Shown here in pieces: positions 1-64,000 of a stretch of 64,000 nt of DNA (positions within the stretch are counted from its first letter, which is position 1; the number at the start of each line of letters is the position of its first letter). The DNA is from Roseinatronobacter thiooxidans (GTDB lineage Bacteria; Pseudomonadota; Alphaproteobacteria; Rhodobacterales; Rhodobacteraceae). The stretch lies in assembly GCF_001870675.1 (NCBI RefSeq), contig NZ_MEHT01000009.1, positions 62,001 to 126,000 on the forward strand. Reading direction: 5' to 3'. A program made the position numbers and the translations under genes. Under the pieces are notes generated by a model. That model was not told the origin of the DNA and ran no database searches. It worked only from the letters and a program-made list of their open reading frames with translations.

Positions 1-1143
1 GACGCGAATGCCACCCTGCCCAATCAGGTCGGGCAGGCCGTGCTGGAGCGGCGCATGGATGTGCCGGGCTTGGGCGGCGTGGCAGGCTTCCGGCTGGAAG
101 CGCATGTGCACCAGCGCAGGCAGGCTTTGGGTGCGGCGGCACTGCCTGCCGCGACCCCGTCCATGACAACCGGCGCGCGCCCGCGCCGCATCGGCCGGCT
201 TAGCCTTGATCTGGACTGGCGGCGCGACACAGTTCTGCCATGGGGGGTGCTGGGGGCCGTGGGGGGACAAGTCGGGCTGGACCAGTTCAGCCTGTCGGAT
301 ACGGGCGGTGCATTTCCCAACTCTGCCACGCGGATCACGCCCAACCTGATGGCAGAGTTGCGCTGGCCGCTGGTGCGCAGCGGGGCAAATGCTGTCACAC
401 ATGTGATCGAACCTGTCGCGCAGGTGATCTGGGGGCGCGACCGTCTGGACAGCCTGCCGCATGAGGGCAACCGCATGCCCGAACTGGATGAGGGCAATCT
501 GTTCAGCTATGACCGTTTCGCCAGCCGTGACAGTCGGGAGGGCGGCTTGCGGGCCAATCTTGGAATCAGCTGGACGCGCCGCGACGCGGACGGATGGTCC
601 AGTACATTGACGCTGGGGCGCATCTGGCGGCAGCGCGATCCGGGGCAATTCGCCTCTGCAACGCCGCTGTCAGGGGCGCAGTCCGACTGGTTTATTGCAG
701 GCAGCATCGACACTCTGATCGGGCTGCAACTGAGCAACCGTTCGGTTTTCACCTCGGATTTCCGGCTGCAACGCACGGCATTGGAGCTGGATTGGACAAG
801 TGAAAACTATACGATTTCAACAAGCTATATGCGGATCATCGATAACCCGTTTGAAGGGCGCTTGCGTTCAGCCTCTGAATGGAGCTTTGACGGCACCCGC
901 GATATAGATGATTTCTGGACCGCGCGGGTGGGCTGGCGCTATGATATTGCCCGCAACCGCGCCGCGCGTGCAATGGTCGGTTTGGGGTATGAAAACGAGT
1001 GTCTGCGTATGGCGATCGGGATCGAGCGGCAATTCGCGTCTGCCACCTCTGTGGATGATCGGACAAGTCTGGGGTTGAGTGTGGATATTCTGGGGCTTGG
1101 CGGCAATCCGTCCCGGGCGCGCAGCAGGTGCAATGACATCTGA
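1..1143 (+). CDS. lptD: LPS-assembly protein LptD, C-terminal part (5' end outside window)
   Basis: The reading frame is open from the first base of the window and codes for 380 residues before the stop, so the N-terminal part of the gene is missing. LptD is the outer-membrane beta-barrel that inserts lipopolysaccharide into the outer leaflet together with the lipoprotein LptE. The visible part looks like barrel sequence: alternating polar/hydrophobic strands, many aromatic residues, and a tail rich in short strands ending in a Leu-Gly-Leu-Gly-Gly segment and a late Cys. The family call rests on this pattern and on surA following 125 bp downstream on the same strand, the usual alphaproteobacterial lptD-surA order. 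SurA is the periplasmic chaperone that LptD folding depends on, so the pair makes functional sense. Confidence 0.85.
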   Translation, partial: DANATLPNQVGQAVLERRMDVPGLGGVAGFRLEAHVHQRRQALGAAALPAATPSMTTGARPRRIGRLSLDLDWRRDTVLPWGVLGAVGGQVGLDQFSLSDTGGAFPNSATRITPNLMAELRWPLVRSGANAVTHVIEPVAQVIWGRDRLDSLPHEGNRMPELDEGNLFSYDRFASRDSREGGLRANLGISWTRRDADGWSSTLTLGRIWRQRDPGQFASATPLSGAQSDWFIAGSIDTLIGLQLSNRSVFTSDFRLQRTALELDWTSENYTISTSYMRIIDNPFEGRLRSASEWSFDGTRDIDDFWTARVGWRYDIARNRAARAMVGLGYENECLRMAIGIERQFASATSVDDRTSLGLSVDILGLGGNPSRARSRCNDI

Positions 1144-1268
1144 CATGGGCTGCGCGCGTGCCGCGACGGGGCCTGTGCAAGATGCAAGTATGATGACAAT
1201 GCCCGCAAAAGCGTGTAACCCGCACTAAGCAAGATTTAATTGGCTATGGCAAGAAACGGACGGATCTG

Positions 1269-2510
1269 ATGCACTTTTCCAAGACTTCACTGCTGAAACA
1301 TTTTGGTCTGGTGCTGTCGGCCTGTACTGTTGTGCTTTTTGCCCCCCCACTGCCAGCGCAGGCGCAAAACATGTTTGCCCCCGCGCGCACCGTCAATGAC
1401 CGTGTCATCAGCAATTACGATGTCGAGCAGCGCATCAATTTCATGACAGTGCTGAATGCAGGCGCGGCAGATATGCGCCGCGATGCGCTGACACGATTGA
1501 CCGAAGAAGCGGTGCAGCGCGATTATGCGCGGCGTCTGGGCATTCGGGTAAACCGCGATGAAATCCGCGAAGGGATGGCGGAATTCGCCGCGCGTGCCGA
1601 ACTGCCAACGGAAGAGTTTGTCGCAGCCCTCGGGGAAAGCGGTGTCGATGCCGAAACATTCGAGGGGTTTGTCGAGGCAGGCTTGCTATGGCGCAAGGTC
1701 GTGGCACAGCGGTTTCCGGCATTGATCGACGTCTCGGGTGCCGATGTGCGCCGTTCGCGCGATGTGGCCGCGATCCTTGGGCGGGAACGCGTGCTGATTT
1801 CCGAGATTTTTCTGCCCACCGACCCCGAATTTGCAGAGGCCGTGTCCCAGATCATGGAGATGATCGAGGGCGCGCGCAGCGTCGAGGAATTCTCTAATCT
1901 TGCGCGCGAATTCTCTTTGGCCGGTTCGCGCGACCAAGGCGGGCGTTTGCCCGATTGGGTGCCTGTTGAAAACCTGCCGGGGCCGATATCGGGGCCAATT
2001 TTGCAGGCGCGGCCGGGGCAAATCGTTGGTCCGATCCCGCTTAGCGGGGCGATTGCCTATTTCCAGCTTCGCGCCCGCGAGAGCACGCGTGACATTCCCG
2101 CAGACAGGGTTGTTCTGAACTATGCCCGCTTGCTTTTGCCCGGCGGGCGCAGCGACGAAAACCTTGGCCGTGTCGCGCAGATGCGCCAGCAGGCCCGCAA
2201 TTGCGCAGGGCTTGGCCCCTTTGCCCGCGATTTGCCGCAAGACGCCCTGAGCGAGCGCGAAGCGCTGATAAACGATATTCCCCGCTCTGACGCGGTAGAG
2301 TTGGCGCGTCTGGATCGCAACGAGATATCTGCCAACACGACAGAGGGTGGCAATCTGGTTGTCCTGATGCTGTGCAGCCGCGAATTGCAATTCGAGGACG
2401 CACCAAGCGATGCCCGTGTCCGAGATGTTATTTTTGACCGCCGCCTTGGCGAAATGGCCAATGTAAAGCTGCAAGAGCTTGTCGCAGATGCGGATATCCG
2501 CGACTTCTAG
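1269..2510 (+). CDS. surA: SurA-type periplasmic peptidyl-prolyl cis-trans isomerase/chaperone
   Basis: 413 residues. A signal peptide covers about residues 1-32, with a hydrophobic core followed by an Ala-Gln-Ala cleavage context. A SurA N-terminal chaperone region follows (about 38-150), containing the typical VNDRVISNYDVEQR stretch near 42-55. A parvulin-type PPIase domain lies at about 173-268, with the conserved SISEIFLP-like opening strand and the RDQGGRLPDW segment (221-230). The protein would help outer-membrane proteins, including LptD, fold in the periplasm. Alphaproteobacterial operons often continue with pdxA and ksgA; here the next gene is convergent instead, and a hairpin follows the stop, so the operon ends here. 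Confidence 0.9.
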   Translation: MHFSKTSLLKHFGLVLSACTVVLFAPPLPAQAQNMFAPARTVNDRVISNYDVEQRINFMTVLNAGAADMRRDALTRLTEEAVQRDYARRLGIRVNRDEIREGMAEFAARAELPTEEFVAALGESGVDAETFEGFVEAGLLWRKVVAQRFPALIDVSGADVRRSRDVAAILGRERVLISEIFLPTDPEFAEAVSQIMEMIEGARSVEEFSNLAREFSLAGSRDQGGRLPDWVPVENLPGPISGPILQARPGQIVGPIPLSGAIAYFQLRARESTRDIPADRVVLNYARLLLPGGRSDENLGRVAQMRQQARNCAGLGPFARDLPQDALSEREALINDIPRSDAVELARLDRNEISANTTEGGNLVVLMLCSRELQFEDAPSDARVRDVIFDRRLGEMANVKLQELVADADIRDF

Positions 2511-2535
2511 GCACCAGCGAAAGTGAACCAGCCAA

Positions 2536-2563
2536 AAGCCGCGCAGCAGGGGTTGCGCGGCTT
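2536..2563. terminator. Hairpin terminator between surA and the GlxA-type gene
   Basis: A ten-base inverted repeat (AAGCCGCGCA / TGCGCGGCTT) around an eight-base loop sits between two convergent stop codons. There is no long T-run on either side, so it may act in both directions or only protect 3' ends. Ends are given to within a base or two. Confidence 0.6.
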
Positions 2564-3575
2564 AGCTTATGTCGTCCTCTTCCTCGCTGCCATGGGTGCC
2601 GCGTTCGCGGTAGGGCGTGGTGTCGTAATGCGCGCGGTAACATTTCGAGAAATGTGACGGAGAGGTGAAGCCTGTCGCCAGTGCCACGCTGATCACGCTC
2701 ATATCCGTCTGCATCAGCAGGTTGCGCGCGCGTTCCAGCCGCAATTCCATGTAGTAGCGCTTCGGGCTGCGGTTCAGATAGCGCCGGAACAGCCGCTCCA
2801 ACTGGCGGGTGGACATGTCCACTTCATTGGCAAGGTCTGAGGGGCTGATCGGGTCTTCAATATGGTTTTCCATAAATTCGATCACCCGCGCCAGTTTCGG
2901 ATGGCGCACGCCGATGCGGGCGGGAATCGACAGGCGTTGCGTGTCGCGGTTGGTACGGATCGAGGAATAGATCATCTGGTCGGCGACAGCATGCGCCAGA
3001 TCAGAGCCTTCTGCATTGGTGATCAATGTCAGCATCATATCCAAAGGGGCCGTACCGCCTGCCGATGTCAGGCGTTTGCCATGGATGACAAAGACCGATT
3101 TTGTCAGGTCGATCTCGGGGAAATCCTCGATCAGGGCATCGTGGTTTTCCCAATGGATCGTGGCGCGGTGCCCGTCCAGCAGCCCCGCTTTGGCCAAGGT
3201 CCATGCGCCGGTACAAATGCCGCCAATGGTGTTGCCATGGCGCGCGCGCTTGCGCAGCCATGACAATATGGCGGGTGTCGTCGTACGTTGCACATCCAGC
3301 CCGCCGCACACCACGATCATTGCATCATTGGGAATATCGTCCAGCCCCTCTGACACGGCAATCTGCGTTCCGTTGGAACAGGTTACCGCTGTGCCGCTTT
3401 CGCTGACCAGCTTCCAGCTGTATAGCGGCTTGCCAGCCACACGGTTGGCCAGGCGCAACGGTTCTACCGCTGCAGCATAGGCCATCAGTGTAAAGCGTTC
3501 CAGCAACAGAAAGACAACCTGATGGCGCGCGGCATCGCCAGAGCGGGACATATGACGTTGGAGAGTTGAAACCAT
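2562..3575 (-). CDS. GlxA-family transcriptional regulator (DJ-1/PfpI domain plus AraC helix-turn-helix)
   Basis: 337 residues from the chosen ATG. Residues about 15-185 form a class I glutamine amidotransferase/DJ-1-like sensor domain with the nucleophile-elbow-like GGICTGAW (Cys121). Residues about 225-320 form an AraC-type DNA-binding domain with two helix-turn-helix units and the signature RSPKRYYMELRLERARNLL. The frame is open for another 67 codons upstream, but that extension would run into the start of the DAHP synthase gene, so the internal ATG is preferred. The protein resembles the GbdR group that controls choline/glycine-betaine catabolism in pseudomonads. No such catabolic genes are in the window, so the ligand is unknown. 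Confidence 0.85.
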   Translation of the reverse strand: MVSTLQRHMSRSGDAARHQVVFLLLERFTLMAYAAAVEPLRLANRVAGKPLYSWKLVSESGTAVTCSNGTQIAVSEGLDDIPNDAMIVVCGGLDVQRTTTPAILSWLRKRARHGNTIGGICTGAWTLAKAGLLDGHRATIHWENHDALIEDFPEIDLTKSVFVIHGKRLTSAGGTAPLDMMLTLITNAEGSDLAHAVADQMIYSSIRTNRDTQRLSIPARIGVRHPKLARVIEFMENHIEDPISPSDLANEVDMSTRQLERLFRRYLNRSPKRYYMELRLERARNLLMQTDMSVISVALATGFTSPSHFSKCYRAHYDTTPYRERGTHGSEEEDDIS

Positions 3576-3741
3576 GTGTTTACGCGCGTCTTCAGTTAAG
3601 GTGGCCGAGACACAAACAAGTTTCCTTTCCCCGCGCAAGAGCAATCGTATTTGCAAGCGGCAATGTGCTTTTGTATAGAAGGCCCGAGCAGCGCTGCGAC
3701 CGCTAACGCTGCACCACAGAATTGACACCCGGAGGCACCTA

Positions 3742-5109
3742 ATGACCCAAGGCTGGACGAAATCGACATGGCGCACGCGCCCGCGTATTCAGATGCCTGA
3801 ATATCTGGATGCCGACAAGCTTGGCGCTGTAGAAGCGCAGTTGCGCCAATACCCGCCGCTTGTCTTTGCGGGCGAAGTCCGCGCGCTCAAGCGCAAGCTG
3901 GGTGCCGCCGCCAAGGGCGAAGCGTTTTTGCTACAGGGCGGGGATTGCGCCGAAAGCTTTTCCGAGTTCAGCGCAGACAGCATCCGCGACACGTTCAAGG
4001 TGCTGTTGCAGATGGCGATTGTGCTGACCTATGGGGCCAAAGTGCCTGTGGTGAAAGTCGGGCGCATGGCAGGGCAATTCGCCAAGCCACGTTCCGCCCC
4101 GACAGAGGTGATTGGCGGGCAGGAATTACCCAGCTATCGCGGCGATATCATCAACGGGTTCGACTTCACCCCCGAGGCGCGAATCCCAGACCCGAACCGC
4201 ATGCTGCAAGCCTATACGCAGGCGGCGGCAGGGTTGAACCTGTTGCGCGCCTTTTCCAAGGGCGGCTATGCTGACATGCACCGCGTGCATTCCTGGACGC
4301 TTGGCTTTGCCGATGGCGAGAAGGCCGAGCGCTACCGCGAAATGACCGACCGCATTACCGACACGCTGGATTTCCTGACGGCTGCGGGTATCACGTCCGA
4401 GACAAGCAAAGAGCTTTCGTCGGTCGATTTCTACACCAGCCACGAAGCGCTGTTGCTGGAATATGAAGAAGCCTTGGCGCGGGTTGATTCTACCTCGGGC
4501 CTGCCGGTGGCAGGGTCTGGCCATTTCATCTGGATTGGCGACCGCACCCGCCAGCCTGATGGCGCGCATGTCGAATTCTGCCGTGGGGTGCAGAACCCTG
4601 TCGGGCTGAAATGCGGCCCTTCGATCAGCCCGGATGACCTCAAGCGCCTGATGGCCACGCTGAACCCCGAAAACGAAGCGGGCCGCCTGACACTGATTGC
4701 GCGCTTTGGGGCAGGGCAGGTGGGTGACCATCTGCCACGGCTGATTCGCGCGGTCGAGGACGAGGGCGCCAATGTGCTTTGGACCTGTGACCCGATGCAT
4801 GGCAACACGATCAAATCCTCCTCGGGGTACAAAACGCGGCCCTTTGATTCGGTCTTGCGCGAGGTGCGCGAATTCTTTGCCATTCACAACGCTGAAGGCA
4901 CCATTCCCGGTGGCGTTCATTTCGAGATGACAGGCAAGGATGTCACCGAATGCACAGGCGGCTTGCGCGCCGTGTCGGATGAAGACCTGTCGCAGCGCTA
5001 TCACACTGCCTGCGATCCGCGCCTGAATGCCAGCCAGTCGCTGGAACTGGCGTTCCTTGTGTCGGAAGAACTGGTCGGCCGCCGCCAGAAACTTGCGGCT
5101 GCAATCTGA
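3742..5109 (+). CDS. Class II 3-deoxy-D-arabino-heptulosonate-7-phosphate (DAHP) synthase
   Basis: 455 residues, the normal length for plant-like (AroA-II) DAHP synthases. The enzyme condenses phosphoenolpyruvate and erythrose-4-phosphate, the first step of the shikimate pathway. Diagnostic segments are [11 protein letters not shown] near 63-73 (metal-binding Cys69), [13 protein letters not shown] near 115-127, and the late DPMHGNT and GGVHFEMTG motifs. An AGGAGG-like ribosome site (cccggaggcacc) lies just upstream of the ATG. The gene is divergent from the GlxA-type regulator, with about 165 bp between the starts, and is followed by a strong terminator, so it is probably transcribed alone. 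Confidence 0.93.
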
Positions 5110-5147
5110 CAGAGCCTGAAGGAAAAACCCCCTTAAGGGGCGACAGG

Positions 5148-5173
5148 GAGAGGGGCCAAAGCCCCTCTCTTTT
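5148..5173 (+). terminator. Rho-independent terminator after DAHP synthase
   Basis: A nine-base stem (GAGAGGGGC / GCCCCTCTC) with a CAAA loop is followed directly by TTTT. A smaller CCCC-TTAA-GGGG hairpin lies just upstream. The next gene starts about 30 bases later. Confidence 0.8.
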
Positions 5174-5201
5174 GCCCTTGGCCCATGACCGGATTGCCCA
5201 G

Positions 5202-5708
5202 ATGCCCCCAGTTTCCCTGCGCGATGCCACGCCTGATGATGCGGAAGCGATTGCCGCAATATGGAACCCGATTATCCGCGACACAGTTATTACGTTTAAC
5301 CCTGTGCAGCGCAGTATTTCCGAGATTGAGGCGATGATCACGGCGCGGCAGGCGGATGGGCATGCTTTCCTGATCGCGCAGGACGCAGCGCAAGTGCTGG
5401 GTTTTGCCAGCTATGCGCAATTTCGGGGGGGCGCAGGCTATGCGCGATGCATGGAGCATACGATCAACCTTGCCCCCGCTGCGCGCGGCAAAGGGGCTGG
5501 GCGCGCGCTGCTGCTGGCGCTAGAGGGGCACGCGGCAGCGGCAGGCCATCATGTGATGGTCGCAGCAGTCACGGGCGCAAATGCGGCCAGTGTCGGTTTT
5601 CATGCGAAGATGGGCTATCTTACGGTTGGCACCATGCCGCAAGTTGGTTGGAAGTTTGGCCAGTTTCACGATCTGGTTTTGATGCAGAAATTCCTTGGAG
5701 TGCGGTAA
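5202..5708 (+). CDS. GNAT-family N-acetyltransferase, phosphinothricin-acetyltransferase-like
   Basis: 168 residues. The opening resembles the Pat/Bar-like group: RDATPDDAEAIAAIWN, then a TFNP segment near residue 35. The acetyl-CoA-binding loop ARGKGAGRALL lies near 94-104, and a C-terminal GFHAKMGY strand-helix follows. An upstream TTG in frame exists, but the ATG fits the family N-terminus. It lies 45 bp upstream of the TerB/J-domain gene on the same strand. Members of this group acetylate amino groups of small molecules such as methionine sulfoximine; the true substrate here is not readable from sequence. Confidence 0.85.
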   Translation: MPPVSLRDATPDDAEAIAAIWNPIIRDTVITFNPVQRSISEIEAMITARQADGHAFLIAQDAAQVLGFASYAQFRGGAGYARCMEHTINLAPAARGKGAGRALLLALEGHAAAAGHHVMVAAVTGANAASVGFHAKMGYLTVGTMPQVGWKFGQFHDLVLMQKFLGVR

Positions 5709-5753
5709 TTTGTACTGCTGCATTCCAGATTTGTCCCTGTTAGGGTTACGTTT

Positions 5754-6437
5754 ATGTCGATCTGGACCCGTATTGCCGATGCCCTGACTGCCCTGCGCAA
5801 GGGAGAGCCGCTCAGCAGCGTGTTCGACCGTTTGCGCACGCCGCCGGAACGCACTGTCGCCTTTACCATTGCAGTCATTGCGCTGGGGGCGAAACTGGCC
5901 AAAGCGGATGGGCAGGTGACGCGCGGCGAAGTGGCCGCATTTCGGCGCATTTTCACCATCCCCCGAGAGGAAGAGGCCAACGCGGCGCGGGTGTTCAATC
6001 TGGCGCGGCAGGATGTGGCTGGGTTTGACCTTTATGCGCGCAAGATTGCCGCAATGTTTCCGCCCCGTGACCCTGTTCTGGTGGACCTGATGGAAGGGCT
6101 GTTCGAGGTGGCAATGGCCGATGACGGCTTTCACCCGCAAGAAGAGGCGTTCTTGCGCGAAGTCGCGGATATTTTTGGCCTGACAGAGCGCTGCTTTCGG
6201 TGTTTGCGGGCGCGCTTTGTGGGCGATGTGCCGCCAGACCCTTATGATGTGCTGGAAGTCAGTCAGGATGCCCCCATCGCCGTGATCCGGCGCGCCTACC
6301 GCGATGCCGTGCGCGAAACGCATCCTGACAGGCTGGCTGCGCGCGGTGTGCCACAAGAAGCGGTAAAGCTGGCAGAGCACCGCTTGCGCGACCTGAATCG
6401 CGCTTGGGAAGAAATCCAGCAAGGCCACGCAGCCTGA
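5754..6437 (+). CDS. TerB-like domain plus C-terminal J domain (DjlA-type co-chaperone)
   Basis: 227 residues. An acidic helical TerB-like domain spans about 30-150 (ALGAKLAKADGQVTRGEV, and a second repeat around 120-135). A J domain occupies about 162-225, with the essential HPD at 190-192 flanked by AYRDAVRETH. J domains stimulate the ATPase of DnaK. Classical DjlA carries an N-terminal transmembrane segment and I see none here, so this is a cytosolic version. It follows the GNAT gene closely and precedes a small exported protein. Confidence 0.85.
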   Translation: MSIWTRIADALTALRKGEPLSSVFDRLRTPPERTVAFTIAVIALGAKLAKADGQVTRGEVAAFRRIFTIPREEEANAARVFNLARQDVAGFDLYARKIAAMFPPRDPVLVDLMEGLFEVAMADDGFHPQEEAFLREVADIFGLTERCFRCLRARFVGDVPPDPYDVLEVSQDAPIAVIRRAYRDAVRETHPDRLAARGVPQEAVKLAEHRLRDLNRAWEEIQQGHAA

Positions 6438-6501
6438 CACGTTTCTGAGAGTGGCACTCGGCGCGCTGGTGGCAAACCCTTGGCGCAGCTATACTGCCAG
6501 C

Positions 6502-6882
6502 ATGAAAGCCACTTTATGGACCTTTGCCCTTTGCGCCTTGATGGCTGTGCCTGTGCAGGCACAGGAAGAGGGTGCGCGGCCTGACGCACAGGACAGCACG
6601 CCGCAAATTTTCGACCTGTTCGAGCGGATGTTGCGCGGGTTTATGCGCGATGCGCAACCGCACCTGCGCGAACTTGAACGCGATTTCACCGCGCTAGAGC
6701 CGGAATTGCAGCGCTTGTTGCAGAATTTGCGCGATATGACGCAGTATCACCCGCCTGAAATTCTGCCCAATGGCGATATTCTGATCCGTCGGCGGCAGGG
6801 GGGCGACACGGCCCCCGAACCCGCCCCCGATCAAGACCGGGTATCGCCCGAGACAGAGTCGGACCTGCCATTCGAATTGTGA
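6502..6882 (+). CDS. Small exported protein of unknown function
   Basis: 126 residues from an ATG that places a clean signal peptide at the start (residues about 1-20, ending VQA-QEE). The mature part is acidic, helical and Glu/Leu-rich (about 34-80), followed by a strand pair (PPEILPNGDILIRRR) and a Pro/Glu-rich tail. The layout matches short periplasmic proteins common in Rhodobacterales, and I know no function for them. The frame is open 17 codons further upstream, but that would bury the signal peptide. The 3' end overlaps the convergent ppx gene by 52 bases. Confidence 0.7.
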   Translation: MKATLWTFALCALMAVPVQAQEEGARPDAQDSTPQIFDLFERMLRGFMRDAQPHLRELERDFTALEPELQRLLQNLRDMTQYHPPEILPNGDILIRRRQGGDTAPEPAPDQDRVSPETESDLPFEL

Positions 6883-8444
6883 GTGCGCCGCACGCGGACT
6901 TTTGCCTCTGCCCCGATCTGGTTTGTCAGGGTTGCGAATCGTTGTTCCGCCACTTCGGTGAAAAGCGCTTGCATGTCGCGTTCCAACACCAGTTCCAGCA
7001 CTTCCTTTTTCGGGTAAAAGCGCAACTCGCCCGCATTCTCTGGCCCATCCATCGAGAACATGGCCCCGAATCGCAGCGCGCGCCCCAGCATTTTTGCCTC
7101 TGCCAGATCCTTGTCAGGCAAAAGCCCTGCAATTTCCTTGATGCGCGGGCGCATGCCGCTGGTTTTGTAGCGATACATCAGCGCAATCCCCAGATACACG
7201 CGGCCCGGATGGTCCAGCCCGCCAAGATTGGCGCGGGTGGTGGTGTCGAAACAGGCATCCGCCCTGTAATCGGGATGGGCGCGCCAGTTCACATCATGCA
7301 GCAGGCAGGCCGCGCGAATCAGGCGCAGCCGCGCGGGCGGGCGGTTGCGATAAAGCGGCAACAGGAAATGGTACAGCTTGCGCCCAAACCCCGGAATCCG
7401 CGAACTGGAATATTCCATGAAATGGCACGCCTCGATCAGCGGGTCGCGGCGGCGCAGGTCTTCGGGCATCTGTTCATACAAGATCCCCTCTCTGATTCCA
7501 TAGCTGGACACATAGACATGTTTGGGGCTGAACACATGCACCAGCTGGCGCAAGACCTGACAGGCCAGCGGCACAAGGCTCATGCGTTCGGCAGACACAC
7601 CTGTCATCGCGCGCAGCTTTGCGGGGTCTTGATCCGTGATCCAGTCGATGGTTTTGCGGATCGCCTTGGGCGTCATCGCGTATTCATGCAGCACCTTTAA
7701 CGGATAGCCACGGCGTTCCATATCCATGCGTGCAATCGCGCGCCATGATCCGCCCACCAGATACAGCGCGTCATGGTGTACGCCGACCTGATCGCGCAAA
7801 TCTTTCAACACAAGGCCGATATGGTCGCGCAACCCTTTCTTGCCGCCGCCGATCTGTTGCAGGCGGAACGGGCCAAGCCCTGAGGAGACGTTGCAATGCA
7901 CCTTGCCATCACCGATCACGGCCAGTTCCATACTGTTGCCGCCAATGTCGCAGACCAGCCCCTTGGCGTCTGGCCAGCCTGTCAGCACGCCCTGCGCGGA
8001 CAGGCGCGCTTCTTCGGGGCCATCGACAATGCGCATGCGCAGGCCGGTTTCACATTCGATCTGGGCGCAGAATTCGGGCCCGTCCTCGGCCTCGCGCATG
8101 GCGGCGGTGGCAACCATGGTCAGATTGGACAGTGACATGCCCCGCGCCAGCAGCGCGAACCGCTTGAGCGTGGCAAGCGCGCGAACGCGCCCTTCGGGGT
8201 TCAGCTTGCCGGTTTCGGCCAGCCCGCGCCCAAGCCCGCATAGCACCTTTTCATTGAAGAAATAGGCAGGGCTGCGCGCCGCGCCATCAAACACCACCAA
8301 CCGCACAGAGTTTGACCCGACATCGATCACGCCCACATGCTTCAGCGCGCGCGTCTGGGGGTCAGCGAAAACGGGTGTATCAAACAGGCCCGATGTATTC
8401 GGGGCGTCATAGCCCGCTGTGTCCGCGAGCGCGTTGCCATCCAT
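6831..8444 (-). CDS. ppx: Ppx/GppA-family exopolyphosphatase
   Basis: 537 residues. It is an actin-fold phosphatase that removes terminal phosphates from polyphosphate and/or hydrolyses pppGpp. The phosphate-1 loop VIDVGSNSVRLVV is at about 39-51, the second loop CDIGGNSMEL near 165-175, and the C-terminal HD-type region includes HDVNWRAHPDY. About 35 N-terminal residues precede the first strand. An AGGAG ribosome site lies upstream of the ATG, and the gene is divergent from serS. Polyphosphate synthesis is represented by ppk2 about 18 kb away. Confidence 0.9.
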   Translation of the reverse strand: MDGNALADTAGYDAPNTSGLFDTPVFADPQTRALKHVGVIDVGSNSVRLVVFDGAARSPAYFFNEKVLCGLGRGLAETGKLNPEGRVRALATLKRFALLARGMSLSNLTMVATAAMREAEDGPEFCAQIECETGLRMRIVDGPEEARLSAQGVLTGWPDAKGLVCDIGGNSMELAVIGDGKVHCNVSSGLGPFRLQQIGGGKKGLRDHIGLVLKDLRDQVGVHHDALYLVGGSWRAIARMDMERRGYPLKVLHEYAMTPKAIRKTIDWITDQDPAKLRAMTGVSAERMSLVPLACQVLRQLVHVFSPKHVYVSSYGIREGILYEQMPEDLRRRDPLIEACHFMEYSSSRIPGFGRKLYHFLLPLYRNRPPARLRLIRAACLLHDVNWRAHPDYRADACFDTTTRANLGGLDHPGRVYLGIALMYRYKTSGMRPRIKEIAGLLPDKDLAEAKMLGRALRFGAMFSMDGPENAGELRFYPKKEVLELVLERDMQALFTEVAEQRFATLTNQIGAEAKVRVRRTHNSNGRSDSVSGDTRS

Positions 8445-8640
8445 TAGGGCAGCTCCTGTCTGACATCGACTAAGGGCATCTTAACCTTTCGGGCAGGACC
8501 GGGTCAATCTCTGCCGCCGCGTCCGTTTGCGCGGATGTGGTAGTTTGGTTTTGTGCCCTTCCGTGCGTGGATGCAATGCGGCATAAGGGCTGCGTCGAGT
8601 TTAGGGGCACCATGCCCGATTTTGCCTGATGAGAGGTTCC

Positions 8641-9933
8641 ATGCACGATATCCGCGCGATACGCGAAAACCCCGCCGCTTTTGATGCAGCCCTTGCCCGT
8701 CGCGGGCTGGCCGCGCAATCGGGAGAGATTTTGGCATTGGATCAGGCGCGGCGCGCGGCGATTTCGCAGGCAGAGGCGGCAAAAGCCGCACAGAATGCCG
8801 CATCCAAACAGGTGGGCGCCGCCAAAGCGCGCGGCGATGATGCCGAATTCGCGCGCTTGCGCGCGCTTGTGGCCGAGAAAAAGGCCGAAATGGCCACGCT
8901 GGAAGATGACGCCCGCGCGGGTGACGCGAAACTGACAGCGATTCTGGAAAGCTTGCCAAATCTGCCCTTGGCCGAAGTGCCCGAAGGCGCGGATGAGGCC
9001 GGCAATGTCGAGATGCGCCGCTGGGGCACCCCGCGCGATTTCGACTTTCAGCCGGTCGAGCATTTCGAGATCAAGGGCATAGCCAAAGACATGGATTTTG
9101 GCACGGCGGCGAAACTGTCTGGCGCGCGCTTTGTTGTTCTGCGCGGCGCAGTGGCGCGTGTGCACCGCGCGCTGGCGCAATTCATGCTGGACCTGCATGT
9201 TGAAGAACACGCGCTGACCGAAGTCAACAGCCCCGTTCTGGTGCGCGATGAAGCCATGTATGGCACCGGCCAGTTGCCGAAATTTGCCGAAGACAGCTAC
9301 CGCACCACCAATGGCTGGTGGCTGATCCCCACATCCGAAGTCACGCTGACCAATTTTGCCGCCGGTGACATTCTGGACGGGGCCAAGCTGCCCTTGCGGT
9401 TTTGCGCGCATACGCTTTGTTTCCGGTCCGAGGCAGGCAGTGCAGGCAAGGACACAACCGGCATGCTGCGTCAGCACCAGTTCGAGAAGGTCGAAATGGT
9501 GTCGATCACGCGCCCTGAAGAGGCGCTTGCCGAACATGAGCGCATGACACGCTGCGCCGAGACGGTGCTGGAGCGGTTGGGCTTGCCCTATCGCACGATA
9601 GTTTTGTGTACGGGCGATATGGGGTTTGGCGCGCAAAAGACCCATGATATCGAAGTCTGGGTGCCGGGCCAGGGCACGTATAGAGAGATTTCCAGCGTCT
9701 CGGTCTGCGGTGATTTTCAGGCGCGGCGCATGAATGCGCGGTTCCGCCCCGAGGATGGGGGCAAGCCGGAATTTGTGCATACGCTGAATGGCTCTGGCGT
9801 GGCTGTAGGGCGCTGTCTAATTGCTGTGCTGGAGAATGGACAAACCGCCGATGGCGGCGTCGATCTGCCAGAGGTGCTGCACCCCTATTTGCGGGGCCGC
9901 ACACGCATCACCCCAGAGGGGGCATTGGCGTGA
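8641..9933 (+). CDS. serS: Seryl-tRNA synthetase
   Basis: 430 residues, the normal length for class IIa SerRS. The start [15 protein letters not shown] is the family N-terminus, preceded by GAGAGG. An N-terminal antiparallel coiled coil (about 25-100, Ala/Lys/Glu rich) binds the long arm of tRNA-Ser. Motif 2 is in the [17 protein letters not shown] segment, and motif 3 in the [18 protein letters not shown] segment near the C-terminus. The frame extends four codons further upstream, which I discount. Confidence 0.96.
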
Positions 9934-10023
9934 GTTGTTCATAAGTGCCATGATATGACCTGATTTTGGCCATGTTTACCTTGTTTGCTGTCTTCATGAC
10001 ATTTTCAGACAAGGATATTTGAC

Positions 10024-10158
10024 ATGCACTCACACATCCCGCCACAGCCCAACACAGGCAAAGACCGCAAGCAGACCCGCCAAACGCCAGTGATGCGCGC
10101 AGATGCACGCGCATCGGACCGGCGGGTTGTGCAATTTACGGATTGGGCCTTGATCTGA
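10024..10158 (+). CDS. Possible 44-codon ORF in the serS-TfoX gap (weak)
   Basis: The 367-bp gap after serS holds a short open frame starting ATG-CAC-TCA with an AAGGA-like element about eight bases upstream. It codes for a basic, Arg/Gln-rich 44-residue peptide ending WALI. Codon choice is compatible with coding, but nothing in the peptide is recognisable. The rest of the gap shows no other gene. Confidence 0.25.
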   Translation: MHSHIPPQPNTGKDRKQTRQTPVMRADARASDRRVVQFTDWALI

Positions 10159-10300
10159 CCCCCACTTGGATGGGCCGATTCTTGCCGATGGGGCGCGCGG
10201 CATGCGCCAAGGTGCTAAAAACCACTGGGCGCACCCGCGCCTGATGCGCTAGCAGCAAAGCTGTCCTGCCCGCATGCGGGTGTCGCGTGAGTGCCGCCTT

Positions 10301-10639
10301 ATGCCAACTCCGATATCCTCGATCCGAAATCTTGGCCCCGCAATGGAAGACGCGTTTGCGCGTGCCGGAATTGACAGCGCAGAGGCGTTGCGCGCGCTGG
10401 GGACAGATGCCGCCTATGCGCGCTTGCTGCAATCGGGGTCGAAGCCCCATTTCATTTCCTATTATGTGCTGGAAATGGCGTTACAGGGCCGCCCGTGGAA
10501 TGATTGCAGGGGCGAAGAGAAAGCACGCCTGCGCGCCCGCTTTGACCAGCTGAAATCTGAAAACACCCCAAACCCCAACGCGATCGATGCCATCCTCGAC
10601 GAGATTGGCGTGATCGTTGCGAACCGAAAGGCAAATTGA
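10301..10639 (+). CDS. TfoX/Sxy C-terminal-domain protein
   Basis: 112 residues. The sequence matches the TfoX C-terminal domain, a helix-hairpin-helix-like fold: SIRNLGPAMEDAFARAGI, then SAEALRALGTDAAYARLL, then a Trp-containing segment (GRPWNDCRGEEKARLR). The full competence regulator Sxy/TfoX also has an N-terminal domain; this is the stand-alone C-terminal form common in alphaproteobacteria, with no established role. The chosen ATG removes nine poorly conserved upstream codons. It abuts the lytic transglycosylase gene, so the two are probably cotranscribed. Confidence 0.85.
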   Translation: MPTPISSIRNLGPAMEDAFARAGIDSAEALRALGTDAAYARLLQSGSKPHFISYYVLEMALQGRPWNDCRGEEKARLRARFDQLKSENTPNPNAIDAILDEIGVIVANRKAN

Positions 10640-10642
10640 GTG

Positions 10643-11152
10643 ATGATCCGGTCTTTATGTATGGCACTGGTTTGCCTTGGCCTTGCGGCATGCGGCAAGC
10701 CCGGTGCCGATGTTTCGCGCGCAGCCCCCGTGCCCACCAACCTCTATCCGGGCGAGACGCCGCAGATGCGTGAATTGGTGCGGCGCTACGCGGCCAAGCA
10801 CGACATTCCCGAGGCACTGTTGCACCGCGTGATCCAGCGCGAGAGCGATTACCGCGCGCATGCGCGCAACGGGCCATATTGGGGGTTGATGCAGATTCTG
10901 CCCCAGACTGCGCAGCAGATGGGCTTTCGCGGTGCGCCACAAGACCTTCTGGATGCAGAAACCAATCTTGAATATGCAGGCCGGTATCTGCGCGGGGCGT
11001 GGCTGGTCTCGAACGGCAATATCGACGCTGCCGTGATGTGGTATGCGCGCGGCTATTATTACGAGGCGCGCAATCGCTGCATGCTGGTCGCCACAGGTTT
11101 GCGCACGCGCGAAGTGCGCCGCGACTGCCCGCAACCCTCACGGGATGCCTGA
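10643..11152 (+). CDS. Lipoprotein lytic transglycosylase (SLT domain)
   Basis: 169 residues from the ATG; a GTG one codon earlier directly follows the upstream stop. A lipoprotein signal ends in the lipobox LAAC at about residues 15-18. The SLT domain follows: ALLHRVIQRESDYRAHA carries the catalytic Glu, then GLMQILPQTAQQMGF, then NLEYAGRYLRG. The enzyme cleaves the MurNAc-GlcNAc bond of peptidoglycan with anhydro-ring formation, acting from the inner face of the outer membrane or the periplasm. It is shorter than most Slt proteins, a minimal catalytic unit. Confidence 0.9.
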   Translation: MIRSLCMALVCLGLAACGKPGADVSRAAPVPTNLYPGETPQMRELVRRYAAKHDIPEALLHRVIQRESDYRAHARNGPYWGLMQILPQTAQQMGFRGAPQDLLDAETNLEYAGRYLRGAWLVSNGNIDAAVMWYARGYYYEARNRCMLVATGLRTREVRRDCPQPSRDA

Positions 11153-11162
11153 GAACGGGCAA

Positions 11163-11192
11163 ATCACCCCCCAAAAGTTTTCGGGGGGTGAT
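11163..11192. terminator. Bidirectional hairpin between convergent genes
   Basis: A perfect ten-base inverted repeat (ATCACCCCCC / GGGGGGTGAT) with a ten-base loop containing AAAAGTTTT sits between the stops of the transglycosylase and the DsrE-like gene. There is no strong T-run outside the stem. Confidence 0.65.
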
Positions 11193-11198
11193 CTTGGC

Positions 11199-11642
11199 TT
11201 AGAAGGACCAGACGCGCGCGTCAGCTTCCAGCATCGCGCCCGCCATGGCAGGGGGCTGCGCAACGCCCACGCCTTCAATCAGAACCGAGGCATCAGCCCC
11301 AAGGCCCGGCAGATAGATCGCGCAAACTTCGACAGTTGCACCATTGGCCATCAGCATTTGCAGCATGCCTTGCGGGCTTGCATCGCGCGGTGGCTGCGGA
11401 GCTGTGGCAGTTTCAGGTGCATCGATCAATGCCAGATCCCCGCCCGGACCACATAGCAAAATGCGCGTCTGCGCGCCTTGCTCCATGGCTTGTGCAGTCA
11501 GGACCATCGCCATCAGCTGTGTCTGCGCGTTTTCCGAGGTGACAACGGTCACCAGCTTTTCTGCAGATTCAGCAAGCGCAGGCGCGCCAAGTCCTGCGCC
11601 CAACAAGGCGGCGATCGCGGTTGTGCGGATCATATGGGTCAT
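11199..11642 (-). CDS. Exported DsrE-like protein
   Basis: 147 residues. The ATG preceded by AAGGAGA gives a signal peptide (about 1-26, ending ALA-ES). The mature part has the DsrE/DsrF-like alternating fold: a first strand KLVTVVTSENAQTQ, a helix with MAMVLTAQAM, then ILLCGPGGDLALID with one Cys, and a late VEVCAIYLPG with another. DsrE-like proteins bind or relay sulfur through cysteine in the cytosol; here the domain is exported and the function is unknown. It is monocistronic, with a terminator hairpin at its 3' end. Confidence 0.75.
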   Translation of the reverse strand: MTHMIRTTAIAALLGAGLGAPALAESAEKLVTVVTSENAQTQLMAMVLTAQAMEQGAQTRILLCGPGGDLALIDAPETATAPQPPRDASPQGMLQMLMANGATVEVCAIYLPGLGADASVLIEGVGVAQPPAMAGAMLEADARVWSF

Positions 11643-11786
11643 TACAAATTTCTCCTTACAGATGCCGGATAGATCCGGTCCGCCATAGGATGACAGCGTA
11701 TAATTAAAATTCATATATGACGATGTGTCGCGCGTATCTGGTTTTCTGCTGGTTGGTCAAAGTAGCGCCACAGTTTTCGGTAAGTG

Positions 11787-11804
11787 TTAACCATGATTAA
11801 CCAT
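11787..11804 (+). promoter_or_regulatory. Tandem TTAACCAT motif, possible CtrA-type site
   Basis: TTAACCAT occurs twice in direct orientation two bases apart (TTAACCATGATTAACCAT). TTAACCAT and TTAA-N7-TTAA are known binding patterns for the cell-cycle regulator CtrA of alphaproteobacteria; here the TTAA spacing is six rather than seven. It lies 15 bases upstream of a short orphan ORF and about 145 bases upstream of the divergent DsrE-like gene. Confidence 0.35.
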
Positions 11805-11818
11805 ATTGAGGGCGCCAA

Positions 11819-12088
11819 ATGCCAAGTTTTGCTGTTTTCCAACGTGTCAGAAATTTTCGCATATGGCCTTTCGCAAAAATGCGTCGCGCTGTTCAAATAC
11901 GCCTGTCCTCGATCCCATTTATCGGGGGCAGAACAGAACAAGCTTTTCGAGCCGCATTTTGCATGCTGCCGCAAGGCAGAAAAAATGACCTGATTCTTTA
12001 CTATCAGCGCAAGCATTCCTGCTCTCGCAAAGAAGCAATGCAGCGCGCGATTGAAGATCGCGCGCGCGAGAATGGGTACAGGATGTAA
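11819..12088 (+). CDS. Small basic hypothetical protein (89 residues)
   Basis: The ORF has a GAGGG ribosome site six bases before its ATG and ends five bases short of the convergent peptide-binding-protein gene. The product is strongly basic. Its C-terminal third (YYQRKHSCSRKEAMQRAIED) looks coding, with charged amphipathic helix character; the first half is less convincing. I do not recognise a family. The region is poorer in G+C than its surroundings. A tandem TTAACCAT site sits immediately upstream. Confidence 0.4.
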   Translation: MPSFAVFQRVRNFRIWPFAKMRRAVQIRLSSIPFIGGRTEQAFRAAFCMLPQGRKNDLILYYQRKHSCSRKEAMQRAIEDRARENGYRM

Positions 12089-12093
12089 GCAAA

Positions 12094-13911
12094 TTACTCT
12101 TCCCACCACCACACATCAGGTTGAAACCCGATCCAGTCGCCATAAACAGGCAGGCGGTCAGGGTATTTCAACTCTGCCGCATGGGCGATGCGGGCGCGGT
12201 CGTTAAACCAGAACGGCACGACATAACGCCCCGCTGTCAGCACGCGGTCAAGCGCGCGGGTGGTGGCGATGAAATCTTCCTGTTCATACGAGGTGAGCAA
12301 GCGTTCAACCAGCGCATCAATCGCGGGGCTTTCAACGCCCATCCAGTTGCGCGAACCGGCAATATGCGCCGATTCAGACCCCCAATACAGCCGCTGTTCC
12401 GCGCCGGGGCTAAGTGACAGACCACGCACATAATAGGCCATATCGAAGTCAAAATTATTGGTGCGTTCGGTATATTGGGCGGAGTCTATTTGCGAAACAG
12501 TCACATCCATGCCCAGACGCTTGAGCGCCTCTATATAAATATCTGTGATCGAGGCCACTTCCGAAGACCCCTGACGCAACAGGATGCTAAAGCGAAACGC
12601 CTCGCCTGCGCTGTTGCGCAACACGCCCGCCGCGTCAGGTTCCCACCCCGCTTCGACCAGCAAACTGGTGGCCGCGCGCATATTGGCGCGGTTGGCCACG
12701 CTGCCATCGGAACTGGGCAGGCGGTAGCCCTCCAGGGTGCCGGGATACAGCTGGTCTGCGAAGGGTTCCAGAAACTCTGCCACGCGCCCTTCGGCAGGGC
12801 CGTCCTGCATGGCAAGAACAGAGTTCGAGAAGTAAGAGGTAATGCGCGGGTCTTCGCCCGCATTGATAACCTGATTGGCATATTCAAAGTTGAAGGCGCT
12901 GATCATCGCCTCGCGCACGCGCCAATCCGAAAAAAGCGGGTTGCGCGTGTTCATGACAAAGCCCGCAATGCCCGAAGGGCGCTGGTGCGGGATTTCAGAT
13001 TTCACAATCTCGCCTGCCTGCACGGCGGGGAAATTATACCGCGTGTTCCAAGCATTCGCGTTGGTTTCGCGCATCGTGTTCAGCAGGCCAGAGGTGAAGG
13101 CCTCGAACATGGCGGTGCCATCGCCAAAGAATTCCATCCGGATCTCGTCCAGATTGGCCTGACCGCGCATGAAGGGCAGGTCATTGCCCCAGTAATCGGG
13201 GTTGCGCTTCAGGTAGACATAGCGCCCTGCCTCGAATCGGTCGATGACATAGGGGGCGGTTGTGATGGGAATCACAGAGGTGCCGGATTCCGCGAAATCA
13301 AGGTTTTCCCATTGCGCCTTTTGCAGGATCGGGCGCAGGCCCATGATCAGCGGCAATTCGCGGTCTGGTTCGGTAAAGGTAAAGCGGATGGTGCGCGCGC
13401 CCACCACCTCGGCGCGCTCAACGCGCGTCCATGTGCCGTGAAAACGCGGGTGCCCGAGCGTGCCAAGCGTCTCATAGGACCACAGCACATCTTCGACGGT
13501 GACGGGGCTGCCATCGGAAAAGCGCGCCTCTGGGCGCAGGGTGAATTCCACCCAGGAACGGTCGTCATCTGTCTCGACTGATTCGGCCAAAAGGCCATAC
13601 AGCGTGAAAGGTTCGTCCCAGTTGCGCCCCATCAGGCTTTCATAAGCAAGATATTGCAATTGCCACGGCGCGCGCCCTTTCAAAATATTGGGATTGAGCG
13701 AATCGAAGCTGCCAACCTCGCCTTGCACGATACGCCCCCCACGGGGCGCATTCGGGTTGGTGTGGGGAAGATGCTCAAAATCTGGTGGTAAGGCAGGCTC
13801 GCCATACATAGCTATGCCATGACTGGGCTGCGCAAGGCCATATTGCGCGACACTTACACAAGGGGCGATCACAGCAAGCGCAGTGACGATTCGGCGCAAA
13901 TATGGTTTCAT
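12094..13911 (-). CDS. Extracellular oligopeptide-binding protein of an ABC transporter (family 5, YejA-like)
   Basis: 605 residues. A signal peptide covers about 1-28. The mature protein has the SBP family 5 layout: GGRIVQGEVGSFDSLNPNI near the start, LLAESVETDDDRSWVEFTLRPEARFSDGSPVTVEDV, NPDYWG, and a C-terminal PFWFND region ending WWWEE. Length and sequence resemble YejA, the binding subunit of the microcin C/oligopeptide importer. The permease and ATPase genes that normally follow are absent, so it is an orphan here and must work with a transporter encoded elsewhere. The start was set at the ATG preceded by GGAG; the frame is open ten codons further. Confidence 0.9.
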   Translation of the reverse strand: MKPYLRRIVTALAVIAPCVSVAQYGLAQPSHGIAMYGEPALPPDFEHLPHTNPNAPRGGRIVQGEVGSFDSLNPNILKGRAPWQLQYLAYESLMGRNWDEPFTLYGLLAESVETDDDRSWVEFTLRPEARFSDGSPVTVEDVLWSYETLGTLGHPRFHGTWTRVERAEVVGARTIRFTFTEPDRELPLIMGLRPILQKAQWENLDFAESGTSVIPITTAPYVIDRFEAGRYVYLKRNPDYWGNDLPFMRGQANLDEIRMEFFGDGTAMFEAFTSGLLNTMRETNANAWNTRYNFPAVQAGEIVKSEIPHQRPSGIAGFVMNTRNPLFSDWRVREAMISAFNFEYANQVINAGEDPRITSYFSNSVLAMQDGPAEGRVAEFLEPFADQLYPGTLEGYRLPSSDGSVANRANMRAATSLLVEAGWEPDAAGVLRNSAGEAFRFSILLRQGSSEVASITDIYIEALKRLGMDVTVSQIDSAQYTERTNNFDFDMAYYVRGLSLSPGAEQRLYWGSESAHIAGSRNWMGVESPAIDALVERLLTSYEQEDFIATTRALDRVLTAGRYVVPFWFNDRARIAHAAELKYPDRLPVYGDWIGFQPDVWWWEE

Positions 13912-13990
13912 TCGGGCAGCTCCAAGGCTTTTGAAAGGCATGGTTTCCGCGCAAGCTACAGTGCGTTGTCAGAGTTTTCAAACTTTTAGC

Positions 13991-14019
13991 TTGGAAGGCT
14001 AAGGTAGAATGGCTATATA
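13991..14019 (+). promoter_or_regulatory. Candidate sigma-70-type promoter of the small RNA
   Basis: TTGGAA and TATATA are separated by exactly 17 bases. The first transcribed base would fall near 14026. It lies in the gap between the divergent peptide-binding-protein gene and bdhA. Confidence 0.4.
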
Positions 14020-14025
14020 TGAAGC

Positions 14026-14100
14026 ACTGCTCGATAGGTTTCTTGCCTGTATGAAACCTGCCTCAATAACTGACGCCCGCCTTGTGCGGGCGTTTTTTTT
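14026..14100 (+). ncRNA. Candidate small RNA (about 75 nt) or bdhA leader attenuator
   Basis: No gene occupies this stretch, yet it has a promoter-like sequence just upstream, an internal hairpin (AGGTTTC / GAAACCT, stem seven) and a strong rho-independent terminator at its end. That layout is typical of a trans-acting bacterial small RNA. Because bdhA begins 108 bases beyond the terminator on the same strand, an attenuated leader is the main alternative. No protein-coding alternative is convincing. The 5' end is inferred from the promoter. Confidence 0.45.
14073..14100 (+). terminator. Strong rho-independent terminator
   Basis: Stem ACGCCCGC / GCGGGCGT with a CTTGT loop, followed by an uninterrupted run of T. 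No recognised gene lies upstream on this strand, which is what draws attention to the small RNA candidate. Confidence 0.85.
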
Positions 14101-14207
14101 GCGCCAAGCCAGCGCGCGGACATGCACCGCAGCGCGCTTGGGTCTGGCCCTTGTGCCAGTAAGCTATATGCTAAGCCCCATAGGAATACCGGATAAGGAG
14201 CAGATGG

Positions 14208-14981
14208 ATGCAGCTTGCAGGAAAACGCGCCGTGGTGACGGGGTCAAACTCGGGAATCGGTTTGGGAATCGCACGCGAGCTGGCGCGCGCAGGGGCAGAT
14301 GTGGTGATCAATTCCTTCACCGATGAGCCGGCAGATCACGCGCTGGCCGCAGAGATTGCCGCCGAGACAGGCGCAAAAGTCACCTATATTCAAGCGGACA
14401 TGTCCAAGCCCGACCAATGCCGCGCCCTGATCGAGGCGGCGGGCGGGTGCGATATTCTGGTCAATAATGCTGGCATCCAGCATGTCGCGCGGATTGAAGA
14501 ATTTCCGGGCGAGAAGTGGGACGCGATTATCGCCATCAACCTGTCATCGGCCTTTCACACCAGTGCAGCCGCCCTGCCGGGAATGTATGCGAAGGGCTGG
14601 GGACGGGTGATCAATATCTCATCAGCGCATGGTCTGACGGCAAGCCCCTATAAATCGGCCTATATCGCGGCCAAGCACGGGATTGTGGGGCTGAGCAAAA
14701 CCACCGCGCTGGAAGCGGCAGGAAAGGGCGTGACCTGCAACGCGATCTGCCCGGGCTATGTGCTGACACCGATTGTCGAGAAGCAAATCCCCGACCAGAT
14801 GAAAACCCATGGCATGGACCGCGAGACAGTCATCAAAGAGGTGATGCTGGCGCGCCAACCCTCGGGCGAGTTTGCCACGGTCGAGCAGATGGGGGGCACG
14901 GCAGTGTTTCTTTGCTCGGACGCAGCCGCGCAGATTACCGGAACGACAATCTCTGTGGATGGCGGCTGGACCGCACTTTAA
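14208..14981 (+). CDS. bdhA: 3-hydroxybutyrate dehydrogenase (short-chain dehydrogenase)
   Basis: 257 residues. Classical SDR layout: cofactor loop TGSNSGIG (11-18), NNAG (86-89), and the catalytic Ser139, Tyr152 and Lys156 in NISSAHGLTASPYKSAYIAAKHG-type context. The family-specific C-terminal part includes CNAICPGYVLTP and ends SVDGGWTAL. It interconverts D-3-hydroxybutyrate and acetoacetate with NAD, linking polyhydroxybutyrate breakdown to central metabolism. An AAGGAG ribosome site precedes the ATG. The patatin gene follows 120 bp downstream, a pairing seen in other Rhodobacterales. Confidence 0.93.
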   Translation: MQLAGKRAVVTGSNSGIGLGIARELARAGADVVINSFTDEPADHALAAEIAAETGAKVTYIQADMSKPDQCRALIEAAGGCDILVNNAGIQHVARIEEFPGEKWDAIIAINLSSAFHTSAAALPGMYAKGWGRVINISSAHGLTASPYKSAYIAAKHGIVGLSKTTALEAAGKGVTCNAICPGYVLTPIVEKQIPDQMKTHGMDRETVIKEVMLARQPSGEFATVEQMGGTAVFLCSDAAAQITGTTISVDGGWTAL

Positions 14982-15010
14982 GCGGCGCTGTGTGTGGAGA
15001 GGGCGCGATG

Positions 15011-15035
15011 TGAGTATTTCTGGCAAGAAAATGAG
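15011..15035 (+). repeat. 25-nt dispersed repeat, copy A
   Basis: TGAGTATTT, three variable bases (CTG), then GCAAGAAAATGAG. It starts 30 bases after the bdhA stop in the sense direction. Two further copies occur at 24141-24165 and 62645-62669. Confidence 0.75.
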
Positions 15036-15100
15036 GATTGTCGTGCCATAAGGCATGCCGATCTCTGCGTTTCGAGCGGTAAATTTCCGGAGACAGGTGA

Positions 15101-16135
15101 ATGACAAAACGCATCAATCTGGCCCTGCAAGGGGGCGGCGCGCATGGGGCCTTTACCTGGGGCGTGCTGGACCGGCTTTTGCAGGAAAAGGACATCGAGA
15201 TTGCCGCGATTTCCGGCACATCGGCGGGCGCGCTGAACGGGGCGGCGCTGAAAGCGGGCATGGCGCAGGGGGGCGCGCAGGGGGCGCGGGTGTTGCTGGA
15301 CCGGATCTGGCATCAGGTGGGGGCGGTGCATGATCTGCGCCTGACAGGCTGGATCGCGCAGGCGCTGCCGCCTGTGGGCATGGTGAATGCCTGGATGGAA
15401 TCGCTGATGCCTGTCTCGCCCATGGACATTGCCGCCTTGGTGACCAGCCCGTACCAATATGGCCCGCTCTATCGCAACCCTTTGGAGCCGGTGGTGCGCA
15501 CGCTGAATTTCGATCAGGTCTGTTCCAAGGATGGGCCAGAGCTGCATATTGCCGCCACCAATGTGCGCACAGGCAAAATCCGTGTTTTCTCTGGCGGTGA
15601 GGTCTCGGGCGAGGTGATCATGGCGTCAGCCTGCCTTCCGACCCTGTTTCAGGCTGTGGAACTGGTGGACCCGGCCACGGGCGCGCGGGAGGCGTTCTGG
15701 GACGGGGGCTATACGGGCAATCCCGCACTGTTTCCGCTGTTTGATGCGCATTTGCCCGATGACATCGTGATTGTGAACATCAACCCGCTGAAGCGCGATA
15801 CCGTGCCCCAGACCCCGCAGGAGATACAAAACCGGATTAACGAGATCAGCTTCAACACCTCGTTATTGCGCGAATTGCGCGCGGTGCATTTCGTCAAGCG
15901 GCTGATCCGCGAGGGGCGCATGGAGCGGGGCGCGATGAAAGATGTGCTGGTGCATATGGTGGCCGATGACGCGTTGATGAACACGCTGTCAGTGACCAGC
16001 AAGGTAACCCCCACACCCTATCTGTTGCACAGCCTGAAAGAAGCGGGCCGTGCGGCCTGCCAGACCTTCCTGAGTGGCAGCAAGCAGGACTTAAACGTGC
16101 AAGCCACTGTCAATCTGGAAGAGATGTTCGACTGA
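15101..16135 (+). CDS. Patatin-like phospholipase family protein
   Basis: 344 residues. The patatin catalytic dyad and oxyanion hole are visible: LQGGGAHGAF (oxyanion loop, 9-18), GTSAG (39-43, nucleophile Ser41) and WDGGY (Asp201). These cytosolic serine hydrolases act on lipid or polyester substrates. The tight association with bdhA suggests a role in polyhydroxybutyrate or membrane-lipid turnover, but that is inference from position. The 3' end overlaps the convergent DUF502 gene by 26 bases. Confidence 0.9.
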   Translation: MTKRINLALQGGGAHGAFTWGVLDRLLQEKDIEIAAISGTSAGALNGAALKAGMAQGGAQGARVLLDRIWHQVGAVHDLRLTGWIAQALPPVGMVNAWMESLMPVSPMDIAALVTSPYQYGPLYRNPLEPVVRTLNFDQVCSKDGPELHIAATNVRTGKIRVFSGGEVSGEVIMASACLPTLFQAVELVDPATGAREAFWDGGYTGNPALFPLFDAHLPDDIVIVNINPLKRDTVPQTPQEIQNRINEISFNTSLLRELRAVHFVKRLIREGRMERGAMKDVLVHMVADDALMNTLSVTSKVTPTPYLLHSLKEAGRAACQTFLSGSKQDLNVQATVNLEEMFD

Positions 16136-16811
16136 GGGGCGCGCGGGCCAACGCTGCTGCCACAGGGGGCTTGCGCGGCGCGGGATAGACCAGCCCTGCC
16201 GAGATGACCAGTTTTGCGGCATCCTCGATCGTCATGTCCAACTCGATCACATCCGCGCGCGGCACGAACAGCAAAAAGCCAGAGGTGGGATTGGGCGTGG
16301 TTGGCAGGAAGATCGAGATCATCTCGCCGTTTTCGGCCAGATGGGTGCCAATCTCGCCGCGGGTCGTGGTCGAGATGAAGGCCACAGCCCAGATGCCGGG
16401 GCGGGGGTATTGCACAAGGCAGGCGCGGTCAAAACTTGGTGCCTGACGCGACAGGATCGTGTCGGCAATCTGTTTGACGGCATTGTAGATCGAGCGGATG
16501 ACCGGCATCGCCTCGACAATGCGTTCGCCCCAACCGACCAGCGTGCGCCCGATCAAACCCTTGGTGAAATAGCCCATCACCAGCGTGAAGATCACGAAAA
16601 TCACCACCCCCACACCGGGAATATCCAGCCCTGTCAGGGCGTCTGGGTGAAAGCGGCTTGGGATGAGCGGCAGAACCAGACCGTCAATCCATGTGATGAC
16701 ATTCCACACCAGCCACAATGTCAGCACACCCGGTGCTATCACCGCAAGCCCTGCCAGAAAATTGCCGCGCAGCGATGCGATCAGACCGCGTTTGCCATGT
16801 TCCGGACTCAT
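16110..16811 (-). CDS. DUF502-family integral membrane protein
   Basis: 233 residues. Two strong membrane helices lie at about 15-40 and 65-90. The conserved soluble part carries GERIVEAMPVIRSIYNAVKQ, PRPGIWAVAFISTT and IFLPTTPNPTSGFLLFVPR, the hallmark strings of DUF502. The family is widespread in alphaproteobacteria and its role is not established. It is convergent with the patatin gene and is followed upstream by psuG on the same strand. Confidence 0.9.
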   Translation of the reverse strand: MSPEHGKRGLIASLRGNFLAGLAVIAPGVLTLWLVWNVITWIDGLVLPLIPSRFHPDALTGLDIPGVGVVIFVIFTLVMGYFTKGLIGRTLVGWGERIVEAMPVIRSIYNAVKQIADTILSRQAPSFDRACLVQYPRPGIWAVAFISTTTRGEIGTHLAENGEMISIFLPTTPNPTSGFLLFVPRADVIELDMTIEDAAKLVISAGLVYPAPRKPPVAAALARAPLSRTSLPD

Positions 16812-16877
16812 ATGATTCCCTTGTCAGTCAGGATTTGTGCCAAGATGGGGCAGGGCGCGCGCATATACAAGCGCCCC

Positions 16878-17780
16878 TCAGGCAAGGGCGCGGGCGATTT
16901 CGGCGGCCAGACGGGCATTGTTGCGCACCAGCGCGATATTCGCCGCGAGAGAGGCGCCATCCGTCAATTCAAAAATCCGGCGCAGCAGGAAGGGCGTCAC
17001 ACCTTTGGCGGAAATCCCTTGTGCCGCGGCCTCGCTCAGGGCGGTTTCTATCAGGGGCGAGAGCATGGCAGAAGGCAGTTCATCAGCGGCAGGAATGGGG
17101 TTTGCGACCAACTGACCACCGGGCAGGCCAAGCCGGGCGCGCATGCGGTGGCTTGCCGCGATCTGTGCGGGCGCGTCCATGCGCAGCGGTGCCTTCAGCC
17201 CGCTGTCGCGCGACCAGAAGGCAGGCAGCGCGTCCTGCCCATATGCGATGACCGGCACGCCCAATGTTTCCAGCACTTCCAGCGTTTTGGGCAGATCGAG
17301 AATGGCTTTCGCCCCAGCGGCCACGACAGTGACACGGGTTTGCGCCAGTTCTTGCAGATCGGCAGAAATGTCGAAGCTGAGTTCCGCGCCGCGATGCACC
17401 CCGCCAATGCCGCCTGTGGCAAACACCTCGATCCCCGCCAGTTGCGCGCAGATCATCGTGGCCGCGACAGTCGTGGCACCTGTGCGCCCTGTGGCCAGCG
17501 CAATGGCCAGATCGGCGCGGCTGAGTTTCAGCGCATCCTGTGTCTGGGCCAGTCGGTCAAGCTGGCCCGCGCTTAGCCCGATCAGGATTTCACCATCCAT
17601 GACGGCGATGGTGGCCGGAATGGCCCCTGCGGCGCGAATATCGGCTTCGACCTGACGGGCCATATCGCGGTTCTGGGGCCACGGCATGCCATGGGTGATG
17701 ATGGTCGATTCCAATGCGACAATGGGATGCCCTTTGTCGCGGGCCTCGGCAATCTCGGGGGTGTAGGTCAGCAAAGCCAT
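16878..17780 (-). CDS. psuG: Pseudouridine-5'-phosphate glycosidase
   Basis: 300 residues from the ATG preceded by AAGGAG; an upstream extension of 13 codons is discounted. The enzyme cleaves the C-C glycosidic bond of pseudouridine 5'-phosphate to uracil and ribose 5-phosphate. Family strings are VALESTIITHGMPWPQN near 23-39, ALATGRTGATTVAATM, VFATGGIGGVHRGAE, and PVIAYGQDALPAFWSRDSG. It lies 10 bp downstream of psuK, forming a two-gene operon for pseudouridine salvage. Confidence 0.93.
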   Translation of the reverse strand: MALLTYTPEIAEARDKGHPIVALESTIITHGMPWPQNRDMARQVEADIRAAGAIPATIAVMDGEILIGLSAGQLDRLAQTQDALKLSRADLAIALATGRTGATTVAATMICAQLAGIEVFATGGIGGVHRGAELSFDISADLQELAQTRVTVVAAGAKAILDLPKTLEVLETLGVPVIAYGQDALPAFWSRDSGLKAPLRMDAPAQIAASHRMRARLGLPGGQLVANPIPAADELPSAMLSPLIETALSEAAAQGISAKGVTPFLLRRIFELTDGASLAANIALVRNNARLAAEIARALA

Positions 17781-17790
17781 ATCGGCTCCT

Positions 17791-18684
17791 TCAGCTAGGA
17801 TGGGGCGCTTGGGATACATGGGCGGCGGCAGCGTTTAGGGCATGTCGTAGCGCAATCTCGCGGGGCGCGCCCGATAATTCCTGCGCGATATGTGCCCCCA
17901 TGAAGTGATCGCCGGCGCCGGTCACCCGCAGCGCCGGTACCGCAGGCGGGGACAGGGTGATGACCGCCGCCGCATCGGCATCGGTGGCAGAATGCGGCCC
18001 ATGCGTGACCAGCACGCGCGCCGCGCCAAGGCCCAGCAGCGCGCGTGCCGCGTGCGCGCTATCGGGGAAGGGCGTGGCGCAAAGCGCGCCCGCCTCGGCA
18101 AGGTTAAGGTAGAAGCAGCACCCTTGCCGCCCCAGAAATACCCGCAATCGCGCGGCCTTGGCGGGCGAGGCGGCGGTCAGGCGCACATCGCATCCTTCCA
18201 GCGCGGGTGCATATGCGAGAGCTTCCAGCAAAGACGGGGACACACCGCTATCAATCACGACCGGCCCGCGCCATGGCGCCGCATCCGACCCCAGCCTGCC
18301 ATCCTGCAACGGCGCAAGGCAGCCAATGTCCAACGCCTCCAGCGCGCGAGAGGCCGCGATTGCGGCAATCAGGCCGTTTGCGTCCTCGATCCCGATATAG
18401 GCATCTGTGGGCAGTGCAGACCTGACAAGACAGCGCGTCTCGATCCCGGCTGCCTGAATGGCGGCGACAAGGGCCGTGCCTGCCCCATCCTGCCCGATTG
18501 CGGCAATAAGGGCAGGGCGGTGCCCCTGCTGCGCAAGTGCGCGCGCGACATTCAGCGCAACACCACCGGCGGATTGGTAAATCCGGCCCGGAACATCGTC
18601 CCCCGGCGCGATCTGCGCGGGGCTATGGCCGATCACGTCCCAATGGGCCGCGCCGATGCAAAGACAGTCGGGTATATCCATCAT
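17791..18684 (-). CDS. psuK: PfkB-family sugar kinase, probable pseudouridine kinase
   Basis: 297 residues. The ribokinase fold is clear: CIGAAHWDVIGH at the start, GGVALNVARALAQQG (sugar-binding region), and the catalytic VTGAGDHFMGAHIAQ near 255-270. Phosphorylation of pseudouridine is inferred from the adjacent psuG, which needs the 5'-phosphate. Two adjacent ATGs are possible starts; the frame remains open 60 codons further upstream, without a family match. It is divergent from the aldehyde-dehydrogenase-like gene. Confidence 0.88.
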   Translation of the reverse strand: MMDIPDCLCIGAAHWDVIGHSPAQIAPGDDVPGRIYQSAGGVALNVARALAQQGHRPALIAAIGQDGAGTALVAAIQAAGIETRCLVRSALPTDAYIGIEDANGLIAAIAASRALEALDIGCLAPLQDGRLGSDAAPWRGPVVIDSGVSPSLLEALAYAPALEGCDVRLTAASPAKAARLRVFLGRQGCCFYLNLAEAGALCATPFPDSAHAARALLGLGAARVLVTHGPHSATDADAAAVITLSPPAVPALRVTGAGDHFMGAHIAQELSGAPREIALRHALNAAAAHVSQAPHPS

Positions 18685-18754
18685 GCGCCTGTCGTGCCGC
18701 AACTTGACTTCTTTGGCAAGCAGGGCTGGCGAGGGGCATTCCTGCCTGCTAGGC

Positions 18755-19327
18755 ATGCGCATGTTTGACGATTTCTCAGAACGGCTGTTTGCGCATTTTG
18801 TTGCAGGCCATTGGCGCGCGCCTTTAGGCGATGAAACACATGCGGTTTTATCCCATAGGGGCACCTTGCTGGGGCAGGTTGTGGCGGCTGGCCCGCCAGA
18901 TGTTGCGCGCGCAGTGGCTGTTCGGCGCGGAACGGACAGGCAGGGGTGCCAGCGCCTGGCCGACAGGGTTGCAAGCGCGGCAGGGGGGCTGGCGCAGGCC
19001 TATGCGCTTCAGACAGGGCGTGATCTTGATCTGGCGCACATCACACAGATGGCGGAGCAGATTGATGCCCCCGCAAGCGCGCGCGGGGGCCTGATCTTCA
19101 CTGCACAAGAAACGGAACTTGCCGCATTTGCCCGCGCTTTGGGCGCAGGGCTTCAGGGCGGCGTGATCTGGTGCCCGCCCGCCGGGCAGGCGGTTTTCGC
19201 AACCGCCTTTGCCTGTCTTGTCCAACAAGCAGACCTGCCGGCAGGCGCATTTGCCTTGCTGCATACGCGTGTCAGCGCAACGGAAACGGCCTTGCGCGCA
19301 ACACAGCTGGATATTCTGGCAGCTTAA
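18755..19327 (+). CDS. Shrunken aldehyde-dehydrogenase-like protein (190 residues)
   Basis: The N-terminal part (HFVAGHWRAPLGDETHAVL, then GTLLGQVVAAGPPDVARAV) follows the opening of NAD-dependent aldehyde dehydrogenases. A later segment (QAVFATAFACLVQQADLP, then AGAFALL) resembles the region just before the active site. The middle and the whole catalytic half, including the active-site Cys and Glu, are missing. The frame is intact with normal codon use, so it is either a recently decayed remnant or a small protein that kept a non-catalytic role. Family assignment is by eye and is uncertain. Confidence 0.5.
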   Translation: MRMFDDFSERLFAHFVAGHWRAPLGDETHAVLSHRGTLLGQVVAAGPPDVARAVAVRRGTDRQGCQRLADRVASAAGGLAQAYALQTGRDLDLAHITQMAEQIDAPASARGGLIFTAQETELAAFARALGAGLQGGVIWCPPAGQAVFATAFACLVQQADLPAGAFALLHTRVSATETALRATQLDILAA

Positions 19328-19334
19328 GGGCCGC

Positions 19335-19553
19335 TTATATCCACATTCGCGCGCCGAAGACACGGCGCACCACATCTTCACGGGTCATCCCCATCTCTGC
19401 CAGCGTGGCATCGGACATGGCGTTATAGTGCTGGATTGCGCGGTATTTTGGCGAAAGTTCAGCCATGCGCCCAAGCGCGTTGAAAAAGTGATCCCCGATC
19501 TGGCGCAGATTCGGGCGCATCATCTCGCGCATATTGGTTGAAAAACTTGTCAT
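19335..19553 (-). CDS. DUF1127-domain small protein
   Basis: 72 residues. The C-terminal YRAIQHYNAMSDATLAEMGM segment followed by a TREDVVRRVFG tail is the DUF1127 signature (a short Arg-rich motif often placed after stress- or phosphate-related genes). A related DUF1127 protein in other alphaproteobacteria affects RNA turnover and phosphate metabolism; that role is not shown here. A perfect inverted repeat lies 31 bases upstream of its start. Confidence 0.85.
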   Translation of the reverse strand: MTSFSTNMREMMRPNLRQIGDHFFNALGRMAELSPKYRAIQHYNAMSDATLAEMGMTREDVVRRVFGARMWI

Positions 19554-19583
19554 CTGGAAACCCTTTCGGTCAGGTGTCTCTCC

Positions 19584-19606
19584 CATGACCTTCAAAATAG
19601 GTCATG
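19584..19606. promoter_or_regulatory. Perfect 8-bp inverted repeat upstream of the DUF1127 gene
   Basis: CATGACCT, seven bases, AGGTCATG. The position, 31 bases upstream of the DUF1127 start codon on its coding strand, fits an operator or a leader stem. I do not recognise the regulator. Confidence 0.4.
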
Positions 19607-19721
19607 ATTGCTGACATGACTACAGCCAATGGCGAAACCCCGCGTTGCGCTGGGCACAAGGCTGGGGCGCAACGGAAAATTAACCAATGCGTGGTAGGGT
19701 GCAGATATGACCTGCACTAAA

Positions 19722-19736
19722 GTTCTCGCAATGTTC
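19722..19736 (+). promoter_or_regulatory. LexA (SOS) box of recA, forward copy
   Basis: GTTC-TCGCAAT-GTTC exactly matches the alphaproteobacterial LexA consensus GTTC-N7-GTTC. It is 81 bases upstream of the recA start. Confidence 0.85.
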
Positions 19737-19752
19737 CTAATCTTCATGTATA

Positions 19753-19767
19753 GAACATTCAACGAAC
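19753..19767 (-). promoter_or_regulatory. Second LexA (SOS) box of recA, reverse orientation
   Basis: GAAC-ATTCAAC-GAAC on this strand reads GTTC-N7-GTTC on the other. Its centre is 31 bp from that of the first box, about three helical turns, so two LexA dimers could sit on one face of the promoter. Confidence 0.75.
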
Positions 19768-19816
19768 AAACGGGCGATTGCCGCGCGTGGCGCGCTGTGA
19801 AATAAGGAACGAGGAA

Positions 19817-20884
19817 ATGGCAATGGCGGACCTGCTGACAATGACCGATAAACGTACGGCGGAAAAACAAAAAGCACTCGATTCGGCACTGGCACAGATC
19901 GAGCGGCAATTTGGCAAAGGCTCGATCATGAAGCTGGGGGGCGATAACCCCGTCACCGAGATCGAGGCGATATCTTCAGGCTCGCTTGGGCTGGATATTG
20001 CACTTGGAATTGGCGGGCTGCCCAAAGGCCGCGTGATCGAGATTTACGGGCCGGAAAGCTCTGGTAAAACCACACTGACCCTGCATGTTGTGGCCGAAGC
20101 GCAGAAAAAAGGCGGGGTCTGCGCCTTTGTCGATGCCGAACATGCGCTAGACCCGCAATATGCCCGCAAACTTGGCGTCGATCTGGATGAATTGCTGATC
20201 TCGCAGCCCGATACGGGCGAGCAGGCGCTAGAAATTGTGGACACACTTGTCCGCTCTGGCGCGGTGTCGCTGGTGGTGGTCGATTCGGTTGCCGCCCTCA
20301 CGCCGAAATCCGAACTCGAAGGCGATATGGGCGACAGTTCGGTTGGCGTGCATGCCCGCCTGATGAGTCAGGCCATGCGCAAGCTAACCAGCTCCATCTC
20401 GCGCTCGAACTGTATGGTAATCTTCATCAACCAGATTCGCATGAAGATTGGCGTTATGTTCGGCTCTCCTGAAACAACGACGGGCGGGAATGCGCTGAAA
20501 TTCTACGCCTCGGTGCGTCTGGATATCCGCCGCATCGGCTCGATCAAGGACAGGGACGAGATTGTGGGCAACCAGACCCGTGTCAAGGTTGTCAAGAACA
20601 AGGTGGCCCCGCCCTTCAAGCAGGTTGAATTCGACATCATGTATGGCGAAGGCATCTCGAAACGGGGCGAATTGCTGGATCTTGGCGTGAAAGCGGGCGT
20701 GGTCGAGAAATCGGGCGCGTGGTATTCTTACGGGGATGAGCGGATCGGGCAGGGGCGCGAGAATGCGAAAACCTATCTGAAAGAGAACCCGCAAACCGCC
20801 ACGCAGATCGAAGACAAGATCCGCGCCGCGCATGGGCTGGATTTTCACATGAGTGACGGGGACGAATCCGTTCTGGAAGACTAA
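19817..20884 (+). CDS. recA: Recombinase RecA
   Basis: 355 residues. Walker A is GPESSGKTT (in [17 protein letters not shown]), the MAW/L1 region is present, and the L2 loop reads [21 protein letters not shown]. RecA forms filaments on single-stranded DNA, drives strand exchange and stimulates LexA self-cleavage. The ATG follows AAGGAACGAGGAA; a second ATG two codons later is also possible. Two LexA boxes lie upstream, giving SOS autoregulation. No recX follows. Confidence 0.98.
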
Positions 20885-20902
20885 GTTCCGCATAATCAAT
20901 GC

Positions 20903-20926
20903 GCGCGCCGGTAAATTCCGGCGCGC
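20903..20926 (+). terminator. Hairpin after recA
   Basis: A nine-base stem (GCGCGCCGG / CCGGCGCGC) with a TAAATT loop begins 18 bases after the stop. No T-run follows; it may terminate with Rho or stabilise the 3' end. Confidence 0.6.
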
Positions 20927-20987
20927 CATGCTGATTTCAGACCAAACAGCGCCACAGACGCATCGTTTGAACCTTCTTAGGCAGATC

Positions 20988-21041
20988 GCGCGCGCAAAGC
21001 GCGCGCCTCTGGGGTTGCTCCAATCACGCGCTTTTGCGCGT
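20988..21041. other. Two GC-rich hairpins in the recA-alaS gap
   Basis: The 260-bp stretch between the recA hairpin and alaS has no gene. It holds GCGCGCGC-AAA-GCGCGCGC and, 20 bases on, ACGCGC-TTTT-GCGCGT. Both could be leader structures of alaS; I cannot assign a function. Confidence 0.45.
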
Positions 21042-21185
21042 CATTTAACCTGATGCGCTTTGCGCCACCCAAATGCACCCCCAAATGGGCCAACTTGGCG
21101 CATTGGGGCTTTTGACACAGGTGTGGACAGCCCCCGCGCGCAAGGCTAAGACCTTGCCAACTTGCATTCGCGCCGGAGGAAGACC

Positions 21186-23846
21186 ATGGCCAGCCTCAAT
21201 GATATCCGCTCGACTTTCCTCGATTATTTCGCCCGGCAGGGGCATGCGGTGGTGGACAGCTCTCCGCTGGTGCCGCGCAACGACCCGACGCTGATGTTCA
21301 CCAATTCGGGCATGGTGCAATTCAAGAATGTTTTTACAGGGCTGGAACACCGCGATTACAGCCGCGCCACCACCAGCCAGAAATGCGTGCGCGCGGGCGG
21401 CAAGCATAATGACCTCGACAATGTCGGCTATACTGCGCGCCACCACACATTTTTCGAGATGCTGGGCAATTTCAGCTTTGGCGACTACTTCAAATCCGAA
21501 GCGATTCCCTTTGCTTGGGAATTGCTGACCCGCGATTTCGACATCCCCAAGGACAGGCTGCTGGTCACGGTCTATCACACCGATGACGAAGCGGCAGAGA
21601 TGTGGAAGAAGGTCGCGGGCCTGTCCGATGACCGCATCATCCGCATCCCCACCGATGACAATTTCTGGCGTATGGGGCCAACTGGCCCCTGCGGCCCCTG
21701 CACCGAGATTTTCTTTGACCACGGCCCCAGCATCTGGGGCGGCCCCCCCGGATCGCCCGAGGAAGATGGCGACCGCTTTATCGAGATTTGGAACCTCGTC
21801 TTCATGCAGAATGAACAGCATGAAGACGGAACCATGACCGACCTGCCGCGCCAGTCCATCGACACCGGTATGGGGTTGGAACGGATTGGCGCATTGCTGC
21901 AAGGCAAGCACGACAATTACGACACCGACCTGATGCGCGCCCTGATCGAGGCGTCCAGCCATGCCACCAGTTCCGACCCTGACGGTCCGGGGAAAATGCA
22001 TCACCGCGTCATTGCCGACCATTTGCGCGCCACCTCTTTCCTGATCGCCGATGGCGTCATGCCCGCCAATGACGGGCGCGGCTATGTGCTGCGGCGCATC
22101 ATGCGCCGCGCCATGCGCCACGCCCATATGCTGGGCGCTTCAGACCCGCTGATGCACCGGCTTGTGCCTGCACTGGTGCACCAGATGGGCGGCCATTATA
22201 CGGAACTGCGCGAAGCGCAGGCGCTGATCACCGAAACCCTGCGCGTTGAAGAAACGCGCTTTCGCCAGACGCTCGATCGCGGCCTGAAGCTGCTGGATGC
22301 CGAGTTGGAAGGGCTACCCGAAGGGGCAACCCTGTCGGGCGAGGCGGCGTTCAAACTGTATGACACATTCGGCTTTCCGCTGGATCTGACGCAAGATGCG
22401 CTGCGCGAACGTGGCCGCGCGGTCGATGTCTCGGGGTTTGACGCTGCGATGGCCGAGCAGAAGGCCCGCGCGCGCGCCAGCTGGTCCGGCTCGGGCGAGG
22501 CGGCGGATGCCGCCATCTGGTTCGATCTGGCAGAGCGCGTGGGGGTCACAGAGTTTCTGGGCTATGACATGGAAACCGCCGAGGCGCAGGTCATGGCACT
22601 GGTGCTGGAGGGTGCAGAGGTTGACCGCGCAGAGGGTGAGATTCAGATCATCACCAACCAGACGCCGTTTTATGCCGAATCCGGCGGGCAGGTGGGCGAT
22701 ACGGGCTTTGTCCGCTCTGCCACAGGCGTGGCCGAAATTACCGATACCCGCAAGATTGCAGGCGTGTTTATCCATATCGCGCGTGTGACCGAAGGCGACA
22801 TCCGCAAGGGCCAGCCGGTAAAGCTGGAAGTGGACCATCGCCGCCGCGGCACGATCCGCGCCAACCATTCGGCCACGCATCTCTTGCACGAGGCACTACG
22901 CCGCGCGCTGGGGGATCATGTTTCGCAAAAAGGCTCGCTCAACGCGCCTGACAGGTTGCGGTTCGATTTCAGCCATGGCGCGGCACTCAGCGCCGAGGAC
23001 GTGGCGCAGGTCGAGGCAGAAGTGAACAGCTTCATCCGCCAGAACACCCCGGTCGAGACACGGATCATGACCCCGGACGCGGCGCGCGGGCTTGGCGCAC
23101 AGGCGCTCTTTGGCGAGAAATATGGCGATGAGGTGCGCGTCGTCTCGATGGGCCATCAGGCCAATTCCGGCAAAGGGCAGGACGGGCAGACCTATTCGCT
23201 GGAATTATGCGGCGGCACCCATGTCGCGCGCACAGGCGATATTGGCGCGTTTGTGTGCCTGGGCGACAGTGCCTCTGCCGCTGGTATCCGCCGGATCGAG
23301 GCGCTGACAGGACAGGCCGCGCTGGACTATCTGCGCGCGCAAGATGCGCGTCTGGGCATGCTGGCGGGCCTGCTGAAAGCGCCTGCCCAGGACGTGCCGG
23401 ACCGCGTTAAAGCGCTGATGGACGAGCGCCGCGCCTTGGCCAATGAAGTGGCCCAACTCAAACGCCAGATAGCCCTTGGGGGGGCAGGCGATCAGGGCGA
23501 TGACATTCAGGAAGTGGGCGGCCTGCGCATTATTGCCAAAGTGATGACAGGTGTCAGCGGCAAGGATTTGCCCTCGCTGATTGACGCGATGAAAGACAAG
23601 CTTGGCTCTGGCGCGGTGGTACTGATTGCAGATACCGGCGCAAAACCCGCGGTGGCGGCAGGGGTTACGCAAGACCTGACAGCGCAGCTTTCCGCGGTCG
23701 ATCTGGTGCGCGCTTGTGTGGCGGAACTGGGCGGCAAGGGCGGCGGTGGCCGGCCTGATATGGCGCAAGGGGGCGGGGCCGATATTGCGGGCGCAGAGCG
23801 TGCGTTGGCAGCAGTGATAACTTATCTGGAAGGAGTGCGCGCATGA
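21186..23846 (+). CDS. alaS: Alanyl-tRNA synthetase
   Basis: 886 residues, full length. The aminoacylation core opens [15 protein letters not shown] with [21 protein letters not shown]-type context and the class II motifs. The editing domain carries the zinc-ligand pair HSATHLLH and the later CGGTH. A C-terminal coiled coil/C-Ala domain ends at [22 protein letters not shown] ribosome site precedes the ATG. The stop overlaps the ATG of the next gene (ATGA), so the pair is translationally coupled. Confidence 0.97.
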
Positions 23847-24130
23847 GTGCGTTATGGATAGCCCATGTCGAAGTGACAGATACGCAGGCGTATGGCGAAT
23901 ATGCCTCGCGTGCGACAGCGGCAATCGCCGATCATGGCGGCGTGTTTCTGGCGCGTGCGGGGCGCTATGTGCAGCTGGAAGGGCGCGAGCGCGCGCGCAA
24001 TGTCGTGGCGCGCTTCCCCTCGGTCGAGGCGGCGGTCGCCTGCTATAACTCGCCCGCCTATCAGGAAGCGCTGGCTTTCGCCAAAGGTGCGGCAGAACGT
24101 GATCTGGTCGTGGTCGAGGAAGTGGGCTAA
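23843..24130 (+). CDS. DUF1330-family protein
   Basis: 95 residues forming one ferredoxin-like dimeric alpha/beta-barrel unit: [55 protein letters not shown]. These match DUF1330, a small cytosolic family of unknown activity. The start overlaps the alaS stop by four bases. Confidence 0.88.
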
Positions 24131-24140
24131 GCGCCCTGTC

Positions 24141-24165
24141 CTCATTTTCTTGCTAAAAATACTCA
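24141..24165 (-). repeat. 25-nt dispersed repeat, copy B
   Basis: On the minus strand it reads TGAGTATTT, TTA, GCAAGAAAATGAG. It starts 14 bases past the truA stop in the sense direction of truA. Copies A and C are at 15011 and 62645. Confidence 0.75.
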
Positions 24166-24178
24166 ATCCAGCGCCAGC

Positions 24179-24949
24179 CTACCCGCCGAACGGATCGTGC
24201 GGGTAGCCCACCCCTGTCAGATATAACCCGTCGGGCGGGCTGACCGGCCCGCAGGCCGCGCGGTCTTGCGCGGCAAGTGCCGCTGCGACATCCGCCGGTT
24301 TCCATGCGCCCGCACCCACCCGCTCCAATGTGCCCACAATGCTGCGCACCTGATTATGCAGGAATGACCGCGCGCGCAGCGCAAAGCGGAATTCCTGCCC
24401 GTGCAGCAGGTCATGCGCCGAAATTTCCAGCGCATCCAGCGTTTTGACAGGCGAGAGTGCCTGACACTGGCTGGCGCGGAATGTGGTGAAATCATGCGTG
24501 CCCAGCAGCAGGCGCGCGGCCTCTTGCATAGGGCCAAGGGACAGGCTGTGGCGGATATGCCAGACTTGTCCGGCTTCAAATGTCGGTGGCGCGCGGCGCG
24601 CGATCAGGCGGAACAGATAGCGCCGTTCGGTTGCGGAAAAGCGGGCGTGAAAATCCGGGTCGACAGGCGCGCAAGCAAGTATGGCAACGGGCAGGGGGCG
24701 CAGATGGTGGTTCAGTGCCTCCATCAGGCGAAACGGGTTCCAATCGCGCGCCATGTCGCAATGCGCGACCTGCCCTGTGGCATGCACGCCCGTATCGGTG
24801 CGTCCGGCTGCGGCAATGCGGGGCAGGTCCGGCTCTAACCGGGCAAGGGCAGTTTCAATCGCGCCCTGCACAGACGGGTGGCCCACCTGTGTCTGCCACC
24901 CGCAAAACGGGCGCCCGTCATATTCGATTTTCAAAGCATATCTTGGCAT
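24179..24949 (-). CDS. truA: tRNA pseudouridine(38-40) synthase TruA
   Basis: 256 residues. The start [19 protein letters not shown] is the family N-terminus. The catalytic Asp52 lies in [13 protein letters not shown], and the C-terminal [15 protein letters not shown] motif is present. The enzyme isomerises uridines 38-40 in the anticodon arm. An upstream extension of 12 codons is discounted. It lies 36 bp downstream of the NAD-binding YeeZ-like gene and is probably cotranscribed with it. Confidence 0.95.
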
Positions 24950-24985
24950 GAGGCGCGAGTTAGCGCGCGGCGCGCGGCTTTGCAA

Positions 24986-25837
24986 TCAGCCTTCGGCCTT
25001 CAAGATGGCGGCAAGCCCGCTTTGGTGGTCGGGGTAGCGCAGCTGCAACCCAAGTTCGCGCTTGATCCGGTCATTGCGCACCCGCTTGCTATCGCCATAA
25101 AAGCTGCGCGCCATGGGCGAGAGATCGGCGTCTTCAAAGCTGACTTCAGGCGGTGGCGCGATGCCCAGCAGATGGGCGGCATGTTCCAGCACATCTTGGG
25201 GCGGGGCAGGATGATCGTCGCATAGATTGAAGATGCGCGGCCCGACATTCGAGTGGATCGCAAGTTCCAGCGCCTGGCCAATATCGTCGTAATGGATGCG
25301 TGAAAAATACTGGTTGGGTTTGATGACACGCTGCGCGCGGCCACTGCGCAATTTTTCAAACGGGCCACGGCCGGGACCATAAATGCCCGCCAGCCGGAAA
25401 ATATGTAGCCGGACACCGGCACGCGCGCAGACCTCTTGCCATGCGGTTTCGGCGCGCACGCGTGCGACTGCACGTTCTGAGGGGGAATCGGGCGGGGTGT
25501 CTTCATCCACCCAGCCGCCGCCATGGTCGCCATAAACGCCAACAGTTGAAAGGTAGCCCACCCATTGCAAATGGCGCGCCTGTGCCAGTTCTGCGCCGAT
25601 GGCCTCGATCACCGGATCGCCCGCGCGCGGTGCGACAGATGAAAGCAGATGCGTTGCGCGTGCCACAGGCAGCGGCGCGCCGGGCCATATCAGCGGCTCG
25701 ATCCCGCGCGCGGCCAGAGATTTCGCGTTCTCGGCGCTGCGGGTGGTCCCGATGATCTGCCAGCGTGCTGGCAACAGCCGGTCTGCCAGCGCCTGCGCAC
25801 TGTAGCCATGCCCGATGGAGAGGAGTGTTCCTGTCAT
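24986..25837 (-). CDS. NAD(P)-binding epimerase/dehydratase-like protein (YeeZ-like)
   Basis: 283 residues. A Rossmann fold starts at SIGHGYSAQALADRL, a degenerate Gly-rich loop as in the YeeZ group. The YLSTVGVYGDHGGGWVDEDTPPDSPSERAVARV segment is also typical of that group. IFRLAGIYGPGR and RIHYDDIGQAL follow. The catalytic Tyr-x3-Lys is not in canonical form, so enzyme activity is doubtful. The long in-frame upstream extension overlaps the divergent YdcZ gene and is rejected. Confidence 0.85.
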   Translation of the reverse strand: MTGTLLSIGHGYSAQALADRLLPARWQIIGTTRSAENAKSLAARGIEPLIWPGAPLPVARATHLLSSVAPRAGDPVIEAIGAELAQARHLQWVGYLSTVGVYGDHGGGWVDEDTPPDSPSERAVARVRAETAWQEVCARAGVRLHIFRLAGIYGPGRGPFEKLRSGRAQRVIKPNQYFSRIHYDDIGQALELAIHSNVGPRIFNLCDDHPAPPQDVLEHAAHLLGIAPPPEVSFEDADLSPMARSFYGDSKRVRNDRIKRELGLQLRYPDHQSGLAAILKAEG

Positions 25838-25954
25838 GCGCCCCAATATCCATTGGCGCGCGCATAGACGCAAGGGGGGCAGGCGCATTTGCACTGGTGG
25901 GCAGGGGGCCGCGATGGCAATAAGGCAGCATACACGCCACGGAGTGCCCGCGCC

Positions 25955-26410
25955 ATGATGCCAGACCCCATGAAATATGCGCTGATCATGCTGGCGGCGG
26001 GCATTGGTGTTCCGGTGCTGGCCGCGTTGAATGCCCAATTGGGCGCGCGCATCGGATCGCCTGCGGCCGCAGGGGCGGTGATGTTCCTGATTGCCGGGAC
26101 CGCAGCTGTTCTGGTGGCGGCAGCTTTTGGACAGACCAGCGCCTTTGCCCTGATCGCAAGCCAGCCCAAACATCTGTTTCTGGCGGGTCTGCTGATTGCG
26201 TTTTATCTGCTGTCCATTTCATGGGTGGCCCCGCGGTTCGGGGTGGGCAATGCTGTCATGTTCGTGCTGGTGGGCCAGATTGTCGCCATAAGTGTGATTG
26301 ATCATTTCGGCCTGTTTGGCGCGCGGGTGCGTCCGGTGGATCTGACACGCGGTCTGGGCATTGTCCTGCTTGCGATTGGGGTGATTCTGGCGCAACGCCC
26401 CCCGGCCTAA
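25955..26410 (+). CDS. YdcZ/DUF606-family membrane transporter
   Basis: 151 residues with four to five membrane helices. The opening ALIMLAAGIGVPVLAALNAQLG, then AGAVMFLIAGTAAVL and APRFGVGNAVMFVLVGQIV, match the DMT-superfamily YdcZ group. Substrate is unknown. Three nearby ATGs are possible; the first has GGAG about 12 bases upstream. Transcribed away from the YeeZ-like gene. Confidence 0.85.
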   Translation: MMPDPMKYALIMLAAGIGVPVLAALNAQLGARIGSPAAAGAVMFLIAGTAAVLVAAAFGQTSAFALIASQPKHLFLAGLLIAFYLLSISWVAPRFGVGNAVMFVLVGQIVAISVIDHFGLFGARVRPVDLTRGLGIVLLAIGVILAQRPPA

Positions 26411-26498
26411 GCGCGACGCATTTGATCGGTGTCAAAGACAGGTTTTCACAAAACAGTTACATGCCATGTCAGACCCAAGCCCCAAGCAGGAGATGACA

Positions 26499-27530
26499 AT
26501 GCCCGATGCCGCACATGCCGCCCCCGAGAGTATTTCCCAGACCCCCTCGGAGATAGAGCAGCCGCAGCAAGCGGGCGAAGACACGCGCTTGGAACAAAGC
26601 AATGTCACAGATGTGACGGCTGATCTTGCACCCGGCGTGCGGCTGAAAACCGCGCCCAAAGGACATAGCTGGAAGCCAGACCCGGCAACCCTGACGACCG
26701 AGGAAATCCGCAGGTTCTTCGAATCCGACCGCTACCCCTATCGCTACAAGATGGCGCGTGCCCCATATGAAGCTGAAAAGGCGCTGCTACAGGCCGAATT
26801 GCTGAAAGTGCAGAAATGGGCGATCGAGACAGGAGAGCGGTTTGTCTTTCTGTTCGAGGGGCGCGATGCAGCAGGCAAGGGCGGCACGATCAAGCGCTTC
26901 AATGAACACCTGAACCCCCGTTTCGCGCGGGTTGTGGCGCTGAACAAACCATCCGAAAAAGAGTTGGGGCAGTGGTATTTCCAGCGCTATATCGAATATC
27001 TGCCCACCTTTGGCGAAATGGTCTTCTATGACCGTTCGTGGTATAATCGCGCAGGCGTGGAGCGGGTGATGGGGTTTTGCACCCCGTCCGAGTATCTGGA
27101 ATTCATGCGACAGGCGCCCGAGTTCGAGCGGATGCTGGTCCGTTCTGGCATAAAATTCTACAAATACTGGTTCTCTGTCACACCAGAGGAACAACGCCGC
27201 CGCTTCGCCTCGCGCGAGACGGACCCTTTGAAACGCTGGAAATTGTCGCCCATCGACAAAGCAAGCCTTGGCAAATGGGAAGAATATACACAGGCGAAAG
27301 AGGCGATGTTCTTCTACACCGACACGGCAGATGCGCCTTGGACGGTCATCAAATCCAAAGACAAAAAGCGCGCGCGGCTGGAATGTATGAAGCATTTTCT
27401 CTCGACCATTGATTACCCTGACAAGGATACAAGCGTGATCGGAACCCCCGATCCGCTGATCGTGGGCCGCGCAAGCCATGTTGTGTTATCGGGGGTCGAG
27501 TTGGACCACGTCATGGGGGGAAACCCCTGA
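26499..27530 (+). CDS. ppk2: Polyphosphate kinase 2 (class I)
   Basis: 343 residues from the ATG that follows AGGAG at seven bases; an ATG 11 codons upstream lacks a ribosome site. A Walker A loop EGRDAAGKGG sits at about 120-129 and the Walker B region VFYDRSWYNRAG near 173-184, with the lid segment RRRFASRETDPLKRWKLS. PPK2 uses polyphosphate to make GTP or ATP from the diphosphate, or the reverse. The first 65 residues are low-complexity and acidic. A hairpin follows the stop. Confidence 0.94.
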   Translation: MPDAAHAAPESISQTPSEIEQPQQAGEDTRLEQSNVTDVTADLAPGVRLKTAPKGHSWKPDPATLTTEEIRRFFESDRYPYRYKMARAPYEAEKALLQAELLKVQKWAIETGERFVFLFEGRDAAGKGGTIKRFNEHLNPRFARVVALNKPSEKELGQWYFQRYIEYLPTFGEMVFYDRSWYNRAGVERVMGFCTPSEYLEFMRQAPEFERMLVRSGIKFYKYWFSVTPEEQRRRFASRETDPLKRWKLSPIDKASLGKWEEYTQAKEAMFFYTDTADAPWTVIKSKDKKRARLECMKHFLSTIDYPDKDTSVIGTPDPLIVGRASHVVLSGVELDHVMGGNP

Positions 27531-27549
27531 CGCTGCACCAACGAGAGTG

Positions 27550-27572
27550 GCCCGGCACTTGAAAAGCCGGGC
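27550..27572 (+). terminator. Hairpin after ppk2
   Basis: Stem GCCCGGC / GCCGGGC with a nine-base A-rich loop, 20 bases after the stop. No T-run follows. Confidence 0.55.
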
Positions 27573-27614
27573 GCTCTGCCAAGCGCGGATCACCCTTACA
27601 TGATAATCAAAAGC

Positions 27615-27646
27615 CTGTTCGGTATTTCGATGAATGCCCGAAACAG
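27615..27646 (-). terminator. Terminator of tRNA-Arg
   Basis: On the minus strand CTGTTTCGG pairs with CCGAACAG (one bulged base) and is followed by GCTTTTGATT, the expected shape for a terminator about 75 bases beyond the tRNA 3' end. Confidence 0.55.
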
Positions 27647-27720
27647 CGCATGACATTCTGCGCATTCAAGACCGCTGATCCGTGCGCTCTCACGACGCCA
27701 TTCACAATTTCCGGCTTTTC

Positions 27721-27797
27721 TGGTGACCCCGACAGGATTCGAACCTGTAACCTGCCCCTTAGGAGGGGGCTGCTCTATCCAGTTGAGCCACGGGGCC
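27721..27797 (-). tRNA. tRNA-Arg (anticodon CCU)
   Basis: A complete 77-nt cloverleaf on the minus strand. The acceptor GGCCCCG pairs with CGGGGTC, followed by discriminator A and an encoded CCA. The anticodon stem GCCCC / GGGGC closes the loop CTCCTAA, giving anticodon CCT (reads AGG). The T arm carries GGTTCGAATCC. No integrase or att-like duplication is seen next to it. Confidence 0.96.
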
Positions 27798-27930
27798 GCC
27801 TTGCGCCAAGCCTTTATCGTCTTTCAGCGGGGCTGTCACCCTTGGTTTGTGATGCAAGAAATCAAGTGCTTGGCCCGTGACAGATGTGGCGCTAACATAG
27901 GGCATTCATAGCCAGACAGGAATTCAGTTC

Positions 27931-28959
27931 GTGCCCCCTTATCTTCCCCCAGAAGCGCAACGCCCCCTGACCTTGCGCGACGTGTCCGAAGCCAGTGGTG
28001 TCAGTGAAATGACCGTCAGCAGGGTCTTGCGGAACCGCGCAGATGTGTCTGTATCGACACGCGAAAAAGTGCTCGCCGCAGCCAAGCAGCTGGGCTATGT
28101 GCCCAACAAGATCGCAGGTGCCTTGGCCAGCCAGCGGGTCAATCTGGTGGGGGTGGTGATCCCATCGCTGTCAAACATGGTCTTTCCCGAAGTATTGGGC
28201 GGTGTCTCGGCCGCGCTGGAGGATTCGGGTTTGCAGCCGGTCTTTGGTGCGACCGACTACAAGGCCGAGCGCGAAGAGAATGTCATTTATGAAATGCTGT
28301 CATGGCGGCCCTCGGGCATGATCGTGGCAGGACTGGAACACACCGAGGCGGCGCGCGCGATGCTGGCAAATTCCGGCATTCCGATTGTCGAGATCATGGA
28401 TATCGATGGCGAGCCGGTTGATTCGATGGTGGGGATTTCGCACCGGCGGGCGGGCCGGGAAATGGCGCAGACCATCCTTGCCGCGGGTTACAAGAAAATC
28501 GGGTTTCTTGGCTCAAAAATGCCCGATGACCACCGCGCGCGCAAGCGGCTGGAAGGGTTCACCGAAGCCCTGAAAGAGGCAGGACAGGATCTTGCAGAAG
28601 TGGAACATTACGCGGGCGGCTCCTCCATGGCGAAGGGCCGAGAGATGACCGAATCGATCCTGACGCGGCGGCCCGATCTGGATTTTCTATATTATTCCAA
28701 TGACATGATCGGGGCAGGCGGGTTGCTGTATTGTCTGGATAAAGGCTTGGATGTGCCGGGGCAGATCGGGCTTGCGGGCTTCAACGGGCTGGAATTGCTG
28801 GACGGGTTGCGCCTGCGCCTGGCAACAACCGATGCCTGCCGGCGCGAAATCGGTCTGCGCGCCGCCGAGATTGTGGCGGGCAAGAATGATGACGGCATTA
28901 TCGGCGGAAAACGCATCGAATTGTCGCCCATTGTCAACCGTGGCGATACGATCCGCTAG
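27931..28959 (+). CDS. LacI-family transcriptional regulator
   Basis: 342 residues from a GTG. An N-terminal LacI helix-turn-helix (TLRDVSEASGVSEMTVSRVL, about 14-33) is followed by the hinge helix (GYVPNKIAGALASQRV) and a periplasmic-binding-protein-like effector domain (LVGVVIPSLSNMVFPEVLGG onward). It resembles GntR-type gluconate repressors, but no sugar-uptake or catabolic gene lies next to it: tRNA-Arg and ppk2 are on one side and valS on the other. The effector is therefore unknown. Confidence 0.88.
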   Translation: MPPYLPPEAQRPLTLRDVSEASGVSEMTVSRVLRNRADVSVSTREKVLAAAKQLGYVPNKIAGALASQRVNLVGVVIPSLSNMVFPEVLGGVSAALEDSGLQPVFGATDYKAEREENVIYEMLSWRPSGMIVAGLEHTEAARAMLANSGIPIVEIMDIDGEPVDSMVGISHRRAGREMAQTILAAGYKKIGFLGSKMPDDHRARKRLEGFTEALKEAGQDLAEVEHYAGGSSMAKGREMTESILTRRPDLDFLYYSNDMIGAGGLLYCLDKGLDVPGQIGLAGFNGLELLDGLRLRLATTDACRREIGLRAAEIVAGKNDDGIIGGKRIELSPIVNRGDTIR

Positions 28960-29083
28960 CGCTGCCCGTCGCGCCTGATCGGCCCCATTCTGTGCCAAGC
29001 GCGCCAGCCCGACCAAGGGCTTTCCCTTGCTGCGCCATGGCGTTACATACAGGCGAACGCTTGGGATGAATGGGGCCGGACAG

Positions 29084-32026
29084 ATGGCGATGGACAAGAA
29101 TTTTGACGCGACAACCGCCGAGGCGCGCATTGTCGCCCTGTGGGACCGCGAAGGCGCATTTGCAGCAGGTGCGAACAAGCGCCGCGATGATGCCTTCAGC
29201 ATCATGATCCCGCCGCCCAATGTGACCGGCAGCCTGCATATGGGCCATGCTTTCAACAACACGTTGCAAGATATTCTTGTGCGCTGGCACCGGATGCGGG
29301 GCTTCGACACGCTCTGGCAACCCGGGCAGGACCATGCAGGCATTGCCACGCAGATGGTGGTCGAACGCGAATTGGCCAAAGAGGGCAAAAAGCGTACCGA
29401 TTTCACCCGCGAGGCGTTTCTTGCCAAAGTCTGGGAGTGGAAGGCGCAATCCGGCGGCACCATCATCGGGCAGTTGCAGCGCTTGGGCTGTTCTCTGGAC
29501 TGGTCGCGCAATGCCTTTACCATGTCGGGCGCGCCCGGTGCCCCTTCGGGGGAAGAAGGGAATTTCCACGATGCGGTGATCAAGGTCTTTGTTGATATGT
29601 ATAACAAGGGTCTGATTTATCGTGGTAAACGACTGGTCAACTGGGACCCTCATTTTGAAACTGCGATCTCTGATCTGGAAGTCGAGAATATCGAGACGGA
29701 CGGGCATATGTGGCATTTCAAATACCCGCTGGCAGGTGGCGCCACCTACCGCTACATCGAGAAAGACAAGGAAGGCGCTGTAATCGTTGATGAAATGCGC
29801 GATTACATTTCCATCGCCACGACACGGCCAGAAACCATGCTGGGCGATGGCGCAGTGGCGGTTCATCCATCGGATGAACGCTATGCGCCAATCGTCGGCA
29901 AACTATGTGAAATCCCTGTTGGGCCGAAAGAACACCGCCGGTTAATCCCGATCATCACCGATGAATACCCCGACCCCTTGTTCGGCTCTGGTGCCGTGAA
30001 GATCACGGGCGCGCATGATGCCAATGACTATGGCGTGGCAAAACGCAGCGGAATTCCGATGTACCGGCTGATGGACACGCGCGCACAGATGCGCGCCGAT
30101 GGTGCCGCTTACGCCGAGGCTGCCGCGATTGCGGGGGCTGTGGCGCGCGGCGAGCGGACATTGTCCGAGGCAGAGGCCGATGCGCTGAACCTTGTCCCCG
30201 ACCATCTGCGCGGGCTGGACCGCTATGCCGCGCGCAAGGCGGTGATTGACGAGATCACTGCCGAAGGGCTGGCGGTGATGACTGTTGCCTCTGACCCGCG
30301 CCTTGGCGCGGCGGCTGTGAAACCCGCCCCGGCCACCGCGCCGGGGCCTCTCGGCCAAGAGGTCCCGGATCAGGTCCGGGACGCGCCTGTGCCTTTGGTC
30401 GAGGAAAAGAAGATCATGCAACCCTTTGGCGACAGATCAAAAGTTGTGATCGAGCCGATGCTGACCGACCAGTGGTTTGTCGATGCGGAGAAAGTCGTGG
30501 GGCCAGCGCTGGACGCCGTGCGTTCGGGTCGTGTGAAGATCATGCCGGAATCGGGCGAAAAGACCTATTACCACTGGCTGGAGAATATCGAGCCTTGGTG
30601 CATCTCGCGCCAGCTCTGGTGGGGGCATCAGATTCCGGTTTGGTATGACGAAGACGGAAAAATGTACTGCGCTCCGACTGAAACTGAAGCGCAAGACATG
30701 GCGCTGGGTAAAAGATTGACGCGCGACCCCGACGTTCTCGACACATGGTTCTCCTCTGGTCTCTGGCCTATTGGTACGCTGGGATGGCCGGAGCAGACGG
30801 ATGAGCTGCAAAAGTATTTCCCGACCAGCGTGTTGGTCACCGGACAGGACATCCTGTTCTTCTGGGTCGCGCGCATGATGATGATGCAGCTGGCGGTGGT
30901 GGATCAAATCCCGTTCCACCATGTCTATCTGCATGGGCTGGTGCGCGATGCCAAGGGCAAGAAGATGTCCAAATCCTTGGGCAATGTCGTCGATCCTTTG
31001 GAAATCATTGACGAATATGGCGCGGATGCGTTGCGTTTCACCAACGCGGCGATGGCCAGCCTTGGAGGTGTTCTGAAACTCGACACGCAACGCATTGCGG
31101 GGTACCGGAATTTCACCACGAAACTGTGGAATGCCTGCCGCTTTGCCGAGATGAACGGGGTTTGGGAGGGGCATGCCACCCAAAGCGCGCCGCCCGCCGC
31201 GCAAGCGACTGTGAACCGCTGGATCATCGCGGAAACCGCGCGGGTGCGCGAAACCGTTGATGCGGCACTTGCCGAATATCGGTTTAACGACGCTGCCCAA
31301 GCGCTGTATGCCTTTGTCTGGGGCAAAGTGTGTGATTGGTATGTGGAATTTGCCAAGCCCCTGTTCGATGGCGAAGACGCCGCCGAGACACGCGCGACAA
31401 TGGCATGGGTGCTGGACCAGTGCATGGTCCTTTTGCACCCGATGATGCCGTTTATCACGGAAGAACTCTGGGGGCTGACAGGCCAGCGCGACAAGCTGTG
31501 TGCCCATGCCGACTGGCCCGAATACGGGGCCGAGCTGGTCGATGCCGAGGCCATGCGCGAAATGCGCTGGGTGATCGGGTTGATCGAGGGGGTACGCTCT
31601 GCGCGCGCGCAATTGCGGGTGCCGGTGGGGTTGAAGCTGAACATGGTGCAGCTTGATCTGGACATGCAGGGCCGTGCGGCATTGTCGCGCAACATGGCGC
31701 TGGTGACAAAGCTTGCGCGAATCGCATCACTGGAGGAAGTCGGGAGCCTGCCCAAAGGCTCGATCACTGTGACGGTCGAAGGGGGCACGTTTGGCCTGCC
31801 GCTGGAAGGGGTGATCGACATCGCCGCCGAGCGCGACCGGCTGGAGAAGACCTGCGCCAAGGCTGAAAAGGAACTGGGCGGAATTGAGGGGCGCTTGCGC
31901 AACCCGAAATTCGTGGCCAGCGCGCCTGATGAGGTTGTGGACGAGGCGCGCGCGCGCGTGCTTGTTCTGACGGAAGAAATGGCGCGCTTGCGCGCGGCCA
32001 TCACGCAACTGGACAGCGTGGCGTAA
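29084..32026 (+). CDS. valS: Valyl-tRNA synthetase (with in-frame palindromic insertion)
   Basis: 980 residues. Class I synthetase with the HIGH-equivalent HMGH (in [14 protein letters not shown], near residue 50), the CP1 editing domain (about 200-400), KMSKS at 627-631 and a C-terminal coiled coil (about 900-975) that contacts tRNA. The chosen ATG gives a start at [20 protein letters not shown]. Residues about 414-434 are a Pro/Ala-rich insertion encoded by a DNA element with three consecutive hairpins. It lies between the editing domain and the [20 protein letters not shown] segment, presumably on the protein surface. Confidence 0.96.
30327..30382 (+). repeat. Three-hairpin palindromic element inside valS
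   Basis: Three adjacent inverted repeats: CCCCGGC / GCCGGGG (30327-30346), CCTCT / AGAGG (30347-30362) and GTCCCGGA / TCCGGGAC (30362-30382). Together they read through in frame as a Pro/Ala/Val-rich linker in ValS. The dense dyads contrast with the flanking coding DNA, which suggests an inserted palindromic element. Confidence 0.7.
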
Positions 32027-32036
32027 CGGGGCCAGA

Positions 32037-32056
32037 GGGGGGCGGGCTTGCCCCCC
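32037..32056 (+). terminator. Hairpin after valS
   Basis: GGGGGGC / GCCCCCC with a six-base loop, 10 bases after the stop. The region continues GC-rich to the convergent MarR-type gene; no T-run. Confidence 0.6.
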
Positions 32057-32106
32057 ATCGAGGGGGGACGCGCCCGCGTCGGGCCAAGCGGCCCTCCTGC
32101 CTCAGC

Positions 32107-32715
32107 TTAACTGTCGGGTTGGGTTGTCAGGCGGGCGGGCTGGAAATCTACGCAGATGGCGCGCATGTCCGGCAAGGTCAGCATGCTTTGGGTGCAATGG
32201 CAGTAGCTGGCATTGCCTTCCATCTCGCAATGGGTGCAGTCCGAACAGGTGCCAAAGACAGGCGCATCTCTGGCCTGCGCCAGATCTGAAATCGCCTGAC
32301 CCAAGGCCTGCGCCAGCATATCCTGAGAGGTTTGCGGCAATTGCGACAGCACATGGCGCAGATCGCGCAACGGGTCATGTTGCAGCAGATCATGCCCTGC
32401 CTGCGTCACATCCAGCACCGTGCTGCGCCCGTCTGACTGGTGCGTGCGGCGCGACAACAGCCCCATCGTGACCAGCGATTTCACAGTTTGCGAGGCGGTT
32501 CCTCGCGTGGTCGCATGAAATTGCGAAAATCCCGAAGGAGTGCGCGAAAAGCGGTTGGCATGGGCGAAATAGCGCAAGGCGGTCCATTGCGCGGCGGTCA
32601 GGGCAGGGTGCGCGCCCGGTTTCTCGGCGCAATGCCCTTGGGACTGGCCCAATCGGGCCAGATACACAATCAGATCTGCAAGATCACCGCGAGGGTTTGA
32701 GCCATCCTTGTTCAT
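32107..32715 (-). CDS. MarR-type winged-helix regulator with C-terminal cysteine cluster
   Basis: 202 residues. Residues about 35-115 form a MarR winged helix (PALTAAQWTALRYFAHAN, TTRGTASQTVKSLVTMG, LLSRRTHQSDGRSTVLDVTQ). The C-terminus adds six cysteines: 157, 160, 163, 172, 174 and 188, spaced C-x2-C-x2-C-x8-C-x-C-x13-C, which could hold a metal ion or an iron-sulfur cluster. The start is the ATG after a long open extension that overlaps the divergent rpoH promoter. The two starts are 96 bp apart, so it may control rpoH and itself. Confidence 0.85.
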   Translation of the reverse strand: MNKDGSNPRGDLADLIVYLARLGQSQGHCAEKPGAHPALTAAQWTALRYFAHANRFSRTPSGFSQFHATTRGTASQTVKSLVTMGLLSRRTHQSDGRSTVLDVTQAGHDLLQHDPLRDLRHVLSQLPQTSQDMLAQALGQAISDLAQARDAPVFGTCSDCTHCEMEGNASYCHCTQSMLTLPDMRAICVDFQPARLTTQPDS

Positions 32716-32743
32716 ACACCCCAGATAATCCTGCCACAGCGCG

Positions 32744-32773
32744 TTGACAAGCTTTGCTGCGAAATGATAGCGT
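32744..32773 (+). promoter_or_regulatory. Candidate housekeeping-type promoter of rpoH
   Basis: TTGACA (32744-32749), then 18 bases, then TAGCGT. A perfect -35 with a weak -10 about 40 bases upstream of the rpoH start. I do not see the TGATCC-type -35 of RpoE-dependent rpoH2 promoters of Rhodobacter. Confidence 0.4.
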
Positions 32774-32811
32774 AACGAAACTATATCGAGTCGAAACAAA
32801 AGGCACATCCC

Positions 32812-33666
32812 ATGCACCCTCGTGACCCAAGCACCAGCCGGTTTATCCGTGATGCCATGGCCAGCGAAATGCTGGATGCGCCAACCGAACATGCGCTGGC
32901 GATTGCGTGGCGCGACAAACGCGACGAGGCCGCGTTGCACCGGCTGATCACGGCCTATGCGCGGCTCGCCATTTCGGTTGCGACACGGTTTCGCCGCTAT
33001 GGTATGCCGCTGGACGATCTGATCCAGCAGGGCAATCTGGGCCTGATGCGCGCGGCCGAGAAATACGACCCCGAGAATGGCGCGCGGTTTTCCACCTATG
33101 CGGCGTGGTGGATACGCGCTTCAATGCAGGAATATGTCATGCGCAACTGGTCAGTTGTGCGCACGGCCACCAATGCATCGCAGAAAAAGCTGTTCTTTCA
33201 TCTGCGCAAAACCTTGGTGAAGCTTGATGATGGCGAAATCCGGCGCGAGAATCTGAGCCAGTCTGTCGCGCGCGAATTGGATGTGCCCGAAGAGCAGGTT
33301 GAGATCATGCTTGGGCGCATGTCGGGGCAGGATTTGTCGCTGAACACCCCTCAATCGGATGGCGAGGACGGGCGCGACTGGCAGGACGCGATCGAGGATA
33401 CCAGCGTTCAGACAGAGGCCCGCGTTCTGGGCGATATGGAAGCGCAGCGCCGGCGCAAGCTGCTGTATTCGGCCGTGCAGGAATTGCCAGAGCGCGAGCG
33501 CAGGATCATCACCGAGCGCCATTTGCATGACAGCCCGCGCACCTTGTCCGAAATCGGGGTGGAGCTTGGCATCTCGAAAGAGCGGGTGCGCCAGTTGGAA
33601 GAACGCGCCATGTCGCGCATCACCACCGCTGTGCGGCAAGCCGCGCATGTGGCAATTCCGGCTTGA
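32812..33666 (+). CDS. rpoH: RNA polymerase sigma factor of the RpoH (sigma-32) family
   Basis: 284 residues. Region 2 is DDLIQQGNLGLMRAAEKYDP with FSTYAAWWIRASMQEYVM. The RpoH box QKKLFFHLRKT lies near residues 123-133. Region 4 has LSEIGVELGISKERVRQLEERA. Rhodobacteraceae usually carry two RpoH paralogues; the divergence of the RpoH box from the RpoHI form suggests the RpoHII type, which serves oxidative and singlet-oxygen stress. That subtype call is inference. Faces the Cys-rich MarR gene. Confidence 0.9.
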   Translation: MHPRDPSTSRFIRDAMASEMLDAPTEHALAIAWRDKRDEAALHRLITAYARLAISVATRFRRYGMPLDDLIQQGNLGLMRAAEKYDPENGARFSTYAAWWIRASMQEYVMRNWSVVRTATNASQKKLFFHLRKTLVKLDDGEIRRENLSQSVARELDVPEEQVEIMLGRMSGQDLSLNTPQSDGEDGRDWQDAIEDTSVQTEARVLGDMEAQRRRKLLYSAVQELPERERRIITERHLHDSPRTLSEIGVELGISKERVRQLEERAMSRITTAVRQAAHVAIPA

Positions 33667-33681
33667 ACCGCAGCGCATGAT

Positions 33682-34122
33682 ATGCGACCGCCTGCAGCAG
33701 GGTTTACACAGGCGGTTTACGTGGCAGCGAAAAGACCAAGCAATCGAACCATCGGCTATGCGGTTTCAGCTGGTCTGGCGCTGATTATCACAGCGGCCTT
33801 GCTTGCGCCTATGTCCGGGGTGTCTGGCCCCAAAGTTACAGGGCTGGACAAGATCATCCATTTTTTCCTGTTTTTTATTCTTGTTTTACCCGCCCTTATG
33901 GTTGCGCCGCGCATCTGGGTCTGGGTCGTGCCGGTTGCCATCGTCTATGGGGGCCTTATCGAGATCATCCAGCCCTATTTCGGACGCGGGATGGAGTTTG
34001 GGGATTTCATCGCCAATACTTTGGGGGTTCTGGCGGCAGTTCCTGTGTCGCGCTGGCTGCATGCGCGCGTGTCAAAGGGGCGGCAACTGGCCAAGAATAA
34101 ACGGGCCGAATGCAATTACTGA
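33682..34122 (+). CDS. VanZ-like membrane protein
   Basis: 146 residues with four membrane helices (about 24-43, 52-70, 76-95, 105-122). GLDKIIHFFLFFILVLP and VYGGLIEIIQPYFGRGMEFGDFIANTLGV are VanZ-family hallmarks, including the paired acidic and Asn/Gly residues. A GTG 13 codons later is an alternative start. Function unknown outside the vancomycin/teicoplanin context. Only 15 bp follow the rpoH stop. The 3' end overlaps the convergent DUF2125 gene by 51 bases. Confidence 0.82.
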   Translation: MRPPAAGFTQAVYVAAKRPSNRTIGYAVSAGLALIITAALLAPMSGVSGPKVTGLDKIIHFFLFFILVLPALMVAPRIWVWVVPVAIVYGGLIEIIQPYFGRGMEFGDFIANTLGVLAAVPVSRWLHARVSKGRQLAKNKRAECNY

Positions 34123-35022
34123 CCCTGTCACGTTGAACACCAACTCGATTGCGGTGCCCCCCGGTTCGGCCTGAGAGCCAAGAAAAAACCCGGCCATCAT
34201 CGCGGCATCTGGGTCCAGCGCGCCTGACTGAACCAGCATCGCATGCAACACGCGCCAATCTTGCAGCCCAAGCGAGAGGGTGCCATCCAACCCGCCGGAT
34301 TCGGCGCGCTGAAGCTGGCCATGGCCCGAGACTGTAAGCGCACCCCAGTCAAGCTGCATGTCGTGGATCGTGATCTGGCGCAGCTGTGCTGTGGGCCTGT
34401 TCAGCGCAAGCGGGCCGTCAAACACAAGATCAGCATACAGCGCGCTATGGGTGATCTGTTCGGGGTGGCTGTCCATCGGGTCCAGTATGCGGCGCAGCTC
34501 GGGCGCCAGATGCAGCCCTTGGGCCGACAGGTCCAGACGGTAGCTCTCGGCCTCAGTGCTTTGCAGCGTTGCGTTCAAGCTACTTATTTCGCGCAGAAAA
34601 AATCCGGGGGTGGCCGTGGCCGAACTAACCGAAAACGCAGCCATGCTGACGCGCAGAAGATGATCGACAACAAGCTCTGTCTGCATTCCCTCTTGGGTCA
34701 GATCGATGTGAGTGCCCAGATAGCTCAGCCTGTGCTGGGGCGACACTGTCGCTTGTATCCGGTTGGGCAGATAACTGGCCGCCTCTAGCGTGATGCGGGG
34801 AACCTGCCAGCCAATCGCCAGATCGCGGCTTTGCACATGCAGGTTTTCCAATTCGGTGCGAAAGGCGAGGGGAAACCCGTGCACATGGCCCTGCTGTGCC
34901 GCGATGCGGGGCGATTGCGCAAGCATGTCGGGGCCATATCTGGTGATCAGATGCGCGGATATGGCCCAATAGCCCGCGAAAATTGCGCTGCCAAGAATAC
35001 AGAGTTTCAGGATCAGACGCAT
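34072..35022 (-). CDS. DUF2125-domain protein, membrane-anchored
   Basis: 316 residues. An N-terminal hydrophobic anchor or signal (about 5-27) is followed by a long beta-rich region (PRIAAQQGHVHGFPLAFRTEL, ITLEAASYLPNRIQATV, DLSAQGLHL, LDWGALTVSGHGQLQ) characteristic of DUF2125, a periplasmic family restricted to alphaproteobacteria. Role unknown; the repeated strands recall AsmA-like envelope proteins. Divergent from the ChaC-like gene. Confidence 0.85.
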   Translation of the reverse strand: MRLILKLCILGSAIFAGYWAISAHLITRYGPDMLAQSPRIAAQQGHVHGFPLAFRTELENLHVQSRDLAIGWQVPRITLEAASYLPNRIQATVSPQHRLSYLGTHIDLTQEGMQTELVVDHLLRVSMAAFSVSSATATPGFFLREISSLNATLQSTEAESYRLDLSAQGLHLAPELRRILDPMDSHPEQITHSALYADLVFDGPLALNRPTAQLRQITIHDMQLDWGALTVSGHGQLQRAESGGLDGTLSLGLQDWRVLHAMLVQSGALDPDAAMMAGFFLGSQAEPGGTAIELVFNVTGSVIAFGPFILGQLPPL

Positions 35023-35090
35023 GCACAGGCCCTCTCTTTCGCATTTTCAGATTTCCGTTTACATCGGAACCCGAAGGAAGGGCCAGTCAC

Positions 35091-35645
35091 ATGCATGCGC
35101 ATCAGTCAATTTGGGTTTTCGGATACGGGTCTTTGATATGGGAGCCGGGCTTTGCCTTTGCCTCGCGCCAGATCGCGCGGCTGGACGGGTATAAGCGCAG
35201 CTTTTGCATGCGGTCCATCCACCATCGTGGCACAGTCGCACAGCCGGGCTTGGTGCTGGCGCTGGATGAGGGGCAGGGCGCATGCGAGGGCGTGGCCTTT
35301 GAAATTCCGGCACGGATCGCGGAAGAAAGCCTGGAGTATTTGCGCGCGCGCGAATTGATCTCGGCGGCGTATCTGGAAGCCTGCGCGCCAGTGCATCTGC
35401 GCGACGGGCGGCAGGTACAGGCGGTAACCTATGTGATCGACCGCGCACATGATCAATATTGCGCAGGGCTGTCACTGGAAGATCAGGCGCAGATCATTGC
35501 TGGTGCTGTGGGCGGGCGTGGCCCAAATAGCGAATATCTGTTCAACACTGCCGCGCATCTGGCAGAGCTTGGGCTGCGTGATGAACAACTGGACTGGCTG
35601 GCGGCGCGGGTGCGGGCGTTGCGGGGGCAATTTCCTGCGCGCTGA
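35091..35645 (+). CDS. ChaC-like gamma-glutamylcyclotransferase
   Basis: 184 residues. The substrate-cage motif VFGYGSLIWEPGF is at about 9-21; the catalytic Glu is expected in the region around EIPARIAEESLEYLRARE. The family cleaves glutathione to 5-oxoproline and Cys-Gly in the cytosol. The ATG was chosen where homology starts; the open frame upstream crosses the promoter region of DUF2125. The gene is followed by a 440-bp non-coding stretch. Confidence 0.9.
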   Translation: MHAHQSIWVFGYGSLIWEPGFAFASRQIARLDGYKRSFCMRSIHHRGTVAQPGLVLALDEGQGACEGVAFEIPARIAEESLEYLRARELISAAYLEACAPVHLRDGRQVQAVTYVIDRAHDQYCAGLSLEDQAQIIAGAVGGRGPNSEYLFNTAAHLAELGLRDEQLDWLAARVRALRGQFPAR

Positions 35646-35735
35646 GTCTGGTGAATGGACCCTCGCCAACTGTCAGGCGGCGCGTGGTAGGTGTGGCGGC
35701 TGTGCGGGACATGTCAGCAGTTCGCGCGGAGTCGA

Positions 35736-35807
35736 GGCGCGTAGCGCCGCCGCGCATCGCCGGGCCGTCCCCCGGCACGGCGATTTGGCTTGGCTAGGCG
35801 CAAAGCC
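35736..35807 (+). repeat. GC-rich multi-hairpin intergenic element
   Basis: The 442-bp gap between the ChaC-like gene and the thiolase gene holds no convincing ORF. It contains GGCGC-GTA-GCGCC, then a nested dyad ATCGCCG / CGGCGAT (with GCCGGG / CCCGGC as an alternative pairing), then GGCTT / AAGCC. The dense dyads suggest a dispersed intergenic element; no second copy is in the window. The rest of the gap, 35810-36080, shows nothing I can name. Confidence 0.45.
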
Positions 35808-36087
35808 TTGATCTTACGCGGATTTGGCCAGCATAAAGCACAGTAGCAGAGGGCGCGGATCGCCGCACCACGGCCCGACGCTGCGCGGCTTGGGTCACCT
35901 TTCCAATGTCCCGCAAGCCCTCCTAACTGTCATTCACCTGCTCCGATTTACGAGCCTCCTTCAATGTCTGACAGGGTGTTTGCGTTGGGTCCGGCATTGC
36001 CGCTGGTACACATTGGCAACGCAGTGTTTCGCTGGTCAGGCAAGGGGGCCTGTATTATGGTTGGCCGAAAGTATCAGGGGGGAAGTT

Positions 36088-37263
36088 ATGGACGATATCG
36101 TAATCTTGGGCGGCACACGCACGGCGATTGGCAGTTTCGGCGGCGGGCTTGCATCTGTGCCGCCGATTGATCTGGCGCAGATTGTCGCGCGCGACGCCAT
36201 GGCGCGCGCGGGCGTAGAGGCAGGCCAGATTGGCCATGTGGTTTTTGGCACTGTTATCGCAACAGACCCGGCCGACATGTATCTGTCCCGCCGCGCCGCG
36301 ATGGGGGCAGGGGTGCCCGACAGCGTGCCCGCCATGAATGTGAACCGGCTGTGCGGCTCTGGTGTGCAGGCCATCGTTTCTGGCGTGCAGGCGTTGGCGC
36401 TGGGGGATGCAGATTTTGCGCTGGTCGGCGGGGCCGAGAGCATGAGCCGCGCCCCCCATATCCTTCAAGCCGCGCGCTTTGGCACCAAGATGGGCGACAC
36501 GCGCGCGGTTGACATGATGGTGGGCGCGCTGACCTGTCCATTTGGCACGGGCCATATGGGTGTCACGGCGGAAAATGTCGCCCGAGAGCATGACATCACG
36601 CGCGCGGCGCAAGATGCCTTTGCGCTGGAAAGCCAGACCCGCGCCGCGAAGGCCATTGCCGAGGGGCGCTTCAAAGACCAGATCACCCCCGTCACCCTGA
36701 AAACCCGCAAAGGCGAGGTGGTGTTTGACACGGATGAGCACCCCAAACCCACCACGCTGGACGCGCTGGCCGGTCTGCGCCCTGCATTTGAAAAGGGTGG
36801 CAGCGTGACCGCAGGCAATGCCAGCGGAATCAATGATGGCGCGGCGGCGCTGGTGCTGGCGCGCGCGGATGCGGCGGAAAAAGCGGGGCTGAAACCCCTT
36901 GCGCGCATCATAGGCTATGCCCATGCAGGTGTGCGGCCAGAGGTGATGGGCATTGGCCCTGTGCCTGCCGTGCAAGCACTCTGCGCGCGCACTGGCCTGA
37001 CAGTTGACGATTTCGACGTGATCGAATCGAACGAGGCATTTGCCGCGCAAGCGCTTGCGGTCAGTGCCGCCCTTGGGCTGGACGCAAGCCGCGTCAACCC
37101 GAACGGGGGCGCTATTGCGCTGGGGCATCCGGTGGGGGCAACCGGCGCGATCATCACCATCAAGGCGCTGCATGAACTGGCCCGCACAGGGGGCAGACGC
37201 GCGCTGGTCACCATGTGCATCGGCGGCGGGCAGGGCATTGCGCTGGCGTTGGAGCGGGTCTGA
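36088..37263 (+). CDS. Acetyl-CoA acetyltransferase (thiolase family)
   Basis: 391 residues. The acylated Cys89 is in [13 protein letters not shown]. The late motifs [27 protein letters not shown] and [10 protein letters not shown] supply the catalytic His and second Cys. It condenses two acetyl-CoA to acetoacetyl-CoA, or runs in the degradative direction. It could feed polyhydroxybutyrate synthesis, but no phaB or phaC is adjacent, so chain-length preference and pathway are open. The start at [15 protein letters not shown] follows GGGGGAAG; a long upstream in-frame extension is non-coding. Confidence 0.92.
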
Positions 37264-37282
37264 CCGCTGGGCAAAAGCGCAG

Positions 37283-37297
37283 GAACAATAAGCGAAC
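37283..37297 (-). promoter_or_regulatory. LexA (SOS) box upstream of the photolyase gene
   Basis: GAAC-AATAAGC-GAAC, that is GTTC-N7-GTTC on the minus strand, the same consensus as the recA boxes. It lies 44 bases before the photolyase start and just upstream of a TTGACC -35-like hexamer at 37305-37310. Confidence 0.65.
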
Positions 37298-37340
37298 ATA
37301 TTGCTTGACCCTACAGGGGCAGGCGATATGTATCGGGGCT

Positions 37341-38879
37341 ATGTCACACCTATCCTGCCCCCCGGTTCTGGTCTGGTTCAAACGCGATCTGCGCGTGTCC
37401 GATCACCCTGCGCTGGCGGCGGCAGGCAGTCATATCCTCCCGGTCTATATTATCGAGCCGGAGTACTGGGCGCTGCCCGACACCTCGGCGCGGCAATGGG
37501 CCTTCACAGCCGAGGCATTGGAGAGCCTGCGCGCCGATCTGGCCAGTTTGGGCCAGCCCTTGATCATTCGCATGGGCGATGCGGTCACGGAACTGGCGCG
37601 CCTGTGCAAGGCGCACCGGATCACGCAGATGATCAGCCATGAAGAAACCGGCAATGGCTGGACCTATGCGCGCGACAAACGTGTGGCGGCTTGGGCGTCA
37701 GGCGCGGGGGTGCAGTGGCAGGAACTGCCGCAATCGGGCGTTATGCGCAGGCTGCGCTCTCGGGACGGGTGGCAGGGCCAGCGCAACGCCTTCATGCGCC
37801 GCGCCCCCGCAGACCCGCCGCAACCCCTTGCCCCCATTGCGCGCGAATTGCCGACATTGGAACGCCTGCCAGATGCCCGCGCGCTGCGCCTTGCGCCAGA
37901 CCCGTGCCCGCACCGCCAGAACGGCAGCAGGGCCGCGGCAGAGCGCGCGATGGACTCGTTCCTGACAGTGCGCGGGGAACGTTACCGCGTGGCCATGTCC
38001 TCGCCCCTGACGGCTGAACGCGCCTGTTCGCGCCTGTCGCCCTATCTGGCGCTTGGCGTGTTGTCGGTGCGGCAGGTCGAGCAGGCGCGGCAGGCCGCGC
38101 GTGCAAGCCATCAGGGCGCACCCGACTGGAACGCGGCGCTGAACAGTTTTGCCAAGCGGCTGGCATGGCGCGATCATTTCATCCAGAAACTGGAAGATGA
38201 ACCTGCAATCGAACACCGTTGCCTGCACCCCGCGCATGAAGGGCTGCGCCCCCGCGCGCCTGACCCGCTTTTATTGCAGGCATGGGAAAGGGGCGAGACA
38301 GGCATGCCCTTTGTCGATGCCTGCATGCGCTATCTGCGCGCAACAGGCTGGCTGAATTTCCGGATGCGCGCGATGCTGATGTCATTCGCCAGCTATCACC
38401 TGTGGCTGGACTGGCGCGCAACCGGCCCTGTGCTGGCAAGGCTGTTCACGGATTACGAACCGGGCATTCACTGGTCACAGGTGCAGATGCAATCTGGCAC
38501 CACCGGAATCAACACGATCCGCATCTATAACCCCATCAAGCAAAGCATCGACCAAGACCCAAGCGGCCAATTCATCCGCCGCTGGGTGCCGGAACTGGCG
38601 CAAGTGCCTGCCGCGCATCTGCATATGCCCTGGACTTGGGGCGAGGGGGCGGCAAGCCTGCGCTACCCCGCGCCGGTTGTGGATATCGCGCAGGCAGGCG
38701 CGCGGGCGCGCGATGCGCTGTGGGGCTTGCGGCAGCAATCGGGGTTTCGGGATGTGGCGCAGGCGGTAGCGCATAAACACGCCTCGCGCGCGCGCGGCAC
38801 AGACCGATCCAGCGCCGCGACGATGCGGCTTGCGCGGCGCAAAGCACCGCATCCAGACCAGTTGAGCCTTGATCTGTAG
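37341..38879 (+). CDS. Cryptochrome/DNA photolyase family flavoprotein
   Basis: 512 residues. The N-terminal antenna domain starts [17 protein letters not shown] (about 8-25). The FAD-binding helical domain carries [51 protein letters not shown] and the FAD-contacting [14 protein letters not shown]. The [16 protein letters not shown] region differs from the canonical CPD-photolyase SASAGTDAQ-type string, so it could be a repair enzyme or a photoreceptor. The start has only a weak ribosome site. A LexA box upstream argues for a DNA-repair role. Confidence 0.88.
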
Positions 38880-38909
38880 GCCGCCGCATAAATAACGCGA
38901 ACTTCGCCC

Positions 38910-38940
38910 TTGACCTTCCACAAGCTGGAAGCCCCATATA
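38910..38940 (+). promoter_or_regulatory. CueR-type copper-responsive promoter of copA
   Basis: TTGACC and CATATA are separated by 19 bases, the over-long spacer typical of MerR-family activation. The spacer contains the dyad CTTCCA-CAAGC-TGGAAG (38915-38931), matching the CueR operator pattern. It precedes copA by 32 bases. Confidence 0.85.
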
Positions 38941-38971
38941 GCGTGGGCAGGACAAAGGATGCAGAACAGCC

Positions 38972-41458
38972 ATGCTAATGACGAACACCGCCCATGATCT
39001 GGAAGAACGCAGATTTCCCCTTGGAAACATGAGTTGCGCGGGCTGTGTGCGCCGTGCGGAAACCGCGCTTGCCGCGATTCCCGGTGTGTCTGATCCGTCT
39101 GTCAACCTTGCCACGCATGAAGCGCGCGTGATGATCTCGCCTTCGGTTGATATGGAGGAAGTGCGCAAAGCGATGCAGCGCGCGGGTTATCCGCTGCGTG
39201 TGTCGCAGATTGAACTGTCGCTGGAAGGAATGAGCTGCGCATCCTGCGTGCGCCGCGTCGAGGCAGCCTTGCAAGCGCAACCGGGCGTGCTGCGCGCAAC
39301 TGTCAATCTGGCCACCAGCCGCGCGCAGATTGAACATATTGCAGGGCAGGGCGACCCTTTGGCGCTGGCGGCGGCGGCCAGCGCGGCGGGCTACCCTGCC
39401 ACAGTTCTGGGCGACGGGGCAGAAGCCGAAGACCCCCAGATGCGCCACCACGCCGAAGCGCAGGGGCTGCGCGGCGCACTGATACTGGCGGCAGCCCTGA
39501 CCTTGCCGGTGTTCATTCTGGAAATGGGCGGGCATATCGTGCCTGCCTTTCACCATTGGCTGCACCACCAGATTGGCATGCAAACCCTGTGGATCATCCA
39601 GTTTGTGCTGACAACTGCGGTGCTGGCCGGGCCGGGGCGGCGGTTCTACACCACCGGCCTGCCCGCATTGATGCGCGGCGCGCCGGATATGAACAGCCTT
39701 GTCGCTATCGGCACGCTGGCGGCATGGGCCTATTCCGTGATTGCCACATTCGCGCCCGCCCTGCTGCCCGAAACCGCCCGCGCGGTCTATTTCGAGGCGG
39801 CGGCGGTGATTGTCACGCTTATCCTGCTGGGCCGCTGGCTGGAGGCACGCGCCAAGGGCCGCACGGGTGCCGCCATCGCGCGGCTGGTGGGCATGCAACC
39901 GCGTGTGGCGCGGGTGGTGCGTGAGGGCCAGATGGTCGAGATTTCGATTGATGATCTGCGCGCGGGCGACATCGTGCAACTGCGCCCAGGAGAGCGGATA
40001 CCGGCCGATGGCACGCTAAGTTCAGGCGAGGCGATTATAGATGAAAGCATGATCACCGGAGAGCCTATTCCTGTTACCAAACACGAAGGTGCCAAGGTCA
40101 TCGGCGGTACGGTCAATGGCGCAGGCGCGTTTCGCATGACCGTTTCGCACACAGGGGCCGATACAGTTCTGTCGCAGATCATCCGCATGGTCGAAAGCGC
40201 GCAGGGGGCAAAGCTGCCGGTGCAGGCGCTGGTGGACAGCGTGACAATGGTGTTTGTCCCTGTCGTCATCGGGGTTGCCGTGTTGACAGTGCTGGTCTGG
40301 TTGCTGTTCGGGCCTGACCTGACATTCGCGCTGGTGGCGGGTGTGTCGGTTCTGATCATTGCCTGCCCTTGTGCCATGGGCTTGGCCACGCCCACATCTG
40401 TGATGGTGGGCACGGGACGGGCGGCGGAATTGGGCGTGTTGTTCCGCAAGGGGACTGCGCTGCAACTTCTCGACAAGGTGCAGATCGTGGCCTTTGACAA
40501 AACCGGCACCCTGACCGAAGGGCGCCCCATCCTGACCGATCTGGAAACCACGCCTGCATGGTCGAATGAAGACGCCCTGAGGCTGGCAGCCGCGATGGAG
40601 CAAACCTCGGAACACCCGATCGCGCGGGCAATTCTGACCAAGGCCGAAGAACAGGGCCTGTCCTTGCCAGAGGTTACAGGTTTCAAGTCACTTACAGGCC
40701 TTGGTGTGCGGGGCCAGATCAAGGGCCAGCAGGTTCTTTTGGGCGCGGCGCGGCTGATGGCGCAGGATGGGGTTGATATATCCCCCCTGACGGACAAGGC
40801 GCAAAGCATGGCGCAGGCGGGGCGCAGCCCGCTATACTTGGCCGTTGATGGCCAGCTTGCCGCGCTGCTGGCCGTGGCCGACAAGGCGAAACCCGGCGCG
40901 CGCGCGATGATTGCCGCGCTGAAAGCGCAAGGCGTGCGCGTGGCGATGATCTCGGGCGATGCGAAAGCGGCGGCAGAAGCCATCGGGCAGGAATTGGGAA
41001 TTGACGAGATCGTGGCCGAGGTTATGCCAAAGGGCAAGGTAGACGCCCTGCAAAACCTGCGCGCAAGCGGGGGCAAGCTGGCTTTCGTGGGCGACGGAAT
41101 AAATGACGCGCCCGCTTTGGCCGAGGCGGATGTGGGCATCGCCATCGGCACCGGCACCGATGTGGCCGTGGAAACTGCCGATGTGGTGCTGATTTCCGGC
41201 GCACCAGAGGCAGTGTTGACAGCACTTGGCGTTTCGCGCCAGACCATGCGCAACATCCGCCAAAACCTGTTTTGGGCCTTTGCCTATAACACGGCGCTAA
41301 TCCCCGTTGCCGCCGGTGTGCTGTATCCTGCATTCGGCCTGATGCTGTCACCAATGTTGGCCGCGGGGGCTATGGCATTCAGTTCGGTTTGCGTGTTGTC
41401 CAATGCGCTGCGCTTGCGCTACATGGCACCGCACCGCTTGAAAGGAACCGCAGCATGA
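38972..41458 (+). CDS. copA: Copper-exporting P1B-type ATPase
   Basis: 828 residues. Two N-terminal heavy-metal domains carry GNMSCAGC (about 18-25) and GMSCASC (about 85-91). The membrane Cys-Pro-Cys is at 465-467 (IACPCAMGLATPTS). The phosphorylation site is Asp509 in DKTGTLTEG, the ATP-site HP motif is SEHPIARA, and the hinge is VGDGINDAPAL. The pump exports Cu(I) from the cytosol. The stop overlaps the cueR start (ATGA) and a CueR-type promoter lies upstream, so copA-cueR is an autoregulated operon. Confidence 0.96.
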   Translation: MLMTNTAHDLEERRFPLGNMSCAGCVRRAETALAAIPGVSDPSVNLATHEARVMISPSVDMEEVRKAMQRAGYPLRVSQIELSLEGMSCASCVRRVEAALQAQPGVLRATVNLATSRAQIEHIAGQGDPLALAAAASAAGYPATVLGDGAEAEDPQMRHHAEAQGLRGALILAAALTLPVFILEMGGHIVPAFHHWLHHQIGMQTLWIIQFVLTTAVLAGPGRRFYTTGLPALMRGAPDMNSLVAIGTLAAWAYSVIATFAPALLPETARAVYFEAAAVIVTLILLGRWLEARAKGRTGAAIARLVGMQPRVARVVREGQMVEISIDDLRAGDIVQLRPGERIPADGTLSSGEAIIDESMITGEPIPVTKHEGAKVIGGTVNGAGAFRMTVSHTGADTVLSQIIRMVESAQGAKLPVQALVDSVTMVFVPVVIGVAVLTVLVWLLFGPDLTFALVAGVSVLIIACPCAMGLATPTSVMVGTGRAAELGVLFRKGTALQLLDKVQIVAFDKTGTLTEGRPILTDLETTPAWSNEDALRLAAAMEQTSEHPIARAILTKAEEQGLSLPEVTGFKSLTGLGVRGQIKGQQVLLGAARLMAQDGVDISPLTDKAQSMAQAGRSPLYLAVDGQLAALLAVADKAKPGARAMIAALKAQGVRVAMISGDAKAAAEAIGQELGIDEIVAEVMPKGKVDALQNLRASGGKLAFVGDGINDAPALAEADVGIAIGTGTDVAVETADVVLISGAPEAVLTALGVSRQTMRNIRQNLFWAFAYNTALIPVAAGVLYPAFGLMLSPMLAAGAMAFSSVCVLSNALRLRYMAPHRLKGTAA

Positions 41459-41838
41459 ATATCTCGGAAGTCGGAAAGCGCGCGGGCCTGCCCCCGAAAA
41501 CCATTCGTTTTTACGAAGAGATTGGCCTGATCCTGCCACGACGTGACACCAACGGCTACCGCATCTTCTCGGAATCCGACTTGCACAGGCTGGCATTTCT
41601 ACGGCGTGCGCGCGCACTTGGGTTTTCTGTGCAGGAATGCCGCCAGCTTTTGGCGCTGTATAATGACGAAACCCGCGCAAGTGCGGATGTGAAAGCGCTG
41701 GCACGCGAACATATGGCGCGGATTGACAAGCAACTGGAAGAACTGGCCCAGATGCGCAGCACTTTGGCTGATCTGATAGAATCCTGTGCAGGCGACAACC
41801 GGCCTGATTGCCCCATTCTGCGCGATCTTGCACAGTAA
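41455..41838 (+). CDS. cueR: Cu(I)-responsive transcriptional regulator CueR (MerR family)
   Basis: 127 residues. The N-terminal winged helix is MNISEVGKRAGLPPKTIRFYEEIGLI; a dimerisation helix spans about 75-108. The metal loop has Cys111 and Cys119 with seven residues between, the CueR spacing for Cu(I)/Ag(I). Start overlaps the copA stop by four bases. It would activate the 19-bp-spacer promoter upstream of copA. Confidence 0.94.
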   Translation: MNISEVGKRAGLPPKTIRFYEEIGLILPRRDTNGYRIFSESDLHRLAFLRRARALGFSVQECRQLLALYNDETRASADVKALAREHMARIDKQLEELAQMRSTLADLIESCAGDNRPDCPILRDLAQ

Positions 41839-41866
41839 GGGCAGGGCGGGTTTGTCCCCGCACCTG

Positions 41867-41904
41867 AAAGCATTTCGGCTTTTGTTAAAACACCGAAACG
41901 CTTT
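41867..41904. terminator. Long hairpin between cueR and the 80-residue gene
   Basis: AAAGC-A-TTTCGG pairs with CCGAAA-C-GCTTT (eleven pairs, one mismatch) around a loop that itself contains TTTTGTTAAAA. It lies between convergent genes and can serve both. Confidence 0.65.
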
Positions 41905-41964
41905 AGCTTTTGTCTTGCCACAATTTCTAACCGGAAAACTCTGTCAACTTTTCCTGAAATCGAC

Positions 41965-42207
41965 TTAGGCGCTGACCAGTTCAGGGTCTTTCGCTTTTGG
42001 TTTTGCAGTCGCGGGTTTTACAGATTTTGCAACAGTGCCAACAGTTTGTTTGATAGCTTCTGCCTCGCGCGCGATATCTGCCGCGCCCTCATGCGGCAGT
42101 TTCTCGGCAAAGGCACCCAAGACGCGCAAATAGGCTTCTTGCTGCTGCTTAAACACTTTCATCCACATGACAGTGCCTTGCATCCACAATGATACCGGGT
42201 CAAACAT
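41965..42207 (-). CDS. Small helical protein, possibly phasin-like (unrecognised)
   Basis: 80 residues. The ATG is preceded by GAGG. The first 60 residues form amphipathic helices (LWMQGTVMWMKVFKQQQEAYLRV, AADIAREAEAIKQTVGTVAKSV). The tail is Lys/Pro/Ala-rich (KPATAKPKAK). The shape recalls granule-associated phasin-type proteins, but there is no clear family signature. Confidence 0.6.
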   Translation of the reverse strand: MFDPVSLWMQGTVMWMKVFKQQQEAYLRVLGAFAEKLPHEGAADIAREAEAIKQTVGTVAKSVKPATAKPKAKDPELVSA

Positions 42208-42532
42208 ATCCTCAACTCCCCCATGAGGCGGCGCGCTTACTGTTGCGCCACAATTTTGATGTGCTCAAAGCGCGATCGTGATGCACTTAGCATATGCTCT
42301 GCAACGGATATGTGACGCGCGTTGAAACTTACAACCCGCAACGCAAATTCGTTATCGCAATCATACGCTTGTTACAAAATTACAGGGCTAAAGGTCTGTA
42401 TGTCAAAGCACCAAGAATTTGCTCGGCCTATATCCGCGCATTTGCTTATACTTTAATCAACTCTGCTGCGGAATGATCTGAATCATTATAACAAACTTCC
42501 CAGACCCCTGCGCCAAGCGGCACATGCCGCGC
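42208..42532. other. AT-richer non-coding gap upstream of ftsB
   Basis: 325 bases without a convincing gene. A 60-codon plus-strand frame exists but lacks a ribosome site and has atypical codon use. A small AATGAT-CTGA-ATCATT hairpin at 42472-42487 lies downstream of ftsB on its strand and may be its 3' end. Confidence 0.4.
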
Positions 42533-42829
42533 TTAGCGGATGATAATCTCATCGGGCCGCGCCAGCCCCAGAACAGAGCGTGCGCGTTCATCCAGCAAAT
42601 CAAGGTCCAGAAAATCATCCGACAGACGCCGCGTGCGGTTCTCGACTTCGGCCAGTTCCACACGCAGCCTGTCGCGTTGGGCTTGCAGGCCGGTGATTTC
42701 AGCCTCGATCTGCACACGGTTGAACAGCCCGAACGCGCCCTGCACAGCGGCAAAGGTAAAATACAATCCCAAGACGATTGCAGTGCCAAAGTAAAACAAC
42801 GGGCCAATCGCCGGTGTGCTGCGCTTCAT
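42533..42829 (-). CDS. ftsB: Septum formation initiator protein (FtsB/DivIC family)
   Basis: 98 residues. One membrane helix lies at about 10-30, followed by a coiled coil (RVQIEAEITGLQAQRDRLRV, ELAEVENRTRRLSDD) and the conserved tail DLLDERARSVLGLARPDEIII. This is the FtsB/DivIC layout; the protein bridges early and late division proteins in the inner membrane. The start was set at the ATG just before the membrane helix. Confidence 0.88.
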   Translation of the reverse strand: MKRSTPAIGPLFYFGTAIVLGLYFTFAAVQGAFGLFNRVQIEAEITGLQAQRDRLRVELAEVENRTRRLSDDFLDLDLLDERARSVLGLARPDEIIIR

Positions 42830-42930
42830 GTCTCTGCCTGTACTGCCTTGTGCCGTTTGCGGCGCTATTTTGTTACAGTATGCCACAGGAATCCGGCGGT
42901 GGGAATCCTGTGATGGCAATTTTCACGGCC

Positions 42931-43146
42931 TCAGCCCAGAAAAATCCCGACAACCACCATCATCAGGCCCAGGGTCGAGATTGCCAGCGCGCCGAAATTC
43001 ATGATGACGGCCTTTTGCATGCGGGCGCGCATTTCGGTGTCGTCCAACACCTGCTTGCGCAGCTTCATGACATAGACAATGCACCAGCCAAGGCCAGCGA
43101 CACCGGCCAGCGAAATCGCGGCCCCGATCCAGATCAATGCGTCCAT
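42931..43146 (-). CDS. Small two-helix membrane protein
   Basis: 71 residues with membrane helices at about 3-26 and 48-70 joined by a charged loop (KLRKQVLDDTEMRARMQKA). No family recognised, although similar short proteins follow pgk in related bacteria. It starts six bases after the pgk stop, so it is almost certainly cotranscribed with pgk. Confidence 0.8.
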   Translation of the reverse strand: MDALIWIGAAISLAGVAGLGWCIVYVMKLRKQVLDDTEMRARMQKAVIMNFGALAISTLGLMMVVVGIFLG

Positions 43147-43152
43147 ATATCG

Positions 43153-44346
43153 TTACTCTTTTTCAAGGGCGGCGACACCGGGCAGTGTCTTGCCTTCCAT
43201 CCATTCCAGAAACGCGCCGCCCGCGGTCGAGATATAGCTAAAGCCCGCGCCGGCACCGGCCTTGTTCAGCGCGGCCACTGTGTCGCCGCCACCTGCAACC
43301 GAAGTCAGCTTGCCGTCTTGGGTCAAACGCGCGGCCTCTAGTGCTGCGGCATTGGTCGCGGCGTCGAAAGGCGCAATCTCGAATGCGCCCAAGGGGCCAT
43401 TCCACACCAGCGTGCGGCATTGTGCAAACACCTCTGCAATCGCGGCCACACTGTCTGGGCCTGCGTCAAGGATCATCGCATCTGCCGGGCAGTGATCGGC
43501 TGGCAGTACCTCATGCGGGGCATGGGCGGCAAATTCGCGCGCAACCACAATATCAACCGGCAGATGCAGGGTGCACCCTGCTTCCTGCGCCTTGTCCATG
43601 ATCTCGCGCGCCGTGTCGGCCATGTCGCGCTCGGCCAGAGAGGTGCCGATCTCCAGCCCCTTGGCCACCAGAAAGGTGTTTGCCATGCCGCCACCGATGA
43701 TCAGGTGATCGACCTTTTTAATAAGGTTGGCCAGCAGTTCCAGCTTGCTGGACACTTTCGCCCCGCCCACCACTGCGGCAACCGGACGGGCAGGGGCCTC
43801 TAGGGCCGCTTCCAGCGCCTTGAGTTCCGCTTCCATCAGCCGCCCCGCACAGGCAGGGCGCAGATGGGCAATCCCCTCGGTCGAGGCATGGGCGCGATGC
43901 GCGGCTGAAAACGCGTCATTCACATAAAAATCGCCCAAAGCCGCCATCGAGGCTGCCAGCAATTTGTCATTCTTCTCTTCGCCCGCGTGAAAGCGCGTAT
44001 TTTCCAGCAAGGCCACATCGCCTGCTTCCATCGCGCCGACAACTTTTTTGGCAGGACCGCCAATGCAATCCTCGGCAAAGGCCACAGGCTGCCCAAGCGC
44101 TGCTTCCAGCGCGGGCAGCACCACCGATAGCGACATTTCAGGCACGCGCACGCCCTTGGGGCGGCCGAAATGGGCCAGCAACACAACTTTACCCCCCGCC
44201 TTGGTAATGTGGCGGATGGTTGGGACGATCCGCGCGATCCGCGTGGCATCGGTGACGGTGCCGTTTTCAACAGGCACATTGATATCCACGCGCACCAATG
44301 CCGTTTTGCCCGCGAACTCCATGTCATCAAGTGTCTTGAACGCCAT
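43153..44346 (-). CDS. pgk: Phosphoglycerate kinase
   Basis: 397 residues. The substrate-binding N-terminal part has [20 protein letters not shown] and [13 protein letters not shown]; the nucleotide side has [24 protein letters not shown] and [11 protein letters not shown]. The enzyme transfers phosphate between 1,3-bisphosphoglycerate and ADP. The ATG with GGTGGAG upstream is preferred over a start 20 codons earlier. Confidence 0.97.
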
Positions 44347-44487
44347 AGCACTCCACCTTTCCACCAACTCTGACGCTATGTCGCGCGAATCCATGGGCAG
44401 GGTCAATGGGCTGCGGCGTCAACAGGGGTTTTCCTGCGCGGCGCGGCACAGTAGACTGCGCGTCATTGAAGAGTACAGGAGCGCCAC

Positions 44488-44994
44488 ATGGCCGAGATCA
44501 AAGACCCCGAAAACACCATTCTGATAGAGCTGAAATCCGGCACTGTCGCAATCGAGCTGCTGCCCGATATCGCGCCGGGCCATTGCGCACGCATGAAGGA
44601 ACTGGCCCGCGCCGGTGCCTATGACAATGTCGTTTTTCACCGCGTGATCGAAGGGTTCATGGCGCAGACGGGCGATGTGGCCAATGGCAACACCGAAAAA
44701 GATTTCGACATTCGTCGCGCCGGTACCGGCGGGTCGGACCTGCCAAACCTGAAGGCAGAGTTTTCGGGCGTGCCGCATGATCGGGGAACGTTGGGGGCCG
44801 CGCGCTCGCAAAATCCTGACAGCGCCAACAGCCAGTTCTTCATCAACTTTGGCGACAACCATTTCCTGAACCGCCAATACACCGTCTATGGCCGCGTGAT
44901 TTCGGGGATGGAGCATGTTGACAGCATCACCCGTGGCGAGCCGCCTGCAAACCCTGACAAGATGATCAGCGTCAAGGTTGCGGCTGATGCGTGA
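44488..44994 (+). CDS. ppiB: Cyclophilin-type peptidyl-prolyl isomerase (cytosolic)
   Basis: 168 residues without a signal peptide. The core FHRVIEGFMAQTGD (about 50-63) contains the catalytic Arg and Phe, and SANSQFFINFGDNHFLNRQYTVYGRV completes the active site. Catalyses Xaa-Pro isomerisation. The stop overlaps the start of a second cyclophilin by eight bases. Confidence 0.95.
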   Translation: MAEIKDPENTILIELKSGTVAIELLPDIAPGHCARMKELARAGAYDNVVFHRVIEGFMAQTGDVANGNTEKDFDIRRAGTGGSDLPNLKAEFSGVPHDRGTLGAARSQNPDSANSQFFINFGDNHFLNRQYTVYGRVISGMEHVDSITRGEPPANPDKMISVKVAADA

Positions 44995-45601
44995 TAAAGT
45001 CATCTTCGCGGGTATCTTTGCGCTTGGCGTTGGTATTCTGGGCGCATCCTATCTGAATGTCATGAGCGTGAACGCCGACACCGCTGTTCCCGAAGATCAC
45101 TCTGGCCCTGTGATGGTGATTGAAACCGCAGGCGAGGCGTCGGGCACAATGCGCATCGCGCTGCGCGACGATCTGGCACCCAATCATGTTGAACGGATTG
45201 TCACATTGGCCGAACAGGGCGCGTATGATGGCGTGGTGTTCCACCGCGTGATCGAAGGGTTCATGGCGCAGACGGGCGATGTGCAGCATGGCCGGCCTGA
45301 CGGAAACCCGCGCATGTGGGGCACCGGCGCATCCGACATGCCGAATCTGGAAGCCGAATTCAACGACCAGTCGTTTGAACGTGGTGTTGTTGGCATGGCG
45401 CGTTCGCAAAGCCCTAACAGTGCGAACAGCCAGTTTTTCATCATGTTCGCGCCCGCACCACATCTGGACGGGCAATATACTGTCGTGGGTCAGCTGATCG
45501 AGGGTTATGACGTGCTGGACGCGATCAAACGCGGCACAGGCGGCAATGGCGCGGTCATTGGCGAACCTGACCGGATGGAACGCGTCACCATTGAACGCTG
45601 A
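44987..45601 (+). CDS. Cyclophilin-type peptidyl-prolyl isomerase, exported or membrane-anchored
   Basis: 204 residues. A hydrophobic N-terminus (about 7-30) acts as signal or anchor, so this paralogue works in the periplasm. The catalytic core VVFHRVIEGFMAQTGDV is identical to that of the upstream gene, and SANSQFFIMFAPAPHLDGQYTVVGQ follows. The two genes overlap, forming a cytosol/periplasm pair that probably arose by duplication. A strong terminator follows. Confidence 0.93.
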   Translation: MRDKVIFAGIFALGVGILGASYLNVMSVNADTAVPEDHSGPVMVIETAGEASGTMRIALRDDLAPNHVERIVTLAEQGAYDGVVFHRVIEGFMAQTGDVQHGRPDGNPRMWGTGASDMPNLEAEFNDQSFERGVVGMARSQSPNSANSQFFIMFAPAPHLDGQYTVVGQLIEGYDVLDAIKRGTGGNGAVIGEPDRMERVTIER

Positions 45602-45607
45602 ACAGGA

Positions 45608-45637
45608 AAAAGGCCGGGGCATTTGCCCCGGCCTTTT
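45608..45637 (+). terminator. Rho-independent terminator after the cyclophilin pair
   Basis: A 12-13-base perfect stem (AAAGGCCGGGGC / GCCCCGGCCTTT) with an ATTT loop ending in TTTT. The A-tract on the 5' side could make it work for the convergent gene too. Confidence 0.88.
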
Positions 45638-45675
45638 GCTTTCGCTCTCAGATCGGCGTGCCGAGCGTCGCGGGA

Positions 45676-46074
45676 TTACTCCTCACCAGCAGTCTCGGTA
45701 AAGCGCGCATCAATCCGTGCGGCCAATTCGGGGTCTACAGTCGCGGCTTCGCCAATGGCGATATATTCTTCAACTGTGATATCGGGCGCATCGTCAACCG
45801 CTTGCAGAATGGCTGCGTCGGCTTCCTGCACAATCGCCATTTGCTGTTCTTCGTCGGTGATACCTTCGAGTTGCGCAATATATGTCTCGCGCGTTTCAGC
45901 CACAGCAAGGGCCGCGACGATAAACGCATCTATCTTGCCGTCTTCCATCGCAATCGCTGACCCCTCTGCCTGCGCGGGGGGCTGCATCTGTGCCGCTGCC
46001 TGCGAAGCCAGAATAGGCGTCACTGCCAGACCGGCGGCAAGGATTGTCGTGCTCAGATAGCGTTTCAGTTCCAT
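45676..46074 (-). CDS. Exported DUF4168-type protein
   Basis: 132 residues from the ATG preceded by AGGAG. Signal peptide about 1-28 (ILASQAAAQ). The mature part is acidic and helical: AMEDGKIDAFIVAALAVAET, YIAQLEGITDEEQQMAIVQEA, ITVEEYIAIGEAATVDPELAARI. This fits DUF4168, a periplasmic family without known function. A start 31 codons upstream would remove the signal and is rejected. Confidence 0.8.
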   Translation of the reverse strand: MELKRYLSTTILAAGLAVTPILASQAAAQMQPPAQAEGSAIAMEDGKIDAFIVAALAVAETRETYIAQLEGITDEEQQMAIVQEADAAILQAVDDAPDITVEEYIAIGEAATVDPELAARIDARFTETAGEE

Positions 46075-46226
46075 GGTATACTCCTGTTGTGGTGGCGATG
46101 TGGAAAGCTTCTCCGCGTCGCTCGCGCTACATCTAGGAATGGGACGGGGGGGATGCAAACGCACCAAGCGGAAATCCGCTTTCTTATAATGGCTTAGGCG
46201 ACGATCCTGCCATAGGCGCGCAGGAT

Positions 46227-47411
46227 TTAGCGCCCCAACTCCTTGATTCCGCGCGAAAGCCCTTCAAGGGTCATGGGCACCATGCGCCCCTCAAAGATCT
46301 GTGAAATCATACCGATTGACTGGGTGTAGCGCCAATGCGGCTCTGGCGTCGGGTTGATCCATAAATGGTCGGGCCACTGGCTGCGCGCGCGCTGCAACCA
46401 GACCTCGCCCGGCTCCTCGTTCCAGTGTTCATTCGCGCCACCGGGGATTTTCACCTCATAGGGGGACATGGCGGCGTCGCCCACAAAAATACATTTCCAG
46501 TCGCTGCCATAGGTGCGCAGCACGTCCCATGTGGGCATGCGTTCGGTCCAGCGGCGCGCATTGTCGCGCCAGACGAATTCATACAGGCAATTGTGAAAAT
46601 AGAAATGTTCCAGATGCTTGAATTCGGATTTGGCGGCACTGAACAGTTCTTCAACGGCGCGGATATGGTCATCCATAGACCCGCCAATATCCAGCAATAG
46701 CAAGACCTTGACAGCGTTTCTTCGCTCTGGCCGCGTGCGGACATCCAGCCAGCCCTGCTCGGCGGTAGAGCGGATCGTTCCATCCAGATCCAGTTCTTCA
46801 TGCGCGCCGTCCCGCGCCCATTTGCGCAGGCGTTTCAGCGCCACCTTGATGTTGCGCGTGCCCAACTCGACCGAGTCATCAAGGTTGCGAAACTCGCGCT
46901 TGTCCCAAACCTTGACCGCGCGGCGATGGCGCGAGTCTTCCTGCCCGATCCGCACGCCTTCGGGGTTGTAGCCATAGGCCCCGAAGGGTGAGGTGCCTGC
47001 CGTGCCGACCCATTTATTGCCGCCCTGATGGCGGCCTTTCTGCTCTTCCAGCCGCTGTTTCAGCGTTTCCATCAGCTTGTCAAAGCCGCCCATCGCCTTG
47101 ATCGCATCGCGTTCTTCGGCGCTCAGGTGCTTTTCGGCCATTTTCTCCAGCCAGTCGCGCGGCAGATCGACAGCATTCAGAACCTGCTCCAGCGTCAGCG
47201 CCTCCATCCCCTGAAAGCTGTGCGCGAAGGCGCGGTCAAAGCGGTCAAGATGGCGTTCATCCTTCACCATTGTCATGCGCGCAAGGTGGTAGAACCCGTC
47301 TACATCATATGTGACCAACCCCGCCTGCACCCCTTCCAGAAAGGCCAGAAACTCGCGCAGCGAGACAGGCACGGCATGATCGCGCAAAGACTGGAAGAAG
47401 TTTAAAAACAT
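46227..47411 (-). CDS. VWA-domain protein (CoxE-like) paired with MoxR ATPase
   Basis: 394 residues. The N-terminal half is helical and charged; the Gly-rich linker GTAGTSPFGAYGYNPEG lies near 137-152. The von Willebrand A domain begins KVLLLLDIGGSMDDH with the metal-site residues Asp241 and Ser245; the usual D-x-S-x-S here reads D-x-G-G-S. Proteins of this type work as substrate adaptors for MoxR AAA+ ATPases in maturing or remodelling other proteins. Last gene of the five-gene operon headed by moxR. The in-frame region upstream overlaps the 54-residue gene and is not used. Confidence 0.9.
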   Translation of the reverse strand: MFLNFFQSLRDHAVPVSLREFLAFLEGVQAGLVTYDVDGFYHLARMTMVKDERHLDRFDRAFAHSFQGMEALTLEQVLNAVDLPRDWLEKMAEKHLSAEERDAIKAMGGFDKLMETLKQRLEEQKGRHQGGNKWVGTAGTSPFGAYGYNPEGVRIGQEDSRHRRAVKVWDKREFRNLDDSVELGTRNIKVALKRLRKWARDGAHEELDLDGTIRSTAEQGWLDVRTRPERRNAVKVLLLLDIGGSMDDHIRAVEELFSAAKSEFKHLEHFYFHNCLYEFVWRDNARRWTERMPTWDVLRTYGSDWKCIFVGDAAMSPYEVKIPGGANEHWNEEPGEVWLQRARSQWPDHLWINPTPEPHWRYTQSIGMISQIFEGRMVPMTLEGLSRGIKELGR

Positions 47412-47415
47412 GGGC

Positions 47416-47580
47416 TTAGAACATCTTTTCAACACCAATCGTGACGAATAACCCGACCAGCCCGCCGATGATTGCGCCCACGATACTGTATTGCGCGATA
47501 TCCTTGCGGTCGCCGCCCCTTTGTTTCGCATTTCGTGCGCCCCAAAGCGCGCCAATTCCCATGCCAAGAATGACAATCAT
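47416..47580 (-). CDS. 54-residue membrane protein in the MoxR/VWA operon
   Basis: A short gene between the DUF2927 and VWA genes on the same strand. It codes for a hydrophobic start (MIVILGMGIGALWG), a basic middle (ARNAKQRGGDRKDIAQ) and a second Gly-rich membrane helix (YSIVGAIIGGLVGLFVTIGV) ending EKMF. It stops five bases before the VWA start and begins 16 bases after the DUF2927 stop, which argues for real translation. The GxxxG-rich helices suggest oligomerisation in the inner membrane. No function known. Confidence 0.8.
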   Translation of the reverse strand: MIVILGMGIGALWGARNAKQRGGDRKDIAQYSIVGAIIGGLVGLFVTIGVEKMF

Positions 47581-47596
47581 GCTTTTTATCCCTGTT

Positions 47597-48946
47597 CTAG
47601 CGCTGGATCAGCGCTGCAATTTCATCGCGCCTGCTCTCGGCCTCTTGTTCGGACCCGAAGCCGAACAAGGCAAAGGGCAGGGCGTCACGGCGCAGCTCTT
47701 CTGCCTCTGCGATGCGCCCCATACGCTCTAGCGCTTGTGCGCGCAACAGCATGAGCGAGGACAGCAGCGCCCCATTCTCGCTGCGGCGGGCAGGTTCCAT
47801 GGCGTTATCGGTCAGGCGCAAGACGATGGCATATTGCCCCGCAGCCAAAGCCTGCGCTGCAAGTTGCAATTCGACATGGGCGCGCGGCACCTCTCCGCCC
47901 GGGCGTGTGGCATAAAGCGCGGCGGCGCTGATAAGCGCATCCAGCGCCTCTTCGCCCTGATCGGGCGGCGCAAACCGCGCGGCCAGAAACAGGCTGAAAG
48001 CAAGGCGCTCATCCTGCCAACCTTCTTCCAAAGCAATCCGAAGGGCGGCTTGTGCAAATGCGAAACTGCGCCGCCGGGTCGAGGCCCCGAGCGCATTCTC
48101 TATCATGTCCGTCCATGCGCGCGGTGTGGGGATCGGGTCCAGCGGCATGGAGCGGCCCATACTGCCGCGCGGGTTCAGCTGTGCAAGGATGGCAGGCAGG
48201 CGTGCGCCCACTTCTGCGCGCGACATGCCAGACCGCAAGGACGCGTGATTCCAGACCTTTAACACCAGCATGTCAAACCCTGTCAGGGCGGTTTGGAAAT
48301 TATCGTCATTCATGACCGTTTCGCCAATGCGATACAGATCATTCAGCGGGCCAAGCGCTTGGGCGACTTCCTCATGCAGGCAATCGCGCATCTCTTGCAC
48401 TGTTGAATCGGCGGGCGCGACCACAAGCGCTGTCTCGCGTTCGGCAATCTCTGTCCAGTCCAGATGCGGCCCACGCGGGGCGGCGCGGAATTCGGCCCAT
48501 GTGGCGACATTGGGCAGCACGAAGCAAGACGCCTCTGGCACCAGCCTGCGCATGGTCGCGCGCGGCACAAATTCCACCGTTATCTGCGCCGGGCCAGACA
48601 CGCGCCGCAAGTCCAGTCCCGCTTCGCTGCGCAAACGCGCAATCAGACGGTCCATCTCGATTTCGGCAAGGGGCGGAATCTGCCCTGTCAGGCGCAGCGC
48701 AACAGGCCCCTCAAAACGAGAGAATTGCGCGATCTCGCGCCCCGATTCCAACCGGAAGCCAAGTTCAAGAATATCCTGCGCAATCTGGGCGTTGCTGCGC
48801 GTTGTGGCATAGGGGCGCGGGGGGCCAAACAGCGCGGCAGAACTGATGGCGCGCGATTGAACCGACAGATCAACCTGCGGGCCAGTGGCGGGCATTGCAC
48901 AGGCCGACAGCGCCATCATCGCGGCAAGAGATGATGCCAACCTCAT
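47597..48946 (-). CDS. DUF2927-domain lipoprotein
   Basis: 449 residues. A lipoprotein signal ends at the lipobox LSAC (about 13-16). The DUF2927 domain follows with AQDILELGFRLESG, FEGPVALRLTG and the hallmark CLHEEVAQALGPLNDLYRIGETVMNDDN plus LTGFDMLVLKVWN. The C-terminal half is helical and repetitive, TPR-like. HEE is reminiscent of a metallopeptidase but the full zinc site is not evident. Start overlaps the GNAT stop by four bases. Confidence 0.88.
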   Translation of the reverse strand: MRLASSLAAMMALSACAMPATGPQVDLSVQSRAISSAALFGPPRPYATTRSNAQIAQDILELGFRLESGREIAQFSRFEGPVALRLTGQIPPLAEIEMDRLIARLRSEAGLDLRRVSGPAQITVEFVPRATMRRLVPEASCFVLPNVATWAEFRAAPRGPHLDWTEIAERETALVVAPADSTVQEMRDCLHEEVAQALGPLNDLYRIGETVMNDDNFQTALTGFDMLVLKVWNHASLRSGMSRAEVGARLPAILAQLNPRGSMGRSMPLDPIPTPRAWTDMIENALGASTRRRSFAFAQAALRIALEEGWQDERLAFSLFLAARFAPPDQGEEALDALISAAALYATRPGGEVPRAHVELQLAAQALAAGQYAIVLRLTDNAMEPARRSENGALLSSLMLLRAQALERMGRIAEAEELRRDALPFALFGFGSEQEAESRRDEIAALIQR

Positions 48947-49389
48947 TGCGGGCGCGCATATTTTATGAACGGGGTCAAAACGCCGATTTTGTCATACAGC
49001 TTGCGTGCGGTGGTGTTGAAATCCTGCGTGGTCCAATACACGCCCGAGATATTGCGCGCATCGGCGGCGGCATAGACCGCCTCGATCAGCGCGCGCCCCG
49101 CGCCCTGTCCGCGCGCCTGTTCGCTGGTATAGAGGTCTTGCAAATAGCAAATCCCCTCTGGCCGCCAGCAATGGGCATGGAACAGGAAATGCACCAAACC
49201 GACAGGTTTGCCACCGAGACATGCCAGAAAACCGCTGGGGCTGTGGACATCCTGTGAAAGCAGCGCCTTGAAGGTTGCGTCATAGACCGATTGCGGCAGG
49301 CTTGACTGGTAAAACTCCAGATAGCCTGTCCACAATTTCGCCCATTCTTCTTTATCTTCTGCGCGCAACGTCCTGATTTCCAATGTCAT
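48943..49389 (-). CDS. GNAT-family N-acetyltransferase
   Basis: 148 residues. The acetyl-CoA loop is ARGQGAGRALIEAVY, preceded by YLQDLYTSE and followed by VYWTTQDFNTTARKLYDKIG, a standard GNAT core. It begins one base after the moxR stop and its stop overlaps the DUF2927 start, so it is embedded in the MoxR/VWA operon. It may modify a protein or small molecule linked to that system; the substrate is unknown. Confidence 0.9.
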   Translation of the reverse strand: MTLEIRTLRAEDKEEWAKLWTGYLEFYQSSLPQSVYDATFKALLSQDVHSPSGFLACLGGKPVGLVHFLFHAHCWRPEGICYLQDLYTSEQARGQGAGRALIEAVYAAADARNISGVYWTTQDFNTTARKLYDKIGVLTPFIKYARPQ

Positions 49390-49390
49390 A

Positions 49391-50233
49391 TTACCGAACC
49401 TGACGCCGCGCCATAAACGCCAGCCGCTCGAACAAATGTACATCCTGTTCATTCTTCAACAGCGCGCCATGCAGTTTGGGCAGCGCATTGGGGCCATCGC
49501 GTTTCAAATCTTCCGCGCTCAGGTCTTCGGCCAGCAACAGCTTCAGCCAGTCCAGCACTTCCGAGGTAGAGGGTTTTTTCTTCAACCCCGGCGTTTCGCG
49601 CACTTCGTTGAATTGCGTCAGGGCGGCTGTCAGCAAAGCGGGCTTGATGCCGGGAAAATGAACCTCGACAATGGCTTTCAGCGTTTCCGTGTCGGGAAAG
49701 CGAATATAGTGGAAAAAACACCGCCGCAAAAACGCATCGGGCAGGTCTTTTTCGTTATTCGAGGTGATAATGACAATCGGGCGCTGCTTGGCGCGGATCG
49801 TCTCGCCCGTCTCGTAGACAAAAAACTCCATCCGATCAAGCTCTTGCAGCAGGTCGTTGGGAAATTCGATATCTGCCTTGTCGATCTCGTCGATCAACAG
49901 AACCACGCGCCCCTCTGCCTCGAACGCCTGCCACAGCTTGCCCTTGCGGATGTAGTTTTTCACATCATTGACGCGCGCATCGCCCAACTGGCTGTCACGC
50001 AGGCGCGAGACGGCATCATATTCATACAGCCCCTGTTGCGCGCGGGTGGTGGATTTGATCGACCATTCGATCATCGGCAAACCCAATGAGGCGGAGACCT
50101 GCATCGCCAATTCTGTCTTGCCAGTGCCCGGCTCGCCCTTGACCAGCAGCGGGCGTTGCAGGGTAACCGCCGCGTTCACTGCAATCTGAAGATCATCACT
50201 CGCAATATATCTGTCGGTAGAGGTGAACCGCAT
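49391..50233 (-). CDS. MoxR-family AAA+ ATPase
   Basis: 280 residues. Walker A GEPGTGKTE (33-41), Walker B VVLLIDEIDKAD (about 104-115), sensor 1 PIVIITSNNEKDLPDAFLRRC and the C-terminal lid. MoxR ATPases act with VWA proteins as chaperones for cofactor insertion or complex remodelling; the partner here is the VWA gene four genes downstream. The start with AGGAA upstream gives MRFTSTDRYIASDDL; the extra 51 upstream codons lack homology. Confidence 0.93.
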   Translation of the reverse strand: MRFTSTDRYIASDDLQIAVNAAVTLQRPLLVKGEPGTGKTELAMQVSASLGLPMIEWSIKSTTRAQQGLYEYDAVSRLRDSQLGDARVNDVKNYIRKGKLWQAFEAEGRVVLLIDEIDKADIEFPNDLLQELDRMEFFVYETGETIRAKQRPIVIITSNNEKDLPDAFLRRCFFHYIRFPDTETLKAIVEVHFPGIKPALLTAALTQFNEVRETPGLKKKPSTSEVLDWLKLLLAEDLSAEDLKRDGPNALPKLHGALLKNEQDVHLFERLAFMARRQVR

Positions 50234-50429
50234 TCTGTTCCTGCCCTGCTGATTGCCTGCGCGCCAAACTCTGCACGTTTTCCGGCAGTTTAGCGGTTGG
50301 GTGTTACCACGACAAGACAACTTCCTGCGCGCATGCATCCTATGGTGGCGGGAATCCGCGAAAGAGCGTGACAATCTCGAATGCATCCGCTATCCGACCC
50401 GCGAGGGTGCGGAATATAGGTGAATCAAA

Positions 50430-50900
50430 ATGAGTAACCTCGACACTTATGATCCGGCTGACATTGAGGAGCGGGGCATGAAACCAGAGACTTTCCTACC
50501 GGAAGATTACCGACCAGCGGAAGATGAACCCTTCATGAATGACTTGCAGCTGGAATATTTCCGGCGCAAGCTGACCGTCTGGAAAGAAGATATCATGAAA
50601 GGCAGTCAGGAAACGCTGGCAGAGCTTGCAAATTCCAGCAGAAATATCCCTGACGTGGCCGACCGTGCATCGGAAGAGACAGATCGCGCATTGGAATTGC
50701 GCACACGCGACCGGCAGCGCAAACTGATTTCCAAGATCGACGCGGCATTACGGCGCATTGAAAATGGTGAATTCGGCTATTGCGAAGCCACCGGAGAGCG
50801 TATTTCGCTGAAACGTCTGGATGCGCACCCGATCGCCACGATGACGCTGCAAGCGCAAGAATCGCATGAACGCAACGAACGTGTCCACCGCGACGACTAA
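50430..50900 (+). CDS. dksA: RNA polymerase-binding factor DksA (zinc-ligand-poor type)
   Basis: 156 residues. The coiled coil (about 36-110) ends in the conserved tip DVADRA (75-80) that enters the RNA polymerase secondary channel. The globular domain reads GYCEATGERISLKRLDAHP: only Cys118 remains, and the other ligand positions are Thr121, Thr139 and Ala142 (C-x2-T-x17-T-x2-A). It works with ppGpp on stringent-response promoters, and the zinc-free form resembles Rhodobacter DksA. A strong terminator follows. Confidence 0.95.
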   Translation: MSNLDTYDPADIEERGMKPETFLPEDYRPAEDEPFMNDLQLEYFRRKLTVWKEDIMKGSQETLAELANSSRNIPDVADRASEETDRALELRTRDRQRKLISKIDAALRRIENGEFGYCEATGERISLKRLDAHPIATMTLQAQESHERNERVHRDD

Positions 50901-50936
50901 ATGTCGCGCGGGCCGGACCTTGATCAGCCACGACAG

Positions 50937-50967
50937 ACACCGGATGCTGCATAGCATCCGGTGTTTT
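50937..50967 (+). terminator. Rho-independent terminator of dksA
   Basis: A 12-base perfect stem (ACACCGGATGCT / AGCATCCGGTGT) with a GCAT loop, followed by TTTT. Confidence 0.9.
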
Positions 50968-50984
50968 CAATTTCAGGAGATGTG

Positions 50985-52151
50985 ATGCAGCTTGCAGGGC
51001 TAGAGGTGCTGGTCATTGGGGGCGGGGTTGCGGGGCTGGCCGTTTCGGCAGCACTGCACCAGCGCGGGGCGTCGGTGCTTTTGCTGGAACAGGCGGCAGG
51101 GCTGCTGGAAGTGGGCGCGGGTGTGCAAATCAGCCCCAATGGCGCGCGGGTGATCCAAGCCTTGGGGCAGGGCGCTGCCCTGTCAGATATGGCACTGCGC
51201 AGTAATGCCGTGATCTTGCGCGCCGCGCGCGAGGGCCGCGAGGTGGTGCGCTTGAACCTGCCCCAATCCGGGCCGGGGTTTCACCTGATCCACCGCGCGG
51301 ACCTTATCTCGGTTTTGCATGGGGCCTGCGCGGGGGTCGAGACGCGGTTTGTCGCGCATGTGGCAGATGTAAAGCCTGACGGGGCGCGCCCGCGCGTCAC
51401 GCTGGACGGGGGCGAGGTGCTCTCGGCGGATCTGGTTATCGGCGCGGATGGGCTGCATTCCGTGTTGCGCCCCGCTTTGCAGGACGGCCCGCCCACACCC
51501 CCGTTTTTCACCGGACAAGTGGCATGGCGCGCCCTTATTCCCTGCACACCAGCCGAGCCGCCGCAGGCGCAGGTTTTCATGGGGCCGGGGCGGCACTTGG
51601 TCAGCTATCCGCTGCGCGGGGGCACAATGCGCAATATCGTGGCTGTGGAGGAACGCAAGGAATGGGCGCAAGAAGGCTGGAACCACCCCGATGACCCCAA
51701 CCATCTGCGACAGGCTTTTGCAGGCTTTGGCGGGCCGGTGCCAGACTGGCTGGCGCAGGTGGACAAGGTGTTTCTCTGGGGGCTGTTCCGGCACAAGGTT
51801 GCCACGCATTGGCACAAAGGGGCCTGCGCCATATTGGGCGATGCCGCCCACCCGACCTTGCCTTTCATGGCGCAAGGCGCAAATATGGCGCTGGAAGATG
51901 CCTATGTTCTGGCGCGCGAGCTGGCGCGGGGGCAAACCATATCTGCGGGGCTGGCTGCCTATCAGGCCGCGCGCCGCAACCGCGTGCTTCGCGTGGTAGA
52001 GGCAGCAAACCGCAACGCGCGCAACTACCATCTGCGCCCGCCACTGGCACCGCTTGCGCATCTGGCGCTGCGCATGTCGGGCAAGGTGATCCCGGATGCG
52101 CCCTTGCGGCAATTTGGCTGGATTTATGATCATAATGTCACGGAGGCGTGA
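50985..52151 (+). CDS. FAD-dependent monooxygenase (salicylate-hydroxylase-like)
   Basis: 388 residues. FAD-binding GGGVAGLAVSAALHQRG (about 11-27) with acidic Glu at the end of the second strand, VIGADGLHSVLRPAL (DG motif), and CAILGDAAHPTLPFMAQGANMALEDA (GD motif) define the class A flavoprotein hydroxylases. The substrate is probably an aromatic or quinone-like acid, but no pathway genes surround it. AGGAGA precedes the ATG; an upstream in-frame ATG lies within the dksA terminator and is rejected. Confidence 0.9.
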   Translation: MQLAGLEVLVIGGGVAGLAVSAALHQRGASVLLLEQAAGLLEVGAGVQISPNGARVIQALGQGAALSDMALRSNAVILRAAREGREVVRLNLPQSGPGFHLIHRADLISVLHGACAGVETRFVAHVADVKPDGARPRVTLDGGEVLSADLVIGADGLHSVLRPALQDGPPTPPFFTGQVAWRALIPCTPAEPPQAQVFMGPGRHLVSYPLRGGTMRNIVAVEERKEWAQEGWNHPDDPNHLRQAFAGFGGPVPDWLAQVDKVFLWGLFRHKVATHWHKGACAILGDAAHPTLPFMAQGANMALEDAYVLARELARGQTISAGLAAYQAARRNRVLRVVEAANRNARNYHLRPPLAPLAHLALRMSGKVIPDAPLRQFGWIYDHNVTEA

Positions 52152-52216
52152 TAGGGCATGATTTTGTGTCGCAGACACACCAAGTAGAGAGCTGGCATAG
52201 ACAAGGCGCGCAAGGC

Positions 52217-52801
52217 ATGGATGCAGATCAAACAATGCGGCTGATATATCTGGGCGTCTGGGGCACAGTTCTGGTCAGCTATTTCCTGATCGCCCGCACG
52301 CAAGGGATTGGCCAAAGCCTGCGCCAGTTGCTTCTATGGGGGCTGATCTTCGTTGGCGTGGCCGCAGGATACGGGCTTTGGCAGGATGTGACCCAGCAAA
52401 ACGATGTCGTTGTCACGGGCGAGGGGGCAGTTGTGTTGCGCGCGGGGCGCAACGGGCATTTCAATCTGGACCTGCAAGTGAATGGCACGCCTGTGCAATT
52501 CATCATCGATACAGGCGCGTCCGATCTTGTCTTGTCGCAGGAAGATGCCGCGCGTGTCGGGCTTGACCCGCAAAGCCTGCCATATCTGGGGCAGGCCCGC
52601 ACTGCGAACGGAATTGTCGGTCTGGCCCGTGTCACCCTGAACGAAGTGGCGCTGCTGCATGAAGGGTTGGAAATCCGCGACAGCAACGTGCCCGCCTTCG
52701 TCAATGAGGGCGAGTTGGACATCTCGCTTCTGGGCATGGGCTATCTGCGCCGCTATGCGCGCATCGCAATCGAAGGCGACCGGCTTATCCTTGAACGCTA
52801 G
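52217..52801 (+). CDS. Membrane-bound retropepsin-like aspartic protease
   Basis: 194 residues. Two membrane helices (about 7-24 and 36-53) precede a single retropepsin-like domain with FIIDTGASDLVLSQ (catalytic Asp in DTGAS), the flap region around QARTANGIVG, and SLLGMGYLRRYARIAI. One half-domain means it acts as a homodimer. This matches the bacterial clan AA proteases described in alphaproteobacteria; the periplasmic target is unknown. Alternative starts exist at an upstream GTG and a downstream ATG. Confidence 0.88.
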   Translation: MDADQTMRLIYLGVWGTVLVSYFLIARTQGIGQSLRQLLLWGLIFVGVAAGYGLWQDVTQQNDVVVTGEGAVVLRAGRNGHFNLDLQVNGTPVQFIIDTGASDLVLSQEDAARVGLDPQSLPYLGQARTANGIVGLARVTLNEVALLHEGLEIRDSNVPAFVNEGELDISLLGMGYLRRYARIAIEGDRLILER

Positions 52802-52907
52802 GCCGCGCGCGCCATTCAAAACAAGGGGTACGATCCCCGCCATTCCCCTTGTCTGACCGCCACACCAGCGCTAGGACAGGGTAAACGCCAGACAAAGGAC
52901 CGCGCAT

Positions 52908-54134
52908 ATGCCTGAAGACCTGATCAACTCCTACCTGACCGGCCCGGACGAACAGGGGCGTTTCGGGATTTACGGCGGGCGTTTCGTGTCCGAGACATTG
53001 ATGCCGCTGATCCTGGAGTTGGACGCGGAATACGAGCGCGCCAAGACGGATGCCGCGTTCTGGGCGCAGATGGATGATCTGTGGAAGCATTATGTCGGCC
53101 GCCCCTCACCGCTATATTTCGCCGAACGCCTGACAGAGCATTGTGGCGGCGCGAAAATCTATATGAAGCGGGACGAGTTGAACCACACTGGCGCGCATAA
53201 GATCAACAATGTGCTTGGCCAGATCCTGCTGGCCATGCGCATGGGCAAGACGCGGATTATCGCAGAAACCGGGGCAGGGCAGCATGGTGTTGCAACCGCC
53301 ACTGTCTGCGCGCGCTTCGGGCTGAAATGCATCGTTTATATGGGTGCCCATGACGTGGAACGTCAGGCCCCCAATGTGTTCCGCATGAAATTGTTGGGTG
53401 CCGAAGTGGTGCCGGTGAAATCTGGCCGTGGCACATTGAAAGACGCGATGAATGACGCGCTGCGCGACTGGGTCACAAATGTGCGCGACACATTCTATTG
53501 CATCGGCACTGTCGCAGGCCCACACCCCTATCCGGCCATGGTGCGCGATTTCCAGTCGATCATCGGCAAGGAAACCCGCGAACAGATGATGGAGCGCGAA
53601 GGCCGTCTGCCAGACACGCTGATCGCGGCCATCGGCGGTGGGTCGAACGCGATGGGGCTGTTTTACCCCTTCCTGGACGATGCCGATGTCTCTATCATCG
53701 GGGTCGAGGCTGGCGGCAAAGGCGTAGATGACCGGATGGAGCATTGCGCCAGCCTGACCGGCGGCAGGCCCGGCGTGCTGCATGGCAACCGCACCTATCT
53801 GTTGCAAGACGAAGACGGCCAGATTCTGGAAGGGCATTCCATTTCTGCGGGTCTGGATTACCCCGGTATTGGCCCTGAACATGCATGGCTGAAAGATATG
53901 GGGCGTGTCGAGTATGTCTCGATCACTGATGACGAAGCCTTGGCCGCATTCCAGACCTGCTGTGCGCTGGAAGGAATCATCCCAGCGCTAGAGCCAAGCC
54001 ATGCCTTGGCGCATGTGTTGAAGATTGCACCCAAATTGCCTGCCGATCATTTGCTGGTCATGAATATGTGCGGGCGCGGCGACAAGGACATTTTCACTGT
54101 CGCAAAGCATCTGGGCTTTGAAATGAAGGTATAA
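52908..54134 (+). CDS. trpB: Tryptophan synthase beta chain
   Basis: 408 residues. The PLP lysine is Lys98 in [10 protein letters not shown]; the phosphate-binding loop is GGGSNAMG and the family N-terminus reads [17 protein letters not shown]. It joins indole and serine to make tryptophan in the alpha2-beta2 complex. trpA is not in the window and trpF is not upstream, so trpB is separated from the rest of the pathway here. An AAAGGA ribosome site precedes the start. Confidence 0.97.
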
Positions 54135-54349
54135 ACTCAGGTTTATGCCTGCGAAATAAACACAATTCCGATAGATTTTCCGGCGTGTTGCCTGTAGCGA
54201 TAACAGTGCGGCGGTTCAGAAATTACGCTGAATCGCCCGAGTGTGTGAGGTAACGCGTTTAATCGGTTCAAGCTGCATTTTCAGCTTGTGCGTTCGGAAA
54301 TTTGGAAATGGGTAACGGGTTATAAGTTTTTTTGTGAGACATTCCGAAT

Positions 54350-54365
54350 TGTCCTGCGCAGGACA
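54350..54365. promoter_or_regulatory. 16-bp perfect palindrome in the trpB-PepSY gap
   Basis: TGTCCTGCGCAGGACA is fully self-complementary. It sits between two CCGAATT copies at 54343 and 54372, in a 376-bp AT-richer gap with no ORF. An operator is plausible; the regulator is not identified. Confidence 0.45.
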
Positions 54366-54434
54366 TGCTTCGCCGAATTGATCTGCGGAACATGTCTTTG
54401 GCCGGGGTCTAGTGTGTAATAAGTATCGTGAGTC

Positions 54435-54470
54435 TGGCGCATCCTGCTTATTGATCGGCAGGATGCGCCA
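54435..54470. other. 13-bp perfect hairpin upstream of the PepSY-like gene
   Basis: TGGCGCATCCTGC pairs perfectly with GCAGGATGCGCCA around a ten-base loop, ending 40 bases before the PepSY-like start. A short CAAGCTG / CAGCTTG hairpin lies at 54269-54288 and a run of seven T at 54328. The structure could be a leader element, an attenuator or the body of a small RNA. Confidence 0.55.
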
Positions 54471-54510
54471 TGTCTTTCCGCTTTGGGAAGGCGCTATAAG
54501 GGGCCAATCC

Positions 54511-54861
54511 ATGGGGCGGTGCACGCGTTATTTCACAATTTTTGCCTTGTATTGTCTTGTCTCGGCCCCTGCGCTGCATGCCTCGGAGCACCGCATCACA
54601 CCAGAGATGATCACGCTTGCCCTGACACAGCAAGGCTATGAAATCATGTCCGAAACACGCACCTTGCTGCGGCGCGTGCGCTTTGTCGCCTATCGCGGAC
54701 TGATCTGGAGAGAGATCGTTCTTGACATGTCAACAGGTCAGATCATCCGCGATTATGCTGTAGAATTCAGCCCAACCAGCCCGCCTGCGCCAAGGCAGGA
54801 CGAAATGCCGCGCGGTGGCACCATGCTGCCTGACCCGTACTTGCCGCATCTGAGTAATTAA
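54511..54861 (+). CDS. Exported PepSY-like protein
   Basis: 116 residues with a signal peptide (about 1-23, APALHA-SE). The mature part starts ITPEMITLALTQQGYEIMSE and continues RRVRFVAYRGLIWREIVLDMSTGQIIRDY, the helix-plus-sheet pattern of a single PepSY unit. Such domains often inhibit proteases or sense envelope state. Upstream in-frame starts would extend through the hairpin region. It is followed 66 bp on by a membrane LuxR-type regulator. Confidence 0.75.
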   Translation: MGRCTRYFTIFALYCLVSAPALHASEHRITPEMITLALTQQGYEIMSETRTLLRRVRFVAYRGLIWREIVLDMSTGQIIRDYAVEFSPTSPPAPRQDEMPRGGTMLPDPYLPHLSN

Positions 54862-54927
54862 GATGGCTTACCGCTGCCCGATACCCGCTTGCTCTGCCGC
54901 CCGGATACGCCTTGAAAAGGGGGCCGT

Positions 54928-55443
54928 GTGAAACTCAAGCGCGTCATTTTGCTGATGGTTCTGGTGCAGGCCCTTGGGGCGCTGTTTTTCATTGGCGACA
55001 TCGGCTTGACCATTCTGGGGATCGAGCGCGAGCCAATCGCATGGGAGTTGCGAGAGGCTGTTGAAATCGGCGCGGCGATTGCGCTTCTGATCGGGCTTGT
55101 CATGTCCGGTGTGCTTTTGCTGCAATCGCAACGCAGGCTTGGCAAGGCCGAAGCGCGGCTGCAACGGGCCTCTAGCGATTTCATGGAAGTGGTGGAAGAC
55201 AGTTTTTCCAGCTGGAACCTGACCCCCGCAGAACGCGATGTCGCGTTTTTTGTGCTCAAGGGGTTTTCCACACAGGAAATTGCAGGATTTCGCAAAACAT
55301 CCGAAGGAACAGTCAAAGCCCAGACCAATGCCATCTATCGCAAGGCAGGGGTCAGCGGGCGTGGCCAGTTGATGAGTGTGTTTATCGACGATCTGCTGGC
55401 AGAAACCCGCGACCCTGCGGGCGCAGACAGTATGAAAGCCTGA
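54928..55443 (+). CDS. Membrane-anchored LuxR-type helix-turn-helix protein
   Basis: 171 residues from a GTG with AAAAGGGGG upstream. Two membrane helices (about 5-30 and 46-66) are followed by a short coiled coil (LQSQRRLGKAEARLQRAS). The C-terminal LuxR/GerE helix-turn-helix reads LTPAERDVAFFVLKGFSTQE and GTVKAQTNAIYRKAGVSGR. There is no receiver or autoinducer domain, so signal input may be through the membrane part or through the neighbouring PepSY-like protein. Target genes unknown. Confidence 0.82.
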   Translation: MKLKRVILLMVLVQALGALFFIGDIGLTILGIEREPIAWELREAVEIGAAIALLIGLVMSGVLLLQSQRRLGKAEARLQRASSDFMEVVEDSFSSWNLTPAERDVAFFVLKGFSTQEIAGFRKTSEGTVKAQTNAIYRKAGVSGRGQLMSVFIDDLLAETRDPAGADSMKA

Positions 55444-55450
55444 TTGCGCG

Positions 55451-55834
55451 CTAATCCAGATCGGCGGCGTAGCGCTTCAAAACCTCCATCGGCACCAGAT
55501 CCAACGCGCGTTGATGCGTGCTTTGCAACAACACACGCGGCGCAACCCCTTCATGGTGGGCCTGAAGAAAACGCGCCGCGCACAGGCACCATTGATCGCC
55601 GGATTTCAACCCGGCAAAACCGTATTCAGGGCGCGGCGTTGACAAATCATTTCCCAGATACTTTGAAAACGCCAGAAATTCATCTGTCATCAGCGCGCAA
55701 ACCGTGTGGCTGCCTGTGTCTTCCAAGCAAGTGTCGCAAGATCCGTTGCGGAAGAAACCTGTCATCGGGTCGCGCGAACAGCTTGTCAATCTACCACCCA
55801 GTACATTTACCGACGGCTCGATATTCCTGTCCAT
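55451..55834 (-). CDS. DUF2237-family protein
   Basis: 127 residues. Family strings are NVLGGRLTSCSRDPMTGFFR, EDTGSHTVCALMTDEFL, GNDLSTPRPEYGFAGLKSGD and WCLCAARFLQAHHEGVAP. Six cysteines (two in WCLC) suggest metal or redox chemistry, but no function is established. It ends seven bases from the convergent LuxR-type gene. Confidence 0.88.
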   Translation of the reverse strand: MDRNIEPSVNVLGGRLTSCSRDPMTGFFRNGSCDTCLEDTGSHTVCALMTDEFLAFSKYLGNDLSTPRPEYGFAGLKSGDQWCLCAARFLQAHHEGVAPRVLLQSTHQRALDLVPMEVLKRYAADLD

Positions 55835-55947
55835 CTTGTCCCTCGCATGGCTATTTCAGCGACAGTTAACCTATACTGACCTTAAATCCAGTCATGAAGC
55901 TGCGCGAAGCGTCCGGCCTTGGCCAAAACCCGCACAAATATGAAAAT

Positions 55948-56637
55948 TCATCGGAATTTATCCATCAGTTTTTGCAAGGGGCTGCGTGTATCCTCAAGCG
56001 CGGGTGCGGCGGGTGCTGGTGGTGAGGCAGGTTTCGCGGGTTTCGGGGCAGGGGGCGCGGATACGCGCGCAGGCGCCATGCGCAGCGCCACTGCATTGCT
56101 GAACCGCGCGCCATCCCCCGCAGCCAGCGCCTCGGCCCCGTCCGCAATGCCGCGCATCAGGTCGTCCAGCCACGCCTGATCGGATTTTGCGAAATCCGAC
56201 AACACATAGGGGGCAACGCGGTCCTTGTGGCCCGGATGGCCAATGCCCAGACGCACCCGCGCATAATCCGGCCCCAGATGCGCATGGATCGAGCGCAGAC
56301 CATTATGGCCTGCATGCCCGCCACCCTGTTTCAGCCGTATCTTGCCCGGCGCAAGGTCCAGTTCGTCATGGAAAACCACAATATCGGCGGGGTCCAGCTG
56401 GTAAAAACGCATCGCCTCGCCCACAGCCTGACCGGACAGGTTCATAAAGGTCATGGGCTTGAGAAGGGCGATTTTGTGGCTGCCCAGCCGTCCCTGGCTG
56501 ATCTCGGCTTGGAATTTACCTTGCCACGGGCCAAAGCCATGTTCCGAAGCGATCCGGTCCAGCGCCATAAAGCCGATATTGTGACGATTGGCCGCGTATT
56601 TCGCCCCCGGATTGCCAAGACCCACAAAAAGTTTCAT
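55948..56637 (-). CDS. pth: Peptidyl-tRNA hydrolase
   Basis: 229 residues, longer than the usual 190-200 because of an Ala/Pro-rich tail (about 185-215) ending SPLQKLMDKFR. The catalytic His is in RHNIGFMALD (N-terminal VGLGNPGAKYAANRHN), with KPMTFMNLSGQAV, HDELDL and GHNGLRSI completing the site. Recycles stalled peptidyl-tRNA. rplY lies upstream on the same strand, but the usual rplY-pth pair is interrupted by an opposite-strand gene. Confidence 0.96.
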   Translation of the reverse strand: MKLFVGLGNPGAKYAANRHNIGFMALDRIASEHGFGPWQGKFQAEISQGRLGSHKIALLKPMTFMNLSGQAVGEAMRFYQLDPADIVVFHDELDLAPGKIRLKQGGGHAGHNGLRSIHAHLGPDYARVRLGIGHPGHKDRVAPYVLSDFAKSDQAWLDDLMRGIADGAEALAAGDGARFSNAVALRMAPARVSAPPAPKPAKPASPPAPAAPALEDTRSPLQKLMDKFR

Positions 56638-56754
56638 GTCACCCTCCGTTCATATTTGGGCGCACAGTAGTGAAACCCGCAGAAAGTGAAAAGCGGTTGC
56701 TTGCACCTGTCAAGGCGCGGGTTAGACTGCGCGCATCACAGTGCAGGGGGCAAA

Positions 56755-57084
56755 ATGTATCTGACAATCAACCGCTTCAAAGTGCGGCCCGGACAGGAAG
56801 CCGCATTCGAGGAGATATGGACTTCGCGCGAAAGCAAACTGCCCGAACTGGACGGGTTTGTTGAATTCCACCTGTTCCGCGGGGCCAGCACGGAAGAGGC
56901 GACGATCTATCTGTCGCATACCACATGGCGCGACAAGGCCGCGTTTGACGGTTGGGCCAAATCCCAGAATTTTCGCGGCTCGCATAAAGGTGTGCGCGCG
57001 CATTCCAACATTTATCTGGGGCCGCCAGAGCTGGAAATCTACGATTCTGTCCAGTGCATATCGGGCAAGCCGCAGTCGGGGTAG
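56755..57084 (+). CDS. Antibiotic-biosynthesis monooxygenase/IsdG-like dimeric alpha-beta barrel protein
   Basis: 109 residues. MYLTINRFKVRPGQEAAFEEIW, ELDGFVEFHLFRGAS and TIYLSHTTWRDKAAFDGWAKS match the ABM fold, closest by eye to IsdG/HmoA-like haem-degrading enzymes. The key Asn and His positions of IsdG cannot be assigned with certainty. AGGGGGC precedes the ATG; the open frame upstream overlaps the pth promoter region. It is inserted in opposite orientation between rplY and pth. Confidence 0.82.
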   Translation: MYLTINRFKVRPGQEAAFEEIWTSRESKLPELDGFVEFHLFRGASTEEATIYLSHTTWRDKAAFDGWAKSQNFRGSHKGVRAHSNIYLGPPELEIYDSVQCISGKPQSG

Positions 57085-57094
57085 GGCGCATAGG

Positions 57095-57122
57095 AACGGG
57101 GCGCCCCGAAGGGCGCCCCGTT
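57095..57122. terminator. Bidirectional hairpin between the ABM gene and rplY
   Basis: A 12-base stem (AACGGGGCGCCC / GGGCGCCCCGTT) with a four-base CGAA loop lies between convergent stops. A-rich sequence follows on the plus strand; no T-run. Confidence 0.65.
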
Positions 57123-57143
57123 AAAAACCAACTTTGGCAGCGC

Positions 57144-57761
57144 TTATTCTTCAGCGGCCTCGGCGTCGTCATCATTATCGGCAGCAACAAGCGCGCGCGG
57201 TGCGGCGATATTGGCGATAACGAAATCACGGTCGATTGTGGGTTTCGTGCCTTCGGGCAGCGTGATTGCAGAGATGGTGATCGTATCCCCAATCTTGCGG
57301 CCTTCAAGATCAAGCACCAGCTTTTCAGGGATTTCACCTGCCAGCACGTTCAATTCAACCTCGGGGCGCACCACGGTCAATGTGCCACCGCGCTTGATAC
57401 CAACGCATTTGTCTGCATTGATGAACTCAACCGGAATAAACAGGTTGATCCGGCTTGTCCGGCGCAGGCGCATCAGGTCCACATGCGTGGGCAGGCCCTT
57501 GACGACATCGCGCTGAACGCCACGGCAGATCACGCGCACATCTTCCTGACCTTCAACTTTCAGGTTGAACAGCGTCGACAGGAAACGGCCTGCTTTCAGC
57601 TTTGCAATCAGGTAGTTGTATTTGAAGTTCACAGGCAGAGGCTCTGCGCCGCCGCCATAAACAATACCGGGTACGAGATGCTCACGACGAGCTTGACGAG
57701 CGGCCCCCTTGCCTGTCCCCGTCCGTACCTCGGCCTCAAGATCCGGGATCTCACCAGCCAT
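57144..57761 (-). CDS. rplY: Ribosomal protein bL25 (long Ctc form)
   Basis: 205 residues. The N-terminal L25 domain ([34 protein letters not shown]) binds 5S rRNA; the C-terminal TL5/Ctc extension includes [21 protein letters not shown] and the acidic tail [11 protein letters not shown]. The ATG chosen gives the family start; an in-frame extension of 48 codons is upstream DNA. It is divergent from purB. Confidence 0.95.
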
Positions 57762-58008
57762 ATTCGTGTTCCTTTTCACAAGATCAAAAGCCCGCCTCCA
57801 AGGGTGCGGGCTGAAAGTAGGGGCGCTATAGGCGAGATTGGCCTGTTTGGAAAGGGCAAAAGCAACGCAACAGGGGTTACAGCCATATAGATACAAATAA
57901 CCCATAATCAGTATTATGTTAAATATATACCTATGTGGCCCGCTGCCTTGCGACTTTTATACCAAGGCGCTATCAGACCTGCGAGACACATTATTAAGGT
58001 ATGGCCCA

Positions 58009-59316
58009 ATGATCCCGCGTTATTCCCGCCCTGATATGGTTGCAATCTGGTCGCCAGAAACAAAGTTCCGCATCTGGTACGAGATTGAGGCCCATGCCTG
58101 CGACGCGCAAGCCCAGCTTGGCGTTATCCCGACCGAAAGCGCCGCTGCGGTCTGGAAAGCCAAGGATGTGGAATTTGATGTCGCGCGCATTGACGAGATC
58201 GAGGCCGTCACCAAACATGACGTCATCGCCTTTCTGACGCATCTGGCAGAGATTATCGGCAATGACGAAGCGCGCTTTGTGCATCAGGGCATGACCAGTT
58301 CCGACGTGCTGGACACCACATTCAATGTGCAGCTTGTGCGCGCCTCGGATTTGTTGCTGGCCGATATGGATGCGCTATTGGCCGCGCTGGAACGCCGCGC
58401 GATGGAACATAAATTCACCATCCGCATGGGACGCAGCCACGGCATACATGCCGAACCCACCACCATGGGCCTGACCTTTGCGCGCTTCTATGCCGAAATG
58501 AAGCGCAACCGCGACCGTCTGGCCGCTGCCCGCACAGAGATTGCGACAGGTGCGATTTCGGGTGCAGTTGGCACATTTGCCAATATCGACCCCTTTGTTG
58601 AAGCGCATGTCTGCGCGCAGATGGGCTTGCAGGCAGAACCGATCAGCACACAAGTCATTCCGCGCGACCGCCATGCCATGTTCTTTGCCACGCTGGGCGT
58701 GATCGCATCGAGCGTTGAGAATATTTCCATTGAAATCAGGCATATGCAGCGCACAGAGGTGCTAGAGGCTGAAGAGTTTTTCTCAAAGGGTCAAAAAGGC
58801 TCTAGCGCGATGCCGCATAAACGTAACCCTGTTCTGACTGAAAACCTGACAGGTCTGGCGCGGCTGGTGCGTATGGCCGTCATCCCCGCGATGGAGAATG
58901 TCGCACTTTGGCATGAACGCGACATCTCGCATTCCTCGGTCGAGCGGATGATCGGCCCCGACGCCACTGTCACGCTGGATTTCGCGCTTGCCCGTCTGAC
59001 AGGTGTGATCGACAAACTGGTGGTCTATCCTGACAATATGATTGCGAATATGAACAAGTTTCGCGGCTTGATCCATTCGCAACGCGTGCTTCTGGCCCTG
59101 ACGCAAGCCGGTGTCAGCCGTGAAGCCGCCTATGCGCTGGTGCAGCGCAATGCGATGAAGGTCTGGGAACAAGGCTGTGATTTTCTGGAAGAATTGCTGG
59201 CCGATGCCGAGGTGCGCGCCGCCATGAGCGAAGACGAGCTGCGCTCAAAATTTGACCTTGAGTATCACACAAAGCATGTCGAGACGATTTTCGGGCGGGT
59301 TTTTGACGGAAAATAA
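58009..59316 (+). CDS. purB: Adenylosuccinate lyase
   Basis: 435 residues. The start MIPRYSRPDMVAIWS is the family N-terminus, with AAGG nine bases upstream. Catalytic segments are RSHGIHAEPTTMGL (His general acid) and the signature SSAMPHKRNPVLTENL with the mobile-loop serine. It acts twice in purine synthesis, releasing fumarate. Codons upstream in the same frame are non-coding. The region 57762-58008 is the divergent rplY/purB control region and is locally AT-rich. Confidence 0.96.
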   Translation: MIPRYSRPDMVAIWSPETKFRIWYEIEAHACDAQAQLGVIPTESAAAVWKAKDVEFDVARIDEIEAVTKHDVIAFLTHLAEIIGNDEARFVHQGMTSSDVLDTTFNVQLVRASDLLLADMDALLAALERRAMEHKFTIRMGRSHGIHAEPTTMGLTFARFYAEMKRNRDRLAAARTEIATGAISGAVGTFANIDPFVEAHVCAQMGLQAEPISTQVIPRDRHAMFFATLGVIASSVENISIEIRHMQRTEVLEAEEFFSKGQKGSSAMPHKRNPVLTENLTGLARLVRMAVIPAMENVALWHERDISHSSVERMIGPDATVTLDFALARLTGVIDKLVVYPDNMIANMNKFRGLIHSQRVLLALTQAGVSREAAYALVQRNAMKVWEQGCDFLEELLADAEVRAAMSEDELRSKFDLEYHTKHVETIFGRVFDGK

Positions 59317-59380
59317 CGCAAACGGCGTTGATTTCGCAAGAATCGTGCTACTGTCAGTCTCACAGCAAAAGGAGACTGAC

Positions 59381-59545
59381 ATGAAACTGAAAATCACTCT
59401 TGCTGCCGTGGCACTAAGCTTAAGCCCTGCCCTTGCCTCGGCCATGTGTTCCAGCATGAAACCCGCACAGACCGCGTCGGCCTGTGCCGAAGGTCAGGTG
59501 TGGGACGCCGCGACATCTGTCTGCGTCGAACCTGTCAGCAGTTAA
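59381..59545 (+). CDS. Short exported cysteine-containing peptide (54 residues)
   Basis: A signal peptide (about 1-20, ALASA-MC) precedes a 33-residue mature chain with three cysteines (CSS, SACAEG, SVCVEP). The GQVWDAATSVCVEPV stretch resembles the end of a type-14 carbohydrate-binding (chitin-binding) motif. AAAAGGAGA precedes the ATG. It follows purB by 65 bases and ends in a strong terminator. The role is unknown. Confidence 0.75.
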   Translation: MKLKITLAAVALSLSPALASAMCSSMKPAQTASACAEGQVWDAATSVCVEPVSS

Positions 59546-59564
59546 GCCATAGAAGGTGACTGAC

Positions 59565-59591
59565 AAGCGCCCCTTATCGGGGCGCTTTTTT
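59565..59591 (+). terminator. Rho-independent terminator after the short exported peptide
   Basis: Stem AAGCGCCCC / GGGGCGCTT, loop TTATC, then six T. Confidence 0.9.
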
Positions 59592-59671
59592 CTGCGCGGT
59601 GCGTAAACGCTTTTTTGAGGGATCTGGCGCTAAGCTGGTGTCTGAAGTTCACGCAACGCAGAAACACCTTT

Positions 59672-60781
59672 ATGACCAACCAACAGCCTGACACCCGGCC
59701 TGTGCCTTTGCCGCGCGCCATGGAACCTGTGCGCCCCCCGCTCTCGCCGCAGCGCGCCTTGCCAGCCGAGACTGCGCGCGCCCGGATTGACCATCTGACA
59801 GGCGCGCAAAAAGCGGCCATTGTCGTGCGCGCCCTGCTTGCATCTGGTGCAGATATTCCCTTGGCCAGCCTGCCACATGACATGCAAGCGGAACTGACCC
59901 AAACCTTGGGGCGCATGCGCCTTGTCGATCGCGCCACCATGAATGCCGTAGTTGAAGAGTTTATCGACACGCTGGGTCAGGTCGGGCTGTCCTTTCCTGA
60001 AAATCTGGACGCGGCCTTGTCGCTGGTCGAAGACAAGCTGGACCAGAAAACAGCAAGGCAACTTCGGGCCATGTCACGCGGCGGGGGGCTGGATGACACA
60101 TGGATGGTGCTTGAAATGGCGCCAGACGAGATATTACTTGGCGTCTTGCAACAGGAATCGCAGGTTGTGGCGGCGGTGTTACTGTCAAAGCTCAGCATCG
60201 ACAAGGCCGCGCGCCTGCTTACACAGCTTGGCCCCGAACTGGCGCAATCGCTGGCCTTGGGAATTGCGCGCACCGAAACGATTGGCCCCGATACGGTGGC
60301 GCGGATCGGGGCCACATTGGCAGATCAGATCAGCGCCACCCCCCTGCGCGCCTTTGTCGACCCGCCCAAGAAACGCGTGGGTGAAATACTGAACTCTTCC
60401 ACACCCGAGATGCGCGATTCGCTGCTGCAAGGTCTGGAATCCGCAGACAGGGTGTTTGCCAGCGATGTGCGCAAATCGATCTTCACCTTTACCGATATTG
60501 CCGCGAGGGTGCAGGCGCGCGACGTGCCCGCGCTGATGCGCAGCGTAGATGACGCAGATATGTTGCTGATCATGGCATACAAGGCCGATGCCGACGCAAG
60601 CAGCATCGCATTTCTGCTGGAAAACATGTCCAAACGGGCAGCGCAGACCTTGCAAGATGACGCAAGCACCCTGCCCGCCCCCTCAGCGCAAGACTATGGC
60701 GCGGCCGCCAACCGCGTTGCGGCGGCTGTGCGCGCGCTGGTGGATGCAGAGAAAATCAGCCTGAAACCCGCCGAGGATTAA
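59672..60781 (+). CDS. fliG: Flagellar motor switch protein FliG
   Basis: 369 residues, somewhat longer than usual because of a Pro-rich N-terminus (about 1-35). FliG-N begins LTGAQKAAIVVRALLAS. The middle domain follows (about 115-220). FliG-C has VGEILNSSTPEMRDSLLQGL, the charged torque helix region SVDDADMLLIMAYKADADAS and NMSKRAAQTLQDD. It couples the MS ring to the rotor. No other flagellar gene is in the window, so this copy is isolated from the main cluster; it may be the only copy or a paralogue. Confidence 0.88.
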   Translation: MTNQQPDTRPVPLPRAMEPVRPPLSPQRALPAETARARIDHLTGAQKAAIVVRALLASGADIPLASLPHDMQAELTQTLGRMRLVDRATMNAVVEEFIDTLGQVGLSFPENLDAALSLVEDKLDQKTARQLRAMSRGGGLDDTWMVLEMAPDEILLGVLQQESQVVAAVLLSKLSIDKAARLLTQLGPELAQSLALGIARTETIGPDTVARIGATLADQISATPLRAFVDPPKKRVGEILNSSTPEMRDSLLQGLESADRVFASDVRKSIFTFTDIAARVQARDVPALMRSVDDADMLLIMAYKADADASSIAFLLENMSKRAAQTLQDDASTLPAPSAQDYGAAANRVAAAVRALVDAEKISLKPAED

Positions 60782-60971
60782 ACCGCCCTGCCCCGCCTGC
60801 AAAACCGTGTGGCCGCGCTGCCAAGGGGCAAAGTCCCCGCCATTATTCCAAAACGATTTCGCCCTTGAGATGCCATAGTCGGCACCTATTGCGTTTCACA
60901 TCATGCGGCGCGCTTGAAAAACCGCGCCCGCGCGGACAGGATATGCCATAGTGACAGGGCCAGAGGAAAAA

Positions 60972-62600
60972 ATGATCAAAACCATTTCAACACATCCGAT
61001 CGAGGGGCAAAAACCCGGCACTTCGGGGTTGCGCAAGAAAACCCGCGTTTTCATGGCCCCCCGCTATCTGGAAAATTTTATTCAAAGCATTTGGAACGGC
61101 ATTGGTGGCGTGCAGGGCAAGATGCTGGTGATCGGCGGCGATGGGCGGTTTTTCAATGCCGAAGCTGTGCAGGTCATCGTGAAAATGGCCATCGCGGCGC
61201 GTGCCGCTAAGGTGGTCATCGGCCAGAACGGGTTGCTGTCGACGCCCGCCGCCTCTCACCTGATCCGGCTGCGCGGCGCGGATGGCGGGGTTATCCTGTC
61301 GGCCAGCCACAATCCCGGTGGGGAAGACGGCGATTTCGGGGTCAAGTTCAACACGGCCAATGGCGGCCCCGCCCCGGAATCGGTGACAGACGCCATTTTT
61401 GCCGCCACAACCACATTGACCGCGTATCAGATAGCCGAGATCGCAGATATTGACCTGTCCACTTTGGGGACTGTGCAGCTATTGGAAACGCAAGTTGAGG
61501 TGGTTGATCCGGTTGCGGATTATGCCACGCTGATGGAACAGTTGTTCGATTTCGATGCCATCCGCGCGTTGATCGCGGGCGGGTTTCGGCTGCGTTTTGA
61601 CGCCATGCATGCTGTCACTGGCCCTTATGCGCATGAAATTCTGGTAACCCGTCTTGGCGCACCCGCCGACAGCGTGTTGAACGCAACCCCCCTGCCCGAT
61701 TTTGGCGGCGGTCACCCGGACCCGAACCCTGTCTGGGCGCATGCCCTGATGGCCGAGATGATGGGCAAGGATGCGCCCGATTTCGGCGCGGCCTCTGACG
61801 GGGATGGGGACCGCAACATGATTTTGGGGCGCGGTGTTTATGTCACGCCCTCTGATTCGCTGGCGGTGATTGCCGCGAATGCCCATCTTGCCCCGGGCTA
61901 TGCTACAGGGCTGGCGGGCGTTGCGCGCTCCATGCCCACATCTTGCGCGCTGGACCGTGTGGCGCAGGCGCGCGGGTTGGAATGCTACGCCACCCCGACC
62001 GGCTGGAAGTTTTTTGGAAATCTGCTGGATGCGGGCCGCGCCACACTGTGCGGCGAGGAATCTGCCGGCACCGGCTCGGACCATATCCGCGAGAAGGACG
62101 GGCTATGGGCCGTGCTGATGTGGCTGAACATTCTGGCCAGCAAGGGCGTCTCGGTTGCGCAGGTGATGGCAGAGCATTGGCGCGATTTCGGGCGCGATTA
62201 CTATTCGCGCCATGATTACGAAGAGGTGGACGCGGGGGCCGCACAAGCCTTGATCGCTGATTTGCGTTCACGGCTGCCCGGCCTGCCCGGCCAAGTGTTT
62301 GCCGGTTTGCGCGTCGCACGGGCCGAAGATTTCGGGTATGATGATCCTGTGGACGGATCGCATACAGCGCAGCAGGGCCTACAGATATTCTTTGAGCAAG
62401 GCGCGCGGCTGGTGCTGCGCCTGTCAGGCACCGGCACCGCGGGCGCGACCCTGCGGGTCTATATGGAATGCTATGCCGCTGGCCCCGAAGGGCTGGCCCG
62501 CGATGCGCAAGAGGCCCTGGCAGATGTCATTGCCGCAACCGATGCGCTGACCGATCTCAAGACCAGACTGGAGCGCGCGGGGCCGGATGTGGTGACATAA
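60972..62600 (+). CDS. pgm: Phosphoglucomutase (alpha-D-glucose phosphate-specific)
   Basis: 542 residues. The phosphoserine loop is LSASHNPGGEDGDFG, the metal loop SDGDGDRNMILGRG, the sugar-specificity loop CGEESAGTGSDH, and the phosphate-binding loop RLSGTGTAGATLR. It interconverts glucose 1- and 6-phosphate for glycogen, exopolysaccharide and nucleotide-sugar supply. AGAGG is just upstream of the ATG. The 190-bp gap after fliG shows no gene. Confidence 0.95.
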   Translation: MIKTISTHPIEGQKPGTSGLRKKTRVFMAPRYLENFIQSIWNGIGGVQGKMLVIGGDGRFFNAEAVQVIVKMAIAARAAKVVIGQNGLLSTPAASHLIRLRGADGGVILSASHNPGGEDGDFGVKFNTANGGPAPESVTDAIFAATTTLTAYQIAEIADIDLSTLGTVQLLETQVEVVDPVADYATLMEQLFDFDAIRALIAGGFRLRFDAMHAVTGPYAHEILVTRLGAPADSVLNATPLPDFGGGHPDPNPVWAHALMAEMMGKDAPDFGAASDGDGDRNMILGRGVYVTPSDSLAVIAANAHLAPGYATGLAGVARSMPTSCALDRVAQARGLECYATPTGWKFFGNLLDAGRATLCGEESAGTGSDHIREKDGLWAVLMWLNILASKGVSVAQVMAEHWRDFGRDYYSRHDYEEVDAGAAQALIADLRSRLPGLPGQVFAGLRVARAEDFGYDDPVDGSHTAQQGLQIFFEQGARLVLRLSGTGTAGATLRVYMECYAAGPEGLARDAQEALADVIAATDALTDLKTRLERAGPDVVT

Positions 62601-62634
62601 GGGGGCTGAATGCCCCCTCTTGGCCTATGGCCAA
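62601..62634 (+). terminator. Double hairpin after pgm
   Basis: GGGGGC-TGAAT-GCCCCC begins directly after the stop, followed by TTGGCC-TAT-GGCCAA. The 25-nt repeat starts ten bases further on. Confidence 0.7.
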
Positions 62635-62644
62635 TTCACCCCCT

Positions 62645-62669
62645 TGAGTATTTGAAGCAAGAAAATGAG
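62645..62669 (+). repeat. 25-nt dispersed repeat, copy C
   Basis: TGAGTATTT, GAA, GCAAGAAAATGAG, in sense direction 45 bases after the pgm stop and one base from the stop of the convergent IscU-like gene. Confidence 0.75.
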
Positions 62670-62670
62670 A

Positions 62671-63129
62671 TTACAGCGCAGATGAGGATTGCGCCTGTAA
62701 CTGCTGGCTGGCCTCGGCCGCTGCATCCAGCGCAAGCAGGATCGAGGCATGGCGATTGCGGTAGTCTTGCGCAGGTTTCAGCACCTCGAACCCGTTGAAG
62801 GGCGCATCGGGGACAGGGCCATTGGCTGTCAGCATGGCGCGCAACTGGTCGCGCGCGGTGGCAAGTTCCACTGCACTGCGGCCAACAACCACCTGCCCCA
62901 GTATGGCGGCCGCCGCCTGACCCAGCGCGCAGGCTTTCACATCCTGCCCGAAGCGGCTGACGCGCCCGTCCTGCATGTCGAGATCGACAATTACAGTAGA
63001 CCCACATAGTGGCGAGCGGCGCTTGACGCTGGTCTGGGGCGCAGTGAGGCGCGCGTGATGCGGGATATCGGACGCCAGCGCCAGAATACGCCCGGAATAG
63101 AGTTTGATGAGATCGGCATTATCGGCCAT
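62671..63129 (-). CDS. IscU/NifU-like iron-sulfur cluster scaffold protein
   Basis: 152 residues. The IscU fold is recognisable in LCGSTVIVDLDMQDGRVSRFG and VKACALGQAAAAILG, giving Cys42 and Cys68. The third scaffold cysteine of IscU, expected around residue 105-110, is not present, and the usual Asp next to the first Cys is replaced by Gly. It may bind a cluster with another ligand or serve as a carrier. Divergent from hisI. Confidence 0.82.
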   Translation of the reverse strand: MADNADLIKLYSGRILALASDIPHHARLTAPQTSVKRRSPLCGSTVIVDLDMQDGRVSRFGQDVKACALGQAAAAILGQVVVGRSAVELATARDQLRAMLTANGPVPDAPFNGFEVLKPAQDYRNRHASILLALDAAAEASQQLQAQSSSAL

Positions 63130-63192
63130 GGCGGGTTTTCCTTGCTGGCGGGGTGCGGTATGAGCGGCACTGCTTATTTAGGGACATAGCCC

Positions 63193-63561
63193 ATGAATTT
63201 CGATCCGCAAACCCTCCGATATGATGAAAAAGGTCTGATCCCTGCAATTGCGCAGGATCATGAGAGCGGCCAGATTCTGATGATGGCATGGATGAATGCC
63301 GATGCCGTGCGCCAGACATTGGAAACCGGACGCGTAACATACTGGTCACGCTCGCGGCAGGCGTTCTGGGTCAAGGGCGAAAGCTCTGGCCATGTGCAGA
63401 AGCTGGTCGATTTCCGGTTCGATTGCGACCGCGATTGCGTGCTGGTGGTGGTCGCGCAATCCGGGCCTGCCTGTCACACGCTGCGGCAAAGCTGTTTCTA
63501 TACGGCCGTGCGCGAGGGCGCGGAAGTGGAATTGATGGCCCCGCTTATAGACCCAGCATAA
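63193..63561 (+). CDS. hisI: Phosphoribosyl-AMP cyclohydrolase
   Basis: 122 residues, the single-domain form without HisE. WSRSRQAFWVKGESSGH and the zinc/magnesium-binding FDCDRDCVLVVVAQSGPACH with SCFY define the family. It opens the adenine ring in step three of histidine synthesis. The 3' end overlaps the convergent gene by 17 bases. Confidence 0.95.
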   Translation: MNFDPQTLRYDEKGLIPAIAQDHESGQILMMAWMNADAVRQTLETGRVTYWSRSRQAFWVKGESSGHVQKLVDFRFDCDRDCVLVVVAQSGPACHTLRQSCFYTAVREGAEVELMAPLIDPA

Positions 63562-64000
63562 GGCGGATATCCTGCGGGGTGGCGCCGTCGGATCGGAATT
63601 GCGCGATGGCGCGGGCATCGTCGCGCTTGGCAAGGCGCTTGCCTTCGCTATCGCGGATAAGCTTGTGATGATAATAGCTTGGCTGTGGAAGTTCGAGCAG
63701 CGCTTGAAGTAGAATATGGATGAAGCTTGCCTCGAACAGGTCATCGCCGCGCGTGACTTCGCTGATGCCTTGTGCGGCATCATCCACCACGACCGACAAA
63801 TGGTAGCTGGTGCCCATATCGCGGCGCGACAAGACGACATCGCCGACATGTTCGAGCATCCAGTCGGGGTTTAAGGGTTGCAAAGGGGCGTGCAACGGCC
63901 CTGCCTCATGGAAAGACAGCGCTGGAACCCGCGCAAGTGCTGCGCGCAGGTTCAGGCGCAGCGCGTCATCGGGCTGCGCTTGCGCCATTGGGCGCGCGCG
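63545..64000 (-). CDS. gluQ: Glutamyl-Q tRNA(Asp) synthetase, C-terminal part (5' end outside window)
   Basis: About 151 codons are visible and the frame stays open to the window edge. A GluRS-like catalytic core fragment with SRRDMGTSYHLSVVVDDAAQGI and GDDLFEASFIHILLQALL is followed by the KMSKS-equivalent GKRLAKRD. The chain ends soon after, without the anticodon-binding domain of GltX, which points to GluQRS. That enzyme attaches glutamate to queuosine in tRNA-Asp. Confidence 0.85.
   Translation of the reverse strand, partial: RARPMAQAQPDDALRLNLRAALARVPALSFHEAGPLHAPLQPLNPDWMLEHVGDVVLSRRDMGTSYHLSVVVDDAAQGISEVTRGDDLFEASFIHILLQALLELPQPSYYHHKLIRDSEGKRLAKRDDARAIAQFRSDGATPQDIRLMLGL

Follow-up and report, generated by a model that had tools for sequence, protein, structure and literature searches.

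Palindromic REP-like repeats recur in frame at one variable loop of valyl-tRNA synthetase in Rhodobacteraceae

How does a cluster of inverted repeats come to lie, in frame, within the gene for an essential aminoacyl-tRNA synthetase, and is it kept there because it is useful or because it does no harm? The question is raised by valS of Roseinatronobacter thiooxidans, in the 64,000-nucleotide stretch of contig NZ_MEHT01000009.1 that was analysed (the window). Palindromes inserted in frame within conserved genes are familiar from Rickettsia (RPE) and from the palindromic elements of Wolbachia. The valS insert fits a protein-coding palindromic element of this kind: the palindrome keeps the reading frame of a conserved gene that is intact, and relatives have another loop at that place. 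Its sequence differs from that of the Rickettsia and Wolbachia elements, and here one site is occupied in many genera.

The product of valS has the Pfam domains tRNA-synt_1, Anticodon_1 and Val_tRNA-synt_C and matches T. thermophilus ValRS (1gax, E 3.2e-178). When the genomes of the genus were searched with ValRS, this genome (G000) returned one full-length match. A preliminary description of the window had reported three back-to-back dyads in valS. All are present, at 30326-30382; the extent first given, 30323-30390, is correct to a few bases, and the residues, 414-434, to one or two, with the dyads running from P413/A414 to D432. They lie inside the intact reading frame, as had been stated, and are translated as a Pro/Ala-rich linker. 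Two GYCCCGG hairpins with CCTC..GAGG in between make up the dimer, here called type A (Table 1). The core overlaps each hairpin by one base and is also found in dispersed copies of the dimer. The proposal of an in-frame insertion was right as to the frame, which is kept, but the insert replaces most of the native loop and is not added to an unchanged sequence: there are 28 codons between DPRLG and PLVE, compared with 13 in the native loop.

Table 1. Coordinates of valS and of the parts of its palindromic insert, numbered from the first letter of the window.
Feature	Position	Strand	Basis or remark
valS (valyl-tRNA synthetase), intact host gene of 979 aa	29087..32026	+	ORF, Pfam domains, 1gax match
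AAACCC immediately 5' of H1	30320..30325	+	outer element part or native loop codons
Type A palindromic dimer, REP-like and read in frame	30326..30382	+	sequence; dispersed copies
Hairpin H1, 8-bp arms, 6-nt loop, GCCCCGGC-CACCGC-GCCGGGGC	30326..30347	+	
Core, CCTCT/AGAGG inverted repeat (30347-30351 / 30358-30362)	30347..30362	+	
Hairpin H2, 8-bp arms, 5-nt loop, GTCCCGGA-TCAGG-TCCGGGAC	30362..30382	+	
GCGC 3' of H2, outer flank, tentative boundary	30383..30386	+	similar to CGCG, which flanks several copies in congeners

The density of dyads had been judged far above that of coding DNA. This is borne out for the dyads themselves, as two disjoint 8-bp stems arose in only 0.17% of 20000 synonymous-codon resamplings of the same peptide (p 0.0017), but not for folding energy: RNA spanning 30310-30400 folded with a z of -1.35, and 23 of 200 dinucleotide shuffles folded equally well or better. 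Known structured RNAs were rejected as an identity for the insert, the Rfam matches to tRNA-Sec (21.4 bits of 47) and P13 (18.9 of 70) being below threshold and taken as chance. In an AlphaFold2 model of ValRS (25 sequences; mean pLDDT 76.9, pTM 0.69) residues 418-431 form a coil with pLDDT below 50, flanked by a helix at 379-390 and a strand at 439-443. The conserved residues 444-461 likewise have pLDDT below 50, hence low confidence is not peculiar to the insert. In the 1gax alignment, query residues 390 to 451 map between chain residues 325 and 347. The insert is a Pro/Ala-rich, charged loop that is modelled as disordered. Elsewhere in the protein, the ValRS alignments of many congeners break at about 523-543 of the window valS, which suggests a second length-variable segment.

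Close relatives with a readable loop mostly lack the linker, contrary to the outcome by which the preliminary description would have been refuted. A ValRS match at E 0.001 was obtained in 36 of 37 genomes of the genus, in a few of them to other synthetases only; of 30 returned loci, 27 had a readable loop. Type A is present in four of the 27 (G000, G018, G041 and G014), and 20 have instead a loop of 13 codons starting RKL or RKP. The other three (L027, L028, L040) differ; two or three of them contain a different palindrome, type B, the arms in L028 being 6 bp. Two contigs, those of L044 (G022:C200) and L133, start right after the valS loop (query ~439-441), as if the assembly had broken at a repeat.

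The family was surveyed with 149 genomes, one per genus, of which 140 matched an 88-aa piece directly downstream of the loop. Of the 139 sites outside the window, 126 were parsed by script (127 with the window), eight were read by eye and five were unreadable, leaving 135 usable. Type A occupies the loop in nine of these genera (G000, G150, G132, G124, G102, G145, G144, G106, G078) and type B, which is GTAG-type, in four (G063, G116, G160, G170), as well as in the congeners G008 and G052; 122 of the 135 have neither. A CGTC-type pair, type C, sits at the same loop in one named genome (L071). Arms of at least 8 bp occur in 14 of the 127 parsed loops, compared with null means of 1.8 when codon order is shuffled and 2.2 when synonymous codons are resampled (200 rounds each, maximum 6). 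Eight of these 14 loops are type A and three are type B (in G063, also type B, the arms are 7 bp); L217, L234 and L270 are neither. A palindrome that matches no defined type, CGTCTGACGCCCGTCAGACG, was seen in the long valS loop of L217/L298 (G133). The named loci analysed were the best 80 of 587. They include 44 readable loci from Rhodobacterales, whose organisms partly overlap the survey, and among these are L071, with its type C pair, and L086, which has type A-like hairpins in reversed order; L069, L079, L084 and L124, whose stems cover the conserved ITAEGLAVM codons or lie immediately 5' of these, were left out of the count. Outside Rhodobacterales, no 8-bp stem was found in the loop of the 24 readable loci (of 35) among those best 80. 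What had been offered as a single case comparable to the Rickettsia elements is comparable, but it is one among many at the same valS site.

The type A dimer is also dispersed in the genomes that carry it, and the second copies foreseen in the preliminary description exist: the window genome has 10 full dimers by pattern and 17 BLAST matches. Full dimers number seven each in G018 and G041, four in G014 and three in G048, giving 31 in five of the 37 congeners; the other 32 have none. The backward control gave no match in the five dimer-bearing genomes and one each in three others. Across the family, dimers were found in 20 of 149 genomes, 12 with at least two copies and eight with one, the single-copy genomes being no higher than the backward control, in which 12 genomes had one to three matches. 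G145, a single contig, has 25 full dimers. Fifteen were examined, namely the valS copy and 14 intergenic copies, and by ORF heuristics, without annotation, 13 of these 14 adjoin the 3' end of a gene. By the same heuristics, four of five non-valS copies examined in the window genome are intergenic, three of them beside a 3' end, and one (L051) lies in a 431-aa ORF of doubtful reality that has no Pfam match. The outer flank, read outward, is mostly GGC in 30 half-elements of G145 and is variable in 31 half-elements of the genus.

The filling of the valS loop by types A and B is significantly linked to genomes in which the respective repeat is dispersed. Among genera with readable valS, those with at least two type A dimers are filled in seven of 11 cases, the others in two of 124 (p 8e-8); when the valS copies are subtracted the figures are 6/10 and 3/125 (p 2e-6). 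Within the genus, four of five dimer-bearing congeners are filled and none of the other 22 readable ones (p 3e-4). The association has exceptions in both directions. G106 and G078 have a type A-filled valS and no match to the dimer pattern in the genome, and in G072, G101, G157 and G168 the loop is unfilled although dimers are present; G062, with 27 dimers, had no valS match at the cut-off. Type B hairpins are present in 44 of 149 family genomes, and the four filled genera are among the 41 readable carriers (p 0.008); 37 carriers are unfilled, one of them with 155 matches. In the genus the hairpin GGTGCGTG is most abundant in G052 (103) and G008 (74), both filled with it. G043 (67) and G003 (57) are also rich in it and unfilled, and G022 (65) is unreadable; the association (p 0.017) includes the valS copies. 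The genome of L071 (G201) has 30 copies of the type C hairpin, which is CGTC-type, and 20 of the 30 form a single array of 5.3 kb (C22:55709-60985).

The Rickettsia comparison of the preliminary description is sound as an analogy, but nearer kin are the CGTC- and GTAG-tagged REPs, as they are described in the available part of PMC3733652. According to that text, intragenic copies encode 20-30 amino acids, tRNA synthetases that contain REPs are mentioned for X. oryzae, E. litoralis and S. alaskensis, the synthetase not being specified there, and two Xanthomonas have different REPs at about the same site in recB. CGTC REPs, as presented there, and type A have in common stems of 8-9 bp, loops of 4-5 nt and head-to-head dimers; H2 fits these dimensions and the 6-nt loop of H1 is slightly longer. 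Both are dispersed mainly beside the 3' ends of genes, lack a dedicated transposase and have some copies in ORFs. Their cores look alike by eye (CGGGCTTGACCCG). They differ in that the described CGTC REP stems start with AT, whereas type A stems start with GT or GC (one extra hairpin in G106 starts with AT). The tag may be another difference: those REPs have a terminal CGTC (or TGTC/CCTC), while the outer tag of type A, when read inward, is CGCC in most half-elements of G145 and varies among congeners, CCTC standing on the inner side. The inner tail is CCA in the former and CTC in type A. Type C, with CGTCATCCTCGGG, is closer to the published CGTC REPs, and types A and C may be distant kin. 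Type B resembles GTAG REPs/REPINs: its hairpin adjoins a GTAG or CTAC in G170, G160, G063, G052 and G008, though not in G116, and with paired hairpins in G170 and G063; it is absent from the valS of the window genome. No match to the Y1 transposase (PF01797) was found in the five congeners that carry the type A element (G000, G018, G041, G014, G048), and a RAYT was rejected as the mobiliser. Nor was a Y1 match found in G052, G008, G043, G022 or G003, despite dozens of matches to GTAG-tagged hairpins in each. A literature search, judged by titles or the opening of abstracts, returned no paper on palindromes in valyl-tRNA synthetase. Intragenic REPs are already known; what is new is that they recur at one ValRS loop. 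The recB precedent, as given in PMC3733652, concerns two species, whereas the valS site is occupied in 13 of 135 genera by several palindrome types in an aminoacyl-tRNA synthetase.

These observations are probably explained by repeated in-frame insertion, filtered to one frame, into an exceptionally permissive ValRS loop, with tolerance rather than benefit as the cause of retention. On this view a REP-like dimer, of a kind that is dispersed and non-coding, would have landed in frame in the variable loop before the conserved MQPFGDRS and would have displaced most of its 13 native residues. The copy would persist because the peptide encoded in the retained frame (PAPAxx..), which is Pro-rich, charged and disordered, falls in a loop that is freely variable anyway, and ValRS would tolerate it. 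In other Rhodobacteraceae the same loop would have been filled repeatedly by the palindromic families resident in each genome. The copies would arise by transposition-like insertion through a putative enzyme, perhaps since lost, and would be retained through tolerance and frame filtering.

An alternative, which we consider unlikely, is that one or a few old insertions were followed by many losses, or that segments of valS recombined between species and genera. The copies do share their position, the frame of H2 and a similar peptide: H2-type hairpins read (V/A/I)P-(D/G)-Q in all 14 valS cases. H1 departs from its usual reading in G078, and in L071 the first of the two type C hairpins is read differently. 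This uniformity need not mean descent, because the same frame is used in unrelated genes, which favours frame filtering. In L354 (G168:C33, ~1501-1566) a type A dimer lies between Oxidored_nitro (76-470) and PCP_red (526-570) of a bchB-type gene, so assigned by Pfam, and in L007 (G000:C8, 1501-1531) a half-element in a long aldehyde dehydrogenase ORF, directly after the best Aldedh stretch (63-495), is read APAPAPGPLA. A profile search of 18 genomes, biased toward valS by its construction from valS inserts, gave valS for the eight best matches listed and bchB for the ninth; the matches listed include the valS copy from 10 of the 12 genomes that are filled. Other matches fall in long open frames, for example of 1319, 759 and 710 codons (12 of at least 30 loci inspected).

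The gene tree also bears on descent. A FastTree phylogeny of 122 ValRS rows, made with the loop omitted, requires 13 changes for its 13 type A rows and six for the six type B rows. With 40 rows, chosen by hand to take in close empty relatives, a single type A clade is rejected by the AU test (p-AU 1.9e-44), as is a clade of the four congeneric type A rows (3e-35), and starred branches force 12 changes. Change counts of this kind cannot separate gain from loss, and the gene tree is compatible with exchange of a short segment. Third-position identity among the filled congeners is 55-60%, and not raised, in the 20 codons upstream of the insert, and recent recombination was rejected on this ground as the source of their copies; in the 20 codons downstream it is 60-90% (90% for G018/G041), which leaves room for a short exchanged tract. 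Occupation of the same site by types B and C and the way in which filling tracks resident repeats also speak against descent or exchange. In their favour, AAACCC abuts H1 in seven of 13 type A valS copies, in four genera. Native AAACCC codons occur in six of 115 unfilled family loops, KP in 19 of 115 and in none of 23 unfilled congener loops, and GGGTTT lies beside the stem in one of 31 congener half-elements. AAACCC may thus be an element flank, native codons or the mark of a shared origin, which weakens the case for repeated insertion and strengthens that for descent or exchange; as KP is found in no unfilled congener loop, the four congeneric copies, at least, may go back to a common origin or to exchange of a segment.

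Somewhat less probable still is that the hairpins are kept for a function, such as an mRNA structure at the domain boundary or a DNA or RNA site, so that the loop would be the preferred place of a useful palindrome. Several palindrome types recur there, and the stems are conserved. In the four congeners two of 32 stem columns vary, compared with four of 11 loop and nine of 26 spacer columns, and the two form a compensating change from T-A to C-G in G014, double and non-synonymous. Among 10 distinct valS rows, 97.5% of H2 cells are paired, a level reached by none of 500 shuffles, and four of the eight pairs have changed on both sides. Third positions in the four congeners are 81-100% identical in the insert, compared with 59-69% gene-wide. 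However, both main stem variants are present among intergenic copies, so the covariation of H2 may come from different source copies; a difference of source copy, gene conversion and selection could each account for the conserved stems, and the data separate none of these. Against a function stand also the 122 of 135 genera without type A or B, the 24 readable loci outside Rhodobacterales (among the best 80 of 587) without an 8-bp stem, and the unexceptional folding energy.

Insertion directed by a mobiliser that prefers something in the DNA of the valS loop is improbable, although it would meet a difficulty of plain tolerance. The valS copy is the sole in-gene copy of the 15 examined in G145, and tolerance does not easily explain why seven of 11 readable dimer-bearing genomes are filled. 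AAACCC before H1, native in some unfilled loops, could be read in the same sense. On the other side, several palindrome types use the site, native loops differ widely and a non-systematic look noticed no motif common to filled sites. The last alternative, a Pro/Ala linker with coincidentally palindromic GC-rich codons, is scarcely credible: chance yields 8-bp stems in about two of 127 loops, but the dispersal of the same dimer architecture in the genome and the codon nulls, with the two stems at p 0.0017, rule it out.

A bolder interpretation is possible, but held only tentatively: the loop before MQPFGDRS would be a true hot spot of Rhodobacteraceae, to which palindromic repeats from two or more unrelated superfamilies (GTAG-like and CGTC-like) are directed or in which they are selected, the palindrome being repeatedly co-opted. 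It would serve either as mRNA hairpins at the boundary of the editing domain or as an encoded linker, and exchange with resident intergenic copies would perhaps keep the stems intact.

Repeats within genes are usually taken for scattered accidents. Here one site in an essential enzyme is occupied repeatedly by different repeats, mostly in genomes that carry those repeats, and this amounts to a natural replicate experiment. The valS site of the Rhodobacteraceae makes it testable how REP-like elements move without a RAYT, and whether their copies within genes are tolerated or used.
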